Source: Clostridia bacterium (GTDB lineage: Bacteria > Bacillota > DAOUPZ01). From it: a DNA stretch of 44,626 nucleotides. A program made the translations under genes and the position numbers. The notes beneath the pieces are model-generated. The model was not told the origin of the DNA. It made no database searches and saw nothing but the letters and a program-made list of their open reading frames with translations. Positions 1 through 44,626 of this stretch are shown here, one piece after another. The stretch's first letter is position 1. The number at the start of each line of letters is the position of its first letter. The DNA lies in the NCBI GenBank assembly GCA_030625885.1, contig DAOUPZ010000026.1, positions 1 to 44,626 on the forward strand, given 5' to 3'.

Positions 1-811
1 CCATGGCCGTACTTATGGTGCTGCTTCCGCTACTGGTCAACCAGAAAGCGTTATCCAAGTTGGTTTCAAACCAATGTTAGAAGGATTCAAATATGTTGAA
101 TACAACAACTTAAAAGCTTGGGAAGATGCAATTGATGAAAACACTGCATTCTTAATGATCGAGCCTGTACAAGGTGAAGGCGGGGTTAAACCTGGTACTC
201 AAGAATTCATCCAAGGTTTAAGAGACTTAGCTGACAAACATGACTTAGCATTAATCTTTGACGAAGTACAAACAGGTGCTGGTCGTACAGGTACTTTCTG
301 GTGCTGGCAAGGTCTTGGCATAGCGCCAGACATTATGACTTTCGCTAAAGGTACTGGCGGTGGTGTACCATTTGGTGGTTTAATGGCAAATGATGATAAA
401 GCTGCTGCATTCGGACCTGGTGCTCATGGTACAACTTACGGTGGAAGCATTATGTGTTGTGCTGCTGCATTAGCTCAATGTCAAGAAATTATTGATCGCA
501 AACTTCCTGCAAATGCAGCTAAAGTTGGTGAGTACTTCAGAGCTAAATTAGCTCAATTGCCTCATATCAAAGAAGTTAGAGGTAAAGGTTTATTAGTGGG
601 TGCAGAATTTGATTTCCCAGGCGCTGGTAAAATTAAAGGGAATGCTATTGCACACAATTTATTAACAACTGCTATTGGAACTTCCATCATTCGTATGGTA
701 CCTCCATTGATTGTTACTGAAGCTGATTGCGACGAAGCATTCGATATCTTAAAAGTTGCTGTTGAAGAAGTTTACGCTGAAATGAATAAAGAAGTTGCAG
801 CTTCTAAGTAA
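1..811 (+). CDS. Class III (PLP) aminotransferase, 5' end outside window
   Basis: The reading frame is open from base 2, with HGRTYGAASATGQPE typical of the central part of acetylornithine/ornithine/4-aminobutyrate aminotransferases, so the gene begins upstream and the first in-frame ATG at 74 is internal. The cofactor aspartate lies in FDEVQTGAGRTG (Asp codon 260-262) and the Schiff-base lysine in FAKGTGG (Lys codon 347-349). The fold transfers an amino group from an omega-amino substrate to 2-oxoglutarate in the cytoplasm. The ArgD-like segment HGTTYGGS fits acetylornithine or ornithine aminotransferase best, but substrate cannot be fixed. The neighbouring permeases and ornithine cyclodeaminase-like enzyme suggest amino-acid catabolism rather than arginine synthesis (inference). 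A terminator follows directly. Confidence 0.9.
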   Translation, partial: HGRTYGAASATGQPESVIQVGFKPMLEGFKYVEYNNLKAWEDAIDENTAFLMIEPVQGEGGVKPGTQEFIQGLRDLADKHDLALIFDEVQTGAGRTGTFWCWQGLGIAPDIMTFAKGTGGGVPFGGLMANDDKAAAFGPGAHGTTYGGSIMCCAAALAQCQEIIDRKLPANAAKVGEYFRAKLAQLPHIKEVRGKGLLVGAEFDFPGAGKIKGNAIAHNLLTTAIGTSIIRMVPPLIVTEADCDEAFDILKVAVEEVYAEMNKEVAASK

Positions 812-824
812 ATAGTTTATGTAG

Positions 825-858
825 AAAAGGTCACCTGAATTTAGGCGGCCTTTTTTAT
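825..858 (+). terminator. Rho-independent terminator of aminotransferase
   Basis: A stem of about 12 bp (AAAAGGTCACCT pairing with AGGCGGCCTTTT, with one mismatch and G-U pairs) is followed by a T run. It lies 14 bases after the stop codon. Confidence 0.8.
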
Positions 859-882
859 TTCTTAGAAAGTATAAGTTTTTTC

Positions 883-950
883 TTTCAGCAGCCCAAGGCT
901 GCGGTTCTTCCGCTTTTCGCTGAAAGGTGATAGAGCCATTTTTCTTATAT
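883..950 (+). repeat. Solo copy of the 3' domain of a repeated intergenic element
   Basis: CTTTCAGC and GCTGAAAG close an outer stem, with an inner hairpin AGCAGCC/GGCTGCG, and the segment ends near TTTTTCTTATA. The first 25 or so bases are nearly identical to 18292-18316, and the outer stem and TTTTTCTTATA tail recur at 33851-33911. The copies at 18 kb and 33 kb carry an additional long 5' hairpin that is absent here. The rest of the 812-1170 gap holds a candidate promoter (957-985) and a possible 11-codon leader ORF (1092-1127, weak). Confidence 0.55.
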
Positions 951-956
951 TAGGAC

Positions 957-985
957 TTTTCAATTGAGATTATTTAGTGTATAAT
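957..985 (+). promoter_or_regulatory. Candidate sigma-A promoter for APC permease 1
   Basis: A weak -35 TTTTCA (957-962), a 17-base spacer and a perfect -10 TATAAT (980-985). It would give a leader of about 180 bases before the permease, in which I see no terminator. Confidence 0.5.
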
Positions 986-1170
986 GGTATGGGAAAATAG
1001 AATTCTTTATATGTTTTGAGATAATATTCCTCTTCAAGTCAATAGAATTAATACAAAAATGATGATCTTAACAAAGAAGGGGAAAATTTAAATGGGGGGC
1101 GATATTTGGCAAACAAGATACGAGTAAAGTTGATTGAAAAAAATGAATATTTACACAAGGGGGAGAAAAG

Positions 1171-2616
1171 ATGGCAGATCCACAAACAAATGTTGAAAGA
1201 CAAGAACTTGACAAGGTTATGTCCATTAAGGACTTTTTCTCAGTAGGTTTTGGAGCAATGGTTGGTGTCGGTTGGGTTATCGTTGTTGGTGACTGGGTAG
1301 CTCGTGCAGGTGGGCCTTTAGGTGCTATTATTGCATTTATTGTTGGTGGAATGATGTTACTTCCGATTACTTTCTCTTATGGGGAAATGACTGCAGCGAT
1401 GCCCGTTGCCGGTGGTGAAATTGCGTTTACGTATCGTGCGTTTGGTACAACGGCCTCATTTTATACAGGTTGGTTTTTAGCGTTTGCATATACGCTTTTA
1501 TGTCCTTGGGAAGCAATAGCAATTGGTAAATTAGTTGGGAACTTGTTACCTGCCTTAAAAACAATGCCTCTTTATGAAGTAATGGGTTTTACGATTTATG
1601 GGCCATTGTTAGCGATTAGTGTGGTTGTATCTGCAGCTGTTATTTGGATGAATATTGTAGGTATGGAAAAAGCAGCGAAATTCCAAACTGCTTTAACTTA
1701 TTTCTTAATGAGTACTTCGGCATTATTTATTGTTACTGGTATTTTTAAAGGTCATGCGGCTAACTTATATCCGATGATTGGTACAGGTAAAGCTGGTTTT
1801 GGCGGCGTTGTTGCCGTTCTTGCTATTACGCCGTTCTTCTTCTCCGGGTTCGATACGATCCCTCAAGCAGCAGAAGAAAGCAGCGAAGGCATGGATTACA
1901 ATGATTTAGGAAAAGTATTATCTATGGCTGTATTTGCTGGTATTGTTTTCTATGCATTAGCAATTCTGGCTGTTTCCATGGTTATGCCTTGGGATCAAAT
2001 GGTAGGCCTTGACTTCCCTGCAGCTGATGCTATTAAAACGGTTTCTCCATTAGTTGGAAACATTGTTTTATTGGGTGCATTAGCAGGGTTATTAACGACT
2101 TTTAACTCTTTCTTTATCGCTTCAACACGTGTTCTTTTTGGTTTGGGTCGTGCTAAAATGTTACCTGCTACATTTGGTAAAGTATCTGAAGGCGGAACAC
2201 CGATTACATCCGTTATCTTTGTAGGTGCTTTAACATTGATTGGTCCTTTTGTTGGTTCTGCATTGATCTTAGCATTGGTTGACTGTGGTTCACTGGCCTT
2301 TATGTTAGCTTGGCTTTTGGTATGTATGGCTGCAGTTCAATGCCGTAAAACGATGCCGAACATGCCAAGACCTTATAAAATGCCTGGCGGTCTTTTAACG
2401 GGTTATATTTCCGTATTAACTGCTACAATCTTTACGTTAGTATTGGTTATCCCTGGTAGTCCTGGTGCATTAGGTGGATTAGAATGGGCTATTTTTGGGG
2501 GCTGGGGCATTATTGGTGTAATTTGTTATTCCATGAGTGCTAAATCACGTGCTTCTATTTCTGAAAAAGAAAGAGCTTATCTCATCTTTGGCGATTTTGT
2601 CTTCGAAGAAGAATAG
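1171..2616 (+). CDS. APC-family amino-acid permease (paralogue 1)
   Basis: A 481-residue, very hydrophobic protein with about 12 membrane segments, the usual size for the amino acid-polyamine-organocation superfamily. The glycine-rich first helix (GFGAMVGVGW, residues 26-35) is where APC carriers bind the backbone of the substrate. The later FFFSGFDTIPQAAEES segment fits the helix 6 region. Start chosen after AAGGGGGAG with 5-base spacing. It resembles the 484-residue protein at 6898-8352 along its whole length, including the unusual acidic tail YLIFGDFVFEEE, so the two are paralogues. The protein should import or exchange an amino acid at the cytoplasmic membrane; the substrate is not evident. 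It is monocistronic, bounded by its own promoter candidate and terminator. Confidence 0.92.
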   Translation: MADPQTNVERQELDKVMSIKDFFSVGFGAMVGVGWVIVVGDWVARAGGPLGAIIAFIVGGMMLLPITFSYGEMTAAMPVAGGEIAFTYRAFGTTASFYTGWFLAFAYTLLCPWEAIAIGKLVGNLLPALKTMPLYEVMGFTIYGPLLAISVVVSAAVIWMNIVGMEKAAKFQTALTYFLMSTSALFIVTGIFKGHAANLYPMIGTGKAGFGGVVAVLAITPFFFSGFDTIPQAAEESSEGMDYNDLGKVLSMAVFAGIVFYALAILAVSMVMPWDQMVGLDFPAADAIKTVSPLVGNIVLLGALAGLLTTFNSFFIASTRVLFGLGRAKMLPATFGKVSEGGTPITSVIFVGALTLIGPFVGSALILALVDCGSLAFMLAWLLVCMAAVQCRKTMPNMPRPYKMPGGLLTGYISVLTATIFTLVLVIPGSPGALGGLEWAIFGGWGIIGVICYSMSAKSRASISEKERAYLIFGDFVFEEE

Positions 2617-2644
2617 AGATATCTATTATTATAATAAATGTGAT

Positions 2645-2680
2645 AAAATACAGGATAGTTTTACTATCCTGTATTTTATT
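2645..2680 (+). terminator. Terminator of APC permease 1
   Basis: A perfect 14-bp stem (AAAATACAGGATAG with CTATCCTGTATTTT), loop of 5, T-rich 3' side. Confidence 0.9.
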
Positions 2681-3099
2681 GTTATGTTAAGGGGTATAAG
2701 TTGGGGGGCAGATTTTATATTACAATATTTTTTTGCCATAGTATCAATAAAATTTTGTCCTATATTGATAAGATTTTGTCTAAAACATGACTAACTTATC
2801 ATTCATAGACGTCTTATTCTCTTTGTGATATTTTTTTACCATTATTATTTAAACAATGATATTTTTTTGTCATGTTATAATTAATTGTGCCACCTATTTT
2901 GATATATTTTCGTAATACTGGAAGAAATAAGTCTTTTAAATTTTTTAAATGTATGATATTATTAGAAACTGAAGATGATATTAATTCGGCACATTGTTTT
3001 TTTAAAATGATTATACATTTTATATTTTTATAAGCATTGGATCTTTACTTGAAAGGAGGGAAGAAGGAGTAAGCTGGTAATAAAAAATTTGAGGAGGGG
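2678..3099. other. AT-rich intergenic region, no gene seen
   Basis: This gap is extremely AT rich. The only repeats I see are two TGATATTTTTTT tracts starting at 2826 and 2857, 31 bases apart (about three helical turns), which could be a regulator site or simple low-complexity sequence. A strong Shine-Dalgarno-like AAAGGAGGG near 3052-3060 is not followed by a usable ATG, GTG or TTG. An open frame at 2537-2794 overlaps the permease end and its terminator and I consider it spurious. Confidence 0.5.
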
Positions 3100-3510
3100 T
3101 TGGCTATTAAAGCGGCGAGTCCTTGTTACCCAATTGATAGCAATTATAATAACTCCTATATTTCCCAAAATATATCTCATGTTCATAATGAAATGACAGA
3201 AGATATATTGTTATCAGGTTATGCCAAATTACCTTCTAATACGACAGCGGAAGAACTTTACAAAAATTTAGTTATTGTAGTAGAAGTTAATCCGAAAACA
3301 GGGATTATTGATCGAGTAGAGTGTTCTCTGGCAACGCGTTTAGCACGGGAATTTGTTTCTAGCCTTATGGTAGATTATAATCTCGAAAAAGGAATTAATC
3401 CACTGATAAAACTTTTTGAAGAAAAGTATGTGGGTTCAGCACGTAAGGCGATTATTACAGCGCTTAAAGTGTTGAATGAACGTTATTTAGCGTATAAGAA
3501 AAGCGTATAA
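3100..3510 (+). CDS. DUF3870 family protein
   Basis: The C-terminal 105 residues (from MTEDILLSGYAKLPSNTTAE through ARKAIITALKVLNERY) match my recollection of the DUF3870 family: a GYAKLP start, a central TGIID segment and a final GSARKA-ALK-ERY helix. Function is unknown; relatives often sit beside amino-acid transport or degradation genes. The start is uncertain. TTG 3100 is directly abutted by GAGGAGGGG, which is too close; an ATT at 3106 would have ideal spacing; ATG 3193 starts at the conserved core but lacks a ribosome site. It precedes the sodium symporter, separated by a structured leader, so the two need not share a transcript. Confidence 0.75.
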   Translation: MAIKAASPCYPIDSNYNNSYISQNISHVHNEMTEDILLSGYAKLPSNTTAEELYKNLVIVVEVNPKTGIIDRVECSLATRLAREFVSSLMVDYNLEKGINPLIKLFEEKYVGSARKAIITALKVLNERYLAYKKSV

Positions 3511-3550
3511 TTATAATAATGATGAAAACATAATAAACTTAAGTATGGAC

Positions 3551-3695
3551 GATAAGGGCAAGAACATTGTGCTTATCAGAAGTATACATGCTGTTTTTAT
3601 CTATGGCAGTTAGTAACCCTGATTGCACGTAGTAGGTAAGACCCAGCTAAAAGATGCTTATCAATTGGATAAGTATATCTTTGGCTGGGTTTTGT
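3551..3695 (+). promoter_or_regulatory. Structured leader with alternative hairpins and a terminator ahead of the symporter
   Basis: GATAAG 3551-3556 can pair with CTTATC 3572-3577. The same two hexamers recur in reverse order as CTTATC 3657-3662 and GATAAG 3668-3673, at the tip of a long terminator stem (ACCCAGC 3641-3647 with GCTGGGT 3684-3690, then TTTTGTTTG). The first GATAAG could therefore also pair with the CTTATC of the terminator. This is the architecture of a riboswitch or attenuator, or of two simple consecutive hairpins. I do not recognise an aptamer class. Confidence 0.5.
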
Positions 3696-3700
3696 TTGTT
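3641..3700 (+). terminator. Intrinsic terminator between DUF3870 gene and symporter
   Basis: Outer stem ACCCAGC/GCTGGGT, middle pairing AAAGAT/ATCTTT, inner CTTATC/GATAAG with loop AATTG, followed by TTTTGTTTGTTT. It may end the DUF3870 transcript or act as an attenuator for the symporter. Confidence 0.8.
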
Positions 3701-3820
3701 TATGAGATATTTAATGAGGGGGTGAGTTAGAGAAAAGGGGTAGCGTATTGTCTTTTGATTGCCAAAAGGCAATTAGAGGGTAGATAGGAAAACATATATT
3801 TAAGGGGAGGGCTTATTTTT

Positions 3821-5224
3821 ATGTCAATGCAACTGATTATTATTATGATTTATTTCGCAATTACAATTTTTATTGGTGTTCAAGCTGGTAAAAAAGCAAC
3901 GGGTGCTGCGGCATTCCACGGTTCTGGAATGGGTGTTTTTGCCTGTGTGGCTGCTGGTACTGGTGAATGGTTGGGTGGTACTTCGACCATTGGTGTTTCT
4001 TCTTATGGGTATGATTTTGGTTTGTCTGGTGCATGGTATACGTTGGCTAACGGAATTGGTGTTATCTTTTTGGCACTTTTATTTGCTAAATTGTATCGTA
4101 GTTTGGATACAGTTACCGTTCCTGGTATTATTGAGAAATTTATTGGGGTTAAACCCCGTGTAGTTTCTTCCGTTATCTTGACGTTTGTTATGGTTGCCGT
4201 TGGGGGTGCTCAAGTTATTGCTGCGGGCTCTCTTGGCGTTACCGTTATGGGGCTGCCTTATACAACCTCAATTATTGTTTTAGGTATTGGTTTTATTGTT
4301 TATACATTGGCAGGTGGTATGGCAGCTGTTGCTAATACGAATAAGATGCATCTAATTGCCATGTATGGCGGTATGATTTTAGCCATTATGATTGTTAAAA
4401 ATCAAGTTGGCGGGATGGATGCTTTAAGAACTGCACTGCCGGGTGTACCTTACTTTAGTTGGTTTGGTATTGGTATGACGAAAGTGTCTTCTTGGATTGT
4501 GGCTTCTATTTTAGGTGCATGTACGGCTCAAGCCGGTATTCAACCGCTCTTGGCTGCGAAGGATGAAAATACAGCTAAAAAAGCTGCTATTGTAACCGCG
4601 TTTGTTGTAGCACCTTTTGGTGTATTAACAGCGATATTAGGGATGTATGCGCAGGTAGCATTCCCGGGTCTTGAAAGTGGGAAATTAGCATTGCCTACAT
4701 TGATGATGAACATCAATCCAGTGGCAAGCGGGATTGTTTTGGCTTCTATTTTAGCCGCTATTTTATCCACGATGGCACCTATTATTTTGGCTTCCGGAAC
4801 CATGATGACCAACGATATTTATCATCGCATCATGCGTCCTAATGCTACCGATTCTGAAGTGTTGAAAATGTCTCGTATGACTACAGCAGTTGCCGGACTT
4901 ATTTGTATCGGAATTGCCATGATTCCTAATCTAAAAATTCTTGACCTTGTTTATTTTGCATATACCTTACGGGGCTCTTTATTTGTGGTTCTTTTGTTAG
5001 CGATTTATTGGAAGAAAGTATCCCAAAAAGGTGCTGTTTGGGCGATGGTGGTTACAGCAGCTGTTGGTTTTATTTGGGTACTTTACAAAGGGAAAATGGG
5101 GCATTATCCTATTCATCCAGCATTTAGTGAAACTTATGCAGCGGTTGTTGTTGCTTTCATTACGACCTTATTGTTTAGCAGTATTTTCCCAAAAGATAAA
5201 GAAGAAAAGTCACTTAATATGTAG
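3821..5224 (+). CDS. Sodium:solute symporter (SSS/SLC5 family)
   Basis: A 467-residue integral membrane protein with about 13 helices. The segment AGTGEWLGGTSTIGVSSYGY in the second helix, and the later ILSTMAPIILASGTMMTNDIY, correspond to SSS signatures; the Ser-Thr pair of the latter sits where the conserved sodium-2 site lies in the family. It should import an organic solute with sodium; the substrate cannot be assigned. Start follows GGGGAGGG with an 11-base spacing and begins MSMQLIIIMIYFA, which leads straight into helix 1. It has a structured upstream leader and a clean terminator. Confidence 0.92.
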   Translation: MSMQLIIIMIYFAITIFIGVQAGKKATGAAAFHGSGMGVFACVAAGTGEWLGGTSTIGVSSYGYDFGLSGAWYTLANGIGVIFLALLFAKLYRSLDTVTVPGIIEKFIGVKPRVVSSVILTFVMVAVGGAQVIAAGSLGVTVMGLPYTTSIIVLGIGFIVYTLAGGMAAVANTNKMHLIAMYGGMILAIMIVKNQVGGMDALRTALPGVPYFSWFGIGMTKVSSWIVASILGACTAQAGIQPLLAAKDENTAKKAAIVTAFVVAPFGVLTAILGMYAQVAFPGLESGKLALPTLMMNINPVASGIVLASILAAILSTMAPIILASGTMMTNDIYHRIMRPNATDSEVLKMSRMTTAVAGLICIGIAMIPNLKILDLVYFAYTLRGSLFVVLLLAIYWKKVSQKGAVWAMVVTAAVGFIWVLYKGKMGHYPIHPAFSETYAAVVVAFITTLLFSSIFPKDKEEKSLNM

Positions 5225-5247
5225 TGAAAAAATTTGGGTTTGTTTTT

Positions 5248-5275
5248 AAAAGAGGCATCTTGGATGCCTCTTTTT
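5248..5275 (+). terminator. Terminator of the symporter
   Basis: A perfect 10-bp stem AAGAGGCATC/GATGCCTCTT, loop TTG, then a T run. Confidence 0.93.
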
Positions 5276-5419
5276 CTTATGGCAAATATTTTAATGGAAA
5301 GGGAGGAAATTAAAGATAATAAGCTAATACTATTAATATGCATGATAAAATAGACAGGTATGATTATTTTAGGCTGTTTTTATATAGATTTTAGTAAATA
5401 GAAAGGTGGTATTAGGAAA

Positions 5420-5632
5420 ATGGACGCAGAAGAAATTAAGAAAGCCAGAAGAAAAGAGAATATGGATCTGATTTTTACCTGGATGGGTTTAATTGTTTTG
5501 ATTATAATTGGTTATTTTGTTCACAATCGGGTATTTATTTGGGCGGGATGGATTTTCAGTTCTTTTTATGCTTATGTAACCTTTAGTAAAATAAGAATGA
5601 GAAAAAATCAAAATAATGAGAAAATAAATTAA
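5420..5632 (+). CDS. Small two-helix membrane protein, unknown function
   Basis: A 70-residue protein with a charged amphipathic N-terminus (EEIKKARRKEN), a hydrophobic helix at about residues 16-34, a second around 37-52, and a basic C-terminal tail. The ribosome site AAAGGTGG lies upstream of ATG at 12-base spacing. I recognise no family. It lies between the symporter terminator and the HutP homologue, 89 bases from the latter, and could be co-transcribed with it. Confidence 0.6.
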   Translation: MDAEEIKKARRKENMDLIFTWMGLIVLIIIGYFVHNRVFIWAGWIFSSFYAYVTFSKIRMRKNQNNEKIN

Positions 5633-5721
5633 TTTATAAGGATAAGGCGAAGGAATTTTTATATTTATAAAGAATTTATAAATATCAGAGGTTGCTAATA
5701 CGTGTAAAGGATTGTGAATAG

Positions 5722-6189
5722 ATGAAAAAAGCAAATTATAATAAAAAAACAATTTTGTTACCAAGCGAATTGTCAATAGGAAGAGCTGCAATGTTATTGG
5801 CTATAACACCAACGCGGGAAGAAGAAGAAGATATTAAAAGAGTGGTTCATTCTTATTCGGGAAATTATAAATGTGCCATTACAGAAGTAAGCGGTAAGAT
5901 TTCTGATTATGAGGAAAAGGTAACTCATGCGGTTTTAGGTGCTTCTCTAAACTGTGAAGTTATAAAAAAAGAGACCCAACAAATTCATGCGTTGTTACAT
6001 GCCACAATGGAAGCATCTGAAGGGATGGCAATAGGTGCCCCTATGAGTGCGAATTTGGTTATTAAGATTGGGATTGTATCCAGTGAGACATGGATAGCAG
6101 TGGCTATGTTTGGTCAATTTGCTTATCATTCATTAGCGACCCATGAAAGAGCGGGGCTAGGGATCATGCATCTTGAACGAGGGTATTGA
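5722..6189 (+). CDS. HutP-family RNA-binding antiterminator
   Basis: This 155-residue protein aligns by eye with Bacillus subtilis HutP: the N-terminal IGRAAMLLAI corresponds to HutP IGRLSVLLLL, HALLHATMEA (89-98) to HALYHATMEA, DWIAV/TWIAV in the middle, and the C-terminal GLGIMHL to GVGINHI. The metal-binding histidines of HutP are preserved as His89, His93 and His150, and Glu97 is kept. In B. subtilis, histidine- and magnesium-bound HutP hexamers bind NAG triplets in the hut leader RNA and prevent termination. No hut genes are visible here; instead an amino-acid permease follows after a 708-base leader containing NAG arrays and two terminators. Whether this protein responds to histidine is not known. 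No clear ribosome site (GTGAATAG precedes ATG). Confidence 0.85.
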   Translation: MKKANYNKKTILLPSELSIGRAAMLLAITPTREEEEDIKRVVHSYSGNYKCAITEVSGKISDYEEKVTHAVLGASLNCEVIKKETQQIHALLHATMEASEGMAIGAPMSANLVIKIGIVSSETWIAVAMFGQFAYHSLATHERAGLGIMHLERGY

Positions 6190-6210
6190 AAAATATAGTG
6201 ACAAAAAGAC

Positions 6211-6239
6211 TTGAAGAAAAATTTTTCGTATGATATAAT
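6211..6239 (+). promoter_or_regulatory. Sigma-A promoter of permease-2 leader
   Basis: TTGAAG (6211-6216), 17-base spacer, TATAAT (6234-6239). Expected start near 6246, just before the first NAG-rich array, so the leader can be transcribed independently of the hutP-like gene. Confidence 0.7.
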
Positions 6240-6288
6240 AAATTAAACAGGACGAGTTTATGTGGTTAGAAGGCTAAGAGAAGCTTTC

Positions 6289-6312
6289 GAGAGAATAATA
6301 GAATGAGAGAAA
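6289..6312 (+). repeat. Period-8 NAG repeat array 1
   Basis: Three consecutive octamers, GAGAGAAT, AATAGAAT and GAGAGAAA, place GAG, TAG and GAG triplets at 6291, 6299 and 6307, exactly 8 bases apart. Further NAG triplets lie upstream (TAG 6267, AAG 6276, GAG 6278). The array runs directly into the 5' arm of the following terminator. Confidence 0.7.
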
Positions 6313-6369
6313 AGCCATTTTATACAGGGTGTGTTCGTAGTGCCTTGTAAAGAATGGTTTTTATTTTTT
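6310..6369 (+). terminator. Leader terminator (attenuator) 1
   Basis: A long stem pairs 6310-6329 (AAAAGCCATTTTATACAGGG) with 6343-6362 at 19 of 20 positions including G-U pairs, loop of 13, followed by TTATTTTTT. It lies about 65 bases after the promoter at 6211-6239 and more than 500 bases before the permease start, so it would attenuate permease transcription unless overcome. Confidence 0.85.
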
Positions 6370-6419
6370 CATTCAAAAATGCTTTAAAATATTGAAAACC
6401 GGAGTAAAATTTGGGGATC

Positions 6420-6467
6420 AATATGTATCAATATGGAAAAAATGATAAGAAAATATGTATCAATATG
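6420..6467. repeat. Direct repeat, possible operator
   Basis: AATATGTATCAATATG occurs exactly twice, at 6420-6435 and 6452-6467, with 32-base periodicity (about three helical turns). Each copy contains the ATATG motif twice at 10-base spacing. The phasing fits a DNA-binding regulator reading one face of the helix, upstream of the second repeat-array/terminator unit. Confidence 0.5.
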
Positions 6468-6614
6468 AAAATATTTTAAAAATGTGTTTCAGAATGAATA
6501 ATTGGGGTAAGTAATTCATATACTTAAATATACAAAAAATACAATTTAATAAAGTTCCAATATGGCTAAGAAGTATTGAGGAGAAGTGAGCGTTAACAGT
6601 AATTGAGCGCTTCT

Positions 6615-6638
6615 GAGAGGATCAGAGAATAAGAGAAT
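6615..6638 (+). repeat. Period-8 NAG repeat array 2
   Basis: Three octamers GAGAGGAT, CAGAGAAT and AAGAGAAT put GAG triplets at 6617, 6625 and 6633, again exactly 8 apart. The array abuts the 5' arm of the second terminator, the same arrangement as array 1, 326 bases upstream. Confidence 0.7.
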
Positions 6639-6730
6639 GCCAATCTGGATTTGAGAAAAGTAATGGCGGGGAAATACGCGTGTGTATTTCTAGTCTATTT
6701 TTCGATATGCAATCCATGATGGCTTTTTTT
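6639..6730 (+). terminator. Leader terminator (attenuator) 2
   Basis: GCCA (6639-6642) and TGGATT (6646-6651) pair with AATCCA (6711-6716) and TGGC (6720-6723) around a 3-by-3 internal loop, followed by TTTTTTT. A perfect internal hairpin GAAATAC/GTATTTC occupies 6671-6690. The GCCA...TGGC base followed by T run resembles terminator 1. Confidence 0.7.
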
Positions 6731-6772
6731 GTTCTCTTTTTTTATACTCTAACTTATATAATCTGAAAGGAG

Positions 6773-6850
6773 GTGAATAAGAGCAGTAAACAAATAATCA
6801 AAGGGCTGATTTTTGTTGCAAGTGTATTTTATTATTTTTTTAATTTATAA
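6773..6850 (+). CDS. Possible 25-residue leader/membrane peptide
   Basis: A short frame with GTG start encodes MNKSSKQIIKGLIFVASVFYYFFNL, a basic head followed by one hydrophobic segment. A near-perfect anti-16S sequence AAAGGAGGTGA (6766-6776) overlaps the GTG, which is too close for normal initiation, so the start is doubtful. It lies after terminator 2 and 47 bases before the permease. It could be a translated leader, or the Shine-Dalgarno sequence could have another role. Confidence 0.25.
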   Translation: MNKSSKQIIKGLIFVASVFYYFFNL

Positions 6851-6897
6851 CTTTAGGACTTATTATTTTAAAATTTGAGAATCGGGGGGAACATAAT

Positions 6898-8352
6898 ATG
6901 AGTGAAGTTCAATTAGAAAGACAAGAATTGAAAAAGGCGATGGGGCTGTTTGATTTCTTTACGCTTGGTTTTGGTGCGATGGTTGGTGTTGGCTGGGTTG
7001 TTACGGTAGGGAGCTGGATTGCCAATGCGGGTGGCCCGATAGGTGCTATTATTGCTTTTACAATCGGGGGACTGATGTTGTTACCGATTACGTATGCTTA
7101 TGGTGAAATGACAGCATCTATGCCGGTTGCCGGTGGCGAGATCGCGTATGCTTATCGTGCATTTGGATCTACGGCTTCGTTCTATACAGGTTGGGTTTTA
7201 TGTTTTGGTTATGCATTCCTGTGTCCTTGGGAATGTGTTGCCATTGGCCGTTTAGTGGGTAGTTTGATACCTGCTATGAAGGTGATGCCAATTTATGAAG
7301 TAATGGGCTTTACGGTTTATCTACCCCTTCTTATTTTAGATCTAGTGGTTGCAGGTGCAATTATCTGGATGAATGTTTTAGGTGTTGATAAAGTTGCGAA
7401 ATTTCAAAGCGGTATGACAAACTTCCTATTGGTTTGTTCAGCTATTTTTATCATTACTGGTTTTATCAAAGGAAACATAGGCAATGCTCAACCGTTTATT
7501 GGTCATTCCTTAAAAGGGTTTAGTACATTTGGTGGTATTGTGGCTGTGTTAGCCATTACACCGTTCTTCTTCGCTGGATTTGATACCATTCCGCAGGGGG
7601 CTGAAGAAGCTGGGGAAGGAATGGATTACAATAGTTTGGGGAAAGTATTGAGTTTAGCAGTTGGTGCAGGTGTTATCTTTTATGCATTAGCCATTATGTC
7701 TGTGTCCATGGTTATGCCTTGGAAGGAACTGGTTAACTTGGATTTCCCAGCTGCAGATGCGATGATGACAGTAGCACCGATGATTGGTCGTCTCGTTCTG
7801 ATAGGTGCATTATGTGGGCTTTTGACAACATTCAATGCGTTCTTTGTTGCTTCTACTCGGGTATTATTTGGAATGGGTCGTGCGCGTCTTTTACCGGAAT
7901 GGTTTGGTAAAATTGATGATAAATATCAAACACCTACTAATGCTAATATTTTCGTAGGGGCTTTAACCGTCGTAGCACCATTTATTGGTACAGCTATTTT
8001 ACTTCCCATTGTTGATGTAGGGTCGTTATGCTTTATGTTAGCGTGGTTATTGGTTTCTGCTTCTGCTGTTTCAATGCGTAAAAACAAGCCAAATATGAAG
8101 AGACCGTATCAAATGCCAGGCGGGATTACAACAGGTTATGTTGCAGTTTTAATGGCGATTATATTTACGTTAGTATTAGTCCTTCCAGGTAGTCCTGGTG
8201 CATTGGTTTGGCCTTTAGAATGGATTGTATTTGGCGCTTGGTTGATTTTAGGTATTGTCTTCTATTACTTGGCTAAACCAGGCCGTGATTCTATTACAGA
8301 AAAAGAACGTGAATATTTAATCTTTGGTGATTGGGCAATGGAAGAAGAATAA
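6898..8352 (+). CDS. APC-family amino-acid permease (paralogue 2)
   Basis: A 484-residue polytopic carrier with GFGAMVGVGW (24-33) in helix 1 and about 12 helices. It is closely similar to the 481-residue permease at 1171-2616 across the whole length, down to the tail YLIFGDWAMEEE. The start has GGGGGG upstream with 8-base spacing. Unlike its paralogue it has a 650-base leader with two NAG-array/terminator units, immediately downstream of a HutP homologue, so transcript elongation control in response to an amino acid (histidine in the B. subtilis system) is the natural hypothesis. The substrate itself is not deducible from sequence. Confidence 0.92.
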   Translation: MSEVQLERQELKKAMGLFDFFTLGFGAMVGVGWVVTVGSWIANAGGPIGAIIAFTIGGLMLLPITYAYGEMTASMPVAGGEIAYAYRAFGSTASFYTGWVLCFGYAFLCPWECVAIGRLVGSLIPAMKVMPIYEVMGFTVYLPLLILDLVVAGAIIWMNVLGVDKVAKFQSGMTNFLLVCSAIFIITGFIKGNIGNAQPFIGHSLKGFSTFGGIVAVLAITPFFFAGFDTIPQGAEEAGEGMDYNSLGKVLSLAVGAGVIFYALAIMSVSMVMPWKELVNLDFPAADAMMTVAPMIGRLVLIGALCGLLTTFNAFFVASTRVLFGMGRARLLPEWFGKIDDKYQTPTNANIFVGALTVVAPFIGTAILLPIVDVGSLCFMLAWLLVSASAVSMRKNKPNMKRPYQMPGGITTGYVAVLMAIIFTLVLVLPGSPGALVWPLEWIVFGAWLILGIVFYYLAKPGRDSITEKEREYLIFGDWAMEEE

Positions 8353-8374
8353 TATACTAATTATATATGTGATG

Positions 8375-8390
8375 TGGCATGAAAATTGCA
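8375..8390 (+). promoter_or_regulatory. Sigma-54 type (-24/-12) promoter
   Basis: TGGCATGAAAATTGCA has the invariant GG (8376-8377) and GC (8388-8389) separated by exactly 10 bases and matches the sigma-54 consensus TGGCACG-N4-TTGCA at all but one position. Predicted start near 8401. It would drive the unknown 8730 gene and the ornithine cyclodeaminase-like gene and would require an enhancer-binding activator, none of which is encoded in the window. Confidence 0.65.
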
Positions 8391-8420
8391 AAATATAAAA
8401 GTGTGATAAGCATAGATGGA

Positions 8421-8450
8421 GAGGGAATATAGCATTAGCTATGTTCCCTC
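8421..8450 (+). other. Strong hairpin in the sigma-54 leader
   Basis: A 13-bp stem GAGGGAATATAGC/GCTATGTTCCCTC with loop ATTA. There is no T run after it, so it is not a classical terminator; it could end permease-2 transcription less efficiently, stabilise the downstream message or bind a regulator. Between it and 8730 I see only a 13-codon frame at 8647-8688 after AAGGAGG, which is not convincing. Confidence 0.55.
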
Positions 8451-8729
8451 CCTCCCCTACTAAATATGAATATTCCCTAATATAGGATTTAGCCTTTTTA
8501 TAAGTGTGATGGTAACAATTAAAATGAAAAGTCATTTTGCTATTGCTTCCCAAGGGCATAAAAGCAAGGATTTGCATTTTAACGTGACAATCATGGTAAT
8601 AAAAAGGCTATTTTTATGGGCAATTTAAGGAGGAAAATAAGATTTTATGAAGAATACCTTCAGTGAAAAATGTAGAAAATTGAAATAACTCATCAAGTGT
8701 ATTTTTAATGTTTATAGGAGGGGAAATTG

Positions 8730-9128
8730 ATGGCACATAATTCACAACAGTTTAAAGAAATAATGGCCCAAGCTAAAAAGTTAGAGAATCAATGTTGGTT
8801 AGGTTTTAAATCCTTACTGGAAAATGTAGTAGCTGGTGAAAAAAATGGATTTAGAATTATCTTAATGAGTAAAGAGGAAAGTAAGTTTTGTTATGACGGT
8901 ATATCCTTTTTTCTTCGCAGCACTCAAGATTTTGAAAAAGGATATATTGAAATGGGGTATATTCAACAACCCGAAGATGAGGAAAAGCAGTATCATGTTA
9001 CGCATCAATATACGATAGATATAGAAGACAATGTTGCACTTAATGGTCAACCCTGTAAGCTATGTATAGAAGAATTAGGGAATGATTTTTATAAAATTTT
9101 GAGTGAGATCAAAGAACTGATGGTTTAA
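8730..9128 (+). CDS. Unrecognised 132-residue protein
   Basis: The start at ATG 8730 is preferred over TTG 8727 because AGGAGGGG sits 6 bases upstream. The protein is soluble and acidic; the N-terminal 35 residues (MAHNSQQFKEIMAQAKKLENQCWLGFKSLL) look helical and the remainder alternates strand-like segments with charged turns, ending in a helix. Three cysteines (NQCW, KFCY, PCKLC gives two more nearby) do not make a recognised metal site. I know of no family. It sits 39 bases before the ornithine cyclodeaminase-family gene, behind the sigma-54 type promoter, so the two are probably one operon and it may have a role in the same amino-acid pathway (inference). Confidence 0.6.
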   Translation: MAHNSQQFKEIMAQAKKLENQCWLGFKSLLENVVAGEKNGFRIILMSKEESKFCYDGISFFLRSTQDFEKGYIEMGYIQQPEDEEKQYHVTHQYTIDIEDNVALNGQPCKLCIEELGNDFYKILSEIKELMV

Positions 9129-9167
9129 AAAGGCGTTATTGTAATCATGAAAATTGGAGGCAATCAT

Positions 9168-10157
9168 ATGTTGATTTTATCCCGAGAGGAAATCGAGCCA
9201 TTAATATCAATGTCTCAAACAATTGATATTATGAAGCAAGCCTTTATGGAATATGCCTCTCATAAGACGAAGGTACCTGTAAGAACACCTATTTCTGTAG
9301 AAAAAAAGAAAGGGCAAGCGCTTTTTATGCCAGCTTATTTAGAAGAAACAGAAGGGCTGGGATTAAAAGTCGTTACGGTATTTCCAGAGAATCATAAAAA
9401 AGGGCAGCCCACCATTTACGGTGTCATTTTGCTCAATGATGTAGAAACTGGAAAACCGTTGGCTTTAATGGATGCTTCATATATTACAGCTTTAAGGACA
9501 GGTGCTGTTTCAGGTTTAGCAACGGCATATCTAGCAAAACAAGATGCAAAAGTCGTTACGGTTTTTGGAGCTGGAAAGCAAGCGAGAACGCAATTAGAGG
9601 CAGTATGTGCCGTAAGAGAAATTGAAAGGGTCCATATTTTTGATTATGACCATAAAGCAGCTTTGGTCTATAAACAAGATATGGAAAAAGTGTTGCCCCG
9701 TATACAAATTGATGTACTGAAAGAGCAAGACAAAAACGGTGCTGTAACAGAGTCTGATATTATTATTACAGCAACAACATCAAAGGAACCTGTTTTTGAT
9801 GGGCGCTATTTAGAGCCGGGGACGCATATTAACGCCGTAGGGTCCTTTAGATCTGATATGCAAGAGGTAGATTCCATTACACTTCAGAAGTCAAAAATCA
9901 TTGTTGATTCCCTTCAAGCCGTTCTTGACGAAGCGGGTGATATTATAATTCCTTTAAGTAAAAAAGTCATTCAGCAAAATGATATCATGGGGGAATTGGG
10001 CGACATTTTTTTAAATAATACAGAAGGTCGTATTAACGATGAAGAGATAACCTATTTTAAATCTGTGGGATTGGCAATTCAAGATATATCTGTAGGCAAA
10101 TATATTTATGATCAAGCAAAAACACACAATATAGGACAAGAAATAGAATTATCATAA
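9168..10157 (+). CDS. Ornithine cyclodeaminase / mu-crystallin family enzyme
   Basis: A 329-residue member of the OCD/mu-crystallin/archaeal alanine dehydrogenase family. Residues 64-73 (LGLKVVTVFP) hold the conserved lysine (Lys67), TALRTGA (107-113) the substrate arginine region, and VFGAGKQAR (132-140) the NAD-binding Rossmann loop. Family members convert ornithine to proline plus ammonia, or reversibly reduce imino acids; which one applies here is open. ATG 9168 is chosen because GGAGG lies 7 bases upstream; ATG 9147 in the same frame lacks a ribosome site. It follows the 8730 gene by 39 bases under the sigma-54 type promoter. Confidence 0.85.
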   Translation: MLILSREEIEPLISMSQTIDIMKQAFMEYASHKTKVPVRTPISVEKKKGQALFMPAYLEETEGLGLKVVTVFPENHKKGQPTIYGVILLNDVETGKPLALMDASYITALRTGAVSGLATAYLAKQDAKVVTVFGAGKQARTQLEAVCAVREIERVHIFDYDHKAALVYKQDMEKVLPRIQIDVLKEQDKNGAVTESDIIITATTSKEPVFDGRYLEPGTHINAVGSFRSDMQEVDSITLQKSKIIVDSLQAVLDEAGDIIIPLSKKVIQQNDIMGELGDIFLNNTEGRINDEEITYFKSVGLAIQDISVGKYIYDQAKTHNIGQEIELS

Positions 10158-10192
10158 TTCGAGTTGGAAAAAAGTTTATTTATACCAATATA

Positions 10193-10222
10193 TTGAAATG
10201 CAAGGTAATAATTTGTTATTAT
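10193..10222 (+). promoter_or_regulatory. Candidate sigma-A promoter for the AOR gene
   Basis: TTGAAA (10193-10198), 18-base spacer, TATTAT (10217-10222). About 170 bases of leader follow, containing an AAAGGAGGAG sequence (10312-10321) not linked to the gene start. Confidence 0.4.
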
Positions 10223-10399
10223 AAGAAAGAAGGAAATATTTATAGGCATAGCGAACAAATACATGAATAAACTTTAATTGAAGAAACATATGTAATAAAT
10301 TAATATAACTGAAAGGAGGAGATTAAAGGACGGAGAGAATGTACGCACTTTAAATGGTAGAAAGCAGGAAGAGAAAAAATTAACTGGGGGGTTAATATT

Positions 10400-12130
10400 A
10401 TGGAGAAAATTTTAAGAATTAACATGGCTGATTTAACTACTTCTGAAGAAGCAGTTAAAGAGGAGTACAAGTTTTTAGGCGGAAGATCTTTAACGGATCA
10501 AATTATTGTGGATGAAGTGGATCCTAAATGTCATGCATTAGGCCCTAACAACAAATTTGTTATTGGTGTGGGTATGCTAACGGGTACAACGGCACCTTGT
10601 TCCGGACGTCTTTCTGCTGGGGCAAAGAGCCCATTGACCGGTGGTATTAAAGAAAGTAATGCAGGTGGTCCTGGCGGCATCATGCTGGCTCGGATGGGTA
10701 TCAAAGCTGTTGTTGTTGAAGGTAAACCTGAAGATGATAAATTCTATATTATTCGCATTACGCCTGCTGGTGCAGAAATTTTAGAAGCACCTGAAGAAAT
10801 TATCGGAAAAGGCACATATGATACAGCTAAAGTTTTAATAGAGAAGTATCCAAAATCTAATGTAATGGCAATTGGCCAAGCGGGTGAAGAAAGATGTGCG
10901 GCATCATGTATTTCCGTAACCAATAATGAAGGAGATCCTTCCAGAAACTTTGGTCGGGGTGGTTTAGGTGCTGTTTTAGGCTCTAAGAAAGTAAAAGCTA
11001 TTGTAATTAATAATGAGGGTAAAAGAGATGGATTCTTACCAATTGCAAGACCGGATGAATTTAAACCAGTAGCCAAAGAATTATCTAAAATGGCAAACGA
11101 AGCAGGTAAAGGATTACGTGCTTATGGTACAGCGGTATTGGTTACACCTGTAAATAAAGTGGGTGGATTGCCGACTAAAAACTGGCATACTGGTCAAGAC
11201 GAAAACTTTGAAAAAATAACAGGTCAAGCAATCCATGCGCTGGCGGAAGAAAATGGCGGTCAGTGGGGCCATGCTTGTCATCCTGGTTGTGTCATTCAAT
11301 GCTCCAATATTGTTAATGACAAAGATGGTAACTATATTACCGGTTCATTAGAGTTTGAAACAGTTGCATTATTTGGATCTAATTGTTTGATTGATGATAT
11401 TGAAACCATTGCATGGTGCGATAGAATGTGTGATGATTTTGGTGTAGATACCATTGATACAGGTTGTGTTGCTGGTGCTGCGATGGATGCTGGCTTAATT
11501 GAATGGGGCGACAAAGAAGGTTTGAAAAACTTTGTAGCTGAGATCGGTAAAAAGACACCTTTGGGACTTTTGATTGCATCCGGTGTAGAAACATTCTGTA
11601 AAGTATATGGTCAAAGCCGTGTGCCTGCTACTAAAGGTCAATCCATTGCTGCTTATGATCCACGTGCTTGCAAAGGTACAGGTGTTACCTATGCAACATC
11701 TCAAATGGGTGGAGATCATACCTTTGGTAATGCATTACCAGGCCGTGGTAAAGATGTTAATCCTAACTTGCCAGATCATCAAGTTGGTGTTATCCGGATG
11801 CTGCAAATTCTTTCTGCATCCATTATCGATAGTACAGGTACTTGTTTATTCGTAGGTCCTTCTGTAACAAAATTGCCTTATATCACCAAAATGGTTAATG
11901 CGCGTTACGGAATAGATATGACAGAAGAAGATATGATTGAATTTGGTAAGAAAGTATTGACTCAAGAAAAAGAATTTAATAGAGCAGCAGGATTATTAGA
12001 CGTTGATATGCCTGAATGGTTCAAGATTGAAAAATTAGCACCATTTGATTTGGTATTTGACGTACCCGAAGAAGATGTTGCGAATGTTCAAAACTTTGAT
12101 GTTGAGATGGATACGACTCGCGTTTGGTAA
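10400..12130 (+). CDS. Aldehyde ferredoxin oxidoreductase family protein
   Basis: A 576-residue homologue of tungsten/molybdenum-pterin aldehyde:ferredoxin oxidoreductases (about 600 residues). The N-terminal domain shows the pterin-binding APCSGRLSAGAKSPLTGG (65-82) and the following NAGGPGG. Cluster cysteines are Cys293, Cys297 and Cys301 (CHPGCVIQC) with the distal Cys482 (GTCLF); the first spacing is C-x3-C rather than the C-x2-C I recall for Pyrococcus AOR. It should oxidise an aldehyde to the acid with ferredoxin reduction in the cytoplasm. In amino-acid fermenters such enzymes handle aldehydes from 2-oxo acids, which fits the neighbourhood (inference). Start has GGGGGG at 9-base spacing; own terminator follows. 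Confidence 0.9.
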   Translation: MEKILRINMADLTTSEEAVKEEYKFLGGRSLTDQIIVDEVDPKCHALGPNNKFVIGVGMLTGTTAPCSGRLSAGAKSPLTGGIKESNAGGPGGIMLARMGIKAVVVEGKPEDDKFYIIRITPAGAEILEAPEEIIGKGTYDTAKVLIEKYPKSNVMAIGQAGEERCAASCISVTNNEGDPSRNFGRGGLGAVLGSKKVKAIVINNEGKRDGFLPIARPDEFKPVAKELSKMANEAGKGLRAYGTAVLVTPVNKVGGLPTKNWHTGQDENFEKITGQAIHALAEENGGQWGHACHPGCVIQCSNIVNDKDGNYITGSLEFETVALFGSNCLIDDIETIAWCDRMCDDFGVDTIDTGCVAGAAMDAGLIEWGDKEGLKNFVAEIGKKTPLGLLIASGVETFCKVYGQSRVPATKGQSIAAYDPRACKGTGVTYATSQMGGDHTFGNALPGRGKDVNPNLPDHQVGVIRMLQILSASIIDSTGTCLFVGPSVTKLPYITKMVNARYGIDMTEEDMIEFGKKVLTQEKEFNRAAGLLDVDMPEWFKIEKLAPFDLVFDVPEEDVANVQNFDVEMDTTRVW

Positions 12131-12143
12131 TTTAAATATATAT

Positions 12144-12171
12144 AAAAGAGAGCCTTTGGGCTCTCTTTTTA
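12144..12171 (+). terminator. Terminator of AOR gene
   Basis: Perfect 11-bp stem AAAAGAGAGCC/GGCTCTCTTTT, loop TTTG, T run. Confidence 0.93.
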
Positions 12172-12208
12172 TACTATAGCAGTTTTATAAGTATATGTAA
12201 TGCAATAA

Positions 12209-12352
12209 AGAACTTACATTGCAGGTTTGCAGGAAAAGCACAGGAAAGATGGGGAAATTCCAGAAGGCACGAGTGGTGTATCACATGTTGCCAGAGCCAT
12301 TATAAATGCAAAATCTTTATTGAGAATCATATACTTGCTACTTTATGCATAA
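12209..12352 (+). other. Possible decayed coding fragment
   Basis: Between the AOR terminator and the radical SAM gene, a 47-codon frame without start codon contains GLQEKHRKDGEIPEGTSGVS and HVARAIINAKSLL, noticeably more protein-like and less AT rich than the flanks. I cannot match it to a family, and it may be chance. Confidence 0.2.
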
Positions 12353-12400
12353 CTATTATCCCCTAAGAAGGATATAAGGTAAGAAAAGTGGGAAGATATA

Positions 12401-13390
12401 ATGAATGATCTTCTAGAGCAGATAAAAGGAGCTTTTGGGAAAATGGAAAAACGCTATCGCATTTATTCTGAGTATCTAAAAGAAAAATATGGCACCAAGG
12501 TTTATAAAATACCGATTAATCTTCCTGTTACCTGCCCCAATCGAGATGGAACAGTAGGTGTCGGAGGGTGTATCTATTGTGGTGAGGAAGGTGCTGGGTT
12601 TGAGAATCTTTCTAACCAACTGTCAGTACAGGAACAAATTGAAATAAATACGCAATATATTAGAGAAAAGTATAAAGCAGAGAAATTTATCGCTTACTTT
12701 CAAAATTACACCAATACTTTCTTGCCTTTAAAGGACTTTAAGGAATATGTTTATCAAGCCTGTCAGGATGACGTTGTTCAAATTGCTATTTCAACCCGGC
12801 CTGATTGTATCAATAATTCATATCTAGAGGTTCTTAATGATCTAAAGAAGGAAAAGGGAATAGACATTGCAATTGAACTCGGGTTACAAACTGTAAATTA
12901 TCATACCTTGAAAAAAATTAATCGAGGCCATACACTTGCCGAATTGGTGGATGCCGTTCTACAGATTAAACAATATGGTTTTGAGAGTTGTATTCATCTT
13001 ATTTTAAATTTACCCTGGGATGATCAAGATGATGTGATAGAAAATGCCAAGTTATTATCTGCTTTAAGAGTAGAACAAGTTAAACTTCATTCTTTGTATA
13101 TTGTTGAAGGTACTCTTTTGGGGAAACGATATCAGGAAAGTGATTTGCAAATGATTGCTATGGAAGAATATATAGAGCGTGTGATTACTTTTTTAGAGTA
13201 CTTGGATCCGGATGTCGTTGTTCAACGATTGATAGGTAGAGCACCAAAGGAAGGGACGCTTTTTGTCAATTGGAATACAAGCTGGTGGAAAATAAGGGAT
13301 ATGATTGAGGGAAAAATGGAAGAAAGCGAGAGTTATCAAGGAAAACAGTTTGATTATTTAAATGGAAAAGCACTAAGGAAATTTGACTAA
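12401..13390 (+). CDS. Radical SAM protein, YhcC/TIGR01212 family
   Basis: A 329-residue radical S-adenosylmethionine protein. The N-terminal YGTKVYKIPINLPVTCPNRD and the cluster cysteines Cys45, Cys57 and Cys60 in CPNRDG...GGCIYC give the TIGR01212 pattern, in which the first spacing is much longer than the classical C-x3-C-x2-C. The central EKFIAYFQNYTNTFLPL and ELGLQTVNYHTLKKINRGHT segments are typical of the family. The reaction is unknown for this family. Start at ATG 12401 with a weak GGGAAG site; no stronger alternative. It stands alone between AOR and the carbamoyl phosphate synthase genes. Confidence 0.88.
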   Translation: MNDLLEQIKGAFGKMEKRYRIYSEYLKEKYGTKVYKIPINLPVTCPNRDGTVGVGGCIYCGEEGAGFENLSNQLSVQEQIEINTQYIREKYKAEKFIAYFQNYTNTFLPLKDFKEYVYQACQDDVVQIAISTRPDCINNSYLEVLNDLKKEKGIDIAIELGLQTVNYHTLKKINRGHTLAELVDAVLQIKQYGFESCIHLILNLPWDDQDDVIENAKLLSALRVEQVKLHSLYIVEGTLLGKRYQESDLQMIAMEEYIERVITFLEYLDPDVVVQRLIGRAPKEGTLFVNWNTSWWKIRDMIEGKMEESESYQGKQFDYLNGKALRKFD

Positions 13391-13491
13391 GATAAGTATT
13401 TATGTTATATTTAATGAAATTTAAAACCATCATGGGAATTGCATAGTAACCTTTAAATTGGTACGAGAGACCAGAAAGGGAGGGAAATACG

Positions 13492-13593
13492 ATGAGCATC
13501 ATCGATACGCATTATTTTTATGTAAAAAAGCAGGACACATATGAAGGATTAAAGAAAATCATACAGGGAAAAATATATTATTTGTTAATTTAA
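13492..13593 (+). CDS. Possible 33-residue small protein
   Basis: ATG 13492 follows AAAGGGAGGG by 7 bases, an excellent ribosome site, and opens MSIIDTHYFYVKKQDTYEGL plus 13 more residues (ending YYLLI). The stop codon is overlapped by the stem of an intrinsic terminator, so the frame is neatly packaged as a short transcriptional unit. No family recognised. It could be a real small protein or the end of a leader. Confidence 0.4.
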   Translation: MSIIDTHYFYVKKQDTYEGLKKIIQGKIYYLLI

Positions 13594-13633
13594 GACAATA
13601 TGGTGGCTGATACAGCCTCTTTATTGTCTTTTC
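13592..13633 (+). terminator. Terminator upstream of carA
   Basis: AAGACAATA/TATTGTCTT outer stem with an inner GGCT/AGCC pairing, followed by TTCT. It ends the short unit at 13492 or acts as an attenuator for carAB. Confidence 0.7.
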
Positions 13634-13649
13634 TATTGCCCATAATTAT

Positions 13650-13689
13650 AATGCTTGGGTTAATATTTATATGAAATAAACCAAGCGTT
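13650..13689 (+). promoter_or_regulatory. Imperfect inverted repeat ahead of carA
   Basis: AATGCTTGG (13650-13658) pairs with CCAAGCGTT (13681-13689) with one G-U, and an inner ATTT/AAAT continues the stem. No T run follows. It could be an operator or an RNA hairpin in the carAB leader; it does not look like a PyrR-binding loop. Confidence 0.35.
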
Positions 13690-13744
13690 ATTTCAAATAA
13701 TAAGAGAACGAGATGATGATTGTATGAAGAGGAGGAATCATGAT

Positions 13745-14839
13745 ATGAAAGCGACATTATTATTGGAAAATGGAATGTGCTTTACTGGAAAAGCGTTTGG
13801 TGAAATAAAGGAAACCGTTGGAGAAGTGGTATTTAACACAGGGATGACAGGATATCAGGAAGTTTTGACGGATCCTTCTTATTATGGACAGATCGTTACC
13901 ATGACTTACCCACTGATTGGCAATTATGGTGTTAATCTGGATGATATAGAATCCAATGGGCCCAAAGTAAGTGCATTTATTGTACGGGAAAGGAGTCAGG
14001 CGCCACATAATTTTCGGTGCGAGATGGAACTGGAGACCTACCTAAAAAAGCATGGTATTATGGGGTTGGAAGGTATTGATACACGTGCCCTAACCAAAGT
14101 GCTCAGAAACAAGGGAACGATGTGTGGTGTCTTGACTGTAGGAGAAGTTAGGGAGCAGGAAGATGACTTAATGTATAAGATAAAGCGTTTTGATAACTCG
14201 GAAGCTGTAAAAAATGTAACAACTGATCAGCCTCATGTGATAGAAGGAAATGGGCCGCATATTGCGGTTTTGGATTTTGGTATTAAGCAAAATATTTTAA
14301 GGTCTTTCCAAAAACGCGGGTGCAAATTAACGGTTTTCCCTGCTCTTTCAGATTCCCAAATGATTTTAAACCACAAACCAGATGGGATCTTTTTATCAAA
14401 TGGTCCAGGAGATCCTAAGGATGTGCCGCAGATTATTGAAAACATAAAAACATTGATATTTGAAAAGCCAACATTTGGTATCTGTTTGGGTCATCAATTG
14501 ATTTGTTTGGCCATGGGAGGAGATACTGAGCGGCTTAAATTTGGACATCGAGGATGTAACCATCCTGTTAAAGACCTGAGGCAGGATCGTGTTTATATTA
14601 CTTCTCAAAATCATGGGTATGTGGTACAAGAGGAAAGCATTAAAGATTTACCATTGGAAGTGACGCACATTAATTTAAATGATGGTACGATTGAAGGTTT
14701 TGTGCACAAAGAAGCGTCCATTATGTCTGTTCAGTATCATCCGGAAGCTTCACCGGGCCCGCAAGAATCAGGATATTTATTTGATGAATTTATTTCTAAG
14801 GTGAAAGGAGAAATGGTATGTCAAAAGATACACGGATAA
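13745..14839 (+). CDS. carA: Carbamoyl-phosphate synthase small (glutaminase) subunit
   Basis: A 364-residue CarA, normal length. The N-terminal half ([28 protein letters not shown]) is the CPSase small-subunit domain; the C-terminal half is a class I glutamine amidotransferase with nucleophile Cys247 in GICLGHQL and His332/Glu334 in [10 protein letters not shown]. It hydrolyses glutamine and channels ammonia to CarB for arginine and pyrimidine synthesis. ATG 13745 is chosen because GAGGAGG is 9 bases upstream; ATG 13724 precedes that site. The 3' end overlaps carB by 22 bases, implying translational coupling. Confidence 0.96.
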
Positions 14840-17800
14840 AAAAAGTACTTGTAATTGGTTCTGGTCCTATAGTGATTGGACAAGCGGCAGAGTTCGATTA
14901 TTCGGGGACGCAGGCTTGTCAGGCGCTTAAAGAAGAAGGAATTGAAACTGTGCTGGTTAATAGTAATCCAGCTACCATTATGACGGACAAAGAAATTGCC
15001 GATAAAGTGTACATTGAACCACTGACTGTAGAATTTATTGAGAAGGTCATTGCCAAAGAAAGACCGGATTCCTTGATTGCGGGGATGGGCGGCCAGACAA
15101 GCTTGAATTTAGCGGTGGCGCTTTATGATCAAGGGATTTTGGAGAAGTACAATGTGCGAGTAATTGGGACATCTATCGGGTCGATCAAAGAAGGGGAAGA
15201 TCGGGAAAGCTTTAAAAACTTGATGATTAAAATTGACCAGCCAGTGATAGAAAGCCAAATTGTTACGAATGTAGAAGAGGGGCTTAGCTTTTCGGAAAAA
15301 ATCGGTTATCCTGTTATTGTTCGTCCTGCCTATACATTGGGGGGAACGGGAGGGGGCATTGCAGATGATGAGCAAGCTTTAAGGGAAATCTTAAAGAGTG
15401 GATTGCAATTAAGTCCTGTCAGTCAAGTGCTTTTGGAAAAATCAATAAAGGGATGGAAAGAAATTGAGTATGAAGTGATGCGTGATACGAAAGGAACTTG
15501 TATTACTGTGTGTAATATGGAAAATATTGATCCTGTTGGGATTCATACGGGAGACTCGATTGTTATTGCGCCTTCACAAACATTAAGCGATAAGGAGTAT
15601 CAGATGTTGCGCACAGCATCTATTGATATTATTAATGCGCTCAAGATAAAGGGCGGATGTAATGTACAATTTGCTTTGGACCCTGAAAGTTTCAATTATT
15701 GTGTCATTGAAGTTAATCCTAGAGTGAGTCGCTCTTCCGCGTTGGCCTCTAAAGCAACAGGATATCCCATTGCCAAAGTAGCCGCCAAGATTGCAGTAGG
15801 CTATGGTTTGGACGAAATAAAAAATGCGGTAACCCAAAAAACGTATGCTTGTTTCGAACCTACATTAGATTATGTGGTGGTTAAAATTCCAAAATGGCCA
15901 TTTGATAAATTTACAGGTGCTCAAAAACAGCTAGGCACTAAAATGATGGCTACCGGGGAAGTCATGGCTATTGGAAATAATTTTGAAGCTGCGTTGCTTA
16001 AGGGTATTCGTTCTTTGGAAATTGGGTGTTATTCTCTTGTATCACTACAATCAGAGATGCGTGGTTTAGAGGAATTGAAACAAAGGGTACAAGTACCTGA
16101 TGATGAGCGATTGTTTGATATTGCTGCCATGTTGCGTAGTGGATACCGTGTTGAAAAATTATGCCAAATTACGGGAATGGATCCCTTTTTCGTAGAAAAA
16201 ATAAAAGGCATCGTAAGTACCGAAGAAAATCTTAAGAAGATGAGCTTAGAAAGTTTAGATAAAACGTATTTAAGGGCGTTAAAGCAAAAAGGGTTTTCAG
16301 ATAAAGGAATTGCCGATCTAATAGGCTGCAGCCCTCAGGACATATATATAAAACGTAGGATTGATGATATACAGCCAGTTTATAAAATGGTTGATACCTG
16401 TGGCGGGGAATTTGATGCGGTCTCACCTTATTATTACTCGACTTATGACAAAATCGATGAAGTAACCGTTAGCGAGCAAAAGAAAGTCATGGTAATTGGC
16501 TCTGGCCCCATTCGAATTGGGCAGGGTATTGAATTTGACTATTGTTCTGTTCATGCTGTTATGGCCTTGAAAGAAGCGGGCTTACAAACAATTATTGTTA
16601 ATAACAATCCAGAAACGGTGTCAACAGATTTTGATATCAGTGATAAACTTTATTTTGAACCGCTTACCGAAGAGGATGTTATGCACATTATTGAAAAGGA
16701 ACAACCGAGTGGCGTATTACTTCAATTTGGCGGGCAGACAGCCATTAAGTTAGCAAAGTTTTTAGAAGAAATGAACGTACCTATCTTAGGAACATTACCC
16801 AAACAGATTGATATAGCAGAGGACCGCGAAAAATTTGATGCTGTCTTAGAAAAATTAGGGATTAACCGCCCTCGAGGAAAAGGTGTATGGAGTACGGCAG
16901 AAGGTATTGAGCAAGCTGCAATTTTAGGCTATCCTGTCCTCGTGCGTCCATCATATGTTTTGGGAGGGCAAGGGATGGAAATTTGTTATAATGAGCAAGA
17001 ACTGATAAGTTATCTGGAAAATGCATTTGTGCGTGATAAAAAGAATCCTGTACTCGTGGATCAATATCTGCAAGGGAAAGAAATTGAAGTAGACGCAATT
17101 TGTGATGGAAATGATGTCTTAATTCCTGGCATTATGGAACATCTTGAAAGGGCCGGTGTGCATTCAGGTGATTCTATTTCCATCTATCCCACGCAAACTA
17201 TTTCCCAGGAAATAAAGGATAAGATTTTAGACTTTACGCAAAAGATAGCAAATGCACTTGAAGTGCGAGGGATGATTAACATTCAGTATGTAGAGTATCA
17301 AAATGAGCTCTATATTATTGAAGTGAACCCGCGCTCTTCCAGGACTGTACCGTATATTAGTAAGGTAACGGGGGTGCCTATGATTAAACTAGCCACGGAA
17401 GTCATGCTGGGAAAGAAGCTGACACAGCTTGGATATGGCATAGGTGTGTATCAGGAGGCCAATAGGGTGGCTGTGAAAGTCCCGGTATTTTCTACTGAAA
17501 AATTACCGCGTGTAGAGGTAAGCCTAGGACCAGAGATGAAATCTACGGGAGAAGTGCTAGGGGTAGGAAAGGATGTAAGAGAGGCGCTTTATAAAGGATT
17601 TATTGCTGCCGGTATGAAATTGCCTCAATCAGGGGGAAATATTTTGGCAACGATTAATGATCAAGAAAAAGAAGCTTTCGTTCCAATCGCAAAACAGTTT
17701 GCAAATATCGGATGCCGTTTTTATGCAACATCTGGTACGGCTGATAAACTGAAAGCGCATGATTTAGGCGTGGAAGTTGTAAGGAAAATTAACGAAGGGC

Positions 17801-18030
17801 AGCCCAACATCCTTGATAGGATAAGCAGTGGTCAAATCGATATGATTGTTAATGTACCGACTAAGGCCAATGATTCAAATCGTGATGGTTATAGAATTAG
17901 AAGGACAGGTATTGAGACGGGGGTGCTTTGCTTAACCTCCCTAGATACAGTAAAAGCACTTGTGGATATTAGTGAAGCCAATATGAAAATAGAAGCGGTA
18001 GATGTTTATGATATTGGCAAAATGGCATAA
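14818..18030 (+). CDS. carB: Carbamoyl-phosphate synthase large subunit
   Basis: A 1070-residue CarB of full length with the family's internal duplication: both halves start with a dinucleotide-like VIGSGPI.IGQ..EFDY motif and carry ATP-grasp domains ([12 protein letters not shown] in the first, [12 protein letters not shown] in the second), and the C-terminus holds the MGS-like allosteric domain. It makes carbamoyl phosphate from bicarbonate, ammonia and two ATP. ATG 14818 lies inside the carA end with AAAGGAG 7 bases upstream. No pyrimidine or arginine genes sit beside the pair, so the dedicated pathway cannot be told from context. Confidence 0.97.
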
Positions 18031-18046
18031 AATTTATAAAAAAGGC

Positions 18047-18084
18047 AAATGGCAAGTGGGAAAAGACCTGCTTGCCATTTTTTT
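18047..18084 (+). terminator. Terminator of carAB
   Basis: A 14-bp stem AAATGGCAAGTGGG with CCTGCTTGCCATTT (two G-U pairs), loop AAAAGA, then TTTT. Confidence 0.92.
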
Positions 18085-18125
18085 ATTATTATCACTAAAG
18101 CATAAGTTATAGCGAAGTTTGTGCA

Positions 18126-18350
18126 TAGGTATGGTTATGCTTCCAGACACTTTGAAGCTAAGAAATGCTTGTGTTTGATTGATAACTTTTACTATGGGCG
18201 TTATTGGTAGAAATGAGTATAGGTGTTATTTCACAAACGTGCAAACTGTCTTCCAGCATAACCATACCTAATGCGATATTTTTCTTTCCTCTTTCAGCAG
18301 CCAAAGGCTGCGGTCTTTCCCCTTTCACTGTATATTTTTCCACATTAAGG
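18126..18350 (+). ncRNA. Repeated two-domain structured element, copy A (candidate RNA)
   Basis: Domain 1 is a long-range stem: TAGGTATGGTTATGCT (18126-18141) pairs perfectly over 16 bases with AGCATAACCATACCTA (18255-18270), with TTCCAGACA and TGTCTTCC continuing inward. Domain 2 (about 18292-18350) has CTTTCAG followed by the perfect hairpin AGCAGCC/GGCTGCG. The same plan recurs at 33665-33911, where the long stem differs by a compensatory T-A to A-T change, and domain 2 alone recurs at 883-950. No promoter or protein is evident; strand is assumed from the downstream gene and is not proven. RNA, mobile-element remnant or protein-binding cruciform are all possible. Confidence 0.5.
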
Positions 18351-18428
18351 TAAATAATAGGAAGGATGGTGATCAGAATTGATTGAGATGGAAGCGTTAA
18401 TATAAAAATGATGTGAGGGTAGGAAATT

Positions 18429-19316
18429 ATGAGAGAATGTATTAGCTTGATGAAAGGAATAACGATTACCGGGAAATGGGAAAAGCACAGTTATAAAATA
18501 TTAAAAAAAATAGGTAAAGACGGAGTTGGGCAAGTTTATCGTGTTTATGATCCTGTTCGAAACAATATTTTTATTCTTAAAGCAAGTGCAAATATTTCAA
18601 CCTTGACTGGGGAGTATGCTATCTTTAAGCAGTTATCTGAAAGCAACAATCAGTTGAAAGAGTATACGCCAAAAGTATATGAATTAGATCATTTTGTTTT
18701 AGGGCAAAATACGATTCACTTTTTTATTCAGGAATATGTGTTTGGTATGAATCTTGGAGACTACATTAGAAACAAGGAAAAAATTCAAAGTCATCAAGTA
18801 GCCAAAATTGGAAGTGTTATCTGTAATGTGTTAGAATACTTAGATGACAGAGGGTATATTTATGGGGGCATAAAAGAGGATCATATTATATTGGATATGT
18901 ACAATGACCGGATAAGCATTATTGGCTTTGGTGGGGTTGCTGCGTGTGGTGAAAATATTGAACCGGCAAGTCATCGTATTTTTTCATTAGGCATTTTGTT
19001 CTGTATCTTATTAACGGGTGAAATGGTTTCAGTTAATCGGAAGTTGGGCAAAGATAGGCTTAGACAATTGCTTAAAAGAAGGATACATCATGCCGCTTGG
19101 CAAAATATTATTTGGAAGATATGGTTTGGAGATTATAAAACATGGTATGATGTAAAGCAAGACTTAATGGGTATTTATCATTCTAATGTGATTTCCTTTA
19201 GGCGGAAATCACAGAAACAGGAAAAGGAAGAAAAATGTTTTGCTAATCAGTTTGTGTATTTTATTGGAGTCGGCTCTTTGGTATTTTTTTTTCTGTCATA
19301 TATTATAACGCATTAA
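18429..19316 (+). CDS. YabT-position protein kinase-like protein, probable pseudokinase with C-terminal membrane anchor
   Basis: The 295-residue protein has a Hanks-type kinase fold. It has a glycine loop IGKDGVGQVY (28-37), the ATP lysine Lys51 in FILKAS and a candidate helix-C glutamate, Glu62. However, the catalytic loop HGD.K..N reads YGGIKEDH (145-152), lacking the base aspartate and the asparagine, and DFG reads GFG (166-168), lacking the metal aspartate. A single membrane helix ends the protein (about 274-292). In Bacillus the sporulation kinase YabT, also anchored by a C-terminal helix, lies just upstream of tilS-hpt-ftsH, exactly this position. I infer a degenerate YabT-like protein that may bind nucleotide or a partner rather than phosphorylate. 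The gene follows structured element A by about 80 bases. Confidence 0.75.
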   Translation: MRECISLMKGITITGKWEKHSYKILKKIGKDGVGQVYRVYDPVRNNIFILKASANISTLTGEYAIFKQLSESNNQLKEYTPKVYELDHFVLGQNTIHFFIQEYVFGMNLGDYIRNKEKIQSHQVAKIGSVICNVLEYLDDRGYIYGGIKEDHIILDMYNDRISIIGFGGVAACGENIEPASHRIFSLGILFCILLTGEMVSVNRKLGKDRLRQLLKRRIHHAAWQNIIWKIWFGDYKTWYDVKQDLMGIYHSNVISFRRKSQKQEKEEKCFANQFVYFIGVGSLVFFFLSYIITH

Positions 19317-19321
19317 TATTA

Positions 19322-19353
19322 CAAAACTTCTCCTTGGGAAGTTTTGCGTTTTT
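19322..19353 (+). terminator. Terminator after the kinase-like gene
   Basis: Stem CAAAACTTC/GAAGTTTTG with loop TCCTTGG, followed by CGTTTTT. Confidence 0.85.
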
Positions 19354-19428
19354 ATAGAAGTAAAAAATGATGAGAAGGAGTATTTATGTTTTATGTCGAA
19401 AAAGATAGAAAATGGATGGAGATAGAGT

Positions 19429-20847
19429 ATGAATATGCTTCGAAGAGTAAAAGATACAATTGATACTTATCAGATGTTAATGCCTGGGGATAAAGTGATT
19501 GTAGGCGTTTCCGGAGGGCCTGATTCTGTTGCATTGCTACATAGTTTAAATCAAATAAAGGATGAGTATCAGATACAATTATATGTTGCACATGTCAATC
19601 ATCTTTTGCGTGGCGCTGAAGCTTTTGCGGATGCGCAGTTTGTTTATGATTTAGCACATGGCATGGGTATTCAGTGCAGCATCCAAGAAGAGGATATTGG
19701 GCGTTACGCACGGCTAAATGGCTTATCAGAAGAACAAGCAGGAAGGGAAAAACGATATGCTTTTTTTGAAAAGCTGAAAATTGAAGTAGGGGCGGCTAAA
19801 ATTGCTTTGGGGCATAATCTCAATGATCAAGCAGAAACCGTCTTACAACATTTAATTCGTGGAGGTGGCTTGAAGGGATTAGGAGGAATGGAGCCTGTAC
19901 GTCAGAATTATATTATACGCCCATTGATTAACATATTAAGACAGGACATACAAGCGTATCTAGAGAGAAATAATTTATCTTATCGAGTTGATAAGACAAA
20001 TTTGGAGCCCATATATTTTAGAAATCAAATTCGTATGGAATTGCTGCCTCTCTTGCAAAAACAATATAATCCAAACATGATAGGTTTGCTTGCCCAAACA
20101 GCTGATATTCTTAGGCAAGATGAAGCATATCTTGAGCAGAACGTTCGAGAAGCATCAGAGAAAATTCTATTGCTAAAAAATAGTGATACAGTAAAGATCG
20201 ACTTAGAATCATTTAATAAGCTTCATATAGCTGTTAAGAGGCGCTTAATTCGAAAGGCGATTCAATTATTGACAGGCGGTTTAAAGGAGATTACTTTTAA
20301 TCATATTGATGCTATTATAAATCTATCGTTTAAAAATCAGGGGTTTAAGAGATTGTTCTTGCCCCAAAATATTTGTGTGGAGAAACAGTATCATGTTTTA
20401 TGGGTTCGAATAAATGTTTCAAAGCAAAGTGAGGGTGATTGCCTCATAACGGGTTTAATTCAATTAGATGTTCCCGGCAGGACGGACATACCATTTGCTT
20501 ATGCCTTTATTGAAGCGAAAATCATAAAAAACCAGGGACTTGATACGCTTATGGTTAATAAAAACAGCAACACAGCTTATATTGATTATGAAAAAGTTAA
20601 TGGACTATTATCGATTAGATCCAGGCAACCGGGTGATCGTTTTCAACCACTTGGCATGAATGGGACAAAAAAGTTAAAGGATTTTTTTATTGATTGTAAA
20701 ATACCACAAAGAAAACGGGATGATATTCCACTCTTAGTATGTGGAGATGATATTGTATGGGTAGTTGGTTACCAAATCAACGCATCTTATCAAATAACAT
20801 CTGAGACGGACAAAATATTACAATTGCAAATAGAAAGGGAGAGCTAA
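19429..20847 (+). CDS. tilS: tRNA(Ile)-lysidine synthase
   Basis: A 472-residue TilS, long form as in Firmicutes. The PP-loop SGGPDS (28-33) of N-type ATP pyrophosphatases activates C34 of the CAU-anticodon tRNA-Ile for attachment of lysine, converting AUG-reading to AUA-reading. VAHVNHLLRG, LGHNLNDQAET and the RGGGLKGLGGM motif follow, and the C-terminal domain has RSRQPGDRFQPLGM...KKLKDFFID. The start has a modest GGAG site. The stop is one base before the hpt start codon. Order kinase-tilS-hpt-ftsH is the conserved Firmicute arrangement. Confidence 0.95.
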   Translation: MNMLRRVKDTIDTYQMLMPGDKVIVGVSGGPDSVALLHSLNQIKDEYQIQLYVAHVNHLLRGAEAFADAQFVYDLAHGMGIQCSIQEEDIGRYARLNGLSEEQAGREKRYAFFEKLKIEVGAAKIALGHNLNDQAETVLQHLIRGGGLKGLGGMEPVRQNYIIRPLINILRQDIQAYLERNNLSYRVDKTNLEPIYFRNQIRMELLPLLQKQYNPNMIGLLAQTADILRQDEAYLEQNVREASEKILLLKNSDTVKIDLESFNKLHIAVKRRLIRKAIQLLTGGLKEITFNHIDAIINLSFKNQGFKRLFLPQNICVEKQYHVLWVRINVSKQSEGDCLITGLIQLDVPGRTDIPFAYAFIEAKIIKNQGLDTLMVNKNSNTAYIDYEKVNGLLSIRSRQPGDRFQPLGMNGTKKLKDFFIDCKIPQRKRDDIPLLVCGDDIVWVVGYQINASYQITSETDKILQLQIERES

Positions 20848-20848
20848 T

Positions 20849-21385
20849 ATGCAAAAGGATATGAAACAAATTTTGTTGACAGAAGATGAAATTAAACAAA
20901 AGGTAAAAGCACTGGGAAAGCAGGTCACAATAGACTATAAAGGGAAAGATATTTTTGTTATTGGGGTCTTAAAAGGGTCCATTGTTTTTTTGGCGGATTT
21001 AATTCGAGAAGTTGAACTTCCCGTACAATTTGATTTTATGGCTGTTTCCAGTTATGGCAGCTCTACACAGTCTACTGGGGCTGTAAAAATTCTAAAAGAT
21101 TTAGATGCAAGTATTGAAGGTAAACATGTTTTAATTGTAGAAGATATTATTGATACGGGTCTGACGCTGAAATATTTAATTAAAAATCTAGCATCTCGTA
21201 AGCCGGAGAGTATCAAGGTTTGTACGTTACTTAATAAACCATCTCGACGCAAAGTAGATTTGAAAGTTGACTATAATGGTTTTGATATACCCGATGAATT
21301 TGTAGTAGGGTATGGCTTAGATTATGCGGAAAAATATCGTAATTTTTCTCACATTGGAGTGTTAAAGCCGGAAATCTATCAATAG
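20849..21385 (+). CDS. hpt: Hypoxanthine phosphoribosyltransferase
   Basis: A 178-residue type I PRTase; the PRPP-binding motif is VEDIIDTG (97-104), preceded by GVLKGSIVFLADL (39-51) and the flexible-loop SSYGSSTQSTG (67-77). It salvages hypoxanthine and guanine with PRPP to IMP and GMP. It begins one base after tilS with AAAGGGAGAG upstream, so translation is probably coupled. In B. subtilis, HprT and TilS also regulate ftsH, the next gene. Confidence 0.95.
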   Translation: MQKDMKQILLTEDEIKQKVKALGKQVTIDYKGKDIFVIGVLKGSIVFLADLIREVELPVQFDFMAVSSYGSSTQSTGAVKILKDLDASIEGKHVLIVEDIIDTGLTLKYLIKNLASRKPESIKVCTLLNKPSRRKVDLKVDYNGFDIPDEFVVGYGLDYAEKYRNFSHIGVLKPEIYQ

Positions 21386-21414
21386 TATATAGGGGATTAG
21401 TTTTTCTGAACTTA

Positions 21415-21443
21415 TTGTCAGAAACATTGCTTTATGATAAAAT
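21415..21443 (+). promoter_or_regulatory. Sigma-A promoter of ftsH
   Basis: TTGTCA (21415-21420), 17-base spacer, TAAAAT (21438-21443), 56 bases before the ftsH start. Confidence 0.7.
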
Positions 21444-21499
21444 ATTTGGGTATAATAAAGTTTAAGTATTTAATAATCCTATTGAGGGGAGGAGAATAG

Positions 21500-23416
21500 A
21501 TGGGAAAAAATATGCGACGAATTGTATATTTCCTAGTGATTATTTTTATTACTTTTTCGATGATTAATTATATTTCTGGTCAGACTGATCCAACATCGGA
21601 ATTAAACTACACCACTTTCTTACAAAAGATAGAGAATGGTGAAGTACAAGAAGTGGTGATGAATAAGGAAAGCGGCAGAATTGAAGGAAAGTTAAAAGAT
21701 GGTACGAAGTTTACAACTATTGATCCCGGGGATGAACAATTGGTCTCTATCTTGAAGACTAATAAAATTGATTATACGGGTCAATTGCCACCGCAACCAC
21801 CATGGTGGACGACATTGCTTTCTTCTTTCTTACCGATTCTATTGTTTGTAGGAATCTGGTTTTTTATCATGCAACAGTCACAAGGCGGGGGCAGTAAGGT
21901 GATGTCGTTTGGTAAGAGCCGTGCCAAATTACACTCTGAGGACAAAACAAAGGTAACCTTTAAAGATGTAGCGGGCGCAGATGAAGCCAAGCAAGAGCTT
22001 CAGGAAATTGTAGAGTTTTTAAAACAACCTCAAAAGTTTGTGCGATTAGGTGCTAGAATTCCTAAAGGCGTACTCTTATTTGGACCACCTGGAACAGGGA
22101 AAACGCTTCTGGCTCGTGCAGTAGCGGGGGAAGCTGGTGTTCCATTCTATAGCATTAGTGGTTCGGACTTTGTAGAGATGTTTGTTGGGGTTGGTGCTTC
22201 ACGAGTACGTGATTTATTTGAACAGGCTAAGAAGACGGCGCCTTGTATTGTTTTTATTGATGAGATCGATGCAGTGGGGCGACAACGTGGTGCTGGTTTG
22301 GGTGGCGGGCATGATGAACGTGAACAAACCTTAAATCAGTTGCTTGTGGAAATGGATGGCTTTGGCGAAAATGAGGGTATTATAGTGATGGCGGCGACTA
22401 ATAGACCGGATGTATTAGATCCTGCTTTATTGCGTCCAGGGCGTTTTGATCGTCAGATTGTAGCAGACCGACCCGATGTACTGGGAAGAGAAGCCATTCT
22501 TAAGGTACATGCAAAAAATAAGCCTTTGGGAAAAGACGTTGATTTAGCTGTGCTGGCTCGTAGAACACCGGGATTTACAGGTGCTGATTTGGCGAATTTA
22601 TTAAACGAAGCAGCACTTTTAGCGGCACGGGAAGATAAGGCGCAAGTTGAAATGGAAGATCTGGAAAATTCGATTGATCGAGTTATTGCCGGTCCAGAGC
22701 GTAAAAGTCGAGTTATTAGTGAAAAAGAAAAGCAAACCGTTGCTTATCATGAAGGCGGGCATGCACTGGTTGCTAAGTTATTAGATAATACGGATCCTGT
22801 TCATAAGGTGACGATTATTCCGCGGGGAAGAGCATTGGGTTATGTTCTGCAATTACCGACGGAAGATCGCTTTTTAGTGACTAAAAGTGAGTTAATGAAT
22901 CAAATTACCATTATGTTAGGTGGACGGGTATCTGAGAGGATTGTGTTTGGTGATATTAGCTCCGGGGCGCAAAATGATCTGGAAAAAGCAACTTCTGTAG
23001 CGCGTAAGATGATAATGGAATATGGAATGAGCGAAAAGTTAGGGCCGGTAACTTTAGGTCACAAGGATGAGCAGGTATTTTTAGGACGCGATATTTCGCG
23101 CAGTCCAAATTATAGTGAACAGGTTGCGCAATCGATTGATGCAGAAGTTAGAACAATTATTAATGAGGCTTATCAGAGAGCTGAAGAGTTATTGACGCAA
23201 AATAGAGAAAAATTAGATGCAATAGCCAATACACTCATAGAGAAGGAAACGATTGAAGGTGCTGAACTGGAAAAGATGTTGCAGGATTTGAATGATAAGG
23301 CAGGTATAAAACTTGATAAACATGAGAGTGATGTTCCACAAGTTGAAAATGATGGTGATACGACTGCTTCTGGAAGTTCTGATATGACAACATTAACTTT
23401 TCGCATAATTGAATAA
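21500..23416 (+). CDS. ftsH: ATP-dependent zinc metalloprotease FtsH
   Basis: A 638-residue FtsH of normal length. Two N-terminal membrane helices (about 7-26 and 104-125) flank an external domain; the AAA+ module has Walker A GPPGTGKT (195-202), Walker B VFIDEID (251-257) and the second region of homology [18 protein letters not shown]; the zinc protease site is HEGGH (417-421). The membrane hexamer degrades misfolded membrane proteins and regulators. GGGGAGGAG precedes ATG 21500. A dedicated promoter and a perfect palindromic terminator frame it. Confidence 0.97.
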
Positions 23417-23428
23417 TGTTTTGTGATT

Positions 23429-23474
23429 AAAATGACTGATATCTCAGCTGAGATATCAGTCATTTTATATTTTA
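23429..23474 (+). terminator. Perfect 38-bp palindrome, terminator of ftsH
   Basis: Bases 23429-23447 and 23448-23466 are exact reverse complements (19 bp arms AAAATGACTGATATCTCAG, no spacer; centre AGCT), followed by an AT-rich tail. The symmetry would permit termination in either direction. Confidence 0.85.
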
Positions 23475-23559
23475 AGAAAATTTTTGGTTAGTATAAATTA
23501 TTATAATTTAAAAAATTGCGTATATTGTAGTATATTTGGACAAATAGTAATTTTTTTCC

Positions 23560-23589
23560 TTGAAAAAATAGATGTACTCGTTATATAAT
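23560..23589 (+). promoter_or_regulatory. Sigma-A promoter of the riboswitch-fhs transcript
   Basis: TTGAAA (23560-23565), 18-base spacer, TATAAT (23584-23589), about 75 bases before the riboswitch core. Confidence 0.65.
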
Positions 23590-23654
23590 AAGCGTATGAA
23601 ATTTTTCAATTAAATATCAACTTCGTAAGATTTAGGAACGGAATAATAACCATC

Positions 23655-23770
23655 CATTTACGAGGGAAAGTGTGCCTAGGGTTCCGCTCTTATATAGAGG
23701 ACTGGTCCAAGTGGTACAGGTATTGATTTTCAATATCACACCGAAGGGATAAAAGCCCGGACGGGTAGGT
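23655..23770 (+). ncRNA. ykkC-class riboswitch (subtype 2, PRPP or ppGpp type)
   Basis: The conserved ykkC blocks appear in order: CTAGGGTTCCGC (23676-23687), GACTGGTCC (23700-23708), CACACCGAAGGGATAAAAGC (23737-23756) and GGACGGGTAGG (23759-23769). P1 pairs GTGTG 23670-23674 with CACAC 23737-23741. The final GGACGGGTAGG, as I recall it, fits subtype 2 rather than the guanidine-I ending CCGGGAGA. Upstream of formate-tetrahydrofolate ligase, which supplies one-carbon units to purine synthesis, PRPP is the likelier ligand, but subtype 2a (ppGpp) cannot be excluded. Confidence 0.8.
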
Positions 23771-23826
23771 TTCGCTCGCTAGTTATTGCTAGTTATTGTA
23801 GGGGAATTTACTCGTGCGGTTTTTTT
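23757..23826 (+). terminator. Riboswitch expression-platform terminator
   Basis: CCGGACGGGTA (23757-23767), which is part of the conserved 3' riboswitch segment, pairs with TACTCGTGCGG (23809-23819) at 10 of 11 positions, followed by seven T. Ligand folding and this terminator are therefore mutually exclusive, predicting an ON switch. The loop contains a tandem CTAGTTATTG repeat. Confidence 0.75.
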
Positions 23827-23899
23827 GTACTTTTTTTTACAGATAACTGGGGGTAAAAAACGCCTATAAAATAATAAATCATAAGAGGAGGAAATTAAG

Positions 23900-25570
23900 T
23901 TGTTAACAGACATTGAAATTGCTCAACAGGCAAAAATGAAACCTATTACAGAGATTGCGGATGGTATGGGGCTGACAGAAGATGATTTGGAGTTATATGG
24001 CAAATACAAAGCCAAAGTTTCATTGGAGTGTTATGAAAAGCTCAAAGCACAGCCGGATGGAAAGCTTATTTTAGTAACCGCTATTAACCCTACGCCTGCA
24101 GGAGAAGGTAAGTCAACGACAACCGTTGGGTTGGGGCAAGCACTACATCAAATGGGAAAGAAAACCGTTATTGCACTTAGAGAACCTTCTTTGGGACCTT
24201 GTTTAGGGGTTAAGGGAGGGGCTGCAGGGGGCGGTTATTCTCAAGTTGTTCCCATGGAAGATATTAATTTGCATTTTACAGGTGATATTCATGCTATTAC
24301 GACAGCTCATAATTTCTTAGCTGCAGCCTTGGATAATCATATCCATCAAGGGAATACGTTAAAGATTGATGTGCGGCGTATTGTATGGAAACGTGTTGTC
24401 GATTTGAATGATCGTGCTTTGCGCCACGTTGTTGTATCATTGGGTGGGAAACCTAACGGGTTTCCACGTGAAGATGGATTTGACATTACGGTTGCCTCAG
24501 AAATCATGGCAATTCTTTGTTTAGCAAGTGGTATGGATGATTTGAAAGAACGATTGAGTAAAATTATTGTGGCATATGATTTTGATGGAGAAGTGGTGAC
24601 AGCAGACGATTTAAAAGTAGCTGGTTCTTTAACACTTTTGCTTAAGGATGCTATTAAACCTAATTTGGTACAAACATTAGAAAATGTACCTGCATTTATT
24701 CATGGTGGTCCTTTTGCGAATATCGCTCATGGGTGTAATAGTGTGATGGCTACCAAAATGGCAATGAAATTAGGGGACTATGTGGTTACTGAAGCTGGGT
24801 TTGGTGCCGACTTAGGGGCAGAAAAGTTTTATAATATTAAATGTCGTTATGCTGGATTAAAACCTGATGCAACCGTTGTTGTTGCCACCATTCGAGCTTT
24901 AAAAATGCATGGTGGTGTTAATAAGAAAGAATTGGAAGCAGAAAACTTAGATGCACTGGATAAAGGTTTTGTGAATTTGCAAAAACATATCGAAAATGTA
25001 CGTAAATTTGGGGTGCCGGTCATTGTTGCTGTAAATGAATTCCCGACAGATACAACGGCTGAAATCGAATCATTGCAACGGAAATGCCGTGAAATGAACG
25101 TTCCAGTAGCTCATTCTCAAGTGTGGGCTAAGGGCGGTGAAGGTGGTATCGAATTAGCAGAAAAGTTGTTAGAATTAATGGAGAAAGAGAAATCTCAATT
25201 CCATGTATTGTATGATGAAAAATCGGCTATTCCTGATAAAATAAAGGCGGTTGCAACAGAAGTTTACGGTGCGGCAGAAGTTGCTTTCTCTAAAAAAGCT
25301 TTACAAACCATTGGTGATTTAGAGAAAAAAGGCTTATCTGATTTACCAATTTGTATTGCTAAAACACAGTATTCTCTTTCTGATGATCCGACATTATTGG
25401 GAAGGCCCAGTGGATTTACAGTAACGGTAAGTGAAATTAAAATTTCCCAAGGCGCTGGATTTATTGTGGCACTTACCGGTGGTATTATGACCATGCCGGG
25501 ACTTCCCAAAAAACCGGCTGCGGAAAATATGGATATTGATGGTGCTGGAAAAATAACCGGATTGTTTTAA
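23900..25570 (+). CDS. fhs: Formate-tetrahydrofolate ligase
   Basis: A 556-residue Fhs of the usual size. The P-loop-like [11 protein letters not shown] (64-74), followed by [19 protein letters not shown], is the family hallmark. The enzyme makes 10-formyl-THF from formate, THF and ATP, serving purine and formylmethionine synthesis or, in acetogens, the methyl branch of the Wood-Ljungdahl pathway; no other pathway gene is adjacent. The start is TTG 23900 with AGGAGG 8 bases upstream; no ATG is available nearby. Controlled by the ykkC-type riboswitch. Confidence 0.96.
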
Positions 25571-25591
25571 TAATATTTATATTTTTGTCTA

Positions 25592-25627
25592 AATGGTGGA
25601 AATCTAGCGATTTCCACTATTTTTTTG
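25592..25627 (+). terminator. Terminator of fhs
   Basis: Stem GTGGAAATC/GATTTCCAC, loop TAGC, followed by TATTTTTTT. Its T run overlaps the -35 of the folE promoter. Confidence 0.88.
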
Positions 25628-25654
25628 GCAGGAAAAATGAACAATGGGTATAAT
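25625..25654 (+). promoter_or_regulatory. Sigma-A promoter of the folate operon
   Basis: TTGGCA (25625-25630), 18-base spacer, TATAAT (25649-25654), about 30 bases before the folE start. Confidence 0.75.
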
Positions 25655-25684
25655 ATATATAACAATTGCAAGGAGGAAGGCATA

Positions 25685-26254
25685 ATGATTGATAAAGAGA
25701 AAATTGAAACCGCAGTCAAAATGATTTTAGAAGGCATTGGAGAAGACCCTGATCGAGAAGGATTGATTGATACACCTAAACGAGTTGCACGGATGTATGA
25801 AGAAATATTCAGCGGTTTGCATCGCGATCCAAAAGAAGACTTAAGTATTTTTTTTAATGAGGAACATGATGAAATGGTAATTGTCAAAGATATTCCTGTT
25901 TATTCAATGTGCGAGCATCATTTACTTCCTTTTTTTGGGAAAGCACACGTAGTCTATATTCCAAAAGACGGCAGGATTACAGGCATTAGTAAATTGGCAC
26001 GAGTGGTTGATAGTTTTGCTAAACGTCCACAGTTACAGGAGCGTTTAACCTCTCAGGTTGCCGATACATTAATGGAAGCATTGGATCCTTTAGGCGTACT
26101 TGTAGTGATTGAGGCTAATCATATGTGTATGACGATGCGTGGTGTGCGAAAACCAGGTTCTGCTACGGTAACATCTGCTGTGCGAGGTATCTTCAGACGT
26201 AATAAAGCGACAAGGGCAGAAGCGTTATCTTTGGTTAATGGAAAGTCATTTTAA
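25685..26254 (+). CDS. folE: GTP cyclohydrolase I
   Basis: A 189-residue type I FolE. Zinc ligands are Cys76 and His79 in [19 protein letters not shown] and Cys148 in [21 protein letters not shown] and the [11 protein letters not shown] segment are also typical. It converts GTP to 7,8-dihydroneopterin triphosphate, the shared precursor of folate and 7-deazaguanines. ATG 25685 follows AAGGAGGAAGG; the longer frame from 25635 would begin upstream of the promoter -10. First gene of a folE-queD-folP-folB-folK cluster. Confidence 0.96.
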
Positions 26255-26271
26255 AGAAAAGGGGAATTGAT

Positions 26272-26649
26272 ATGTTTGAATTGACTGTTCATACCCATTT
26301 TGATGCGGCTCATATGATCCGTTCTTATCCTGGTAAATGCGCTCAATTACATGGTCATTCTTGGGCGGTGGAAGTTGTCATCCAGGGTAGGAAACTAAAT
26401 GAATTGGGAATGTTGGTGGATTTTAGCTTTTTAAAAAAAGAAGTAAATAATATCATAGAACAACTGGATCATCAATATCTAAATGAACTTCCTCATTTTG
26501 ATGAAACAAACCCCACATCAGAGCATTTAGCACAATTGATTTTTAACGAATTAAAGGCGCCAGTGGAAGGGTTAGAAGACGATCTTAAATTATATAAGGT
26601 CGTTATTTGGGAATCACCGCGTGCGAGTGCTGCGTATTTTGAAGGGTAG
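26272..26649 (+). CDS. queD: 6-carboxy-tetrahydropterin synthase / PTPS family (QueD-like)
   Basis: A 125-residue member of the PTPS family. Zinc histidines are His14 (HFDAAH), His27 and His29 (LHGH); the C-x3-HGH arrangement with Cys23 is the QueD/PTPS type rather than the Glu-containing PTPS-III form that can replace FolB. It should use FolE's product for the queuosine precursor 6-carboxytetrahydropterin. It is 17 bases after folE and is the only non-folate member of the cluster; no other queuosine gene is visible. Ribosome site AAAGGGGA. Confidence 0.88.
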   Translation: MFELTVHTHFDAAHMIRSYPGKCAQLHGHSWAVEVVIQGRKLNELGMLVDFSFLKKEVNNIIEQLDHQYLNELPHFDETNPTSEHLAQLIFNELKAPVEGLEDDLKLYKVVIWESPRASAAYFEG

Positions 26650-26703
26650 AGAAAAGTATGCAAGATATGATGTGGGGGTTAGTCTAGGATAAAGGAGAGA
26701 AAA

Positions 26704-27882
26704 ATGATTCCAGAAATAGTGGTTTTTAATTCTATTGATGAGGCACAAAAAGCAATTGAAGATATTGGAGCCTATGGTTACGGGGCTGCGCATATGGCCT
26801 ATAAATCGGTTTTTCGTGTTGTAAAAATTAAAGATGTTCGTATTCCTGCGGCCAATATCTTGAAGCAGGAGATGCTGTCTAAAGGAGGAGAAGCGGCTGT
26901 AGCGGGAGGTGTTATTAATTGCAGCATTCCATTAACAGATGTGCTCTTAATGGGGACTTTGAATCAGTATCGAAACGTAATTGAAACTTTGAAATTGCAG
27001 CCTTTTGGTCTTGTAGAGCTGGCGGGTAGTTTGGAAGTGTTGTTATGGGGATCAAAAAACACAAGGAGTTCTGTTTTTCGGGCCAGGTCTTATACCCTTC
27101 CATTAGGTAAGAAAACCTATATCATGGGGATTTTAAATGTGACACCAGATTCCTTTTCTGATGGGGGAAAATATAACTCTGTAGAGACTGCTTTGGAGCA
27201 AGCGCAGCGCCTAATTAAAGAAGGAGCAGATATCATTGATGTGGGTGGAGAATCAACACGTCCAGGTTCAGAAACTGTTTCTGCTGCAGAAGAATGCCGG
27301 CGAATTCAGCCCATCTTAGAAGCGCTGGTGAAGTATGTTGATGTTCCCATTTCAATAGATACCTATAAAGCGGAAGTGGCAGAAAATGCTTTAGAGATAG
27401 GGGTTCACATCGTGAATGATATTTGGGGATTTCAGAAGGATCCTGAAATGGCTTCTGTGGTGGCGAGGTTTGGTGCTGGAGCCGTTCTGATGCATAATCA
27501 GGAAGGAACCCATTACGAAGATTTGATGACAGATATGTTATCATTTTTGCAGCGAAGCGTGAATATTGCTTTGAAGGGAGGAATTGATCCGGCTTGTTTG
27601 ATGTTGGATCCTGGTTTTGGTTTTGGTAAAACGTGGAACCATAATCTTGATTTAATGAAGGATCTTCATCTTATGCAACAACTGGGTTACCCTGTACTTT
27701 TAGGTACTTCCCGTAAGTCTACGATTGGGAAAGTATTAGACCTGTCGGTCGATGAGAGAATAGAAGGAACGGCTGCTACAGTTACGATGGGGATTACTCA
27801 AGGCGTAGATGTGGTGCGTGTACATGATGTTAAAGAAATGGCACGAGTTGTAAAAATGACAGATGCTATGGTGAGAAGGTGA
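26704..27882 (+). CDS. folP: Dihydropteroate synthase with N-terminal extension
   Basis: A 392-residue protein, well above the 270-290 of many FolP. The catalytic TIM barrel starts near residue 139, with the pterin-site motif NVTPDSFSDGG (145-155) and GADIIDVGGESTRPGSE. The first 130 residues form an extra domain, seen in my recollection in many clostridial FolPs, of unknown role (it contains a glycine-rich SKGGEAAVAGGVINCSIP stretch). It condenses 4-aminobenzoate with the pterin pyrophosphate. Ribosome site AAAGGAGAG. Confidence 0.93.
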   Translation: MIPEIVVFNSIDEAQKAIEDIGAYGYGAAHMAYKSVFRVVKIKDVRIPAANILKQEMLSKGGEAAVAGGVINCSIPLTDVLLMGTLNQYRNVIETLKLQPFGLVELAGSLEVLLWGSKNTRSSVFRARSYTLPLGKKTYIMGILNVTPDSFSDGGKYNSVETALEQAQRLIKEGADIIDVGGESTRPGSETVSAAEECRRIQPILEALVKYVDVPISIDTYKAEVAENALEIGVHIVNDIWGFQKDPEMASVVARFGAGAVLMHNQEGTHYEDLMTDMLSFLQRSVNIALKGGIDPACLMLDPGFGFGKTWNHNLDLMKDLHLMQQLGYPVLLGTSRKSTIGKVLDLSVDERIEGTAATVTMGITQGVDVVRVHDVKEMARVVKMTDAMVRR

Positions 27883-27886
27883 AAAT

Positions 27887-28243
27887 GTGGATAAAATAAA
27901 ATTGAATGGCATGATGTTTTATGGTTATCATGGTGATTATCCTGAAGAAAGAAAACTAGGGCAGAAATTTATTGTTGATGTGGAAATGATGTCAGACCTG
28001 CAGGCGGCAGGAAGAGAGGATTGTTTGGATCTATCTGTTAATTATGTAGAAGTTTTTAACAAGGTTAAGTTTATTGTGGAAGAAGAGCAATATAACATTA
28101 TAGAAGCTTTGGCGGAAAGGATTGCGACAGAAATTTTGAAATATGATTTAATCGTTGGCGTTGTCGTCAAAATAAAGAAACCCCATGCGGCTATTCCGCA
28201 ATTATTTGGAGAAGTAGAAGTAGAAATTTTAAGGGAAAAGTGA
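27887..28243 (+). CDS. folB: Dihydroneopterin aldolase
   Basis: A 118-residue FolB with the N-terminal FYGYHGDYPEERKLGQKF, the conserved NYVEVFN centre and C-terminal VKIKKPHAAIP. It splits dihydroneopterin to 6-hydroxymethyl-dihydropterin and glycolaldehyde. The start is GTG 27887 behind AGAAGG, 4 bases after the folP stop; the nearby ATG 27885 is out of frame. Its presence means the QueD-like protein is not needed to bypass this step. Confidence 0.93.
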   Translation: MDKIKLNGMMFYGYHGDYPEERKLGQKFIVDVEMMSDLQAAGREDCLDLSVNYVEVFNKVKFIVEEEQYNIIEALAERIATEILKYDLIVGVVVKIKKPHAAIPQLFGEVEVEILREK

Positions 28244-28257
28244 GATGATTTTTTGCT

Positions 28258-28767
28258 ATGGGGCTAGGAGAGAAAAGCGTAAAAAATGTTTATATTGCGT
28301 TTGGTTCCAATATAGGGAATCGTATACAAAATATCACAAAAGCAATTGATCTGCTTGATTCTACAGAAGGGATAACCGTTATAAAAATTTCCTCTATTTA
28401 TGAAACGGATCCTATCGGTTATATAAAGCAGGATTCTTTTTTAAATGGTGTCCTAGCAATAGAAACATCATTAGCTCCCTTGGAATTGCTAGAGGTGTTG
28501 CAACATATTGAAAAGCAACTTAAACGTGAGCGGTTAATACATTGGGGGCCAAGAACGATTGATTTAGATATTTTACTTTATAACCAAACAATGATTAAAG
28601 AGGAACGTTTAACCATTCCACATCCACGTATGCTTGAGCGGGCATTTGTACTCGTACCTTTATTAGAGATTGAATCTGATATAATGATGCCGGATGGGGA
28701 AAAAGCGAGAGATTATTTGACACCATCATTACAGCAACAAGGTATAGCTAAGGTAGCCACCCTATAA
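28258..28767 (+). CDS. folK: 6-hydroxymethyl-dihydropterin pyrophosphokinase
   Basis: A 169-residue HPPK with AFGSNIGNR near the N-terminus, HWGPRTIDLDILLY at the catalytic centre (two metal-binding aspartates) and IPHPRMLERAFVLVPL. It transfers pyrophosphate from ATP to the pterin before FolP acts. ATG 28258 has only a weak upstream site, and translation may be coupled to folB 15 bases away. Last gene of the folate cluster; no terminator separates it from nadA. Confidence 0.94.
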   Translation: MGLGEKSVKNVYIAFGSNIGNRIQNITKAIDLLDSTEGITVIKISSIYETDPIGYIKQDSFLNGVLAIETSLAPLELLEVLQHIEKQLKRERLIHWGPRTIDLDILLYNQTMIKEERLTIPHPRMLERAFVLVPLLEIESDIMMPDGEKARDYLTPSLQQQGIAKVATL

Positions 28768-28812
28768 GGGTCTAAATATAATTTGGTTGTAAGTTGAGAA
28801 GGAGTGGAGAAG

Positions 28813-29754
28813 ATGCAACATGGGACAGGTAACAACGAATCACTTATGCAACAAATAAAGAAGATAAAGCAAGAAAAAAATGCATTAATTTTAGCGCATT
28901 ATTATCAACCAGATGAAATACAGGAGATGGCTGATTTTATCGGTGACTCCTTGGGTCTTAGTCAACAAGCTGCTGATACCAATGCTGATGTTATTGTATT
29001 TTGCGGCGTTCATTTTATGGCAGAAAGTGCGGCAATTTTATGCCCGGACAAGCTGGTTCTGTTGCCTGAACCGACGGCGGGGTGCCCTATGGCTGATATG
29101 GCAGGAGGAGAGGCACTAAGAAAAATGAAGGACCAGTATCCAAAGGCAGCTGTTGTTTGTTATATTAATTCGTCAGCAGAAGTTAAAGCAGAAAGTGATA
29201 TTTGTTGTACGTCTGCAAATGCGGTAAAAGTTGTTCAGTCTCTAACGGATTATGAGCAGGTTATATTTGTTCCGGATCGTAATTTGGGGCATTATGTTAG
29301 CCGTTTCACAGAAAAAGAGATTATTCTTTGGGAGGGATTTTGCCCAACCCATGATCAGTTAAAACCAGAAGAAATTGCAGCGGCTAAGAGCCAATACCCG
29401 GATGCCCCTATTTTGGTACATCCTGAAGCACCACCATCAGTCGTGGATATGACAGAGCATGTATTTAGTACTTCTGGAATGCTGAAATATGTAAAGGAAA
29501 CAAATCATGCGAATTATATTATCGTAACAGAGAAAGGGATTAAGTATCAACTGAAAAAGGACAATCCAGATAAGCATTTTTGGTTTCCATCTGAACGTTT
29601 AGTATGTCGTGATATGAAACTGACTACTTTAGATAAAGTTTTTAACGCCTTAGAAACTTTATCTCCACAAATCACAGTGTCTAGTGATATACGCATGAAA
29701 GCGATTCAGTCGTTGAATCGGATGCTGGCTATAGGTCGGGAAAGTAAAAATTAG
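28813..29754 (+). CDS. nadA: Quinolinate synthase
   Basis: A 313-residue NadA. Cluster cysteines are Cys91 (GCPMADM), Cys177 (GFCPTHD) and Cys265 (VCRDM), the three-cysteine pattern of the [4Fe-4S] enzyme; ALILAHYYQPDEIQEMAD opens the first domain. It condenses iminoaspartate with dihydroxyacetone phosphate. ATG 28813 is preferred to GTG 28804 because GAAGGAG lies 9 bases before it. It lies 45 bases after folK and about 215 bases before nadB, with no terminator seen. Confidence 0.95.
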   Translation: MQHGTGNNESLMQQIKKIKQEKNALILAHYYQPDEIQEMADFIGDSLGLSQQAADTNADVIVFCGVHFMAESAAILCPDKLVLLPEPTAGCPMADMAGGEALRKMKDQYPKAAVVCYINSSAEVKAESDICCTSANAVKVVQSLTDYEQVIFVPDRNLGHYVSRFTEKEIILWEGFCPTHDQLKPEEIAAAKSQYPDAPILVHPEAPPSVVDMTEHVFSTSGMLKYVKETNHANYIIVTEKGIKYQLKKDNPDKHFWFPSERLVCRDMKLTTLDKVFNALETLSPQITVSSDIRMKAIQSLNRMLAIGRESKN

Positions 29755-29969
29755 CAATCTATTTCTATAGAAACAAAAGCAATACTTCTTTATATATGAA
29801 ATGCAATAAATATATGACATGAACTTTGATCTTTTACTTCCAACTTTCCAACTAACTAACTTTCCCCTAATATTAAAATTAATGAAAGATATTTAATGTG
29901 TTTTATATAGTGATAGATGATTATATATTTTAACTTTAATAAAAACCATTACAAGGAGTAGAGGAGAAA

Positions 29970-31586
29970 ATGAGTGTTCGCTATTTAATGCCTTTTGATA
30001 CAGATCAAACAGAAAAAGTTGTGACTGATTTCTTAGTTGTGGGTAGTGGGATTGCGGGTCTCTTTGCAGCATTAGAAGCAAGTAAACTGGGGCAGGTTAT
30101 ACTACTTGCTAAACGGGAACTATATCAATGCAATACAGAATATGCCCAAGGAGGAATTGCTGCAGCCATTGCTAAAGAAGATTCTCCACGCCTTCATATG
30201 GAAGATACCCTAAAGGCTGGAGACGGGTTATGCGATCATGAGACAACAAACATATTAGTAGAAGAGGGTCCTAACCGTGTTAAAGAACTTATTTTATTAG
30301 GCACTCATTTTGATCATCAGGGTGAGGAGATTTCTTTAACCAGGGAAGGTGCTCATAGTAAACGCCGTATTTTACATGCTAAGGGAGATGCTACTGGAGA
30401 AGAAATTAGAGAGTCTTTGGTAAGACAAATTATTATTAATGAAAACATAACTGTTCTAGAAAATACATTTGTGGTAGATCTTCTGACAGACAATGGCTGT
30501 TGCTATGGAGCTAACACCATCCATGGGATTACAGGGAAACAAACTTTATTTATGGCACGTGCTACTATTTTAGCCACTGGAGGAGCAGGTCATCTGTTCT
30601 TACATACCACAAACCCAGAGGTTGCTACAGGTGATGGCTTGGCAATTGCTTATAGAGCAGGTGTTGCTTTGAAAGATATGGAATTTATTCAATTTCACCC
30701 TACAGCGCTTGATATCCCTGGGGCACCTCGTTTCCTCATTTCTGAGGCCGTGCGTGGTGAAGGCGCCTATCTGCGTAACAGCAAAGGGAATCGGTTTATG
30801 CCCGAATATCATGAGCAGGCTGAATTGGCACCTAGAGATATTGTAGCACGTGCCATTGTGGCGGAGCTTCATAAAGAAGATATAGAACAGGTCTATTTAG
30901 ACTTAACACACTTGGATGTTATGAAAATGAGGAAAAGATTTCCCAATATTTATCAAACATGCTTAAAATATGGCGTTGATTTTACTAAGGACTATATTCC
31001 CATTTCTCCTGCTGCTCATTATATGATGGGAGGTATTCGTACGGATCATTCTGGCGGCACCAATATTCAGCATTTGTATGCATGTGGAGAAGTAGCTTGT
31101 ACAGGTGTACATGGTGCGAATCGTCTAGCGAGTAATTCTCTTCTGGAGGCGGTTGTTTTTGCAGGACGTGTGATCATGGCCTTAAGTGATATTCCTCATC
31201 TTCCTAGTCTAGAATATTTGAAAAAAATACATATGAAACATGAAGAAAATCATCCGCCTGCCATAGATGTATTCATTAGTCAGTTAAAAACACAAGTTCG
31301 TATGCGTATGTGGGAACATGGTGGGATATCTCGTGAGAAAGAAGATTTAGAACGGGGAATTATTGCTATCAAATCATTAAAGCCGTATCTGTATCTATAT
31401 TTTTCCGAGATGGCAGGTATAGAGTTGCAGAATATGATTATGTTAGCAGAATTAGTTCTTAAATCTGCTTTAGTTAGAGATGAGAGTCGTGGCGGACATT
31501 ATCGAGTTGACTTTACCATGAGAGATGATAAGAATTGGAAGAAACATATTGTTTTGAAAGATGAAGAATTGCATTTTGAAAGCTAG
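29970..31586 (+). CDS. nadB: L-aspartate oxidase
   Basis: A 538-residue flavoprotein of the succinate dehydrogenase/fumarate reductase family. The FAD motif FLVVGSGIAGLFAAL (21-35), the AQGGIAAA loop and HPTALDIPGAPRFLISEAVRGEGA are typical of NadB. It oxidises aspartate to iminoaspartate for NadA; in an anaerobe fumarate is the likely acceptor (inference). AAGGAG precedes ATG 29970 at 13-14 bases. Followed by nadC after 129 bases. Confidence 0.95.
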   Translation: MSVRYLMPFDTDQTEKVVTDFLVVGSGIAGLFAALEASKLGQVILLAKRELYQCNTEYAQGGIAAAIAKEDSPRLHMEDTLKAGDGLCDHETTNILVEEGPNRVKELILLGTHFDHQGEEISLTREGAHSKRRILHAKGDATGEEIRESLVRQIIINENITVLENTFVVDLLTDNGCCYGANTIHGITGKQTLFMARATILATGGAGHLFLHTTNPEVATGDGLAIAYRAGVALKDMEFIQFHPTALDIPGAPRFLISEAVRGEGAYLRNSKGNRFMPEYHEQAELAPRDIVARAIVAELHKEDIEQVYLDLTHLDVMKMRKRFPNIYQTCLKYGVDFTKDYIPISPAAHYMMGGIRTDHSGGTNIQHLYACGEVACTGVHGANRLASNSLLEAVVFAGRVIMALSDIPHLPSLEYLKKIHMKHEENHPPAIDVFISQLKTQVRMRMWEHGGISREKEDLERGIIAIKSLKPYLYLYFSEMAGIELQNMIMLAELVLKSALVRDESRGGHYRVDFTMRDDKNWKKHIVLKDEELHFES

Positions 31587-31715
31587 ATATGATAAGAAGA
31601 TAGAAAGCTAAAGGCTTAAATCTAAAGGATAGAATGACTTTGAAATGGATCAATTGCCTTAGAAATAAGTTTTTGGTTCTAAGCAATTTGTATAAAACAA
31701 GGGGAAGTGGGATCA

Positions 31716-32552
31716 TTGAACAATATACGATTAGATAATTTCTTGCGCGGGGTATTAGAGGAAGATATTAATACAGGGGATTTAACAACGGAATCAATTG
31801 TTTTGCCGCAAGCTCAAGCAGTGGGAAGATTTATTGTTAAGGAAGAAGGCGTTATTGCAGGGTTAGATGTCATGCAGCGTGTTTTTGAGTTATTAGATAG
31901 AGATGTTTCACTTGTACCATTTGTATGTGAGGGGCAATATGTATCGGCAATGACGACAATTGCCGAAATAAGAGGGCCTGCACGAGCGCTCCTAACGGGA
32001 GAAAGAACGGCATTGAATTTATTGCAGCGCCTTTCCGGTATTGCGACTCAGACAAAACGTTATGTTAAAGCCGTAGAAGGATACAAAGCAGCTATTGTTG
32101 ATACTCGCAAAACGACGCCGGGTTTGCGTATGTTAGAAAAGTATGCTGTTAAAGTTGGGGGCGGGGTGAATCATCGCTTTGGTTTATATGATGCAGTCAT
32201 GATTAAGGATAACCACATTGCAGTTGCAGGAGGAATTATCCCTGCTGTACATCAGGTGCGTTGTTCTCTAGGACATACCGTGAAGATTGAAGTTGAAGCA
32301 GATAACTTGGAGCAAACTAAAGAAGCGATTGCAGCAGAAGCTGATATTATCCTGCTGGATAATATGGATATTGAAACATTAAACAAAGGGGTCGGACTCA
32401 TTGGTGGGAAAGCGATTGTTGAAGCATCTGGCGGCATTACTTTAGAAACTGTTGCTGCTATCGCACAAACAGGTGTTGATGTCATTTCGGTAGGTGCATT
32501 AACACATTCCGTAAAAGCATTGGATATTAGTTTGGAGATGAGGGTAGGTTAG
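31716..32552 (+). CDS. nadC: Nicotinate-nucleotide (quinolinate) pyrophosphorylase
   Basis: A 278-residue NadC. DTRKTTPGLRMLEKYAVKVGG and NHRFGLYDAVMIKDNH are the phosphoribosyltransferase active-site segments, and EVEADNLEQ plus LLDNM close the barrel. It converts quinolinate and PRPP to nicotinate mononucleotide. TTG 31716 is preferred to the in-frame GTG 31707, whose ribosome site GGGGAA would be only a base or two away. The stop lies 9 bases before birA. Confidence 0.93.
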   Translation: MNNIRLDNFLRGVLEEDINTGDLTTESIVLPQAQAVGRFIVKEEGVIAGLDVMQRVFELLDRDVSLVPFVCEGQYVSAMTTIAEIRGPARALLTGERTALNLLQRLSGIATQTKRYVKAVEGYKAAIVDTRKTTPGLRMLEKYAVKVGGGVNHRFGLYDAVMIKDNHIAVAGGIIPAVHQVRCSLGHTVKIEVEADNLEQTKEAIAAEADIILLDNMDIETLNKGVGLIGGKAIVEASGGITLETVAAIAQTGVDVISVGALTHSVKALDISLEMRVG

Positions 32553-32561
32553 GAGGAGAAG

Positions 32562-33539
32562 ATGAGAGCAGAGATTATAAAGTTGCTTAGAAAACATGCC
32601 CATGAATTCGTGTCAGGAGAAGAAATGTGCCGTTGCTTTGGAATTTCTCGCACAGCGATCTGGAAACATATACAATTGCTCCGACAAGAAGGGTTTGATA
32701 TTGAAGCTTATTCTCGTAAGGGATATAGGCTTTTGGGGGAGCCGGATTGCTTGTTTCCAGAAAATGTTGCAGCAGGGCTTGTTACAAAGGTATTTGGGAA
32801 TCAAATAGACTATCATGATCAAATAAACTCAACCAATGAACGGGCAAAACAATTAGCACGACAGGGTGCTTTACATGGAACGATCGTAATTGCTGAAGAA
32901 CAGCTTCAAGGTAAAGGGCGGCTGGGGCGTTTTTGGTATTCTCCTTCAGGAACAGGTATTTGGCTCTCTATGATTTTGCGGCCTAAAATCTTACCATTTG
33001 AAGCGCCTAAATTGACATTATTAGCAGGGGTGGCGGCGGCGAGAACCATTCAGCAGGTGGCTCATCTCACCCCGGAAATTAAGTGGCCTAATGATATTTT
33101 ACTTAAAGGGAAAAAAGTGTCAGGGATACTCACTGAAATGAGTGCAGAAATGGATGCGATTAATTTTGTTGTAGTGGGAATAGGGATTAATGTTAATCTT
33201 CTTCCAGAGCATTTTGGACCAGAATTAGAAGATATTGCAACGTCCCTTGCTATACAAAAAGGAGAAAAAATTTCTCGTGTTCAACTTTTGCAGTGTTTTC
33301 TACTTGAAATAGAAGCGCTGTATGAAGAATTTTTGCACAATGGATTTGAAGATATTTTGGCTGAATGGAAACAATGGACAAACCTGTTAGGCAGGCGAGT
33401 AAAAATTACGATGCTTAGTCATGAATTTTTTGCTACTATAGTTGATATAGCTGATTCAGGGGCATTAGTGGTTGAAAGAGAAGACGGAGAGAGACAGCAT
33501 GTCGTTTCTGGTGAAGTTTCATTAGATATAAATGCATAA
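32562..33539 (+). CDS. birA: Bifunctional biotin ligase / biotin operon repressor
   Basis: A 325-residue BirA. An N-terminal winged helix (about 1-60, with EEMCRCFGISRTAIWKHIQ as the recognition region) precedes the ligase domain with the biotinyl-AMP loop GKGRLGRFW and the KWPNDIL segment; a small SH3-like C-terminal domain follows. It biotinylates carboxylases and may repress biotin genes. AGGAGGAG precedes the ATG. Close spacing to nadC implies one operon, a common clostridial arrangement. Confidence 0.94.
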   Translation: MRAEIIKLLRKHAHEFVSGEEMCRCFGISRTAIWKHIQLLRQEGFDIEAYSRKGYRLLGEPDCLFPENVAAGLVTKVFGNQIDYHDQINSTNERAKQLARQGALHGTIVIAEEQLQGKGRLGRFWYSPSGTGIWLSMILRPKILPFEAPKLTLLAGVAAARTIQQVAHLTPEIKWPNDILLKGKKVSGILTEMSAEMDAINFVVVGIGINVNLLPEHFGPELEDIATSLAIQKGEKISRVQLLQCFLLEIEALYEEFLHNGFEDILAEWKQWTNLLGRRVKITMLSHEFFATIVDIADSGALVVEREDGERQHVVSGEVSLDINA

Positions 33540-33664
33540 ATTGTGCTTGAGCAATAAATAAGAACAATAGAAACTATGTCTATTTATCGAAAAGTATTTT
33601 TCTTATAACATGAAAAAGCTTTAATTTATAGAGAGGGTATAGCTTGTACTATGTAAATTGTACG

Positions 33665-33911
33665 TAGGAATGGTTATGCTTCCAGACACCTTCTAAGCTA
33701 AAGAAATTTTTGTAATTTAGAAAGATGTTACTTATGAAGTAGGAGGGTAATACTTGATAGGATTGAGGCCATGGACGCGATAAGCTGTCTTTCAGCATAA
33801 CCATTCCTAATGGCGTGTTTTGGGCTTTGGACTTAAGTTTTTGCGTTCCTCTTTCAGTAGTTGTAAACTGGACCTTTCCGCTGAAAAACGGCGTTAGTCG
33901 TTTTTCTTATA
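33665..33911 (+). ncRNA. Repeated two-domain structured element, copy B (candidate RNA)
   Basis: TAGGAATGGTTATGCT (33665-33680) pairs over 16 bases with AGCATAACCATTCCTA (33794-33809). Relative to copy A the fifth base of each arm has changed together (T-A to A-T). Flanking conserved strings TCCAGACAC, AAGCTAA and CTGTCTT are shared with copy A while the roughly 90-base middle has diverged. Domain 2 (33851-33911) keeps CTTTCAG, an inner CAGT/ACTG hairpin replacing the GC-rich one, CTTTCC, GCTGAAA and the TTTTTCTTATA tail. It lies between birA and the DegS-like gene; the remainder of the gap shows nothing else. Confidence 0.5.
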
Positions 33912-33979
33912 GGGATTTTGGCCTATATCATATTTGGAATATAGTAAAAATTAATTACTTAACATAAGAAGGATAATTT

Positions 33980-35221
33980 ATGCATTTTGTCGAAAGATTT
34001 GATGAAAAGGATGAAAATGTAAAATACAAAGGCAGGGAAAAAATGAACCATAAATCTATTGATATTTTCCAGTTGGATGAAATTATTAAGAATACGATTC
34101 AGTCCATACAAGAGGGTAAGAAACAAATTTTTGAGATTTCAGAGGGTGTTCGAGAAGAATATCAAACGATTGAAGCTCAATTACAACAAATAAAAAATCG
34201 TACCAAAGAAATTATTAGTAAAGTTGATGAACTAGAAAAGATGGATAAAATTGCGCGGCAAGAGTTGATGCGTGTTAGTCGTCATTTTGGGGAACATAGT
34301 GAACAATACATTCATGCTGCTTATATGAAGGCGCAAAATACCAGATTAGAATTAGTTGTAATGAATGAAAAGGAATATCAGTTGCGTAAAGATCGTGATG
34401 AATTAGAACAACGGTTGTGCCGTTTGAAAGATATGATGGAAAAAGCGGATGGACTAACCAGTAAAGTAGGAATGGCCATTGAACTTTTATCGGGAAACTT
34501 GAATAATTTTTCCGTTCAATTGGAGAATTTTCAACAGCGCCAACAGTTGGCTATGGGTGTTATCAAGGCTCAAGAAGATGAAAGGAAAAGGATTGCTAGA
34601 GAAGTGCATGATGGACCCGCACAATCCATGGCAAATGTGGTCATACGTGCTGAAATTTGTGAAAAGTTACTGGATTCCGATGTTGAGATGACCCGAGAAG
34701 AGCTAAAAAGATTGAAAGTGATGGTCCGGGATAGTTTAAAAGATGTAAGGCGTATTATTTTTGATTTGCGTCCGATGACTTTGGATGATTTAGGCATTGT
34801 TCCCGCTTTAGAAAGGATAGTAGATCATTTTATAAAGAATACAGGCGTTGATACACGATTTGTTGTTTTAGGGGGGGCGTCCCGTGTAAACCCCGGGGTT
34901 GAAGTGACGGTTTTTCGCTTGGTTCAGGAAGCTTTGAATAATGTTGAAAAACATGCGCAAGCGGAACATGTAAAGATTAAAATGGAATTTAATAAAGACA
35001 AAATTGGGATTGTCATTGAGGATGATGGAAAAGGATTTGATGAAAAGGAAATTAAAGACAAAATTAATACAAAAGAACATTATGGTCTTTTAGGAATGAA
35101 GGAACGGTTAAATCTTCTAAACGGTACGTGCAATATTAATTCTATTATAGGGAGAGGTACAAAATTAATGGTATCAATACCATTGCATCAGGACAAGGAG
35201 GTTATTAAATGGAATCCATAA
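33980..35221 (+). CDS. degS: DegS-like sensor histidine kinase
   Basis: A 413-residue soluble kinase matching DegS in order: an N-terminal coiled-coil sensor (about 30-200), the HisKA_3 dimerisation region with DERKRIAREVHDGPAQSMANV (phospho-His in EVHDG), RRIIFDLRPMTLDDLG, and the HATPase domain (EALNNVEKHA, DDGKGFD, HYGLLGMKERL). No membrane segment. It should phosphorylate the DegU-like regulator that overlaps it. ATG 33980 has AAGAAGGA at 6-base spacing; ATG 34043 better matches the length of B. subtilis DegS, so the first 21 residues are uncertain. Confidence 0.9.
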   Translation: MHFVERFDEKDENVKYKGREKMNHKSIDIFQLDEIIKNTIQSIQEGKKQIFEISEGVREEYQTIEAQLQQIKNRTKEIISKVDELEKMDKIARQELMRVSRHFGEHSEQYIHAAYMKAQNTRLELVVMNEKEYQLRKDRDELEQRLCRLKDMMEKADGLTSKVGMAIELLSGNLNNFSVQLENFQQRQQLAMGVIKAQEDERKRIAREVHDGPAQSMANVVIRAEICEKLLDSDVEMTREELKRLKVMVRDSLKDVRRIIFDLRPMTLDDLGIVPALERIVDHFIKNTGVDTRFVVLGGASRVNPGVEVTVFRLVQEALNNVEKHAQAEHVKIKMEFNKDKIGIVIEDDGKGFDEKEIKDKINTKEHYGLLGMKERLNLLNGTCNINSIIGRGTKLMVSIPLHQDKEVIKWNP

Positions 35222-35877
35222 AAGTAGTAGTCGTAGATGATCACACTTTATTAAGGGAAGGTTTGTGCCGGATTCTTAATATGGAAGAGGATATTTCTGT
35301 TATTGGGGAAGCAGAAAATGGACATGAGGCGATTGAGAAGGCATGCAAGCTAAAACCGGATATCATTTTGATGGATATTAATATGCCTGACATGAATGGG
35401 ATTGATGCTACTAGAAAAATCAAAGAAAATTTTCCGAATATTAAAATTGTGGGGTTAACGCTTCATGATGATGACCAATATGTATTTGAGATGGTTAGGG
35501 CAGGGGCTAATGGTTATGTATTAAAAGACGTGGAGTCCCAAGAACTCATTGAGACCATTCGTAAAGTGAATAAAGGGGAATCTATGATGACGGCTCGTAT
35601 AACTTCTAAACTGCTAGAAGAGTTTAACCGTTTGTCTTCACGGAAGAACGAGAGAGATAAACGAGACGAACTGTTGCCGCAACTGACGCAAAGGGAAAAA
35701 GAGATTCTTTGTTTGATTGCACGGGGTATGAGCAATCGTCAGATTGCAGCTGAATTGTATATTAGTGAGAAGACGGTTAAGAATCACATTAGCAGCCTTT
35801 TTCGTAAAGTTGACGTTTCTGATAGAACACAGGCTGCATTGTTAGCAATCAAAATAGGACTCGTTGAATTAAAATAA
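35209..35877 (+). CDS. degU: NarL/FixJ-type response regulator, DegU-like
   Basis: A 222-residue regulator with receiver domain (acidic pocket Asp10/Asp11, phospho-acceptor Asp56 in LMDINMP, YVLKD lysine) and C-terminal LuxR helix-turn-helix (LTQREKEILCLIARGMSNRQ, then EKTVKNHISSLFRKVDV). The start overlaps the degS-like gene by 13 bases with AAGGAGG upstream, so the two are coupled. Targets are unknown; in Bacillus DegU controls exoenzymes, motility and competence. Confidence 0.93.
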   Translation: MESIKVVVVDDHTLLREGLCRILNMEEDISVIGEAENGHEAIEKACKLKPDIILMDINMPDMNGIDATRKIKENFPNIKIVGLTLHDDDQYVFEMVRAGANGYVLKDVESQELIETIRKVNKGESMMTARITSKLLEEFNRLSSRKNERDKRDELLPQLTQREKEILCLIARGMSNRQIAAELYISEKTVKNHISSLFRKVDVSDRTQAALLAIKIGLVELK

Positions 35878-35907
35878 TAATAATTGAACAACCTGGAGGT
35901 TGTTAGT

Positions 35908-36492
35908 ATGATATATAATCAGGAAATGACAGAATTAGAGACTGGATGCAGAAACTATTTCATCGAACAAGATAAAAAGATTGTGTTTGGTGAAGGAAAT
36001 GTGAAGGCAAACCTTATGCTGGTGGGGGAAGCGCCCGGGAGGCAAGAGATCGAGCAAGGCAGACCTTTTGTAGGACAAGCAGGGAAAAACTTGGATGAGT
36101 TTTTGCAGCTGTTAAATATTGAAAGAGATGATATTTATATTACGAATGCTGTTAAGTTTAGACCTGCTAAGATTAATCCCAAGACCAATCGTTTAATTAA
36201 TCGACCGCCATCTAAATTAGAGATAAACGATAGCAAGGCATTTTTAATAGGGCAAATTAAAATAATTGCTCCACAAATTATTGTAACATTGGGGAATGTA
36301 CCGATGCGCGTCATCTTAGATAATGAAAAGCTAAATATTGGAGATTTACATGGAACAGTGCAAAATATTCATATTGATAATATTTCATATCTAGTATTTC
36401 CGCTCTATCACCCGGCAAGTATTATTTATAAGAGGGCTTTAAGGGCTGTGTATGAAGAAGATTTATTAAAGCTAAAGGCTATTATTTCTTAG
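35908..36492 (+). CDS. Family 4-like uracil-DNA glycosylase lacking most cluster cysteines
   Basis: A 194-residue protein of the UDG superfamily: KIVFGEGNVKANLMLVGEAP with GEAPG motif 1, RPFVGQAGKNLDEF, and YHPAS as motif 2. Of the four cysteines that ligate [4Fe-4S] in family 4, only one counterpart remains (Cys14); the KCRP cysteine is Phe84 and the cysteine near position 110 is absent (NDSKAFL). It may have uracil-excision activity without a cluster or another base specificity. ATG 35908 follows TGGAGG by 8 bases, better than TTG 35884. It lies 30 bases after the degU-like gene and 55 bases before a cluster-bearing paralogue. Confidence 0.8.
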   Translation: MIYNQEMTELETGCRNYFIEQDKKIVFGEGNVKANLMLVGEAPGRQEIEQGRPFVGQAGKNLDEFLQLLNIERDDIYITNAVKFRPAKINPKTNRLINRPPSKLEINDSKAFLIGQIKIIAPQIIVTLGNVPMRVILDNEKLNIGDLHGTVQNIHIDNISYLVFPLYHPASIIYKRALRAVYEEDLLKLKAIIS

Positions 36493-36547
36493 AATTGAGA
36501 ATGAGCAACTGATATCAGAGAACTAGGATAAAGAAGGTTGATTGCTT

Positions 36548-37114
36548 ATGTTGGGATGGCAAACGTTATATCAAACGTGCTTAGAATGTAAACGATGCCC
36601 ATTGGGGCAGAATAGGAATAATATGGTTTTTGGGGAAGGGAATCTTCAAGCGGATTTAATGTTTATCGGAGAAGCGCCTGGCCGAGATGAAGATATGACA
36701 GGACATCCTTTTGTTGGAAGAGCAGGACAATTGTTAGACAAAGCGTTACTGGCGCTTGAATTGACACGTCAGGAGCATTATTATATCACGAATATTTGTA
36801 AATGCCGACCACAAAATAACCGTGTGCCTTTGGAGGAAGAAGCGCAACTATGCTTACCTTTTTTACGAAATCAGTTTGCGCTGATTAAGCCTAGGATCAT
36901 TGTTTGTTTGGGAGCTACGGCTATGAAGTATGTTATTGATAGAGAGGCGCGGATATCCAAGATTAGAGGGCAGTGGCGTGAATGTAAAGGCGTTCATATG
37001 ATGGCAACATTTCATCCGGCAGCATTGCTGAGGGATGAGAATAAAAAGAGAGTATTCTGGGAAGATTTAAAGCAAGTAAAGCACAAATATGTTGAGTTAA
37101 CGGGCGAGAAATAA
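36548..37114 (+). CDS. Family 4 uracil-DNA glycosylase ([4Fe-4S])
   Basis: A 188-residue UDGa. Cluster candidates are Cys14 and Cys17 (CLECKRCPL, with Cys11 nearby), Cys86 (KCRPQNNR) and Cys102 (AQLCLPFL). Motif 1 is GEAPGRDED (41-49) and motif 2 FHPAALLR. It removes uracil from DNA for base excision repair. ATG 36548 is used; the in-frame TTG 36542 is closer to AAGAAGG and cannot be excluded. Confidence 0.9.
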   Translation: MLGWQTLYQTCLECKRCPLGQNRNNMVFGEGNLQADLMFIGEAPGRDEDMTGHPFVGRAGQLLDKALLALELTRQEHYYITNICKCRPQNNRVPLEEEAQLCLPFLRNQFALIKPRIIVCLGATAMKYVIDREARISKIRGQWRECKGVHMMATFHPAALLRDENKKRVFWEDLKQVKHKYVELTGEK

Positions 37115-37198
37115 TCATGAAAATCTTCTTGTTTATATATAAAAAATATGTTAATATTTCTTTATAATATATAGTAATGTACAATATTTAGGAATAGT

Positions 37199-38746
<1,548 letters not shown>

Positions 38747-38762
38747 TTCTATCAATATGATG

Positions 38763-38791
38763 TTGACATAGTATACTTCCTATGGTATACT
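38763..38791 (+). promoter_or_regulatory. Strong sigma-A promoter of the tRNA cluster
   Basis: A perfect TTGACA (38763-38768), 17-base spacer, TATACT (38786-38791), 17 bases before the first tRNA. Confidence 0.88.
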
Positions 38792-38807
38792 AATTCTTGC
38801 ATTACTC

Positions 38808-38896
38808 GGAGGGGTGTCCGAGTGGTTTAAGGAGCTGGTCTTGAAAACCAGTGACTCTGCAAGGAGCCGTGGGTTCGAATCCCACCTCCTCCGCCA
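38808..38896 (+). tRNA. tRNA-Ser(TGA)
   Basis: The acceptor GGAGGGG/CTCCTCC, encoded CCA, anticodon arm CTGGT-CTTGAAA-ACCAG (anticodon TGA), long variable arm and GGTTCGAATCC T-loop; 89 bases. Confidence 0.96.
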
Positions 38897-38916
38897 ATAA
38901 TAATGCAAAAGGTTTT

Positions 38917-39010
38917 GGAGAGATGGCCGAGTAGGTCGAAGGCGCTCGCCTGCTAAGCGAGTAAGCGGTTTCAAGCTGCTTCGGGGGTTCGAATCCCCCT
39001 CTCTCCGCCA
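38917..39010 (+). tRNA. tRNA-Ser(GCT)
   Basis: Acceptor GGAGAGA/TCTCTCC, encoded CCA, anticodon arm CTCGC-CTGCTAA-GCGAG (anticodon GCT), long variable arm; 94 bases. Confidence 0.96.
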
Positions 39011-39032
39011 TTAAAAAAGTTTATACATTGTT

Positions 39033-39109
39033 GCGCCCGTAGCTCAATTGGATAGAGTGCCTGACTACGGATCAGGAGGTTGGAGGTTCGAACCCTCTCG
39101 GGCGTACCA
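39033..39109 (+). tRNA. tRNA-Arg(ACG)
   Basis: Acceptor GCGCCCG/CGGGCGT, encoded CCA, anticodon arm CCTGA-CTACGGA-TCAGG (anticodon ACG); 77 bases. A34 of this tRNA is the substrate of TadA, encoded 164 bases downstream. Confidence 0.96.
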
Positions 39110-39170
39110 TTTTTATTTTTGTTATATTAGATTTACACTTAATTTTTAAAGCATAACTATGATGTAGTAT

Positions 39171-39247
39171 GTGCCCGTAGCTCAGGCGGATAGAGCAACG
39201 GTTTCCTAAACCGTGTGCCGGTGGTTCGAGTCCACTCGGGCGCACCA
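39171..39247 (+). tRNA. tRNA-Arg(CCT)
   Basis: Acceptor GTGCCCG/CGGGCGC, encoded CCA, anticodon arm ACGGT-TTCCTAA-ACCGT (anticodon CCT); 77 bases. Confidence 0.96.
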
Positions 39248-39272
39248 TTCTGTTTAGCACGGGTGATGATAT

Positions 39273-39737
39273 ATGCAGTATAGTCACTATATGCGAATAG
39301 CAATAGAGGAAGCAAGACAGGCACTTGCTGAAGATGAAGTTCCTGTTGGTGCTGTTATTGTTTGCCAAGATCAAGTGATTGCTAGAGCGCATAATCACCG
39401 TGAAGCCTGGCAGGATCCTACTGCTCATGCAGAATTGTTGGCAATAAAGCAAGCAGCAAATGTTTTAGGGACATGGCGACTGCTAGATGCTAGTTTGTAT
39501 GTTACGCTAGAGCCCTGTGCTATGTGTGCAGGAGCGATTGTATTGGCTCGCATTAAGACTTTGGTATTTGGTGCCAGAGATCCTAAAGCAGGAGCAACAG
39601 GTTCCGTATTGAATATTGTACAGCATTCTGCTTTGAATCATGAAGTAGAGATTGTTGAAGGTATTTTAAAAGACGAGTGCTCAGAGATGTTGCAATCTTT
39701 CTTCAAAAAAATACGGCAACGTAATAAAAAGAAATAG
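39273..39737 (+). CDS. tadA: tRNA-specific adenosine deaminase
   Basis: A 154-residue cytidine/deoxycytidylate deaminase-fold protein. The zinc and catalytic residues are His52 and Glu54 (HAE) and Cys82/Cys85 (PCAMC). It deaminates A34 to inosine in tRNA-Arg(ACG). The gene is embedded in the tRNA cluster, 25 bases after tRNA-Arg(CCT) and 14 bases before tRNA-Ser(CGA), so it probably shares the tRNA transcript. ATG 39273 has a weak GGGTGATG site; no better start. Confidence 0.95.
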   Translation: MQYSHYMRIAIEEARQALAEDEVPVGAVIVCQDQVIARAHNHREAWQDPTAHAELLAIKQAANVLGTWRLLDASLYVTLEPCAMCAGAIVLARIKTLVFGARDPKAGATGSVLNIVQHSALNHEVEIVEGILKDECSEMLQSFFKKIRQRNKKK

Positions 39738-39751
39738 TAAAGATTTTGGAG

Positions 39752-39843
39752 GGAGAGATGGCCGAGCCTGGTTGATGGCGCTCGCCTCGAAAGCGAGTGG
39801 GCAGGTAACTGTCTCGTGAGTTCGAATCTCACTCTCTCCGCCA
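39752..39843 (+). tRNA. tRNA-Ser(CGA)
   Basis: Acceptor GGAGAGA/TCTCTCC, encoded CCA, anticodon arm CTCGC-CTCGAAA-GCGAG (anticodon CGA), long variable arm; 92 bases. Confidence 0.96.
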
Positions 39844-39906
39844 TATGAGAGTGTACTATTGACGAATAAAGTTCATATTATTTTATATGTTTGAGGCAAT
39901 ATCTAC

Positions 39907-39997
39907 GGAGAGATGTCCGAGTTGGCTTAAGGAGCACGCCTGGAAAGCGTGTGGGTGGGAAACTGCCTCGGGGGTTCGAATCCCCCTCTCTCCGCCA
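39907..39997 (+). tRNA. tRNA-Ser(GGA)
   Basis: Acceptor GGAGAGA/TCTCTCC, encoded CCA, anticodon arm CACGC-CTGGAAA-GCGTG (anticodon GGA), long variable arm; 91 bases. Confidence 0.96.
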
Positions 39998-40100
39998 TTT
40001 TTATAGTTCATAGCTATAGCTGATTGTTCATAGGAATGATAATATAATCATTTTATGCACCATGAGCTATGCACTATGAACTTTAATTTTTATTTACTTT

Positions 40101-40369
40101 GTTGTGCTAGACGGGGAGGTAGCGGTGCCCTGTAACCCGCAATCCGCTATAGCGGGGTTGAATTCCTACTAGCGGTTTTCTTTCTTTAGGGTCTGGCTTT
40201 GGTAGGTAGCGTTGAAGATTGGGTCCTACGCAACGAGAATTCGTGAACTCCGTCAGGCCTGGAAAGGAGCAGCGGTAAGCGAACCCTTTCGTGTGCCGTG
40301 GGAGTGCCTGATCTGAGTCAACCGCTGAGGTAACGCTTAGGGGGAGATAATCAAAGGTAGGTGCACAAC
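40101..40369 (+). ncRNA. ffs: Signal recognition particle RNA, large (Alu-containing) type
   Basis: About 269 bases closed by GTTGTGC (40101-40107) and GCACAAC (40363-40369). The Ffh-binding helix 8 is recognisable as GTCAGGCCTGGAAAGGAGCA followed by GCGGTAAGCG (from 40254), and the 5' and 3' portions give the Alu domain as in Bacillus scRNA. Ends are set by the closing stem and may be off by a few bases. Confidence 0.9.
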
Positions 40370-40380
40370 TTAATCTTTAG

Positions 40381-40411
40381 AAAAGTTCTACTTAAGGTAG
40401 AACTTTTTTTT
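40381..40411 (+). terminator. Terminator of ffs
   Basis: Perfect 11-bp stem AAAAGTTCTAC/GTAGAACTTTT, loop TTAAG, T run. Confidence 0.93.
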
Positions 40412-40493
40412 ATAGAAATTCGAAGGCTAAAGAAGTAGTTAGGGAATAGGAGTTAGCAGTTAGGAAAAGATAATAAGAAGCGAGGTGAAATGG

Positions 40494-42152
40494 ATGGCTT
40501 ATTTAGCTTTATACCGTCAATGGCGTCCTCAGTGTTTTTCAGATGTGGTAGGCCAAGGGCACGTTGTAAAAACGCTGAAAAATGAATTAGAGCAAGGACG
40601 CATTGCTCATGCCTATTTGTTTTATGGTCCACGCGGAACAGGAAAAACGAGTATGGCAAAAATTCTGGCCAAGTCTTTAAACTGTATTCATCCATTAGCT
40701 GGGGAGCCATGTAATGAATGTGAATTATGTGAGCGAATTACCAAAGGCTATGCGCCGGATGTTATGGAAATCGATGCCGCTTCTAATCGAGGTATTGATG
40801 AAATACGAGAATTGAGGGAAAAGATTAAATTTGCACCTGCAGAAGGAAAGTATAAAGTTTATATTATTGATGAAGTACATATGATGACAACAGAGGCGTT
40901 TAATGCGTTGCTTAAAACATTGGAGGAACCTCCTGCGCATGTGGTTTTTATATTAGCGACCACAGAGCCTCATAAACTGCCTGCAACAATTTTGTCGCGG
41001 TGTCAAAGATTTGATTTTCATAGATTATCTATCTGTGAGATGACAGAACGTTTAAAAGAGATTGTTTCGCATCAAAATGTGGTCATCGATCCTGCAGCCC
41101 TTTCCATGATTGCGCGTGCTGCAGAAGGGGGGATGCGTGATGCACTGTCCCTTTTAGATCAATGTATTGCTATAGGAGAGGGAGAAATTTCGTTATTAGA
41201 TGTTGAAGCTATTTTGGGTCGGGTAAGTGAGACAGTATTTTTTGATTTACTGCAGGCTATTATTAATGATACACCTCGTGTTGGTCTGGAAAGGATTCAA
41301 CAGTTATATGACGAGGGGAAAGATTTGGCATATTTTCTTCAAGGATTAACAATGCACATTAGAAACTTATTAATAACAAAAACTTGTCAAGATGCCAACG
41401 GATTAGTGGAAGGTGATCTGGATTATTTAGAACATTTAAAAAACCAAGGTGATGCATTGTCACAAGAACAACTTTTGCAAATGTTAACCATTTTGGGTCA
41501 AGCGCGTTCTGAAATGAAATGGACGATGCAGGCGCGTATTTTGTTAGAGACCACATTCATAAAATTAAGTCAAATTTTACAAATGATCGATTCTAAAGTG
41601 TTGTTGGAACGTATCGAAGGCTTGGAAAAAGCGATAAAAAATCGTCCGTCTATAAAGGAAGAGTCTAATAATGAAAGTGATAAGCGTTCTGTGTTAAAAG
41701 GAAAAACGATGTCGAGTGAAGTAGATCATGTAAATTTGATTGCCCAAAATACAAAGCATACCAATGGTCCTGAAGTATTATCTGAATTTATAAAACCTGA
41801 GCAATGGGAAGAAGTTTTGCGTGTTATTAAGCAGGAACACATATTGACGCATGCCTGGTTGGTTGAAGGTAAGCCAGAGAAGTTAGAAGGCGATAAACTT
41901 ACCATTGTTTTTGATAAAAAATACACTTTCCATAAAGAAAATATTGAAAAACCAGAAAGCTGTGCTATTATTGAAAAAGCAGTAGAAAAAGTACTGCATA
42001 AGAAAATAAAAGTGCATAGCATGCTAGAGAAAGAAGAAAACACACAGATAAAAAAGATGGATGTTATTAAAAAGGATCCTTTGGTTAAAGAGGCACTAGA
42101 GCTATTTGGTGGAGAAATTATTGACATACGGCATGAACAGGAAGAAGGATAA
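40494..42152 (+). CDS. dnaX: DNA polymerase III subunits gamma/tau
   Basis: A 552-residue clamp-loader ATPase. It opens MAYLALYRQWRPQCFSDVVG, has Walker A GPRGTGKT (45-52), the four-cysteine zinc module Cys64/73/76/79, DEVHM (126-130) and the GMRDALSLLDQ sensor region; the C-terminal third is a variable tau domain. ATG 40494 with GAGG upstream fits the family N-terminus better than GTG 40485. I did not see an obvious A-run frameshift site for gamma production, but did not examine this exhaustively. First of dnaX-ybaB-recR. Confidence 0.95.
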   Translation: MAYLALYRQWRPQCFSDVVGQGHVVKTLKNELEQGRIAHAYLFYGPRGTGKTSMAKILAKSLNCIHPLAGEPCNECELCERITKGYAPDVMEIDAASNRGIDEIRELREKIKFAPAEGKYKVYIIDEVHMMTTEAFNALLKTLEEPPAHVVFILATTEPHKLPATILSRCQRFDFHRLSICEMTERLKEIVSHQNVVIDPAALSMIARAAEGGMRDALSLLDQCIAIGEGEISLLDVEAILGRVSETVFFDLLQAIINDTPRVGLERIQQLYDEGKDLAYFLQGLTMHIRNLLITKTCQDANGLVEGDLDYLEHLKNQGDALSQEQLLQMLTILGQARSEMKWTMQARILLETTFIKLSQILQMIDSKVLLERIEGLEKAIKNRPSIKEESNNESDKRSVLKGKTMSSEVDHVNLIAQNTKHTNGPEVLSEFIKPEQWEEVLRVIKQEHILTHAWLVEGKPEKLEGDKLTIVFDKKYTFHKENIEKPESCAIIEKAVEKVLHKKIKVHSMLEKEENTQIKKMDVIKKDPLVKEALELFGGEIIDIRHEQEEG

Positions 42153-42216
42153 TCGTAATATTTTGAGAATATATTATAATATATGGTTTAGAAATAAATT
42201 TTAGGAGGAATATGAT

Positions 42217-42528
42217 ATGGCAAATATGAATAAAATGCTCAAGCAAGCTCAGAAAATGCAGGCAGAAATTATGAAAGTTCAGCAAGAAGCAGAGAAAGAG
42301 ACAGCAGAAGCGACAACGGGCGGCGGCATGGTTAAAGCTGTTGCTAATGGAAAACAACAAGTTGTAGAAATCAAAATTGATCCTCAAGTGGTTGATCCTG
42401 ATGATGTAGAAATGCTGGAAGATCTTATTTTGGCAGCTGTTTCAGAAGCGCAGCGTAAGGCATTGGAAGCTGTAGAAGCAAAGATGAGTAAAATAACAGG
42501 TGGTATGAATATACCGGGAATGTTTTAA
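42217..42528 (+). CDS. ybaB: YbaB/EbfC nucleoid-associated protein
   Basis: A 103-residue YbaB/EbfC homologue: MANMNKMLKQAQKMQAEIMK, GGGMVKAVANGKQQVVEIKI and the C-terminal EAQRKALEA helix followed by a glycine/proline tail MNIPGMF. It binds DNA as a tweezer-like dimer; its role is not well defined. TAGGAGGA precedes ATG. Its position between dnaX and recR is conserved across bacteria. Confidence 0.95.
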   Translation: MANMNKMLKQAQKMQAEIMKVQQEAEKETAEATTGGGMVKAVANGKQQVVEIKIDPQVVDPDDVEMLEDLILAAVSEAQRKALEAVEAKMSKITGGMNIPGMF

Positions 42529-42609
42529 TTGTTTAGGCATATGAAAGAAAATAGACGAGTATACTGATTTGTTATTTTTTTGAATGTGCCTTAGGAAGAA
42601 GGGATTGTC

Positions 42610-43209
42610 ATGCACTATTATGCACAACCGGTAGCTCGACTTGTCGAAGAGTTGATGAAATTACCTAGTATAGGTCCTAAAACGGCCCAAAGGCTTGCTT
42701 TCTTTATTTTGCATCAAACACATGAAGAGGCTAAGTCCTTGGCGGAGGCTATTATAGAAGCAAAGGAAAAAATAAAATATTGTTCGATTTGCAGCAATTT
42801 GACAGAAATGGATCTATGTGATATCTGCAGGGATCAAAGTAGAGATCAAACCATTATATGTGTTGTAGAAGAACCTAAAGATGTGATTGCAATGGAAAGA
42901 ACTCGGCAATTTAATGGATTATATCATGTTTTGCAGGGTGCTATTTCTCCAATGGATGGTGTTGGACCGGAAGACCTTCGGATTAAAGAGCTTTTAGAAC
43001 GTATAAATGACGGTCGTATTGAAGAAGTTATTTTAGCAACTGATCCAACGATTGAGGGAGAAGCAACAGCGATGTACTTATCGCAGTTAATTAAGCCCTT
43101 GAATATTAAGGCTACAAGAATCGCTAGCGGCCTTCCTGTTGGAGGAGATTTAGAATACGCGGATGAAGTAACACTTTCTAGAGCGCTTGAAGGAAGACGG
43201 GAACTGTAG
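42610..43209 (+). CDS. recR: Recombination protein RecR
   Basis: A 199-residue RecR with the N-terminal helix-hairpin-helix ([17 protein letters not shown]), zinc finger Cys58, Cys61, Cys70 and Cys73, and the Toprim domain ([29 protein letters not shown]). With RecO/RecF it loads RecA at gaps. ATG 42610 follows GAAGGG at short spacing. Co-directional with dnaX and ybaB. Confidence 0.96.
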
Positions 43210-43292
43210 ATTATTTCTTCTTTTGGATGTATGGAATTTGCGTTTATGGAAATACTATCCATAAACACGAATCCTAAAGAGGAGAGATGAAT

Positions 43293-43640
43293 ATGAAAAT
43301 AGGGGTATTTAAGCAGCGTTTATTGGAAATGATGGGAAAAGCATTTATAAAAGAAGAAGGACAACCTTTTAGACACTGTTCCGAAGAACAGCTTTTGATT
43401 TCTTATATTCGAAAAGCACATCAGGAATGGTTGCATGCGAGTAAGTACTTTAATGCCATTACTGATCCGGATTTGGTGGATTATGCAACGTTATCTATCA
43501 AAGCTGCAGAAAAGAAGTATGTATATTTATTAAAAAAAGCCCGGGAAATGAATTTAACACAGGAAGTACAAGTGAAACAAAATCCAGATAGGGATCTAGA
43601 GCAACCCATTAAAATGGATTTTCATTTAAAGAGCAGTTAA
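43293..43640 (+). CDS. DUF2508 (YaaL-like) protein
   Basis: A 115-residue helical protein; ISYIRKAHQEWLHASKYFNA and VDYATLSIKAAEKKYVYLLKKA match YaaL/DUF2508, which in Firmicutes lies between recR and bofA. Function unknown. ATG 43293 is preferred over ATG 43287 because GAGGAG would sit almost on the latter. The N-terminal 30 residues are longer than I recall for B. subtilis YaaL (about 74 residues), as is the C-terminal tail. Confidence 0.85.
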   Translation: MKIGVFKQRLLEMMGKAFIKEEGQPFRHCSEEQLLISYIRKAHQEWLHASKYFNAITDPDLVDYATLSIKAAEKKYVYLLKKAREMNLTQEVQVKQNPDRDLEQPIKMDFHLKSS

Positions 43641-43658
43641 TTTTATATAAAATCAAAA

Positions 43659-43696
43659 CCGTGCCTAGTGGATACCTTTCTAGGCATGTTTTTTTT
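43659..43696 (+). terminator. Terminator after the DUF2508 gene
   Basis: GTGCCTAG/CTAGGCAT stem around an 11-base loop, then a run of eight T after a G. Confidence 0.8.
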
Positions 43697-43826
43697 GAAC
43701 ATGCATATATTTATGATATAAAGTAAAGAGAGTAAAGGCAAAGTGGCAGTTGATAAATGATGAAGAGGAGCAAGCTTTTGCTAACTGTTAACAACGGTAG
43801 AGAAGCTTAATTAGGAGGAATATACT

Positions 43827-44117
43827 ATGACATTTGCTGGTTTTTTGGGTTCTTCACAAATGGGGACAATTCTTGCGTATGGGTTTGGGATACTCATGCT
43901 CATGATCATTGCACGTACATTTTTGTTTCCTTTTAAGTTATTACTAAAGTTGCTTTATAATGCATTGATAGGTGGTGTTATGCTTTTGATTGTAAATTTT
44001 GTGGGTAGTTATTTTCATTATTCGATGCCATTAAACCCTATTACAGCGCTTTTGGCTGGCTTTTTAGGAATACCTGGTGTTATATTGATTGCGATTCTTC
44101 AGTATCTTATGCTTTAA
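43827..44117 (+). CDS. bofA: Pro-sigma-K processing inhibitor BofA family
   Basis: A 96-residue protein with three hydrophobic segments (about 15-35, 45-62, 70-94) and the family's C-terminal NPITALLAGFLGIPGVILIA motif. In Bacillus BofA sits in the outer forespore membrane and restrains the SpoIVFB protease that activates sigma-K. Its presence supports a sporulating host or a recent sporulating ancestor. TTAGGAGGA precedes ATG. It is followed by a terminator and the rRNA promoter region. Confidence 0.93.
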   Translation: MTFAGFLGSSQMGTILAYGFGILMLMIIARTFLFPFKLLLKLLYNALIGGVMLLIVNFVGSYFHYSMPLNPITALLAGFLGIPGVILIAILQYLML

Positions 44118-44178
44118 CTTAAATTTTCAAAGCTATTCGTTTGGATTTTCTTTGTTTGCCAAAAGACAGGTTTGCCAT

Positions 44179-44246
44179 CTTCTTTCGGAAGCCGCAGGAT
44201 GCGGACATTCTAGATTTCGACAAAGGTTCCGAAGGGAGCTTTTTTA
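44179..44246 (+). terminator. Long terminator after bofA
   Basis: CTTCTTTCGGAA (44179-44190) pairs fully (with G-U) with TTCCGAAGGGAG (44227-44238), with an inner CCGC/GCGG hairpin, followed by TTTTTT. Confidence 0.8.
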
Positions 44247-44335
44247 TATTAATCTTAAAACAGAGAATAATGGCGAAAAAGAGACATAATATGACATAGG
44301 ACGCTATATATACGATATATAGATGTATTACAGTG

Positions 44336-44364
44336 TTGAAACTTAGAAATAGGTATGATATATT
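44336..44364 (+). promoter_or_regulatory. rRNA operon promoter P1 (candidate)
   Basis: TTGAAA (44336-44341), 17-base spacer, TATATT (44359-44364). Confidence 0.5.
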
Positions 44365-44478
44365 ATACAAGCTGCTTCGACAGGGCAACATAAGAAAAAC
44401 CCCTTCGGGGTATTTCAGTTGAAAGTGGACAGTTAACAGTTAAAGAACAAAAGATTTAAAAGATATTCAAAAAAGTTA

Positions 44479-44507
44479 TTGACAGGGAAGACAAGATGTG
44501 GTAAGAT
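44479..44507 (+). promoter_or_regulatory. rRNA operon promoter P2 (candidate)
   Basis: A perfect TTGACA (44479-44484), 17-base spacer, TAAGAT (44502-44507). A CCCC-TTC-GGGG hairpin (44400-44410) lies between P1 and P2. Confidence 0.65.
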
Positions 44508-44626
44508 AATATTCCAGTCAAAAATTGCTCCTTGAAAATTGAACAGTGCAAACATGCTAAGATAATTTTGGACTCAAAGAAAACCTTTGAGCAAAGTAAC
44601 AACAAAGACCAGAAGTTGGTCAAAGA
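44508..44626 (+). other. Probable 16S rRNA leader, continues past window
   Basis: TCCTTGAAAATTGAACAGTG (44530-44549) is the kind of sequence seen just before Firmicute rRNA genes, and a hairpin GACTCAAAG/CCTTTGAGC follows at about 44571-44593. The mature 16S 5' end is not reached. Confidence 0.6.

Follow-up and report, generated by a model that had tools for sequence, protein, structure and literature searches.

Does a HutP homologue control an amino-acid permease through the leader that separates their genes, and is histidine then still the signal? The question is raised by a stretch of 44,626 nucleotides from a Clostridia bacterium, hereafter the window, in which the gene of a HutP-like protein is followed by a 0.7-kb gap and then by the gene of an APC-family permease (Table 1). 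The gap holds a promoter-like site and two candidate attenuators. Work on HutP has dealt almost exclusively with its role as a histidine switch in Bacillus. An earlier note on this DNA read the locus as a HutP-controlled permease, in which the logic of the B. subtilis hut operon is kept and only the target has changed, from histidine degradation to uptake.

Table 1. Positions of the features of the hutP-permease locus in the window.
Feature	Position	Strand	Remarks
HutP-like protein, 155 aa	5722..6189	+	PF09021, PDB sequence and fold matches, H89/H93/H141; predicted ligand- and metal-dependent RNA-binding antiterminator
Candidate promoter TTGAAG-17-TATAAT, TG before -10	6211..6239	+	consensus match only
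Array 1, three 8-nt repeats GAGAGAAT / AATAGAAT / GAGAGAAA	6289..6312	+	NAG at 6291, 6299, 6307
Attenuator 1, terminator-like hairpin	6301..6374	+	z -7.4; last array 1 NAGs within its base; U tract 6357-6368
Two 20-nt direct repeats AATATGTATCAATATG(G/A)AAA	6420..6471	+	32 nt apart, between the attenuators
Array 2, three 8-nt repeats GAGAGGAT / CAGAGAAT / AAGAGAAT	6615..6638	+	more NAGs upstream from 6568
Attenuator 2, long hairpin 6639-6723, then U tract	6639..6730	+	z -3.6
APC-family amino-acid permease, 484 aa	6898..8352	+	proposed target

The HutP-like protein

The gene upstream of the gap encodes a member of the HutP family with the HutP fold, as the earlier note had recognised. The protein matches PF09021 over the entire profile (1-128 of 128) with 121.7 bits against a gathering cut-off of 25 (E 2.9e-35), and a phmmer comparison with the B. 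subtilis HutP chains 1vea and 1wmq gave a weak match (E about 6e-6). An AlphaFold2 model, for which 22 sequences of the subfamily were used (pLDDT 89.5, pTM 0.85), was searched against the PDB with Foldseek, and the only entries with E < 0.001 were those of HutP, the best being 4ok9 (E 2e-9, TM 0.73). The protein belongs to a divergent subfamily of HutP, in whose tree it stands apart, with at most 51% identity to any other member.

Residues H89, H93 and H141 align with H73, H77 and H138 of B. subtilis HutP, which we take from the structural work on HutP to be its metal ligands, and each is at least 90% conserved across the subfamily. The metal site had previously been assigned to histidines 89, 93 and 150. 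The first two can be retained, but H150, although conserved, was rejected as the third ligand because it aligns with B. subtilis H147, which is not known to be a metal ligand, and the equivalent of H138 is H141.

The genome encodes a second HutP-like protein (L029, 3081-3545 in G000:C20), with a counterpart in another genome (L027, 8303-8722 in G003). Both genes are located directly upstream of a chorismate-mutase (aroH-like) gene and neither protein has the HxxxH metal motif. They are another branch of the HutP family, without the metal site, and L029 was for these reasons left out of the comparison. Upstream of hutP in the window there is also a DUF3870 gene (3100-3510), and in Anaerospora hongkongensis (L093) a DUF3870 gene is found downstream of hutP and a CoA-transferase gene, hinting at a shared pathway.

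The ligand

The earlier note implied a histidine signal. This would correspond to an ordinary HutP that senses histidine and was transferred to the control of a histidine permease, keeping its ligand and acquiring a new target, and both the retained metal-site histidines and the gene order, which matches that of B. subtilis hut, agree with such an origin. Histidine sensing is nevertheless unsupported, since the protein reaches only 42.8 bits against NCBIfam NF002838, the equivalog of hut-type HutP with a curated cut-off of 155, the segment R88-G89-E90 of B. subtilis HutP, which we take to lie near the ligand, is replaced by I104-G105-A106, and no histidase gene (hutH, PF00221) was found in the genome. 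Furthermore, the relatives of the protein serve malonate and nitrogen operons. A transplanted histidine switch is accordingly improbable in our view.

No hut genes were seen among the neighbouring genes examined at the locus. The segment after HxxxH varies across the subfamily, and R88-G89-E90 is partly kept in the HutP of a true hut operon (L028). Residues K115 and R143, which are conserved in all or nearly all subfamily members, are not the same in B. subtilis HutP. Histidine is probably not the ligand. The simplest reading, we infer, is that the ligand has changed, and that the metal holds perhaps a carboxylate or the substrate of the permease itself; the likely inducer is this substrate, or else an amino acid or carboxylate related to it.

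The leader between hutP and the permease gene

The earlier note placed a promoter directly after hutP. A consensus-like site is present there and is the joint best of 14 in a 5-kb scan, but the scan as a whole gave no excess over shuffles, and the site is for this reason regarded as a candidate only. The terminators described earlier were recovered as two hairpins with U tracts, and arrays 1 and 2 abut or overlap these strong hairpins. Directly 3' of array 1 lies AGCCATT, and directly 3' of array 2 lies GCCAATC. Upon folding, the last repeats of the arrays form part of the stem base of the terminator and pair with the U tract (for attenuator 2 in a longer fold), and thus lie at the site where bound protein would prevent closure of the stem. 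Three regularly spaced NAGs beside or within the 5' arm of a terminator, between hutP and its target, are what we use to define a leader of the HutP type, and they were found at two sites, with a period of 8 nt.

The NAG arrays reported earlier are real. The AG density of array 1 is higher than that of all 141 control terminators, and the density of the segment over array 2 is reached by about 3.5% of these. A 23-nt motif of three repeats (at most 3 mismatches) has two copies in the 44.6-kb window, both in this gap, against 0.04 expected, and three copies in the 3.1-Mb genome, the two best being arrays 1 and 2; as the motif was derived from the same two sites, these counts demonstrate repetition and locality and are no independent discovery. 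With the AG count held fixed, the 8-nt spacing of AGs within the window alone was not significant, and the case for the arrays consequently rests on comparison with relatives. A shuffle of AG distances, which is biased because shuffling makes new AGs, was taken as no more than an indication of the 8-nt peak.

The exact 15-nt core of the direct repeats between the attenuators occurs at this site only in the genome, and the repeats are possibly an operator. Rfam recognised no family in the leader of the window or in the leaders of seven relatives. Elsewhere in the window, it identified a guanidine-I riboswitch (23665-23765) and a T-box leader (37181-37409).

Subfamily members and their target genes

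Relatives were collected by searching 398 genomes of the phylum with a profile, together with genomes of named species (75 loci). A single-sequence scan of genome contigs confirmed no relatives; an alignment query found them. The subfamily is present in Phascolarctobacterium, Sporomusa malonica, Anaerospora, Desulfosporosinus, Thermosediminibacter, a Synergistales genome, Rubneribacter and Adlercreutzia, and in genomes that were judged to be heliobacteria from their gene content.

The genes found directly downstream of hutP on the same strand encode malonate decarboxylase (equivalogs of mdcA and of the beta and gamma subunits) or belong to nitrogen metabolism (nifI/nifH/nifD, amt). In other loci hutP is directly followed by a CaiB-type CoA-transferase, with or without the malonate transporter MadL/MadM, by a carboxyl transferase together with OAD-beta, or by an ABC transporter, an M20 peptidase or an SSF transporter. 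These targets do not support the earlier suggestion that the hut operon and the locus of the window differ only by a change of target from histidine degradation to uptake. The nif and amt members form, with a few neighbours of other label, one clade of the protein tree (100/98), and the target labels change 21 times on the tree versus 48 times under shuffling.

In two genomes (G088 and G324) the HutP-like gene is located directly before nifI1. The nif-linked regulator orf1 of Heliobacterium (Enkh-Amgalan 2006), which is cited in PMC7143216, may be the nif-linked member of this subfamily, with a target operon that differs from that of the window. In the genome of the window no convincing candidate for a nitrogenase iron protein was found, the matches to the NifH family being weak only. 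One further genome (G027) encodes three subfamily members (L022, L023 and L026) without an obvious downstream array and target of the usual form.

The downstream APC permease is present as the earlier note had it. It is one of four close paralogues in the genome, 66-92% identical, the others being located at 1171-2616, in G000:C3 and in G000:C37. NAG arrays are found upstream of the hutP-linked permease only; the three other paralogues have neither arrays nor a hutP neighbour. A search of HutP homologues in related genomes, which the earlier note had called for, showed that NAG arrays and terminators recur beside hutP, but the pairing of HutP with this permease was seen in this genome only among the loci examined, none of the 40 relative genomes compared being closer than the same phylum.

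Leaders across the subfamily

The order of hutP, NAG array, terminator and target recurs throughout the subfamily, which makes HutP control of the permease leader, with the logic of the gene order kept, the best reading of the locus, as was proposed earlier. A terminator was found in 47 of 56 hutP-to-target gaps versus 81 of 249 control gaps between same-strand genes (p 1.3e-12), and a terminator with an adjoining AGN6AGN6AG triple (NAG-N5-NAG-N5-NAG) in 25 of 56 versus 3 of 249 (p 4e-18), p-values that overstate independence since many of the loci are Desulfosporosinus nif. When periods of 5-14 were scanned for triples near the terminator, period 8 occurred in 32 of 81 loci and each other period in 0-8. 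After the relatives had been collapsed at 70% identity the peak at period 8 was modest (11 of 37 clusters), followed by period 13 (8 clusters), a value that agrees with the pattern TAGTGG..GAGAGAG in leaders from Phascolarctobacterium.

Almost no variation is seen in three AGs spaced exactly 8 nt apart in 20 nif/amt leaders, in which there is also covariation in the terminator and in a hairpin further upstream (6 pairs changed on both sides), so that a constraint on the NAG sequence and a constraint on terminator pairing are both visible. Long arrays, exemplified by GAGTGATTT repeated seven times or TTAAGAGTTGAAAG, were seen in Desulfosporosinus-like genomes (L156 about 4316-4400, L107 about 6505-6600, L024 about 7260-7450), either 5' of the hairpins in the nif leaders or in the interval from nifI2 to nifH. 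These could be extra HutP sites.

The arrays of the window might still be incidental, array 1 being the A/G-rich arm of a terminator that belongs to hutP itself, and array 2 part of an unrelated permease attenuator, with HutP acting in trans elsewhere. Terminators are common after genes, as the control gaps illustrate, and a 5' arm may be rich in AG because it pairs with a CU-rich 3' arm, such as the U tracts here, an alternative origin that counts against a HutP module. However, the combination of a terminator with an 8-nt triple is rare in the same controls, none of the control terminators equals array 1 in AG density, and the genome holds no better copy of the motif elsewhere. We therefore consider incidental arrays an unlikely explanation.

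Proposed mechanism and comparison with known systems

The reading that we prefer, and regard as quite probable, is a self-contained antitermination module of the HutP type, activated by ligand and metal, whose site of action is one or both terminators of the permease leader. The permease mRNA would start at the candidate promoter just 3' of hutP, or result from readthrough from hutP, and by default transcription would end at one or both of the leader terminators. In the presence of a small-molecule ligand and a divalent metal, we infer, the HutP-like protein, presumably acting as a hexamer by analogy, would bind three NAG triplets with 8-nt spacing per site. The bound protein would block the 5' base of each terminator hairpin, giving readthrough and production of the permease. 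Counting against such a module are the link to the permease in one genome only, the modest peak at period 8 after collapse, the non-significant spacing in the window alone and the lack of excess in the promoter scan.

TRAP reads approximately 11 GAG/UAG triplets, 2-3 nt apart and overlapping leader hairpins, and causes termination. The module proposed here is similar in that a protein would read triplet arrays overlapping leader hairpins, but the proteins are unrelated, and TRAP uses more triplets, at a shorter spacing, and acts by termination rather than readthrough. That another regulator, for instance a TRAP-like protein, reads the NAG arrays, or that the HutP-like protein promotes termination, is very improbable: TRAP likewise reads GAG/UAG arrays and the direction of regulation is not readable from sequence, but instead of up to 11 triplets 2-3 nt apart the leader has irregular NAGs and triples at a period of 8 nt, and such arrays recur beside hutP-like genes.

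In the B. subtilis hut leader the NAG period is 7, compared with 8 in the window. The antitermination module of the window further differs from hut in its target, a permease, in the absence of R88 and E90, with a ligand that is probably not histidine, and in having a candidate promoter after hutP and two attenuators, each with a NAG triple of its own. The two systems share the HutP fold, the HxxxH motif with a third histidine, and the order of hutP, NAG array, terminator and target; the hut attenuator contains clusters of three NAG (PMC7430163). Within the open literature that was searched, HutP is described in a hut context only.

Most likely, the locus represents a HutP-type module that responds to a different ligand and, in this case, has a permease as its target. 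For the family as a whole, we lean slightly towards the view that HutP-derived, metal-dependent RNA-binding antiterminators are a plug-in switch that has been disseminated among anaerobic Bacillota and also into some Eggerthellaceae, responding to new ligands other than histidine (malonate-like carboxylates, a nitrogen-status metabolite, an amino acid), with control over malonate decarboxylase, CoA-transferase and malonate uptake, over nif and ammonium uptake and, in the window, over the import of amino acids. If this is true, the HutP fold would be a general switch at the RNA level with a re-tuned ligand pocket. It would also provide a testable candidate for the control of nif in heliobacteria and Desulfosporosinus, and for the control of malonate fermentation in Phascolarctobacterium and Sporomusa.
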